A stretch of DNA of 25,162 nt from a virus. The notes below the pieces were generated by a model. The model had not been told where the DNA came from, made no database searches, and was given only the letters and a program-made list of their open reading frames with translations. How positions within the stretch are numbered: position 1 is the first letter of the stretch; every line of letters begins with the position of its first letter. Below, piece by piece: positions 1 to 25,162 of the stretch. The stretch covers positions 1-25,162 of IMG/VR virus record IMGVR_UViG_3300009173_000072. The stretch is one strand, 5' to 3'. The position numbers and the translations under genes were made by a program.

Positions 1-2136
1 AGAACTAGGACTATCCACAAACACTGTTCCTACTCCCTGTGGTCCATTACCTTTTATGCTGGAACCAACCAAGTAATACCATTCTCCAACTTCTGTGCTA
101 TCTCGCATAAGATTGTAGTATCCAAACTGTTCTCCAGTATCTCTACTAAATGATAAAGTCTGTTGAATTAATACCAATACTTTGCTTGAAGTAGCAGCAC
201 AGGTTATATCAGCAGTTAATCCTGTATCCCCAAAATCTGTATCGGCAGTAGCACCTGTATCTGTTGTAGTTGTTCCTGTAACTACTTGTAATATTTTTCC
301 ACCACCAGAAGCACTTAACACACCAGCACTTGCAGTAATGTTTGTACCTGCCATTGCAGTTGCTAAATCTGCGATACTTTCTTTTCTTGTTCCGTTACTA
401 GCATCTGCATCTATTATTGCAATACTGTCATTAGCTACAGTTACTGCTGCTGCTGTTAATTCGTTTAAGTCTAAACCTATAACAGCACTAGAATCAGCTA
501 GTCCATCTCCTGCAAATAATGTTGCAAGTCTATCTACTGTTGTTTTTCTATTAGTTCCACCTGCACCATCATCAAGAGCAAGTAAATCTCCTGATACTAT
601 TGCAGCACCTATATCGGTCATTCCATCTATATCTAAACTAAATGCTGTACCAGATAATCCAATACCACCATTAGCAGCTGCTGTATAAGTTGTGTCAGAA
701 CTTGGTAAATCAACATCATTAATTGAAAAGTTCATACCAGAAGCTAAATTTATACCATCATCATCAATAGTTGCTATCGTTACTGCATCTACTGCAAATA
801 CCATCTTTCCGTGGTCGGTTGTTCCTGATGCAGTAGCAGTTGTAAAGTTTATTTGTTCAGCAGTTTTATTACTAGCACCATTTAATACTTCTATTGTTAA
901 TGATTCTGTTGCTGATGTTCCCATTTTGACAGAAACATCTGCATTGTTTGCATCTTCATAAATTGTTAAATCGCCACCAGTTAAAGCTGTAATAGCTTGT
1001 GAAGCATCTACTCCTATTACTGAACTAGATGCTGTAAGTCCTGTTCCTGCAAATAATGTTGCCAAAGCAGTTGTTGTAGTTTTTTGTTCATTTGCACCAT
1101 CAGAATCTAATGTTGAAAAGAAATCTCCATCTGCAGGAGTAACTGTTGATAATTCTGAAAGGTCCAAAGTTAATGTTACATCTCCACTAGCACCACCACC
1201 AGATAAACCTACACCTGCTGTAACTGCTGTTATATCTCCTACTGTTGGTGCTGTCCATTCTGGAGCAGTTGCTGCTCCGTTCATTGTAAGAACCTCTGCT
1301 GCTGAACCTTTAGCTAACTTAGTTAATGTTGTTCCAGAAGCGTAATATACTATATCTCCAGCAGTAAAAGAACTTAATCCTGAACCACCATTAGCTATTG
1401 GAAGTACGCCTGTTACCTCATCTGTTAAATCTACACCAGCAGATTTAATAGATACTGCACCAGAGGAAACTGCAAAGTTTGCTGTTGCAAAACTAGCGAC
1501 ACCTTTATTAGAAGTACTTGCATCTTCTCCTGCTATTGTTACTGTTGTTCCTGTTGCTGATGTATCAATTCCTTCTCCACCAGCTATTGTTAGTGCATCA
1601 CTATCTAAATCAATATCTATATTTCCAGAATCAGTTTCAATATCTAGGTCTAATGCTGTTGTTAAGTTACCTGCTGTTACTTGTTTTAAAGCAGTTGCTG
1701 AATTGTCATAAACTAAAACTTTATCGTTAGCTAAATCTATTGTAGTAATTGTTGCTGAACTAAATGCTGTACCAGCTTCATTAATTACTGTATCTACTCT
1801 ATCGTTTAAGTCCTCTATGTGTTGTTCTACTGGCGACATTCTGACAACAGAACCAGATGCGTGTGATAATCCTGAACCAGCTGCTGAACCATCTAAGTAT
1901 CTTTTGTTTATGTTATCGCAAGTTAAAGTCTTAGTTCCTGAATTAACTGAAGTGATATGTACAACTTCTCTATTTGTTGAACTATCTGGATTTATAACTA
2001 GAAAAAATGGTGCTGTTACTGTAACTGCAACAGGTGCAGTTACAGAATTAACTGTAAATGTTAAACCTGATGCACCAACTGTTGCTGTCAGCGTTGTTTC
2101 ATACGCATTATAAAGTTTCGTTTCCTGTGCTGTCAT
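1..2136 (-). CDS. Tail fibre protein, 3' end missing
   Basis: The minus strand is open from an ATG at 2136 to the window edge: 712 codons with no stop, so the C-terminus is outside the window. The product is rich in Gly, Ala, Thr, Ser and Asp with almost no Cys. A repeated unit of about 40 residues appears near 336-378, 517-556 and 571-610, with cores such as LATLFAGTGL and LATLFAGDGL followed by SSxVIGxD. A VLPIANGGSG motif, common in phage fibres, is near 244-253. A coiled-coil-like stretch near 103-118 (VEQHIEDLNDRVDTVI) may trimerise the stalk. From about 650 the sequence becomes more beta-rich and aromatic (LVLIQQTLSF, EWYYLVG), as in a receptor-binding tip. The start is 1 nt after the stop of the 635-aa gene, with an AGGA-type site upstream. 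The role is host attachment at the virion tail, inferred from repeats and position. Confidence 0.85.
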   Translation of the reverse strand, partial: MTAQETKLYNAYETTLTATVGASGLTFTVNSVTAPVAVTVTAPFFLVINPDSSTNREVVHITSVNSGTKTLTCDNINKRYLDGSAAGSGLSHASGSVVRMSPVEQHIEDLNDRVDTVINEAGTAFSSATITTIDLANDKVLVYDNSATALKQVTAGNLTTALDLDIETDSGNIDIDLDSDALTIAGGEGIDTSATGTTVTIAGEDASTSNKGVASFATANFAVSSGAVSIKSAGVDLTDEVTGVLPIANGGSGLSSFTAGDIVYYASGTTLTKLAKGSAAEVLTMNGAATAPEWTAPTVGDITAVTAGVGLSGGGASGDVTLTLDLSELSTVTPADGDFFSTLDSDGANEQKTTTTALATLFAGTGLTASSSVIGVDASQAITALTGGDLTIYEDANNADVSVKMGTSATESLTIEVLNGASNKTAEQINFTTATASGTTDHGKMVFAVDAVTIATIDDDGINLASGMNFSINDVDLPSSDTTYTAAANGGIGLSGTAFSLDIDGMTDIGAAIVSGDLLALDDGAGGTNRKTTVDRLATLFAGDGLADSSAVIGLDLNELTAAAVTVANDSIAIIDADASNGTRKESIADLATAMAGTNITASAGVLSASGGGKILQVVTGTTTTDTGATADTDFGDTGLTADITCAATSSKVLVLIQQTLSFSRDTGEQFGYYNLMRDSTEVGEWYYLVGSSIKGNGPQGVGTVFVDSPSS

Positions 2137-2137
2137 T

Positions 2138-4045
2138 CTATCCTAATCTACCTACTCCAAGTAGAGCTATTCCTAACCCTTCTCCAGATGCTGATACTTG
2201 TACTACCTTACTTCCTCTAAATCTTACTAGACAATAAGTTGTTACAGAACCTCTTGGAGATATTTCTTCAATAGGACTGCTAACATTCTCTATTATACCT
2301 CTTAATAATGTATCAGGTCTAAATATCTCTAACTGAACATTCTTTCCTTCTTTATTCCTAAGTGCCTGATACACAAGTTCTCCTTGTCCATTTACTTTTA
2401 ATCTTTTTCTAAATGGTCTCTCTACTTGGTCAGATATATTTATTGGTATATCAACAATTAAGTCATTAACTAATTGAAAACCTCTAAGAGCAAATGATAA
2501 AAGTTCTGGACTTTGTGAAGTGTCATCTGTTGTTATATCAATCTTCCCTGCAATCCATCTTCCACTTACTAAAGTCATAACTTCTTCTTCTCCACCTGTT
2601 CCAGAATTTAATGTTATTTGTTCTGTCCAAGTGGTAGCTGCACTATTGTTTATATCTGTTGCAATCGTTGATGTGGATAACTTAACTGCACCTGAACTAA
2701 TGTCATTAGTATTTATTTTTGCACCTACCCATTGTTTTGATTCTGATGTATAGAAGTCAGCAAGTGCAGTAATAACATAACCACTAGCTACATAAGTTGT
2801 TGTTTCTCTGTATATTCCACCACCACTTACAGTTGCAAATAATCTATCCGAATATACTGCAATACCTTTTACAACACCACTTTCTCCGAACTCCAAATCT
2901 CTAGCTATTCCACCTGTTGGTAGGTAATATCTCCAGAAGTTTGTTTTAGAAGCCGTGTCTATTATCCCTGTATAAATACTATCTCTTGTTGAAACAATTT
3001 TATATGGTGCTTGGTCCAATGTAGTAGTTCCATCTCCCCATTGTTTAATCAACTGTGAATTAACTAGGACATATAAACTATCAGCATTTGTAATATCTGC
3101 TCTGTATAATCTTCCTATCTTTCCACTAGCAGTCGATTCATAAGTACCATAAAAAATTAATCCCTGTGCTGCATCTATTGCATTGGGAACTTCTCCCTCT
3201 ACAAATGTCTGTCCTTTAAGAGTAAGGGTAGAACTCTCATCAGTAAAAGAATAAATGTACCCATCTGTTGCAGTTGCTAATGCTACTGCTCCAGCATCAC
3301 ACATATCTGTCCAAGTTCTACCTGTTGGTAGTGTTTTAATAGCTGAATCAGTACCACCAGATACATCATATAAAATTCCTGCTGTACTTGATGCTACGAT
3401 TCTCCCTTTAATACTCCATATCTTGTCATAGGTCTGGTCTGAATTATAAGCACTATAACTTCCAGAACTAGCTCTATACTCAATATCTCCATCAGCAACT
3501 ATATACAATCTTGTTCCAAGAACAGCCAAACCTGTAATATCATTACCTGCACTAGGAGTTCCATCTGTGCTGGAAGCACCTGTTAGAGGTGTTGTTATCT
3601 TTTTAAGTACCTCTCCATCAGCAAAGTAAACTGTTCCATCTAACTCCTGCATTAAAAGATTTGTTTCTGAACTTGTTACGACTTCTTCAGTTGATTTAAG
3701 CAGACTAACATTGTATTCCTGACCTACTTGTTTACCACTAAATACATCAACTCCGTTACTATCCCAAAATCTACTGAACGCTGTCTCTCCTGCTTGTCTT
3801 TGATGTGCTTTATCTAATCCAGAACCACCAGAGAAATCTACTCTTGAATAAATCTGACCAAACTCCTGTTGAAAATCCTCTGGAGTTTCTGATGTTTGTA
3901 CTGCCTGTGCCTGAAGTGGAGCAGTATTTATATTCATCTGCCTTCCAGGACCTACAGCAAATCTTAAAAACAGGTCATCTATGTTAGCTTCAAATCCCTG
4001 TGCTTGAGGTGCATCTGTATTAGCAGGGGAAGGTAATACTGCCAT
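2138..4045 (-). CDS. Tail structural protein with propeller-like repeats (635 aa)
   Basis: This 635-aa protein follows the adaptor candidate with a TAATG stop/start overlap and precedes the tail fibre. Residues of roughly 120-420 hold irregular repeats of short beta strands, such as GTRLYIVADGDIEYR, KGRIVASSTAGILYDVS and YSDRLFATVSGGGIYRE, the look of a beta-propeller. The C-terminal 150 residues differ (DIPINISDQVERPFRKRLKV onward) and contain charged beta segments. The extreme N-terminus has a low-complexity PSPANTDAPQAQG segment. Propeller domains occur in tail nozzle and hub proteins of short-tailed phages, and the place between adaptor and fibre fits that. I infer a tail nozzle or hub protein. 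A siphovirus tail-tip protein cannot be excluded. Confidence 0.6.
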   Translation of the reverse strand: MAVLPSPANTDAPQAQGFEANIDDLFLRFAVGPGRQMNINTAPLQAQAVQTSETPEDFQQEFGQIYSRVDFSGGSGLDKAHQRQAGETAFSRFWDSNGVDVFSGKQVGQEYNVSLLKSTEEVVTSSETNLLMQELDGTVYFADGEVLKKITTPLTGASSTDGTPSAGNDITGLAVLGTRLYIVADGDIEYRASSGSYSAYNSDQTYDKIWSIKGRIVASSTAGILYDVSGGTDSAIKTLPTGRTWTDMCDAGAVALATATDGYIYSFTDESSTLTLKGQTFVEGEVPNAIDAAQGLIFYGTYESTASGKIGRLYRADITNADSLYVLVNSQLIKQWGDGTTTLDQAPYKIVSTRDSIYTGIIDTASKTNFWRYYLPTGGIARDLEFGESGVVKGIAVYSDRLFATVSGGGIYRETTTYVASGYVITALADFYTSESKQWVGAKINTNDISSGAVKLSTSTIATDINNSAATTWTEQITLNSGTGGEEEVMTLVSGRWIAGKIDITTDDTSQSPELLSFALRGFQLVNDLIVDIPINISDQVERPFRKRLKVNGQGELVYQALRNKEGKNVQLEIFRPDTLLRGIIENVSSPIEEISPRGSVTTYCLVRFRGSKVVQVSASGEGLGIALLGVGRLG

Positions 4046-4947
4046 TACGCACTATAGTTTATATTTCCTAATGCAACTGCTTGAGGATATAGAGAACGAA
4101 GTTCTCCTCTTGCTTCATCAATAAGTAAAGACCTAAGTCTTAACAAACCATTTCGCAATCTCTCTCCTGAACCAATAGGATAGTTTTCTGCTGCTAGTTT
4201 TTCTGTAATAAATTCCTGTGTTGAAGCATCTATATCTGTTGCTCCCATTATATCGGCTACTGCTCCTACCATAATTATCTGATGGTATGAATCATCTAGA
4301 AAACAAACAGTAGATAAATCACTAGTTTCATCTACTGGTCTTGCAAACTTTCTCTTAACAACTAGATAAACAGTTTTATTTGAAGTTGTATTAAAGAACT
4401 GAACAGCAGTATTAGTACTTGAAGGTGGAAAGTCTGTTAGTAGTTCTATCCCTGCACTTGTGTACTGACTACCTGAAGCATTTTGAATATAAGAACTAAC
4501 GACTGAAACTGTAGTTGCTGGAACTTCAGCATAGGTTGCATTGGAAGTTACATTTGTTGTAGTTATGTTATACAAAGTTGGATAGAGTCTTGATATATTA
4601 TCTGATACGGCATCATATACAGACTTTCTTGGAAATGTTGGGTTGATAAAAATATTATCTTCATCTGTGTGTGCAGCAGCAGCAGTTCCTGCGTAAGCTC
4701 TTGCTACTGTTAAAGTTCTAGTTGATGTGTTTGAAGCAGTTACTAACATTAGTTCTTGTCCTATCTCTACTAATGCTCCATTACCTAAAAGATTTTCTTC
4801 CTCTGATGAGAACAATCCTGATTCATAAACAAGTGATGTAACTGAAGCATTAATTCCCCCATCTAACCTAGAGAACGCAGATAAGTCATCTGGTTTATTT
4901 AAAAAATCTCTATATATTCTATCTATTAATGTGCTTACTGCTGCCAT
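4045..4947 (-). CDS. Head-tail adaptor/connector candidate (300 aa)
   Basis: The first gene after the major capsid gene, 300 aa. The N-terminus (STLIDRIYRDFLNKPDD) is helical. Residues 30-100 form a beta-rich segment with LVEIGQELMLVTASN and TLTVARAYAGTAAAAHTD, a pattern seen in neck or adaptor proteins. The C-terminal third is helical (FITEKLAAENYPIGSGERLRNG). It starts after two hairpins in the 94-nt capsid-adaptor gap and has only a weak ribosome site, so its output may be set below that of the capsid protein. It ends in a TAATG overlap with the 635-aa gene. The family was not recognised by name. The call rests on position (after capsid, before tail proteins), size and fold pattern. Confidence 0.5.
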   Translation of the reverse strand: MAAVSTLIDRIYRDFLNKPDDLSAFSRLDGGINASVTSLVYESGLFSSEEENLLGNGALVEIGQELMLVTASNTSTRTLTVARAYAGTAAAAHTDEDNIFINPTFPRKSVYDAVSDNISRLYPTLYNITTTNVTSNATYAEVPATTVSVVSSYIQNASGSQYTSAGIELLTDFPPSSTNTAVQFFNTTSNKTVYLVVKRKFARPVDETSDLSTVCFLDDSYHQIIMVGAVADIMGATDIDASTQEFITEKLAAENYPIGSGERLRNGLLRLRSLLIDEARGELRSLYPQAVALGNINYSA

Positions 4948-4963
4948 ATCTATTCCAATTCTA

Positions 4964-4983
4964 CTATGCGTTTAAACGCATAG
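4964..4983 (-). promoter_or_regulatory. Perfect 20-bp palindrome with GTTTAAAC centre
   Basis: CTATGCGTTTAAACGCATAG is its own reverse complement. It lies in the capsid-adaptor gap, 17 nt upstream of the adaptor ATG on the coding strand. It carries the same GTTTAAAC core that caps the early-region leader modules, but is the only intergenic copy inside the late operon. It could be an mRNA hairpin or a protein-binding DNA site. Confidence 0.6.
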
Positions 4984-4990
4984 GTACTAA

Positions 4991-5018
4991 CCAGGGAGAG
5001 AAAAACTCTCTCCCCAGT
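4991..5018 (-). other. Stable hairpin after the capsid gene
   Basis: In the late mRNA, GGGAGAG (5014-5008) pairs with CTCTCCC (5000-4994). Wobble and Watson-Crick pairs (C:G, T/G, G/T) extend the stem outward. The loop is AGTTTTT. It begins about 23 nt after the capsid stop codon. No T-tract follows, so this is not a canonical intrinsic terminator. A partial terminator, or a 3' stability or processing element for the capsid mRNA, is more likely. Confidence 0.55.
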
Positions 5019-5041
5019 AAGTGTAATTACCTTCTTAGTAT

Positions 5042-5977
5042 TTAGGAAGCTAATCCAGTAATTTGTCCGTGGAACATTTCTGGACCATACTCTAGTCCTA
5101 CTTCTCCATAGACTTGGTATTTATAAGCTGCTCCTGATTGAGCTACTGGCTCAACAAAGAAGTGTCCTTTTCCTGGAATATCCAAGAAAACTGGCTTACA
5201 AAATGCTACATCAACAATGAGTAGCTTACTAGCAGATACGTGTCTGTCATAGACAATACCAATTTCTCCAAAGTCAGTTTCTATTGTTGTGATATTTACA
5301 CCACCAATATTTCTGTCTCTTGGAGCTAATGCTAAAGCATTAGAGTATAAGCTAGACAATACTTGTTTCTGATAGCTATTACATAATATAACTGGTTGCT
5401 CAAACGGAGCACCAGAGTCTGCCATCCTTTTCAGCAACGCATCCATAATTGTTTGCGTAAGGGCTACTCCACCCTTTGCTTCAAGATTGGTTGTTACAGC
5501 AGCTGCTAATCCTCGTGTTTGCCTAGCTGTTGCTAGGTTAGCACCTGCATTGTATGTACCTTGAATAAAAGAAAACTCAATGTCTCGAGCTGCTCTTTTA
5601 AGTTTCATATCAAGCTGGAAACCCAATTCATCTTGAACTGGTTGGTTACCTATGATGGCTTCGCCACTTAGGTTACCTGTAGCTGCTTGTTTTGAATATG
5701 ATACATTAACACCATACTGCATAATTTGAGTAACATTTGTTACTTCCGACCTTGTTCTCTCTTCGTACGTTGGGTCTGCACCTTCAACAACAGCAGTTTG
5801 AGCTGCAGCTGTATTATCTACAGTTTGCCAAGTAAATTGTTTGGAAGTTACTGATTTTCCACCAGTTATTCCACCAATCATTGAGAGCAAGGGCGTATCG
5901 TTTGGAGTGATATTGAATAATTCACCTACGTAATTCGGTAAATCAAACGTATCCCCCATACCTGATACTGCACCCAT
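5042..5977 (-). CDS. Major capsid protein (311 aa, SU10/DUF5309-like)
   Basis: This 311-aa protein forms the icosahedral head shell. The N-terminus (VSGMGDTFDLPNYVGELF, then ITPNDTPLLSMIGG) matches my memory of SU10/DUF5309-type capsid proteins, where an N-arm segment ending in a TPxxSxIG motif precedes an HK97-like core. A long helix candidate is near 125-150 (DELGFQLDMKLKRAARDIEF), and beta-rich sequence with KLLIVDVAFCKPVFLDI is near the C-terminus. Length suits the family. The start is supported by AAGGAG 8 nt upstream of the ATG, the strongest site in the late operon, which fits a highly made product. Scaffold lies immediately upstream. Hairpins lie on both sides of the gene. The family name was not checked by search. 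Confidence 0.87.
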   Translation of the reverse strand: MGAVSGMGDTFDLPNYVGELFNITPNDTPLLSMIGGITGGKSVTSKQFTWQTVDNTAAAQTAVVEGADPTYEERTRSEVTNVTQIMQYGVNVSYSKQAATGNLSGEAIIGNQPVQDELGFQLDMKLKRAARDIEFSFIQGTYNAGANLATARQTRGLAAAVTTNLEAKGGVALTQTIMDALLKRMADSGAPFEQPVILCNSYQKQVLSSLYSNALALAPRDRNIGGVNITTIETDFGEIGIVYDRHVSASKLLIVDVAFCKPVFLDIPGKGHFFVEPVAQSGAAYKYQVYGEVGLEYGPEMFHGQITGLAS

Positions 5978-6001
5978 AATCTTTTCTCCTTTTTAATAAT
6001 C

Positions 6002-6031
6002 AATGGAGAAACTTATCTTTTGTTCTCCATT
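6002..6031 (-). other. Hairpin at the scaffold/capsid junction
   Basis: In the mRNA, AATGGAGAA (6031-6023) can pair with TTCTCCATT (6010-6002), a 9-bp stem across a 12-nt loop that includes the scaffold stop codon. It lies about 25 nt upstream of the capsid start and leaves the capsid AAGGAG site free. No T-tract follows. An RNA processing or protection site is plausible. Confidence 0.5.
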
Positions 6032-6486
6032 AGGGTTTTTAATTTTGTAGTTTTGAGAGCTGAACTTTTCTTCCAATCTCCATCTTGCATAGCTGTTGCA
6101 ATCTGGTCATTTACATTGGCTGGTTCAACTGGAACACTCGCATCTATTACAGCATCCAAATTATTTTGGCTTGTCACTACTCTTTCCTTTTGTGCTTCTT
6201 GTTCCTGAACTGCTGGAGTACTTTCACCCCAACCATATTGTTCAGCAGCAAATGCCTTTATCGCATCTGCTTCCAAGTCGCCTTTATAAAGGTCCTTTAG
6301 TGCTTTGCCCTGTCCAGAAGAAGGGTCGAATCCTGCTTCTTTAAAAACAAAATCTGATTTAAAAGCCATAAGCTCTTTTTTTTCAGCTTCAGTTTTCTTA
6401 AGCTGGGTTCTTAACTGCTTCATAGCAGCGTTATCTCCCTCTACTTCTTCCGTTTCTTCTACCATATCTTCTACTTCGTTTTCCAT
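6013..6486 (-). CDS. Capsid scaffolding protein (157 aa)
   Basis: A 157-aa, highly charged protein directly before the major capsid gene. Residues 1-17 are acidic (ENEVEDMVEETEEVEGD). Residues 20-50 form a heptad-like coiled coil (MKQLRTQLKKTEAEKKEL). The C-terminus is basic (DWKKSSALKTTKLKTLMENK), as in scaffolding proteins whose basic tail binds the capsid subunit. Size, charge layout and position all fit a scaffold that guides procapsid assembly and then leaves. No protease motif is visible. Translation starts 5 nt after a GAGGGAG site. The gene heads the scaffold-capsid unit behind an extended -10 promoter. Confidence 0.82.
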   Translation of the reverse strand: MENEVEDMVEETEEVEGDNAAMKQLRTQLKKTEAEKKELMAFKSDFVFKEAGFDPSSGQGKALKDLYKGDLEADAIKAFAAEQYGWGESTPAVQEQEAQKERVVTSQNNLDAVIDASVPVEPANVNDQIATAMQDGDWKKSSALKTTKLKTLMENKR

Positions 6487-6729
6487 TTTTTCTCCCTCAC
6501 AGTTTTTCTACTAGCTACATTATCCTGTGGTTAATAATGCGATAGGCGACAAATTATAATTGATGAACAAATGAGAATTGTCAGCCACTTCTAGCTGTTC
6601 AGATACACTGCGAATTTGAATACTAAGGTACACGCAGGGTATACCGAAGAGTTGTAGCATCTATTCTAAGCCGACCCTACCAGGCTATACATTTATTATA
6701 ACACTGTTTATACAAGAAGTATGTTTTAT
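6487..6729 (-). promoter_or_regulatory. Untranslated leader before the scaffold gene
   Basis: This 243-nt gap is the largest inside the late operon. After the promoter, the leader can form short stems: CTGCG with CGCAG around a 20-nt loop, and CAGC with GCTG. No ORF with a ribosome site is visible. The gap ends in the GAGGGAG site of the scaffold gene. No tRNA cloverleaf could be drawn. It is probably the 5' UTR of the scaffold-capsid mRNA. Confidence 0.5.
6695..6703 (-). promoter_or_regulatory. Extended -10 promoter for scaffold and capsid genes
   Basis: On the minus strand the sequence reads TGTTATAAT, a perfect TGnTATAAT extended -10 element. No good TTGACA-like -35 is found at the expected distance, which extended -10 promoters do not need. 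Transcription would start about 7 nt downstream, near 6687. It sits about 200 nt upstream of the scaffold gene, so it could raise head protein mRNA above that of the rest of the late operon. Confidence 0.5.
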
Positions 6730-7554
6730 TTATCTTTGTATTAGACCTGTTACTCTTGAACCTTCTCTGGCTGCTCCACCTATAGGTGAAAATAATGATT
6801 CCTCACTAGCTTGTAATCTTTTAATTTTATCTGTAACTTCCGTATCACCAAATATTGCTGCTTCCGTAAATTCTTCTAATGTTATACCTTCAGCAGTTGG
6901 TTCTATTCTTGATTCTATTTCCTTTAATCTAGGTAACTCAGATTGTGCTGCTGTGAAGAACTCCCTTGCCTGTCCTTGGTTTAGTCCTGCACCTCTTAGT
7001 CTATCTGCAACTGTAGTTGATATTGTGAATCCTGCCTTGGCTGCTTCTCCACCAATTTGTGCAGAGGTTATTCTACCTGCAATTATTTCTTCACCGACTT
7101 CAGGGTCTAATGCTCCTAAAAATATAGCTTCTGCTTCTAGGTTTATACCATAGTTATTTTTATAAAATGATTGCACTTCTACTAAGTTGTCTTTAATTCC
7201 TCTATAAACTGAAGTTATCCTTTGTTCAAATTCTCTAGCCGATACTTCACCCTCAATCAATGCAGTAAATCTTGCATTAAGAAGGTCCTCTGATGTAGCT
7301 CTTGGTAAACCGAACTCAGACAAAGTTCCTATGTAAGATTCTTTTAATCCTTGGTATGTAACCTCATCAAGTCTTACTTGACCATTAGGTAATGTATTAC
7401 CAGGAAATTCATCTTTATATAGTTGTGTTTGTCTAACATTTGATATAGCTACCGTTGGGGAACCTGTAACTGCCCACTGTGTTGCAAAAGCATTAAGGAT
7501 TGCATCAGGCATATTTGGGTAAAGTGAATTAGCTAATTCTAAATAAGTTGCCAT
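6730..7554 (-). CDS. Virion-associated protein of unknown role (274 aa)
   Basis: A 274-aa, mostly helical protein. The first 40 residues look like a short helical domain (ELANSLYPNMPDAILNAFATQW). A longer helical region near 90-180 contains a GEVSAREFEQRITSVYRGIK segment and FLGALDPEVGEEIIAGRITS. From memory, unverified, such a pattern recurs in large virion proteins of uncultured marine phages. It overlaps the 774-aa gene by TAATG, with AGGAG upstream. It sits between the lysis-type virion genes and the scaffold promoter, where internal or injected virion proteins are often encoded. No enzymatic motif was seen. I infer an internal or ejection protein. Confidence 0.5.
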   Translation of the reverse strand: MATYLELANSLYPNMPDAILNAFATQWAVTGSPTVAISNVRQTQLYKDEFPGNTLPNGQVRLDEVTYQGLKESYIGTLSEFGLPRATSEDLLNARFTALIEGEVSAREFEQRITSVYRGIKDNLVEVQSFYKNNYGINLEAEAIFLGALDPEVGEEIIAGRITSAQIGGEAAKAGFTISTTVADRLRGAGLNQGQAREFFTAAQSELPRLKEIESRIEPTAEGITLEEFTEAAIFGDTEVTDKIKRLQASEESLFSPIGGAAREGSRVTGLIQR

Positions 7555-9878
7555 TATTGATTCGCTCCTAGATTTTCATAAACAGAACCCTCACCTAATG
7601 CAGCTTGTAATGCTTGAGTTGCTTCTACTGTTACTTGGCTGTTATCTTGTTCTAAACCTTTAGCTCTTAATGTCGCAGTTGCAGTAGTAAAATCATTTGT
7701 TGCAACCATATCTTGCCACCAAGATTCTGTTTCATCTGCAGCTTCTCCCCAAACAGAAGTTGTTAAGTTTCTCCAAGGTGTAACTATATCTTCATAAGAT
7801 AGATTTGAATTAGTGTATTGAGGAAACAATCCTAATCTATTATTTTTTAACTGCTCTATTAATGCAGCTTCAAAGTCTGGGTCATTTCTTATTCTTCCAG
7901 CTCGTTTAGAAACCTCTTCATTAGTAAGTTGTCCAAACACAGGACCTAGCCACTGATTATACAGTTGTCTAACTCTATCTTCTTTTTCTGCTGTTCTTTC
8001 TAATCCACCAACTCCTGCTGAAGTTACATAACCTGTAAAATCTGTATCTCTAACACCTGACCTAAATGGGTCTGCAAATAGTGCTAGTTGTTCTGAAGCA
8101 TAAGATTCTGTCCATTGTCCACTAACCCATTTATCTGCAACCCAACTAACTAAAGCATCAGGTGGAGCTTTCTCTTGTCCTGTTTCTGAATCAAAACCAC
8201 CAGTTACGCCTGCTGCTTCTAATGCTCTACTTACTTGAATTTTATAATCATTCTTTAATGCTGCAGCTGAAGAAGGGTCAGAATTATATTTTCTTAACCA
8301 AGCTTGTTCTGCTTCTGAATGTTCTTTATACCAGTCTGTCATTGCCCACTCAGCTGCACTTACTTGTCTACCTTCTAGTTCTGCTTCTGCTATTAAGGAA
8401 ATAGATTGTTTATCTAATAACCAAGGAGCAATCTGAGCTTGTGTAGTTAGATTATCTACAAAAGTTAAGAAAGGATGGGGAGCTTGACCAGTATTTGGGT
8501 CATTGCCTGGTAGTTCTGATGTAGTACCAGCAACAATAAAGTCATCTATCTCTTCCTCTGTCATAAAATAATTTATTTCGTAAGGAGCGTTCTCAGTTAG
8601 AATACCTGCCTTATACAAGTCGTTATGTCTTACTTCATAAAACATTCTTATAGGTAATCCTTTATACATAGTTCCAGCTCCTGGCACTGTGTACATTAAA
8701 TATAATCTATCTTCATCTGATTCAACGAGGACTGCACCCTCTGGAATATTGTTAAATTGATTTAGGGTTGTTGAACCTGGCTGACCTGCTATAGCATCTT
8801 CTTTCTCATCAGTTTTAGTACTATCAACAATAATTTTTACACTATCTGCTAGATTTTCTTCATCACGATAGGTTTTCCATATTTCATCTAGTTCTGTTAT
8901 CGGTAAATATCCCTGCCAATCAACATCTGGATTTTCAGTTCCTGGAGTCCAACCATTCAATAAAGCATAAAATTCATCTTCTGAACCTGCACTTCTAAAT
9001 GAACCATCTTTCTCAAACAATGCGTATTTTTTATCATCAAGAAGTATTATGTTTGGACCATCAGTATTCCAATCACTTGACCACCAATCTTCCTCAACTA
9101 CTTCCTCAACTACTTTTTCAACTACTTCATCATCATCAGTTATAACTTTTCCAAAATCATTACCAATTACTTCTGAGGTCTTTGGATTAAATATATTCCC
9201 TGTTTTTTCATCATAACCTTCAAGTTCTCCATCTTTATTTATCCTTAAAACAAATCCTGTTTGGTCCTCAAAAATAATTTCATCAGGTGTATTTATGTTT
9301 TCTAAAAATTTAGCAATAACTTCCATTTCTTCTTCAATAGTGTCACCTACATCTCTGAAATCTGAATCTATCTTATCTAGTAGTTCTTTTAGTTCTTGGT
9401 CATTTAATATTTTAGGTGCTATTTCTTTTGCTATTCTAGTTTGTTCTTCAACAATATCTTTTTTGTTGTATATATCATCAACACTTCCAACATCAACTTC
9501 ATCTTCTACTACTTCATCTTCTACTACTTCATCTTTTCCTGGGTTTGTATATCTTGTATCAGGTATATCATATTGTCTAAGGTATCTCGCATAATATTGA
9601 TTATCTGATAAAGTTTTTGCTTCTTCTAAATTAGCTTCTATAGAAACATCTATATCCACATCAGGTGATAGTTGTTTAGGTAACTCTATAAGGTGATTCT
9701 TAATATCATTTTGGAACTGATGTATTACAACTGCAAGTGGTTTCCCTTCAAAGTTCTTCTCCCAATTAGACTTATATCTCTGAGCTAGATATATCTTTTT
9801 AATAGCAGCTATAGCATTTCGGTCTTTAAATACTGGGTCGTAATCTTTTCCGTATCCTGTTTCATCTCCGTTAGCCAT
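7554..9878 (-). CDS. Large acidic virion protein of unknown role (774 aa)
   Basis: A 774-aa protein with no family I can name. The N-terminal 110 residues are mixed helix. Two very acidic low-complexity segments follow: near 116-135 (DEVVEDEVVEDEVD) and near 250-275 (DDDEVVEKVVEEVVEEDWW). At the DNA level the first is a short repeat of the VVEDE codons. The middle resembles beta-rich sequence (LYLMYTVPGAGTMYKGL). The last 250 residues are helical with many Trp and charged residues. It is coupled by TAATG to the transglycosylase gene before it and the 274-aa gene after it. The context suggests a structural protein inside the head or at the ejection channel. Function is inferred only from position. 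Confidence 0.5.
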   Translation of the reverse strand: MANGDETGYGKDYDPVFKDRNAIAAIKKIYLAQRYKSNWEKNFEGKPLAVVIHQFQNDIKNHLIELPKQLSPDVDIDVSIEANLEEAKTLSDNQYYARYLRQYDIPDTRYTNPGKDEVVEDEVVEDEVDVGSVDDIYNKKDIVEEQTRIAKEIAPKILNDQELKELLDKIDSDFRDVGDTIEEEMEVIAKFLENINTPDEIIFEDQTGFVLRINKDGELEGYDEKTGNIFNPKTSEVIGNDFGKVITDDDEVVEKVVEEVVEEDWWSSDWNTDGPNIILLDDKKYALFEKDGSFRSAGSEDEFYALLNGWTPGTENPDVDWQGYLPITELDEIWKTYRDEENLADSVKIIVDSTKTDEKEDAIAGQPGSTTLNQFNNIPEGAVLVESDEDRLYLMYTVPGAGTMYKGLPIRMFYEVRHNDLYKAGILTENAPYEINYFMTEEEIDDFIVAGTTSELPGNDPNTGQAPHPFLTFVDNLTTQAQIAPWLLDKQSISLIAEAELEGRQVSAAEWAMTDWYKEHSEAEQAWLRKYNSDPSSAAALKNDYKIQVSRALEAAGVTGGFDSETGQEKAPPDALVSWVADKWVSGQWTESYASEQLALFADPFRSGVRDTDFTGYVTSAGVGGLERTAEKEDRVRQLYNQWLGPVFGQLTNEEVSKRAGRIRNDPDFEAALIEQLKNNRLGLFPQYTNSNLSYEDIVTPWRNLTTSVWGEAADETESWWQDMVATNDFTTATATLRAKGLEQDNSQVTVEATQALQAALGEGSVYENLGANQ

Positions 9879-10585
9879 TATTCCATTCCCTCTGGCATTT
9901 CAAATGCTATGTTCTTTCTCTTAGGAGTTAGAGCATCTACTATCTCAGCTCCATATTTAGCAATCTTATCATTACTCGGTACGACTTCTCTATTAAGCCT
10001 TGTGTAATCTGGTGAATCAACTTTAACAATAGTATTATTTGGAGCATCTAGTATTTCTCCTTTAGGGTTATATGCTGTAGTAAAAAACTTATCTTGGTTT
10101 CTTAGTTCAGCATACGATTGAATATTTCTATTAGATTGTGGTTTTTCTTTTTCAACCTCATACATATTCATTACTTTGTTTACATATGTTTCAATATTTG
10201 GTCCTATGTCTTGTAAGTTAGTTATATCTTTAACTGCTTCCATACCATTAGCAGCTGCATCATTTGCTGCTCCTGGTCCACCATACCAAGCTACAGCTAC
10301 CAATTCCCAAGAACCATATTTGTTGTAGTACTCTTGTATTTTATTTGCAGCAACTATATCTTGTATAACTGGTATTCTCCAATCAGCACCTTTATATCCT
10401 GCTTCTTTTGCCCACCATTCCCAGTTAATATCAAGTATTCCATAAGCTCCCAAAGCCTGCACTGTTTCTAAACCTCTATTTGTTTGTGTTTGAGTTTTTC
10501 TATGTTTCTTTAAGTAATCACCACCAGCATTTTCTTGCTGTCTTATAGCTTCCATAAATGCGTATAGTTCTGTATTCTCTGGCAT
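9878..10585 (-). CDS. Virion lytic transglycosylase (SLT-like, 235 aa)
   Basis: A lysozyme-fold transglycosylase that would cut peptidoglycan during DNA entry. Counting from the ATG at 10585, the catalytic Glu is probably E18 in IRQQENAGGDY. The family GAYGILD motif (usually GxxQ) is at 46-52, and the NKIQEYYNKYGSWELVAVAW segment with YGGPG is at 81-105. The C-terminal half is unassigned and polar. I chose the ATG at 10585 because it starts 1 nt after the upstream stop and keeps the whole domain. A GTG at 10669 in the same frame would add 28 residues starting MKILTFVKLGLVCLLLL, which looks like a signal peptide but overlaps the upstream gene. Its place among virion genes argues for a tail or internal enzyme, not a holin-dependent endolysin. 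Confidence 0.78.
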   Translation of the reverse strand: MPENTELYAFMEAIRQQENAGGDYLKKHRKTQTQTNRGLETVQALGAYGILDINWEWWAKEAGYKGADWRIPVIQDIVAANKIQEYYNKYGSWELVAVAWYGGPGAANDAAANGMEAVKDITNLQDIGPNIETYVNKVMNMYEVEKEKPQSNRNIQSYAELRNQDKFFTTAYNPKGEILDAPNNTIVKVDSPDYTRLNREVVPSNDKIAKYGAEIVDALTPKRKNIAFEMPEGME

Positions 10586-10586
10586 A

Positions 10587-11627
10587 TTAGAAATATCCCT
10601 CTGCACCTGGTCGTTGGTTAAGAGAAGCAAACATACTAGACCTAGCTTTACGAATGTCAAGATTTTCACCCTTCTTTCCTTCTTCCTTAGCTATCATATT
10701 ATCAAAATTATTTGCTAAAGATGCACTTTGGTCTATCTGTGTCATACCATATGTATCTATGCTAGATTGTACATTTTCTTTTGAGTAGTTTCCAAACTCC
10801 CCTGCTAGTAAACCACCCCCTGTTACATCATCCTGTCTTGTTATTTCTGTTAATTCTGTATCTTGTGTATATGCTTGTTGTGCTTCTGAATATAAAGTAT
10901 TAGCTAATAGTTTTAATTCGTATGGTTGAGGATTACGATTAACTCTTCTTCTGAACATTGTTACAATACTGTTCTTAACAGTGTCATAATCAGGTGGTAA
11001 ATATGCTGGAGCATCTGGGTACTTAGGTAGAGGATTATTAACATACTCATCTAAAGCAGCGTTCCATTCTGTACCTGTTATCTTTTCTTCTGCTGTAACC
11101 CCTCTTCTATTAACTCTATCAAGTACAAAGGAGAAAGCTGTTTGTGTTGTCCTTCCCCAATCTCCAGCTAGAAAACTAGCATCAGTTTCTAATAGCCCTG
11201 CATTAATTAATCCAGCTTGTATTCTTGCTATCTCTTCTTCATCTTTCCCTGTAAATAAACTTATTAACTCATTTTCTGTATAATACTCTGTAGCTTCATC
11301 ACCTCTAGGGCTAACATAATTTGCAGGAACACCTATTGGTGATTCCCCTGGCTGTACCAGACCATATTGGGATTGTGCCTGTGCCATACTTACATCATAA
11401 TTTCCCATTGAGCCTATATCACTATCTTCATCTAAAGCCATAGCTAGTAGATGCTGTGGAACACCATATGATAATAAGTACTTGCTTGCAGATTCTATAT
11501 CAGGTGTTTCGTTTATAATATCAAACTGGTCTTGGGATAGCATTATCACACCCTCACCAGATACAGCCTGACTATTAACATACCGAAGTATCTCTACAAT
11601 TCTATCTATAAATGTTGATGTATCCAT
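10587..11627 (-). CDS. Virion protein with peptidoglycan-binding-like region (346 aa)
   Basis: A 346-aa protein between the 1558-aa gene (TAATG overlap at 11627) and the transglycosylase gene. Residues of about 124-195 resemble a PG_binding_1-type helical domain: LFTGKDEEEIARIQAGLINA, a Gly-Asp-Trp-Gly turn, then TTQTAFSFVL. In true family members a GxxGxxT turn precedes the last helix. Here GDWGRTTQTAF is close to that. The region before it is Ser/Gln-rich, and the C-terminal 140 residues are charged helices. Next to a transglycosylase, a cell-wall binding helper in the virion is a reasonable inference. The domain call is from pattern only. Confidence 0.5.
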   Translation of the reverse strand: MDTSTFIDRIVEILRYVNSQAVSGEGVIMLSQDQFDIINETPDIESASKYLLSYGVPQHLLAMALDEDSDIGSMGNYDVSMAQAQSQYGLVQPGESPIGVPANYVSPRGDEATEYYTENELISLFTGKDEEEIARIQAGLINAGLLETDASFLAGDWGRTTQTAFSFVLDRVNRRGVTAEEKITGTEWNAALDEYVNNPLPKYPDAPAYLPPDYDTVKNSIVTMFRRRVNRNPQPYELKLLANTLYSEAQQAYTQDTELTEITRQDDVTGGGLLAGEFGNYSKENVQSSIDTYGMTQIDQSASLANNFDNMIAKEEGKKGENLDIRKARSSMFASLNQRPGAEGYF

Positions 11628-14600
11628 TATTCGTTAGCCTCTAATAAAGCAATATCCTCATATTCTTTTCTTAACTCTCTTTCAAACACTTCATTCATTA
11701 AAGCTCCAGCTTCTGGATACTTAATAAGTATCTGGCTTTTCACAAATCGTAAGTGTTTTCTAAAAGAAACAAGTTTTGATGAACTTCTAAAAGATGTAGG
11801 CAAATAATTTGCACCAGGTATCTTAGTAGTTATTTCAATAACTTTATCTCTTTCTTTAATATATTCTACCAGTGCTTGTGCTACTGGCTCGTTTTTTAAT
11901 TCAGGTATTAGTTGATATGTTACAGGGTCAAACCAAGTGTAAAGCTCCATAATAATCTCATTAATCTCTGGTTTCTTTACTGAGCCTGGTATAGACATAC
12001 CATATCCATAATATTTAGAAGCAAGTTCTGCCTTCTGATTTCTTTTGGCTGCCTGTGATACCCTATCTGTTTTATTAACTAAATCATTTCTTATTAACCA
12101 CGCTTCAAATTCTAAGTTACCTTTAAGGATATTCTTAGCTCTCTGCCATTGTTCAGGTGTTCTTGGTACTCTTTCCCCTTCTACTATTTGATTCCAATAA
12201 GCATCATAAGAAAACTCTGAATCTGATTCATCAATCAAAAACCCATAAGTAAAATTAAATTTCTTTACTAGGTCTTTATTCTTTCTCTCCCACTCTGCTC
12301 CATCTGCAGTTATAGGTCTTTTTAAAATAGTTTCTGTTTTAGCTGTTGCTATTGCTATTGGGTCAAATCCAAATCTAGTTGTGAACTCACTCATAGCTGC
12401 ATCAATATCAGGTGCAGTAGAAGAAATCTCTCTCCATTCCTGAGCTAAAGTTTCAAACAAGAAGTATGTTCCAGTATTATCAGCTATCTCATATTTAGGT
12501 GAACTAGGTCCTGCTGGTCCGAGAAACTGTGCAAATGCTCTTATCATTATTATTTCTTGTGCATATTCTGCAGCTAAATCTAACGCCTGTGCTGCTTCTT
12601 TAGGACCACTGTCAGATACTACTCCTGCTAAAAGTAATGCTTTATAAACTTCAATCACTGTGTTGTTATACATTCTCTTTGTTTCATCTGTATTCTGAAC
12701 AAACGCATTAAGAAACTTCTTAGCATAACTAGGAAAAGGTACAAGTGAAGCACCTATTTCAGATGGTGTACCAGCTCTTGGTGGAGAAAATTCACCAAAC
12801 AATATAAATTGAGCTAACCCCTCTGGTTTAAATACTTGAAACTTCTCATTTAAAAATGCAGCAGGTACTGTAATAGTTGGTCCGAAGCCTGGTATAACAT
12901 TGGCTGCTAGGTTGATTGAACGAAGATACACAGGTAGATTTACCTTTACTCCTTTTTCTTCAAGGTCTTTAAACATCCATTTTCTAATTAATCCACTACC
13001 TGGATAGTTAAACATTTCTTGACCAGTTAAAGGGTCCGGATAGAAGAAACCTTTTTGGTCATCATCTTCAAATTGCTTTCCTTCTTTTCTTCCTGACTGA
13101 ACTACTTGTTGAGCTCTCCTTAAAGGTCTTAACCTTTCTTGTTTTATTATCTTTCCCCAAGTTGTGAAGATTTCAACAAATGCTTCTCCGAAAGGAAACA
13201 GTGCTCTTGTAGATTGCCCTAGTCTTGTTCTTGTTGTTACATCATAAAGAAGTCTTTTTGTTTGAGTAAGAGCATAAGCAGATGCTGACTTATCAACTAT
13301 CTCAATCTTATTAATACCACCAACTTCTCCTGTGGCTTTGTTTATTCTTTTCCATACTTGTCTTTCTAATTTAGTTCCCTTATCTATTCCACGCTTTTTA
13401 GCTTGTTTTTTTATTTTCTTAAGAGTAGCTGCGTTTGAGTGTTCTGCCAGTTCACCAATCTTTTTCCAGTAACTAGCTTTAAATGCTGGTGACCTAGACA
13501 ATTTGTTTGTAGGTACAGTCATTAACATATCAAATAGTTTATCTACAGTTCGGTTCATTAATTTAATACTCGTACTATCTGTAAATGTTTCTACTTTTGC
13601 AGTTTCAGGCAATATATCAAGAAAATCTTCAAAGAACTTTTTTTTAATTTCTTCTTGATTTTTTCTAAGTTGAACTGTTATCTTATCGTACTCAGTATTA
13701 CTTAACTCACCTTTCCAATATGCTTCCAACTTTACTCCTTTTAATCCTTTCATATCATCTGCATTTGTTACTTTTGTACTTGATATCCATTTCAACAACT
13801 CTGGTTTTCCACCTTCTTGTATCCACCTACTAGATGCAGCTGGAGCTCCTTTTGCAGTCGTGAATTTTAATTTACCACCTGCTACTTCTGCAAGATTTGC
13901 ATTAACATAATTAATAAATTCATCTACTAATTGACCACCTGGTTTTGATTGTCTGCCTGCTCCTTTAAACATATGACTTTCTGCACCTGTAACTTTTTTA
14001 ATGTGGTTATTCTGCCAAGTTCCTTTTCTCTTAGCTGCTGCTCTAAGTATTCTTAATTGTGAAGCTCTTTGTGCTGCAGGAAGTAATTGTATCCTTGCTA
14101 ACTCTTTTGACAAAGGGTCAAAGAAAGCCTGTAATGTATTTCTAAATGTAGCATCTTTCCAGGATTTAGAGGTTACACCACTTTTCTGTACAAGAGTCCA
14201 CTGTCCTGCTCCTGCCCATCTTCTTCTGATAGAGGACATTGTTCCTGATGCGTTAGACATAGCTGACATATGAAAGGCATTATTTTCAAATGAATTTATC
14301 AATCCTACTTGAACTTCTCTAGGACTGTTTAATACTCTAGCTATTGTATCTAGAGGGTGTGTTATTACATTTGTTACACCTGAAGATAGGATTCTTATTT
14401 GTTCTTCTAAAATAACTCTTACTGTCCAAGCTGGTCTTAAAAGAACAAGTGGTTTAAACACGCCACCATAATACCAATCCAAAAATCTTCTTGAAGATTC
14501 TGCACTTTGTCCAGTAAAGAACTTTGTTCCTATTGGTCCTAAACTTGAATCTAAGGCTTTGGATAGTCTAAGTATGTCTGTTGGTTTTGGTAAGTATATT

Positions 14601-16303
14601 TCATCAGCTAACTGTGTAGCTGTCAGAGGGTTCACTAAAACTTCATCAGCTGCAATGTCTTTCTTTTTCTTTCTTAATATTTTTCTTAACATTGGTGCAA
14701 TCGGCATATCACTTGTTGTGTATTTTCTTCCTGCTGTTTTAGCCATTTCACCTTCGGCATAAAATTTACCCATAACATTTGTACCTCGTTCAATAAGTTC
14801 TTCTTGAAATTTTGTTAAACTGCCTTTAACAATATTTCCTGCTTTATCTAATTTTCCTCCAAGATTTTTAACGATTGCTGGTTTAAAATCTTTTTGTAAC
14901 ATCTCAACTAATGTATTAACTACCTGAGTTGGAGCATCATCTGATTCTAAAGCATCAAGCATTTTGTTAAAATACTTACTGCTTATCTCCTTAGCTTTTT
15001 TTTCTGGTAACTGGTCAGTAACTAATCTCAACATTCTTGCCATTTGAACTATTGAACCATCTACATCTGCAGTAACTATAACGTTACCATATGTTTTCTC
15101 CATCATCCTTGTTAAACGATTTCCTTTTTTAACTACTGTAGGAAGTTGGTTTGATGTAAGTTGTATTATTTCTCCACTAACAAAATTTGAAAGTTCTGTG
15201 TCTATATCTTCAAATTTTTTTCCCTTATTCTTCTTTTTAAATTTACGTAATCTAACTAAGAATTTTTCATCTGTAATCTGTTCTTTTGATAAACGAATAA
15301 TCTCATATCCATCATCTGCATTATCCCAAAGGAACTTTCTAAACACTAGACCTTCCTCTCCTGCCATAAAGGCTTTTACAGTAGGTCCACTTACACTTTT
15401 TCTTGCTGCACCAATTAATCCACTTGATTGAAACTCTTTCATTTTTGCCATAGAAGTAAACGCTTTTTTTGATTTACCTAAATAAGCAAGACCGAATGTT
15501 GCAAGAGCAACTGGGTCTGCAAATATCTGAGCAAGAGCATCTATAGTTCCAGTTATAAAACTATATGCTTTAGTTCCTGGTTCTATAATCTCATCAAATG
15601 GTTTAAACAACCAACGACCAATAGTTACTGTTGGAGCTACACCTGCTGCTTCAAACTTAGCTCTTCTCTCTCCTACAAACTGCACTCCTGTTTCTGCTTT
15701 TAATCTCTGCTCTTCGTATATCTGAGGTCCTAAAACATTTTCTATTACAAACTGTCGTGCCTCTGCAGGTGGAACACCTGATTCTATTAAGTTTTTATAC
15801 TCATCAGTTGTTGTAGGGTCAGTACTACCTAAAAAGATACCACTTCCTATATCTCCACCTTTAAGTGCAGGCATAAACAATTCTGTTTCTGATGCTTCTT
15901 TTGCTTCAGCGTGTGTCATACCCTGTTGTCTAGCTTCTAAATATCTTACTTTCTCTGGTAAACCTTCTTCCCAAGCAGATTGAAAACCAAGAAACAATCC
16001 TCTTAAACCTGCTTTACCTTTGTCTTTAGCAAATGCACCAGCAGTTTTTAATGCTCCATATCCTTCCTCTTCTTTTATTATTGAATCTTGCATAACGATT
16101 TGTGCAAGTCTAGGGTCATCAGGTGAAATGTTTAAACGAACAGCACCTACTACTGCACCAGCTGGGAGTGTAGGATACCTGTTTGCTATAGCTGCTGCTT
16201 GTTTAGCCATCTCTATTGTTGCTGTAGGTTTTAAGTTTTTAGCTTGGAGTTTTATTGTTGTTTCATCCTCAACAACATCACTGTCAAATATTGAATAGGA
16301 CAT
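11627..16303 (-). CDS. Giant internal virion/ejection protein candidate (1558 aa)
   Basis: At 1558 aa this is the largest gene, one sixth of the window. It is mainly helical and Lys/Glu-rich, with one hydrophobic segment near 248-276 (TIDALAQIFADPVALATFGLAYLG). A LLRPAWTVRVILEEQIRIL segment lies near the middle. I recall similar wording from uncultured marine phage virion proteins but did not check it. It is not obviously a tape measure: no long regular coiled coil and no tape repeats. It lies between portal and capsid genes, in the same block as a transglycosylase, like the internal virion proteins of T7-type podoviruses that form an ejection channel. It starts 1 nt after the preceding stop with no clear ribosome site, so coupling is likely. 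Three GTTTAAAC octamers fall inside it. Confidence 0.5.
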   Translation of the reverse strand: MSYSIFDSDVVEDETTIKLQAKNLKPTATIEMAKQAAAIANRYPTLPAGAVVGAVRLNISPDDPRLAQIVMQDSIIKEEEGYGALKTAGAFAKDKGKAGLRGLFLGFQSAWEEGLPEKVRYLEARQQGMTHAEAKEASETELFMPALKGGDIGSGIFLGSTDPTTTDEYKNLIESGVPPAEARQFVIENVLGPQIYEEQRLKAETGVQFVGERRAKFEAAGVAPTVTIGRWLFKPFDEIIEPGTKAYSFITGTIDALAQIFADPVALATFGLAYLGKSKKAFTSMAKMKEFQSSGLIGAARKSVSGPTVKAFMAGEEGLVFRKFLWDNADDGYEIIRLSKEQITDEKFLVRLRKFKKKNKGKKFEDIDTELSNFVSGEIIQLTSNQLPTVVKKGNRLTRMMEKTYGNVIVTADVDGSIVQMARMLRLVTDQLPEKKAKEISSKYFNKMLDALESDDAPTQVVNTLVEMLQKDFKPAIVKNLGGKLDKAGNIVKGSLTKFQEELIERGTNVMGKFYAEGEMAKTAGRKYTTSDMPIAPMLRKILRKKKKDIAADEVLVNPLTATQLADEIYLPKPTDILRLSKALDSSLGPIGTKFFTGQSAESSRRFLDWYYGGVFKPLVLLRPAWTVRVILEEQIRILSSGVTNVITHPLDTIARVLNSPREVQVGLINSFENNAFHMSAMSNASGTMSSIRRRWAGAGQWTLVQKSGVTSKSWKDATFRNTLQAFFDPLSKELARIQLLPAAQRASQLRILRAAAKRKGTWQNNHIKKVTGAESHMFKGAGRQSKPGGQLVDEFINYVNANLAEVAGGKLKFTTAKGAPAASSRWIQEGGKPELLKWISSTKVTNADDMKGLKGVKLEAYWKGELSNTEYDKITVQLRKNQEEIKKKFFEDFLDILPETAKVETFTDSTSIKLMNRTVDKLFDMLMTVPTNKLSRSPAFKASYWKKIGELAEHSNAATLKKIKKQAKKRGIDKGTKLERQVWKRINKATGEVGGINKIEIVDKSASAYALTQTKRLLYDVTTRTRLGQSTRALFPFGEAFVEIFTTWGKIIKQERLRPLRRAQQVVQSGRKEGKQFEDDDQKGFFYPDPLTGQEMFNYPGSGLIRKWMFKDLEEKGVKVNLPVYLRSINLAANVIPGFGPTITVPAAFLNEKFQVFKPEGLAQFILFGEFSPPRAGTPSEIGASLVPFPSYAKKFLNAFVQNTDETKRMYNNTVIEVYKALLLAGVVSDSGPKEAAQALDLAAEYAQEIIMIRAFAQFLGPAGPSSPKYEIADNTGTYFLFETLAQEWREISSTAPDIDAAMSEFTTRFGFDPIAIATAKTETILKRPITADGAEWERKNKDLVKKFNFTYGFLIDESDSEFSYDAYWNQIVEGERVPRTPEQWQRAKNILKGNLEFEAWLIRNDLVNKTDRVSQAAKRNQKAELASKYYGYGMSIPGSVKKPEINEIIMELYTWFDPVTYQLIPELKNEPVAQALVEYIKERDKVIEITTKIPGANYLPTSFRSSSKLVSFRKHLRFVKSQILIKYPEAGALMNEVFERELRKEYEDIALLEANE

Positions 16304-16304
16304 A

Positions 16305-16661
16305 CTATCTAATAAGTCTAGCTAATGCTGGGTCACCTGTTAAAGCATACAACTCGTAAATTAATTCTTGTGTTGTATCTACTGGTGGTACACTTGCCAT
16401 TCCAGTTTGTACTGGCTCTACCTTTCTATTTGTAGATGCCCATACATCTAAATCTAGCTGCTTTTGTGTTTGACTATCTACAATAGGAGTTACTCCTTGA
16501 CTTTCAGTTACTATTTCATTTGAAAAGGTAGGAGTCTTATCCATAAAATCATACATAGCTTCTTTTTCACCGTGTGCCATATCGGATTGTGCGACATAGT
16601 TCCTACTTGCTGGTGGAACATTCAGGGCTGTTTTTTTTACACTAGTAGTAGCTCTGGTCAT
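16305..16661 (-). CDS. Small late protein of unknown role (118 aa)
   Basis: A 118-aa protein with no recognised domain. The N-terminus is basic (TRATTSVKKTALNVPPASRN), the middle is acidic and polar, and the C-terminus is short helices (TQELIYELYALTGDPALARL). I start it at the ATG at 16661 because AGAGGGGG lies just upstream. A longer TTG start at 16685 lacks such a site. The gene overlaps the end of the 69-aa gene by 20 nt in another frame. It sits between portal and the 1558-aa gene. A portal accessory or head protein is possible but nothing in the sequence shows it. Confidence 0.55.
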   Translation of the reverse strand: MTRATTSVKKTALNVPPASRNYVAQSDMAHGEKEAMYDFMDKTPTFSNEIVTESQGVTPIVDSQTQKQLDLDVWASTNRKVEPVQTGMASVPPVDTTQELIYELYALTGDPALARLIR

Positions 16662-16851
16662 CTTCCCCCTCTTCAAAATAAGCAAATGTTGAACTAATAA
16701 TCATATAACCAAAAGGAAATACAATCGGTGGTAGCTGAGTAAACATTAGTATTGGTTCATTTGAGGCATCTGAAATAAGTTCATTACCTATATCATCAAC
16801 ATCATACAAACTATTATTAATTATATTTGCGAATGTTTCATTGGTAGACAT
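16642..16851 (-). CDS. Small acidic late protein (69 aa)
   Basis: A 69-aa acidic protein starting 2 nt after the portal stop, with a GGAATGGGG purine run as ribosome site. The N-terminus is Asn/Asp-rich (TFANIINNSLYDVDDIGNEL). Residues 36-58 are fairly hydrophobic (MFTQLPPIVFPFGYMIISST) but contain prolines, so a membrane helix is uncertain. The C-terminus is Glu/Asp-rich. It overlaps the next gene by 20 nt. Packing in the operon supports a real gene. No function is visible. Confidence 0.5.
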   Translation of the reverse strand: MSTNETFANIINNSLYDVDDIGNELISDASNEPILMFTQLPPIVFPFGYMIISSTFAYFEEGEDDQSYY

Positions 16852-16853
16852 TG

Positions 16854-18605
16854 CTACCCCATTCCTTGTAACACCTGTGCTATTCCAGGTGGTGGTCCTT
16901 GAGGTTGTCCTTGAGGTATTCCAGTCTGTGTATCAACTAAAAGAGCTTCTTCCTGTTCTGGTATTTCTGGATTATCTGCTGTATAAAATTTATCTAATAT
17001 ATTCTGAGCATTTGCTGGATTTTTACTTATTTGAACTATAGCCATTGTAGCTTTGACATCACCTTGTTGTGCTCGTGATAAAAGAGTTTCATATATAACA
17101 TTATCTGCTTTTTCTTTTATAATTCTTTCATTAACTCTAACTGTATTATCTAAGCCATCAAGGTTTTCTTGTAGCGTTTGTCTGTCAATAATACCTGCGT
17201 TAAGTAGCTGTAATCCTGTAACAATTTTCTGTGGTTCATCATAACCAGCCATAGCTCCATAAACTCTACGTGTCTTATAACTTCCACTTATATCTTTCAA
17301 AGGGTCATAATTTTCTGCAAAGAATTTATTATCCATATATCCAGATAAGGGTTTCGGTTTGCCACCATACATAACCTCATCCCACTCAAGTCTTTTAGAA
17401 TCTAACTGCTCTATAGCATCTGCCATTACCGTATGATATTCTCTAATCATCAAAGACATTGATGCACCCAGTTCCTCTAAACCTCTACCAGTAGCAAAAG
17501 CTAATGGAGATTGAGAATCATCTGTAGTTGGATATGCACCACCAACACGAAGTTGTCTTTCAATCCTATCTATCTGTTGGAAAATCTGATAAGGAACATT
17601 TGAAGCTGGTTTGGAAACCTGTGTTCCAGGGGATAAATAGTTTACAGCAAACCTGCCTTTTCTATACTGTCCTGATTCAAGTTCACCTGAAATATTTGTT
17701 TCGGTGAATACAGCATCTTCCATAGCGATAATACTCATAACATTTATCTTTGCCATAGATGCCATCAAACCTACAATCTGGTCGTACTGTCCTTGTAGCT
17801 GGTCGAAGGAAAACTTCTTAGCCACAACGAAAGCAGGACCACTTTGTATTGGATTAGGAATAAAGTCAATAGTTATGCCTGATGCCATATGGTAAACATA
17901 TGTTCCCTCATCATTGTAATATTCTGCGACTAAATCTCCTTGTCCGTTTGAGTTAGCCCAAGAACCACTATATGAATCTGTATATGGAGAAGCATAACCA
18001 GCACCAACATTTAATCCTTCGTGTTTTGTCTTTAAGTTAATTGCATCTTTAAACTCTGGATAGACTTTTTCTAACGCATATTTTGGAACTCTCCTAACTA
18101 TTGATAAGTCTTTAGGTTGTTGGTCTGCACCGAAGTAACCAGGGAAACAGTTGTAAGGGTCTCGAAGTTCTGCAACTGGATAAGGAGTTCCATTAGAATC
18201 TTTCTTTTCTCTAATAACCCATACTGCATATCCATAACCAGGAAGCCATCTTCCTACTTGTGGCATTTGTAAATCTAATCTCTGGACTTCATCATAAGCA
18301 GTTATTATTCTGGAAATCTTTTCTGCTTTATTCTTAGCTCTTGTTGAATCTTTATCGTTAGGAACATCCACCTTTAAGTTTGGAATACGCCCTATCTTTT
18401 GAGCAAGATGCTCTAGACCTGACATCATCAAGTTAGGAACAGGAACTTGCCAATCTTGAAATCCTTTAAGCTGGTCACCAAGAAGTGCAAGAATACCTGA
18501 AGGTCCACCATTCATAATTGCACGAATACGACCTCTTGTCGCATATGCTGCTTGATTATCATAATGCAACTGTGTTATTCTATCTTGTAAGTCTGTATCT
18601 TTCAC
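16854..18605 (-). CDS. Portal protein (583 aa)
   Basis: The portal forms the ring at one head vertex through which the terminase pumps DNA. The 583-aa length fits large portals. The N-terminal third has PNLMMSGLEHLAQKIGRIPN and a paired beta segment with GYGYAVWVIREKK, then AELRDPYNCFPGYFG, the wording typical of portal wing regions in marine phages. A helical region follows (LRVGGAYPTTDDSQSPLAFA and REYHTVMADAIEQLDSKRLE). The C-terminal 40 residues are Pro/Gln-rich (QTGIPQGQPQGPPPGIAQVL), a likely flexible tail. It directly follows the terminase gene with 1 nt between stop and a GTG start (TAATGTG). The family was recognised by pattern and by the terminase-portal order. Confidence 0.87.
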   Translation of the reverse strand: MKDTDLQDRITQLHYDNQAAYATRGRIRAIMNGGPSGILALLGDQLKGFQDWQVPVPNLMMSGLEHLAQKIGRIPNLKVDVPNDKDSTRAKNKAEKISRIITAYDEVQRLDLQMPQVGRWLPGYGYAVWVIREKKDSNGTPYPVAELRDPYNCFPGYFGADQQPKDLSIVRRVPKYALEKVYPEFKDAINLKTKHEGLNVGAGYASPYTDSYSGSWANSNGQGDLVAEYYNDEGTYVYHMASGITIDFIPNPIQSGPAFVVAKKFSFDQLQGQYDQIVGLMASMAKINVMSIIAMEDAVFTETNISGELESGQYRKGRFAVNYLSPGTQVSKPASNVPYQIFQQIDRIERQLRVGGAYPTTDDSQSPLAFATGRGLEELGASMSLMIREYHTVMADAIEQLDSKRLEWDEVMYGGKPKPLSGYMDNKFFAENYDPLKDISGSYKTRRVYGAMAGYDEPQKIVTGLQLLNAGIIDRQTLQENLDGLDNTVRVNERIIKEKADNVIYETLLSRAQQGDVKATMAIVQISKNPANAQNILDKFYTADNPEIPEQEEALLVDTQTGIPQGQPQGPPPGIAQVLQGMG

Positions 18606-18606
18606 A

Positions 18607-20490
18607 TTATCCCCAAGGTGCTTCGTTCATCTCGCTTATATCCCATTCCTTAAAACTAGGTCTATAATCTAATCCTACCTCAGCTATTCTTTCTTTACCT
18701 AATCTTCTAATAACTTTTAACGGAAACCAAGATGCCATTACAACATCTGATTTGTATCCTTTATTACTTTTAGCTTTATTAGAAGCCGAAGAGAAATAAA
18801 TTAATTGTCTACGATATATATTACTCTTTACTTCTGAATCTGCATTACCATAGGGTAAATTAATCAACTGTTCCTTGAATAGCTGTGCCATAGAACCTAC
18901 ACCAAATATTGGGTCAAACTTATTCTTTTGTGTTTGATGTCCTTCTGTGTGAATCCCAAATCTTGAACAGTAATCTCTCAACTGTACATCCTGTCTTATA
19001 GCCTTTTGGAAACCGTTCTCTTCTATAACCCAATGGGATAAACTATATTTCTCATACCACTTTTTTATAGTTTGTCTGGCTTGTATTATTCCACCACCCT
19101 CTTCGTTCTCTACATCAACTAAATACATCATTCCTGTATCTGTATTAGCTGCCCATAAGAAACAGGCTTGAAATCCTGTAGAAGCTGGGTCAAGCCCTGC
19201 AACTAAATGTGTACCTGCAGGAATATGTCCTACTACTCTATTAACATCTCTACATTGGTCTATATCTTCTGAGTTAAACATAGTTATACCATCAACAAAG
19301 GCTTTATTAAGATAGACCATTTCAAAGATAGCTTTTCCACCTGTGGTTTCTGCTGCAACTTTTCTTGATAGCAACCATTTATAAGTTCTTTTACTTTCCC
19401 ACAACATACACTTAGTATGTAGTTTTATTTCAGTTTCAGGCAAAATACATTCTGAACTGTGTGCCTCTTCTACTATTGTCTGCATCTCTGGATTCTCTAA
19501 AAGAAAGTTATATAAATCCTCTGGGTGCTGCCTTGAACCTATAACTACTACAGCAGTATGTTCTTCTTTTCTTGATGATAAAGTTGTTGTCCACCATTGT
19601 CTTGTCTGCTCTCTAGCACTTGGTTGAACAGTTGTTCCGTGGTCCTCAATGTCATCTGCAATAATTATGTCACAGTCTCTTGATAGAATCTTACCACCCT
19701 TACCTACAGCTACCATAGATGGTGATTTGATACCTGTTACTGTTCTGTTAGCTACAGTAAATTGACTTGATGACCAAGATTTACCACTTCTATTTTTTGG
19801 TTGAAATCTTCCACCTGGTCCACAGAAATCCTCTTTCAAACTTTCATTGTTTTCTAAGTGGTCCAACACAGAACCTACTGAGTTCTTTGCAATTTCTTCA
19901 TTTCCACCTACCCACATAATTCTTACATTAGGATTTTTACATATCTGCCATACTGCAAAGTGTGTAAGTAAGTCTGTCTTACCGTGTCGTGGTGGAGAGA
20001 GAATCATTTGTTCCCCACCTTCCTTTATAGCTTTAATGATGGCGTTAATCCATTTTTCGTGAAAGTCTGCAGTCTCGTATCGTTCTCCAGTTTCAGTTCT
20101 GAAATACATATCTCTGAAACTCTTAAAACTCTTTAATGATTTTGTTGCCTCTGTGGGCATAGTCCAGTTCTCTCTAGCTTTTAATATAGATTTATCTTGT
20201 TTGTATGCGCTATACATTCTCGTAACGACTGATTTGTTTATATCAAGTTTCTCTGAAACCTCTTTATGTGTAATCTTTTTATTTTCAATTAAGGGAGCAA
20301 ACTCTTTTACAAACCTCTCGTAGTTCTGTCCTCTGACAATACTTCCCTTAGCTGCTTCCTCAACTTGGTATAGAGGTTTTACTTTTCTTTTATATTCAGC
20401 TGCCCTTTTACATTTAGTAGAGCAGTATTTTCTTTTTCCTGTAACAAGTTTCTTTTTACAGAGTGGACCTTCACATAATGTTCCGTTCAT
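18607..20490 (-). CDS. terL: Terminase large subunit with N-terminal zinc/HTH extension (627 aa)
   Basis: The packaging motor. The ATPase half shows Walker A LSPPRHGKT near 164-172 and Walker B DIIIADDIED near 274-283, with a coupling segment VVVIGSRQHPEDL near 315-326. The nuclease half begins near GLDPAS (Asp at about 434), has LVDVENEEGG with a second Asp near 459, and ends with VVMASWFPLKV, all typical of the RNase H-like headful nuclease. Unusual is the first 110 residues: four Cys (6, 11, 23, 27) in a C-x4-C-x11-C-x3-C zinc-binding pattern, then a helix-turn-helix candidate near 73-95 (THKEVSEKLDINKSVVTRMY). No separate small terminase gene is seen, so this extension may recognise packaging DNA. 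The ATG overlaps the stop of the 35-aa gene (ATGA). Confidence 0.92.
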   Translation of the reverse strand: MNGTLCEGPLCKKKLVTGKRKYCSTKCKRAAEYKRKVKPLYQVEEAAKGSIVRGQNYERFVKEFAPLIENKKITHKEVSEKLDINKSVVTRMYSAYKQDKSILKARENWTMPTEATKSLKSFKSFRDMYFRTETGERYETADFHEKWINAIIKAIKEGGEQMILSPPRHGKTDLLTHFAVWQICKNPNVRIMWVGGNEEIAKNSVGSVLDHLENNESLKEDFCGPGGRFQPKNRSGKSWSSSQFTVANRTVTGIKSPSMVAVGKGGKILSRDCDIIIADDIEDHGTTVQPSAREQTRQWWTTTLSSRKEEHTAVVVIGSRQHPEDLYNFLLENPEMQTIVEEAHSSECILPETEIKLHTKCMLWESKRTYKWLLSRKVAAETTGGKAIFEMVYLNKAFVDGITMFNSEDIDQCRDVNRVVGHIPAGTHLVAGLDPASTGFQACFLWAANTDTGMMYLVDVENEEGGGIIQARQTIKKWYEKYSLSHWVIEENGFQKAIRQDVQLRDYCSRFGIHTEGHQTQKNKFDPIFGVGSMAQLFKEQLINLPYGNADSEVKSNIYRRQLIYFSSASNKAKSNKGYKSDVVMASWFPLKVIRRLGKERIAEVGLDYRPSFKEWDISEMNEAPWG

Positions 20491-20594
20491 TTTTTATTTG
20501 TGTACATAGAGTAATAGGATTTAACCTGCTTACCAGACATAACTTTTCCACTAGGAGACCTAAACTTATTTGGTCCTATCTTCTTAAAAGGCAT
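20487..20594 (-). CDS. Small basic peptide before terL (35 aa)
   Basis: A 35-aa basic peptide, MPFKKIGPNKFRSPSGKVMS and 15 more residues ending KK. It shares TAATG with the 20-aa peptide upstream and ATGA with terL downstream, so all three are probably translated in series. Small Lys-rich peptides with a KxGxNKYxSPSGK-type sequence are familiar to me from marine phages, where they are unassigned. Possible roles are DNA binding or help in packaging. Both are guesses. Confidence 0.65.
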   Translation of the reverse strand: MPFKKIGPNKFRSPSGKVMSGKQVKSYYSMYTNKK

Positions 20595-20656
20595 TACTTT
20601 TTTCTTTTTCCGTAACCCATTTTTTTGTATTTCTTCTTATACTTTGGTCCTGGCAT
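20594..20656 (-). CDS. Tiny Lys-rich peptide heading the late operon (20 aa)
   Basis: ATG at 20656 with a strong AAGGAG site 4 nt upstream encodes MPGPKYKKKYKKMGYGKRKK, half of it Lys. Its stop overlaps the next ATG as TAATG. The strong ribosome site is the best evidence that it is translated, and it is the entry point for ribosomes into the operon. It may act as a nucleic-acid-binding peptide or simply as a coupling leader for terL. Confidence 0.6.
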   Translation of the reverse strand: MPGPKYKKKYKKMGYGKRKK

Positions 20657-20663
20657 ACTTCTC

Positions 20664-20750
20664 CTTATATACTACATCTGGTATGTTTAAATCTTATATA
20701 CTACATATTGTATACTTAAATCTTATATACTACATATTGTATGATTGAAT
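20664..20750. repeat. Three 29-bp tandem repeats in the divergent control region
   Basis: Copies start at 20664, 20693 and 20722, with exact 29-bp spacing. The unit starts CTTATATACTACATATTGTA and ends in TTAAAT or a near match. The second and third are nearly identical. The first is diverged in the middle (CTGG for ATTG). Each holds a TACATATTGTA imperfect palindrome, and TATACT on the plus strand or TATAAG on the minus strand. The array separates the late operon from the 68-aa gene and its last copy contains that gene's ATG. It looks like a multi-site operator or multi-start promoter. There are no unique spacers, so it is not CRISPR. Confidence 0.75.
20726..20731 (+). promoter_or_regulatory. 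Candidate -10 (TATACT) of the 68-aa gene
   Basis: TATACT in the third repeat ends 9 nt before the ATG at 20741, so transcription would start within about 3 nt of the start codon. That would give a leaderless or nearly leaderless mRNA, and indeed no ribosome site precedes this ATG. No good -35 is seen. Confidence 0.4.
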
Positions 20751-20947
20751 CTGTTAAAGGTAAAAAATACCCCAACCACAAACCTACCACTACATATAGT
20801 AGTGGAAGAAGCTGCTTAGAAAAAGGGTGTAGTACAATTATTTCAAAGTACAACAAATTTAAACATTGTAACAATCACAAACAAAGAGTCTATCCAAGAA
20901 TCAAAGGAAGAAAAGTACCTACTGACTTACAGGAACCTCTTAGTTAG
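20741..20947 (+). CDS. Small zinc-finger-like protein (68 aa)
   Basis: A 68-aa basic protein divergent from the late operon. Residues 25-46 carry C-x4-C, then a spacer, then C-x2-H (CLEKGC, then KYNKFKHCNNH), a compact zinc-binding pattern common in small phage proteins. The C-terminus is basic (YPRIKGRKVP). The ATG lies in the last 29-bp repeat, has no ribosome site, and is the only in-frame ATG. A hairpin followed by T's lies about 75 nt after the stop. A perfect 19-bp palindrome is inside the gene near its 5' end. Its position beside repeated operator-like sites makes a regulator that binds them an attractive but untested idea. Confidence 0.6.
   Translation: MIESVKGKKYPNHKPTTTYSSGRSCLEKGCSTIISKYNKFKHCNNHKQRVYPRIKGRKVPTDLQEPLS
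20787..20805. promoter_or_regulatory. Perfect palindrome sharing the repeat core
   Basis: CCACTACATATAGTAGTGG has 7-bp arms around ATATA. It contains ACTACATAT, the same core found in the 29-bp repeats upstream. It lies within codons 16-22 of the 68-aa gene. It could be a further operator or an mRNA hairpin. Confidence 0.45.
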
Positions 20948-21021
20948 ATAAAGAAAAACCCCCTTGAAATAAACTGTCTGGAAGGACCATCTATTCAAGA
21001 AGGCTTCTCTTAGTACTAACT

Positions 21022-21044
21022 ATAAACTGGGCAAGTTTATTTTT
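21022..21044 (+). terminator. Intrinsic terminator-like hairpin
   Basis: ATAAACT (21022-21028) pairs with AGTTTAT (21034-21040) around a GGGCA loop. The T's start in the 3' arm and run to 21044. The stem is AT-rich and so of modest strength. It is placed about 75 nt after the 68-aa gene, which it probably ends. Confidence 0.45.
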
Positions 21045-21105
21045 ATGTACTTTCGATTATAGGGAACTTGTGATACTATTCAAATGAATAAAAAAAAATT
21101 AAGAA

Positions 21106-21194
21106 GTAGCTAGTTACAGGTGAAGTGGGCATCAGGAGCACAAAAGGCTTGCCTTACAGCCAGTAAGACCAACTAGAACAGACAAGTAAGCTAC
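21106..21194 (+). ncRNA. Possible structured RNA, unassigned
   Basis: Complementary ends close an 89-nt segment: GTAG (21106-21109) with CTAC (21191-21194), and CTAGTT (21110-21115) with AACTAG (21171-21176). Inside, GGCA/TGCC and CTTAC/GTAAG can also pair. It does not fit tRNA, tmRNA, RNase P or a riboswitch I know. The pairing is suggestive only. Confidence 0.2.
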
Positions 21195-21294
21195 CCAAGG
21201 ACTAACGAAAATTAATTTTTCAAGCTTAACACTTTATATGCCTGTTCTCGCCCAAAAGAAATTATAAATAAAATAACAAGTTAAAATAAGACTA

Positions 21295-21408
21295 TTGAAT
21301 AAATGTAAAGTTTGTAGCAATAAATTGAAGAAAATAAAGAGTAATATGTATTACTGTATTAGTTCACCAACTATATGCAGTGAATCATTAAATGTTATAC
21401 TTTATTAG
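21295..21408 (+). CDS. Possible zinc-ribbon peptide with TTG start (37 aa)
   Basis: From TTG at 21295 the frame reads MNKCKVCSNKLKKIKSNMYY, then C, and a later Cys (ICSESL), ending at TAG 21406-21408. The four Cys (4, 7, 21, 28) and basic spacing look like a small zinc ribbon. No ATG and no ribosome site precede it, so it may be a decayed gene, one with a TTG start, or chance. The protein-like wording is the only support. Confidence 0.25.
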   Translation: MNKCKVCSNKLKKIKSNMYYCISSPTICSESLNVILY

Positions 21409-21975
21409 TATCCTTTTAGTACCTTTATTGGTACCTTTGATGCTTTTAATATTCTAGGTTCATACTTAATATATACCCCCCTACCAATATTGAACTATCC
21501 ATTACTTTTTTAAAAACTTCCTAAGCGTTTAAACGGCTTGTCTGTTTAAACTGGGAGTCTGGAAAATACTTTAATAAATAATATCTAGTGATGTACCTAC
21601 TCTGTCAGACCCTGTACAAATTTTGAATCTAAACGGGGTGGGTTGCTTTGAGATGTGAAAGAAGATAGGATATACTCACCCTATCACACTAGGTACAATC
21701 AGTTTAAACAAGCTATATATCATCAGCACGTCAATAAAGAAATAGCAAATAGAAACGTAGATACTTGGCAAGCTCACTTGACATACTCTTTCATATGTGA
21801 TAGGCAGAATTACTAATATCTTCTATGCTATTTGGTGTTACTTGTAAAGTCTGCTAGTCTTAATTTTATAAGTACTCTGAAGGTTAAATAAATTTAATTA
21901 TTTATACAGTGTTTTGTCAATACTCAGCTCGGTACAGTGGCTTAGATAACAGTTGCAAGGAACAACTAAGCTCAG

Positions 21976-21999
21976 ACCCTAAGCGAAAAATCTTAGGGT
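21976..21999 (+). other. Strong 8-bp hairpin
   Basis: ACCCTAAG (21976-21983) pairs perfectly with CTTAGGGT (21992-21999) across CGAAAAAT. Just upstream, CTTAG (21941-21945) and CTAAG (21966-21970) can also pair. These CTTAG/CTAAG arms resemble the AAG arm of this hairpin, so alternative pairings exist. No T-tract follows. Confidence 0.4.
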
Positions 22000-22129
22000 G
22001 GGCAAAATAATACAGCTTGTTTAAACGACTAAGTTTAAAAAGTGTTTCAATTAAATATCTCCTGTCCTAGTTTTAAGAATAGAGTTACCTAGATAACAAT
22101 CTGATTGGCTAAGGTCAATCACCTTTCAA

Positions 22130-22230
22130 GATAATTAATTAATTTTAATTATCGTAGAGGTTTTACAAAATGAAACCTCAACGATATTTAAATAAATATC
22201 CTGTCTGTATAAACAGACAGTAGAGAAAGG
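22130..22230 (+). promoter_or_regulatory. Leader module A (before the metallopeptidase gene)
   Basis: Outer stem ATCGT (22151-22155)/ACGAT (22181-22185), A-A mismatch (22156/22180), inner stem GAGGTTT (22157-22163)/AAACCTC (22173-22179). Hairpin 2 is GATATTTA/TAAATATC (22183-22200) and shares GAT with the outer 3' arm. Hairpin 3 is CTGTCTG/CAGACAG (22201-22220). A further hairpin, GATAATTAA/TTAATTATC (22130-22153), overlaps the outer 5' arm. TAGAGAAAGGG then leads to the ATG at 22241. This copy lacks the GTTTAAAC cap. Confidence 0.6.
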
Positions 22231-22240
22231 GAAAAATATT

Positions 22241-22972
22241 ATGAGTATAAAAAAATATACTGGTACTAGAGAACAATGGTTGGAGAAAGCCGTGAACGAA
22301 GTCTTTAAAAAATTAAAGGCTACGGGCTTCAATGACTTTGTAAAAACTAGAAACGAGATTAAAGTTTCGTTTGGACATATGCCAAAGGGGTTAAACAATT
22401 CCACAATAGGAGTATGTCAATATACTAGTGAAGATGCCGACCTTAAGAACTTAGACAAAAAAGGTACAAGGCATTTATTTATTAGACCAACTTTGAAGGC
22501 TAACAACTTAGAGGAAACATTAGACATCTTTCAAGTGCTAGCCCACGAAGTGTGCCACGCTGTTCTTCCTGCTGATGCTGGACATAAGAAGTCTTTTAAA
22601 AATTTAATAATTGGACTTCTTAAAGCAGAAGGAAAGCCAACGGCTACGGTGAGGGGTTCTGAGTTTGACAAGTGGGCTAAGCCTATTGTTAAAAAACTGG
22701 GGCTAGTTCCTCACATTGCAATATTGGAGCATCAGAAAGCACCGAAGACATCTATCAAGGTGGCTTGTGTTGATGATGGTTGTAGTGCAGGAAATGAACG
22801 AAGTAGAAGAGAAGGCTACGGAATGAATTTTCGAGTGAGTACTGCAACAGTTAAAGAGCAGAAGACAAGCCAGAAAAAAAGCGCCAAAATAATTGATGGT
22901 GAGTCTGGCGTATTTGATTGTCCAGCCTGTAAGGGTGAAACAATTATAATAGCAAAGGGTGACTTTAGATAA
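22241..22972 (+). CDS. SprT-like zinc metallopeptidase (243 aa)
   Basis: A 243-aa protein with a zincin active site: HEVCH at 102-106, with a further His at 115, giving HExxH-x8-H. The segment before it (TLDIFQVLAHEVCHAV) matches the SprT-like pattern of a helix carrying the motif. The C-terminal part has CVDDGC (176-181) and CPAC (227-230), which could form one zinc ribbon as in SprT-family proteins. Phage members are common and often annotated as SprT-like, but their substrates are mostly unknown. A role in clearing DNA-bound proteins is known for related eukaryotic Spartan proteases and is only an analogy here. The start follows leader module A and an AGAAAGGG site 10 nt upstream. It is the longest plus-strand gene. 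Confidence 0.75.
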   Translation: MSIKKYTGTREQWLEKAVNEVFKKLKATGFNDFVKTRNEIKVSFGHMPKGLNNSTIGVCQYTSEDADLKNLDKKGTRHLFIRPTLKANNLEETLDIFQVLAHEVCHAVLPADAGHKKSFKNLIIGLLKAEGKPTATVRGSEFDKWAKPIVKKLGLVPHIAILEHQKAPKTSIKVACVDDGCSAGNERSRREGYGMNFRVSTATVKEQKTSQKKSAKIIDGESGVFDCPACKGETIIIAKGDFR

Positions 22973-22978
22973 AGTAAT

Positions 22979-23048
22979 TAGAATAGAAGGCACTGTTTAA
23001 ACGGTGCCTTCAATTCTATTTATAAATTATAAATGGAGTAGAGAAAGG
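22979..23048 (+). promoter_or_regulatory. Leader module B
   Basis: Outer stem TAGAAT (22979-22984)/ATTCTA (23013-23018), A-A mismatch (22985/23012), inner stem GAAGGCAC (22986-22993)/GTGCCTTC (23004-23011) with loop TGTTTAAACG. Hairpin 2 ATTTATA/TATAAAT (23018-23034) shares one base with the outer arm. GTAGAGAAAGG follows. It begins 7 nt after the metallopeptidase stop. Confidence 0.7.
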
Positions 23049-23055
23049 AAATGAT

Positions 23056-23283
23056 ATGACTAGAAAAGATTATATTGAAATAGCATTAGCTATAAACGAT
23101 ACCTTACAACAACTTGGGGTATTAGAAAAATCTGCTGAAGGAATTGAGTGGCTTATTAGAAATCTTATAGAAAGATTAGAAAAAGATAACCCACGATTTG
23201 ACCCTAGTACATTTCGAACTGCTTGTATTAAAAATACGGGTTGGTACGCTAATTTAGATGGTACTCATTTAAGAAGGAAGTAG
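23056..23283 (+). CDS. Small phage protein of unknown role (75 aa)
   Basis: A 75-aa, mostly helical protein (RKDYIEIALAINDTLQQLG, then EWLIRNLIERLEKDNPRFDP). The RKDY start and the DNPRFDPSTF segment before a final helix match a small phage protein type I recall from many unrelated phages, with no known function. The ATG at 23056 is chosen over an ATG 5 nt earlier that stops after two codons. AGAAAGG lies about 8 nt upstream, at the end of leader module B. Module C begins right after the stop. Confidence 0.7.
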   Translation: MTRKDYIEIALAINDTLQQLGVLEKSAEGIEWLIRNLIERLEKDNPRFDPSTFRTACIKNTGWYANLDGTHLRRK

Positions 23284-23285
23284 AT

Positions 23286-23342
23286 ATCATAGAAGGCATC
23301 TGTTTAAACGGTGCCTTCAATGATGTTTAATAAATAAACATC
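23286..23342 (+). promoter_or_regulatory. Leader module C, without a gene
   Basis: Outer stem ATCAT (23286-23290)/ATGAT (23320-23324), A-A mismatch (23291/23319), inner stem GAAGGCA (23292-23298)/TGCCTTC (23312-23318), loop containing GTTTAAAC. Hairpin 2 GATGTTTA/TAAACATC (23322-23342) shares GAT with the outer arm. The AAAGG ribosome site is replaced by AGAAGATAGAAG, and the following ATG opens only 9 codons. Confidence 0.65.
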
Positions 23343-23360
23343 AGAAGATAGAAGATGAAG

Positions 23361-23455
23361 GGAAATTCTTTGGTACTGTTTTAAAGGAAGTTTAAAACAC
23401 CCAAAGAATATTCCTCTGTGATTTTTTTTAAATTTTTTTCACAAGTTTTTGTGAA
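23361..23455 (+). other. Long hairpin, two T-tracts and a second hairpin
   Basis: GGAA+TTCTTTGG (23361-23373) pairs with CCAAAGAA+TTCC (23401-23414), with small bulges. Inside it GTTTTAAA (23378-23385) pairs with TTTAAAAC (23391-23398). Then come T8 (23422-23429) and T7 (23433-23439), followed by TTCACAA/TTGTGAA (23438-23455) with a 4-nt loop. The first T-tract starts 8 nt after the stem, farther than in a usual terminator. Termination is still likely to be helped here. Confidence 0.5.
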
Positions 23456-23485
23456 TGATAGTAGAGGCTAGTAGCGACAGTAAAA

Positions 23486-23578
23486 GCATAGGAATATGCA
23501 CAGCTAGAGTGTTCGGAGTTTTAAACCTTTCTCACTGAACACTCTGAGGTGTGCAAGGCTACTTATAAATATAAGTAG
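23486..23578 (+). promoter_or_regulatory. Leader module H, enlarged and without a gene
   Basis: AGCATAG opens as in modules E and F, and CAAGGCT closes. The inner hairpin is enlarged: GCACA (23498-23502)/TGTGC (23550-23554) and AGAGTGTTC (23506-23514)/GAACACTCT (23537-23545), with a GTTTTAAAC-containing loop. Hairpin 2, CTACTTATAAATATAAGTAG (23559-23578), is identical to that of module F. AGGG follows but no ORF starts. The 120 nt after it hold nothing recognisable. Confidence 0.5.
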
Positions 23579-23703
23579 AGGGTTATCTGTCTATATAGAT
23601 TGACATATCTTAGCTAACCATTGTACGCTAACGATTAATGGTCGGCTTAGAATGGCGTTAAACACCCTAAAAAATCTAGAAATTCTAAAAATAACCAAGT
23701 AAT

Positions 23704-23770
23704 TAGAATAGAACACCCATTTTGTGGGTTTTCAATTCTATTTATAAATTATAAATAGAGTAGAGAAAGG
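23704..23770 (+). promoter_or_regulatory. Leader module D
   Basis: Outer stem TAGAAT (23704-23709)/ATTCTA (23735-23740), A-A mismatch (23710/23734), inner stem GAACACCCA (23711-23719)/TGGGTTTTC (23725-23733) with one C-T mismatch and loop TTTTG. Hairpin 2 (23740-23756) is the same as in module B. GTAGAGAAAGG then leads to the ATG at 23780. This copy lacks GTTTAAAC. Confidence 0.65.
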
Positions 23771-23779
23771 AAAAATAAT

Positions 23780-24151
23780 ATGTACGAAATAAAAACAGTT
23801 GGAGAAATTGGCGTTGATAGTGGGCAGGTGTTATTGATTGACCCTTGTTATATTAAACACGCTAATCAAGGTAATTCAAAAATGAATTATGATTTCGAGA
23901 AAGAAACATTTCTTAATGACCCAACACTAGGAAATGAAAAGAACTTTTACACGAGTGTAAGTGAGAGAACTTTAGTTGGTAATGGTTATGGTAATACTGA
24001 ATCAGGTTTTGCTACTAGAACAACACACGGTGACGGAACTTACAAAGTAAAGGGTATCTTTAGAGATGATGAACTTCAAGGAATTTTCATTAGCTTTACT
24101 GATAATCTAAATGTAGAAGTGACAAGACAAGATGATGAAAGAGGTTGGTAA
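23780..24151 (+). CDS. Conserved-looking phage protein of unknown role (123 aa)
   Basis: A 123-aa protein, likely mostly beta. The start, VGEIGVDSGQVLLIDPCYI, and a later GDGTYKVKGIFRDDELQGIF stretch resemble a family I recall in phages and bacteria, in which a DSGxxxxxDPCYI motif is followed by a GDGxY turn. No function is known to me. The Cys, Asp and aromatic residues of DPCY are the most conserved-looking part. AGAAAGG lies about 10 nt upstream at the end of module D. The stop overlaps the next ATG as TAATG, so the two are a coupled pair. Confidence 0.65.
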   Translation: MYEIKTVGEIGVDSGQVLLIDPCYIKHANQGNSKMNYDFEKETFLNDPTLGNEKNFYTSVSERTLVGNGYGNTESGFATRTTHGDGTYKVKGIFRDDELQGIFISFTDNLNVEVTRQDDERGW

Positions 24152-24354
24152 TGCACAGCGTAGTAGTATCAAAGAAACAAGCAAGCAGGGAATATAATTT
24201 GTTAGTAGCTTGTGATATGCCTGAAGGTACAAAGCCGAATGGCGACACAAGAACATTTGGCGAGTGGCTCTTATATAAGAACCTAAGACTGGAGAACCGA
24301 GAGGAACAAAAGAAACTGGATGCTTATTGGGATACATTGGAAGAAGATAACTAG
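24151..24354 (+). CDS. Small protein coupled to the 123-aa gene (67 aa)
   Basis: A 67-aa, charged protein (HSVVVSKKQASREYNLLVAC, then WLLYKNLRLENREEQKKLDA). I place the start at the ATG at 24151, which shares TAATG with the gene before and has AAAGAGG about 6 nt upstream. A TTG two codons earlier is less likely. This is the only early gene here without its own leader module, which fits coupling. Its TAG stop is part of the outer stem of module E. No domain was recognised. Confidence 0.6.
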   Translation: MHSVVVSKKQASREYNLLVACDMPEGTKPNGDTRTFGEWLLYKNLRLENREEQKKLDAYWDTLEEDN

Positions 24355-24420
24355 CATAGAGTACTTCGTTTAAACACGGAGTACTCAATGCTACTTATAA
24401 AAGTAAGTAGAGGGAAAGGA
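24352..24420 (+). promoter_or_regulatory. Leader module E, using the upstream stop codon
   Basis: Outer stem TAGCAT (24352-24357)/ATGCTA (24388-24393) uses the preceding gene's TAG. A-A mismatch (24358/24387), inner stem GAGTACT (24359-24365)/AGTACTC (24380-24386) with a T-G and C-G extension, then GTTTAAAC in the loop. Hairpin 2 CTACTTA/TAAGTAG (24391-24410) shares CTA. GTAGAGGGAAAGG follows, and the ATG is at 24427. Confidence 0.7.
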
Positions 24421-24426
24421 AAAGAT

Positions 24427-24768
24427 ATGAATAAAATTAAATCATTTCAAGGATATGTGAATCAATCTTTGATGGATGCAGGTAAACACAAGGACAAAGA
24501 TTATTTAAAAATAATGACTGGTCTATTCAAAGAGGGGCATTTAAATTTTGAGCAGGTGTTTATGTTTATGCGAACTTTGGTTAGAAATTCTGACAAGGAT
24601 ACAGTTATAAATTATCTTGGCGTGAATGATGACATATCATCACAAGTACAAGACACAGTGGACTATGGATTTATAACTGAAGGTGGAGATTACACAAAAC
24701 TTTGTGTAGATAAGATGATAGAAATGGGATTCGAGGAAACGCAAGGCGAGTCAGTACCTAGAAAATAA
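24427..24768 (+). CDS. Early protein of unknown role (113 aa)
   Basis: A 113-aa, mainly helical protein (IKSFQGYVNQSLMDAGKHKD, then NFEQVFMFMRTLVRNSDKDT). I start it at the ATG at 24427, behind the GGGAAAGG site of module E. A longer in-frame start at 24388 lies inside the module's outer stem and has no ribosome site. The helices and acidic loops suggest a small soluble protein. No family was recognised. Module F follows 11 nt after the stop. Confidence 0.65.
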   Translation: MNKIKSFQGYVNQSLMDAGKHKDKDYLKIMTGLFKEGHLNFEQVFMFMRTLVRNSDKDTVINYLGVNDDISSQVQDTVDYGFITEGGDYTKLCVDKMIEMGFEETQGESVPRK

Positions 24769-24779
24769 TATATAGTAAC

Positions 24780-24846
24780 TAGCATAGAACACTCTGTTTA
24801 AACGGAGTGTTCAATGCTACTTATAAATATAAGTAGAAAGAAAGGA
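24780..24846 (+). promoter_or_regulatory. Leader module F
   Basis: Outer stem TAGCAT (24780-24785)/ATGCTA (24814-24819), A-A mismatch (24786/24813), inner stem GAACACTC (24787-24794)/GAGTGTTC (24805-24812), T-G wobble, loop exactly GTTTAAAC. Hairpin 2 CTACTTAT/ATAAGTAG (24817-24836) shares CTA. AGAAAGAAAGG then leads to the ATG at 24857. Confidence 0.7.
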
Positions 24847-24856
24847 AAAATAAATT

Positions 24857-24976
24857 ATGTTTGACTTTAGTGGAGATAATATTTTTAATAGTCTTGATAT
24901 TTTAATTATATTATTTAACTTTATTTTCTGGGGTCATCTACTTAAAAAAGTAGTGTTTATAAAATCTAAAAAATAA
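24857..24976 (+). CDS. Small membrane peptide (39 aa)
   Basis: ATG at 24857 opens 39 codons to TAA at 24974-24976. The peptide begins MFDFSGDNIFNSLDILIILF, has one hydrophobic segment of about 18 residues (13-30, ILIILFNFIFWGHLL) and a Lys-rich tail, so it is a candidate single-pass membrane peptide with an inside C-terminus. AGAAAGG is about 12 nt upstream and module F sits before it. A holin or a host-membrane effector is possible, but one helix and position are all that is seen. Confidence 0.55.
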   Translation: MFDFSGDNIFNSLDILIILFNFIFWGHLLKKVVFIKSKK

Positions 24977-24982
24977 AGTGTA

Positions 24983-25024
24983 CATAGTATGGGGTGCTTG
25001 TTTAAACGAGTACCCAATACTGTG
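24983..25024 (+). promoter_or_regulatory. Leader module G, without hairpin 2 or gene
   Basis: CATAGTAT (24983-24990) pairs with ATACTGTG (25017-25024), including one wobble. G-A mismatch (24991/25016) instead of A-A, inner stem GGGTGCTT (24992-24999)/GAGTACCC (25008-25015) with two wobbles, loop exactly GTTTAAAC. No second hairpin or AAAGG site follows. A T-tract comes next. Confidence 0.6.
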
Positions 25025-25052
25025 CATAAGATACAAGAATTAATTTAATCAG

Positions 25053-25081
25053 TTTTTTTTATTTTTTTTTCTTGTTACAAG
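25053..25081 (+). other. T-tract followed by CTTGTTACAAG palindrome
   Basis: T8, A, T9 (25053-25070) is followed by CTTGTTACAAG (25071-25081). The order T-tract, palindrome, TAGTAGAGGC repeats what is seen at 23422-23468. As a terminator this would be backwards for the plus strand, apart from the module G stem upstream. Confidence 0.45.
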
Positions 25082-25091
25082 TCAAGCTAGT

Positions 25092-25162
25092 AGAGGCAAG
25101 CAGAGGCAAGCAGAGGCAAGCAGAGGCAAGCAGAGGCAAGCAGAGGCAAGCAGAGGCAAGCA
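25092..25162. repeat. 10-bp tandem repeat at the window edge
   Basis: Seven perfect copies of AGAGGCAAGC run from 25092 to 25161 and continue off the window. The 10-bp period is close to one helical turn, so all copies face the same side of DNA. It lies beside a long T-tract. It could be iterons of an origin, a binding array, or an assembly end in low-complexity DNA. Confidence 0.85.

Follow-up and report, generated by a model that had tools for sequence, protein, structure and literature searches.

Within a 25,162-base virus record of IMG/VR, analysed here over its whole length (the window), a repeated pair of hairpins stands between small genes, the first and second hairpin of each pair laying claim to some of the same bases. 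The question raised by this locus is whether such modules are two-state RNA switches at gene boundaries and, if so, what would set them and what they would control. The initial annotation of six modules (A-F) had proposed that ribosome access would be coupled to whether the first stem is formed.

The phage and its genes

The structural genes of the window, encoding the terminase large subunit and an SU10-type major capsid protein, lie on the minus strand, while small plus-strand genes occupy 22.2-25 kb with six to seven module copies between them; a covariance model detected none in the minus-strand structural block. The plus-strand operon is probably early, as judged from gene layout alone. 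Downstream of module A and upstream of module B is the gene for a 243-aa SprT-like protein (22241-22972, plus strand; Pfam PF10263, E 1.6e-6). A search for close named phages found no DNA match to a 4.7-kb region among 50,697 records. At the protein level the best named relatives of the capsid protein are from phages of Mycobacterium and Propionibacterium, those of the terminase mainly from Streptomyces phages and those of the SprT protein mainly from Arthrobacter and Microbacterium phages, and on this basis an actinobacterial host may be guessed. For a promoter or phage-polymerase reading, profile searching of 11 records with PF00940 gave no match, with the control search equally silent such that this is not evidence of absence.

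Several other features were observed. A perfect hairpin, CTATGC-GTTTAAAC-GCATAG, stands at 4962-4985 between minus-strand genes, adjoining the capsid gene, with a second G+C-rich hairpin beside it. A leader stretch of some 0.7 kb (21480-22150), in which no gene is clear, is partly conserved in relatives (TCTGACATACCCTGTA ... GGGGTGCGTTGCTTT), several of which carry a TTGACA-like box, and is possibly a structured RNA or a promoter region. In a second non-coding stretch (23370-23700) there are TAGTAGAGGC-like motifs along with hairpins and U runs; in relatives SprT is followed by terminator-like hairpins that carry U runs. The 10-base repeat GCAAGCAGAG runs head-to-tail from 25086 up to the contig end at 25162.

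Module plan, covariation and distribution

All modules follow one plan. The 5′ half reads N-UAA/UAG, a single base that is usually a pyrimidine (Y), a 6-nt segment X, usually an A, and then an inner stem of 8-12 bp whose loop is usually GUUUAAAC; in the 3′ half A, X′ (6 nt), Y and UUAU are followed by hairpin 2 (hp2), the Shine-Dalgarno site (SD) and the start codon. The outer stem is made up of X paired to X′ and of the module's first four bases paired to UUAU. Alignment of 22 modules from the window and its relatives showed compensatory changes on both sides in 14 of 19 stem pairs, the count leaning towards structure as part of this seed alignment was gathered by a scan that required the stem. 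Stem cells in the same alignment were paired in 96.8% of cases compared to 68.3% in shuffles, with a stem covariation of 0.698 compared to 0.182. The asymmetry of wobble pairs in the stems (60 G-U against 11 A-C) points to the module acting as a coding-strand RNA. In leader modules without an upstream gene the basal pairing is kept with other letters (UUAA/UUAA, CUAA/UUAG).

About 54 distinct copies were collected from related phages; these are themselves related, so that counts are not independent, and E-values from the covariance model are rough. The model found further copies in the window, in relatives and in some sister phages, and later matches fell in contigs that belong to this phage group or closely resemble it. 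Four new contigs used as an out-of-sample check yielded few new variants, consistent with the plan and adding little. Matches from a loop-based pattern scan proved to be chance only, their sequence contexts lacking modules; the model returned zero copies in 39 contigs with chance matches to short patterns, a set that included 22 of these loci. A tRNA or known Rfam element was rejected in the searches, with no match to Rfam 15 in the window at gathering score and the best relaxed matches far under threshold, and a literature search returned nothing relevant on GUUUAAAC hairpins or such phage elements. The phages in which modules bear GTTTAAAC have terminases of at least 78% identity to that of the window, and most sister phages at or below 75% terminase identity lack GTTTAAAC in the region examined; in a few of the latter (L092, L109, L108 and L111) the loops differ and the module plan is kept. 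The modules are best explained as a single family of RNA elements that lie between cistrons in a clade of uncultured phages.

The modules of the window

All modules of the window lie on the plus strand. Module A is the leader of the SprT-like gene and has no gene upstream. Its first hairpin (hp1, 22145-22191; cmsearch R1 50.5 bits, and fold) reads UUAA-U-X(UAUCGU)-A, GAGGUUU, loop, AAACCUC, A-X′(ACGAUA)-U-UUAA, and its hp2 (22183-22200) is GAUAUUU-AAAU-AAAUAUC with GAUA common to X′. An extra hairpin found in module A only, CUGUCUG-UAUAAA-CAGACAG (22201-22220), contains GUAUAAAC and sits between hp2 and the SD. Module B hp1 (22974-23023, 68.3 bits) has X=UAGAAU, X′=AUUCUA and the loop GUUUAAAC, with the upstream stop codon ending 2 nt before the module; the extended form of its hp2 (23013-23039) takes in the whole of X′ and is followed by the SD AAAGGA at 23044 and an ATG at 23056. 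In module C (hp1 23280-23330, 52.1 bits; X=UAUCAU, X′=AUGAUG) the stem base is the stop codon UAG (23281-23283) of a 75-aa gene, and hp2 (UGAUGUUUA..UAAACAUCA, 23321-23343) has no nearby gene start behind it. Module D hp1 (23699-23745, 51.5 bits) has the same X and X′ as module B, UAGAAU and AUUCUA, and an inner loop other than GUUUAAAC, with hp2 (UCUAUUUAUA-AAU-UAUAAAUAGA plus flanking pairs, 23735-23761) ahead of an ATG at 23780.

Modules E and F share X=UAGCAU and X′=AUGCUA, and CUA is the sequence common to both hairpins. In module E (hp1 24347-24398, 67.7 bits) the upstream stop UAG (24352-24354) lies within X, and hp2 CUACUUAUAAAAGUAAGUAG (24391-24410) precedes an SD at 24415 and an ATG at 24427. 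In module F hp1 spans 24775-24824 (70.3 bits) and hp2 CUACUUAUAAAUAUAAGUAG spans 24817-24836, with the SD at 24841 and ATG at 24857. It was also seen that X′ of modules E and F starts with AUG; in module E this AUG, at 24388, begins an extended in-frame version of the next gene that lacks an SD. A weak seventh module, G (24980-25027), has the loop GUUUAAAC and scores 24.4 bits with an E of 0.13 in the search of 87 sources and 0.0045 when its own record was searched; a convincing hp2 is absent, and no gene lies behind it inside the contig.

A strand shared between two partners

The 3′ arm of the outer stem and the 5′ arm of hp2 share bases in all six modules A-F, where the initial annotation had placed them. 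The extent had been given as three bases in A, C, E and F and one in B and D. Three is right for E and F (CTA) and for C, where the local fold allows up to five, but module A shares four (GATA) and B and D share 3-6 nt since hp2 can extend through the outer arm (UUCUAUUUAUA...UAUAAAUGGAG / ...AUAGAG). In every module there is further competition for the four bases after X′, UUAU (UUUA and UUAA in C and A), which belong to hp2 and can also pair with the 4-nt segment upstream of X (GUAA/UUAA/UAGA). X′ has two possible partners, X itself or a downstream copy of X through hp2, with the 5′ arm of hp2 taking 2-6 bases of X′ together with UUAU.

That this sharing is kept as the sequence changes, as had been suggested, is borne out by the joint variation of X, X′ and the downstream copy. 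With its own X′ a module pairs a mean of 3.42 X′ bases downstream and with swapped X′ 1.87 (0/500), the values being 3.04 and 1.56 with one module per X′ class (0/1000). Relatives with different X keep the sharing, as in AUGCUC-UUUAU-GAGCAU of L050 with X = AAGCAU and AUGAGC-UUUAU-GCUCAU of L061 with X = ACUCAU, and several conserved triples at X′ positions 3-6 show X, X′ and the downstream base varying jointly (G-C-G / T-A-T; A-T-A / T-A-T / C-G-C; T-A-T / A-C-G). In short hp2 forms UUAU is the loop (AUGCUC UUUAU GAGCAU at 566 of L050; UGCUAC UUAU GUAGCA at 7767 of L038) and in long forms it is in the stem. UUAU is conserved as either loop or stem of hp2, which suggests that in the long stem its pairing to the UAA segment matters. 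The overlap of the shared strand is real, conserved and stronger than first described.

Tight spacing offers another account of the sharing, in which static boundary hairpins would give 3′ protection to the upstream mRNA and a 5′ hairpin to the downstream one with no switching. This fits with the module occupying the entire gap from stop codon to SD and with three X classes (TAGCTA/TAGGTA, TTGCTT/GAGGAA, TAGCAT/ATGGTA) in which a G.G mismatch breaks the outer pair with the hp2 pair kept. However, in many X classes X′ has been matched anew to the copy downstream of it, beyond any need to save space, and the leader modules have ample space, such that static hairpins are an unlikely explanation.

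Balance between the folds and access to the ribosome site

The two competing folds are nearly degenerate, with a median difference of 0.9 kcal/mol over the 35 modules with a gene behind and a difference of 2 kcal/mol or less in 26 of them. In computed folding the outer stem forms before hp2 as the transcript lengthens. The mean probability of hp2 rose from 0.34 in the free RNA to 0.91 with nucleotides 1-14 of the module masked, as a crude proxy for a ribosome sitting at the stop codon, and is predicted to reach 0.95 after a cut at the stem centre. The claim that both hairpins could not form fully at once holds more strongly for modules B, C and F than for E, where they largely coexist (P 0.77 and 0.62) by trading just 3 pairs. 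Module E comes close to the coexistence at little cost that would speak against a switch, and favours static hairpins.

Gene starts and hp2, the latter assigned from thermodynamic folds, are linked. Where a gene starts no more than 50 nt away, 35 of 36 modules have hp2, compared to 4 of 18 others (Fisher 1.3e-8), and in 35 of 36 it begins 0-3 nt into X′. In most modules hp2 lies 3-8 nt ahead of the SD, in keeping with the described position immediately before the ribosome site. This placement, the tie to gene starts and the competition between folds would all suit control of ribosome access by the first stem. The coupling itself was not borne out; neither fold pairs the SD or start codon, mean openness of the SD/start being about equal at 0.77 with the outer stem and 0.72 with hp2, and X′ has no complementarity to the SD, making such control improbable. 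Nor is either fold an intrinsic terminator, as in modules that precede a gene hp2 is followed by an SD and not by a U run. In some relatives modules that follow SprT lack hp2, and behind them stands a distinct terminator-like hairpin that has a U run. Overall the element is probably a small folding switch at gene boundaries, as modelled from these folds.

The stop codon at the stem base

A feature absent from the initial annotation is the position of the upstream stop codon, which suggests a trigger. This codon, UAA or UAG, coincides exactly with module bases 2-4 in 28 copies, and clustering of the upstream proteins assigned these copies to about 13 gene families; just 6 other stops fall within 12 nt of a module. 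These counts depend on ORF calls, which required at least 40 codons upstream and, downstream, at least 30 codons with an SD before an ATG, GTG or TTG start. In the window the exact register is seen in module C only, with B, E and F 4-10 nt off and no upstream gene detected for A and D. Compact gene packing could by itself bring stop codons to module edges. Modules with an embedded stop default to the outer stem more than those without an upstream stop, with a median P(hp2) of 0.10 compared to 0.63 (p 0.009), a post hoc and modest contrast that gives p 0.04 with one module per family.

The explanation tentatively preferred is an intercistronic two-state RNA driven by terminating ribosomes, cleavage or both, a reading somewhat short of an even chance. 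In state 1, X′ would pair with X and UUAU with the stop-codon segment to give a long hairpin anchored on the upstream stop codon, which would form first in transcription. In state 2, X′ would pair with the downstream copy of X to form hp2 just ahead of the SD of the next gene. Where an upstream gene exists the likeliest trigger would be translation termination at the stem base, where the ribosome on the stop codon would cover X and free X′ for hp2. This could not be the trigger in modules A and D and other leaders, since these have no upstream gene. A cut in the centre of the long stem would bring about the same hand-over, and the downstream mRNA would then begin with hp2. The anatomy, covariation, competition, stop-codon position and tie of hp2 to gene starts are computed results, from which trigger, output and switching in the cell are inferred. 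With an SD that is open in either state, one can only guess at the output; processing or stability of the mRNA, or coupling of neighbouring genes, is likelier than hiding of the SD.

Possible processing of the long stem

The main rival is a site of RNase III type, in which the long stem is cut near its centre on the 3′ side and X′ then refolds, so that hp1 would become the 3′ end of the upstream mRNA and hp2 a stabilising 5′ hairpin of the downstream mRNA. The long stem is an imperfect helix of about two turns between genes (11 nt, a centre that is usually A.A, then 8-12 bp), with 4+1+6+1+8-12 positions conserved, and its geometry is fixed, 12 nt separating the centre from the 3′ base. Cleavage would account for the leader modules without an upstream gene, and the start of hp2 0-3 nt into X′ together with its predicted dominance after a central cut is in keeping with such processing. 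Against this the central mismatch is A.A in just 39 of 54 copies (U-A in 12), and the exact register of the stop codon is left unexplained. A phage-encoded RNase III was searched for and not found in 11 phage records, with a control search that worked, so a host enzyme would have to make the cut. This reading is rather doubtful, and cleavage could act jointly with the ribosome trigger.

The GTTTAAAC motif

The frequency of GTTTAAAC, 90 copies in 103 kb of the clade compared to 4 expected, raises a further reading in which it is a palindromic protein-binding site or recombination linker with the hairpins as by-products. The clearly enriched one-base variants GTTTATAC (32) and GTATAAAC (12) are mutual reverse complements, and copies in leaders stand 16-17 nt apart outside long hairpins. 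The covariation of the stems with their coding-strand wobble argues against a DNA-level element, as do modules A and D, L092 and L109, which lack GTTTAAAC yet have the stem plan, and this reading is highly improbable.

The enrichment of GTTTATAC and GTATAAAC is as expected of a palindromic site or of loops that could pair with one another. In an extended version of the switch reading the modules would be reiterated phage-wide, each with a stop in its stem and a terminating ribosome passing the shared strand to the hairpin of the next gene, such that each gene boundary would sense the translation of the preceding gene, and the palindromic GUUUAAAC loops may also pair mutually; this extended version is possible and rather unlikely. 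If the two-state reading is true, these phages would have at many early gene boundaries a compact element in which strand exchange links the close of a cistron with the opening of the following one, joining translation termination, mRNA processing and downstream expression within about 90 nt. Its rules would be directly testable in a laboratory host by way of the many natural variants, in which X, X′ and the copy of X are matched.

Comparison with known systems

The three-segment competition between X, X′ and the copy of X resembles that of the translation-controlled his and phe leader attenuators, in that the outcome would depend on whether a ribosome occupies the first segment. Unlike these attenuators, the competing segments of gene-preceding modules form no terminator, the ribosome would be at the stop codon of an ordinary gene rather than in a leader peptide, and there are many copies per genome. 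As in translational coupling, the upstream stop lies inside a structured gap (28 copies) that brings it together with the downstream SD; in the classical case that SD is concealed by the structure, whereas in the modules it is open in both folds.

The early mRNA of T7 is processed at five RNase III sites, and a 60-nt model of site R1.1 receives a single cut to give 47 and 13 nt (PMC4858673). Like these sites, the modules are hairpins recurring between phage genes, which are here predicted to be early and to share a polycistronic transcript, and like R1.1 they have a long stem with an imperfect centre in which a 3′-side central cut would lie similarly far from the base. The modules differ from the T7 sites in the second partner of X′ that forms hp2, in the stop codon at the stem base and in the conserved loop, with cleavage in their case hypothetical. 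If the long stem were cut, hp2 would stand at a predicted 5′ terminus ahead of the SD in the manner of the stabilising 5′ stem-loops of the ompA and papA type.
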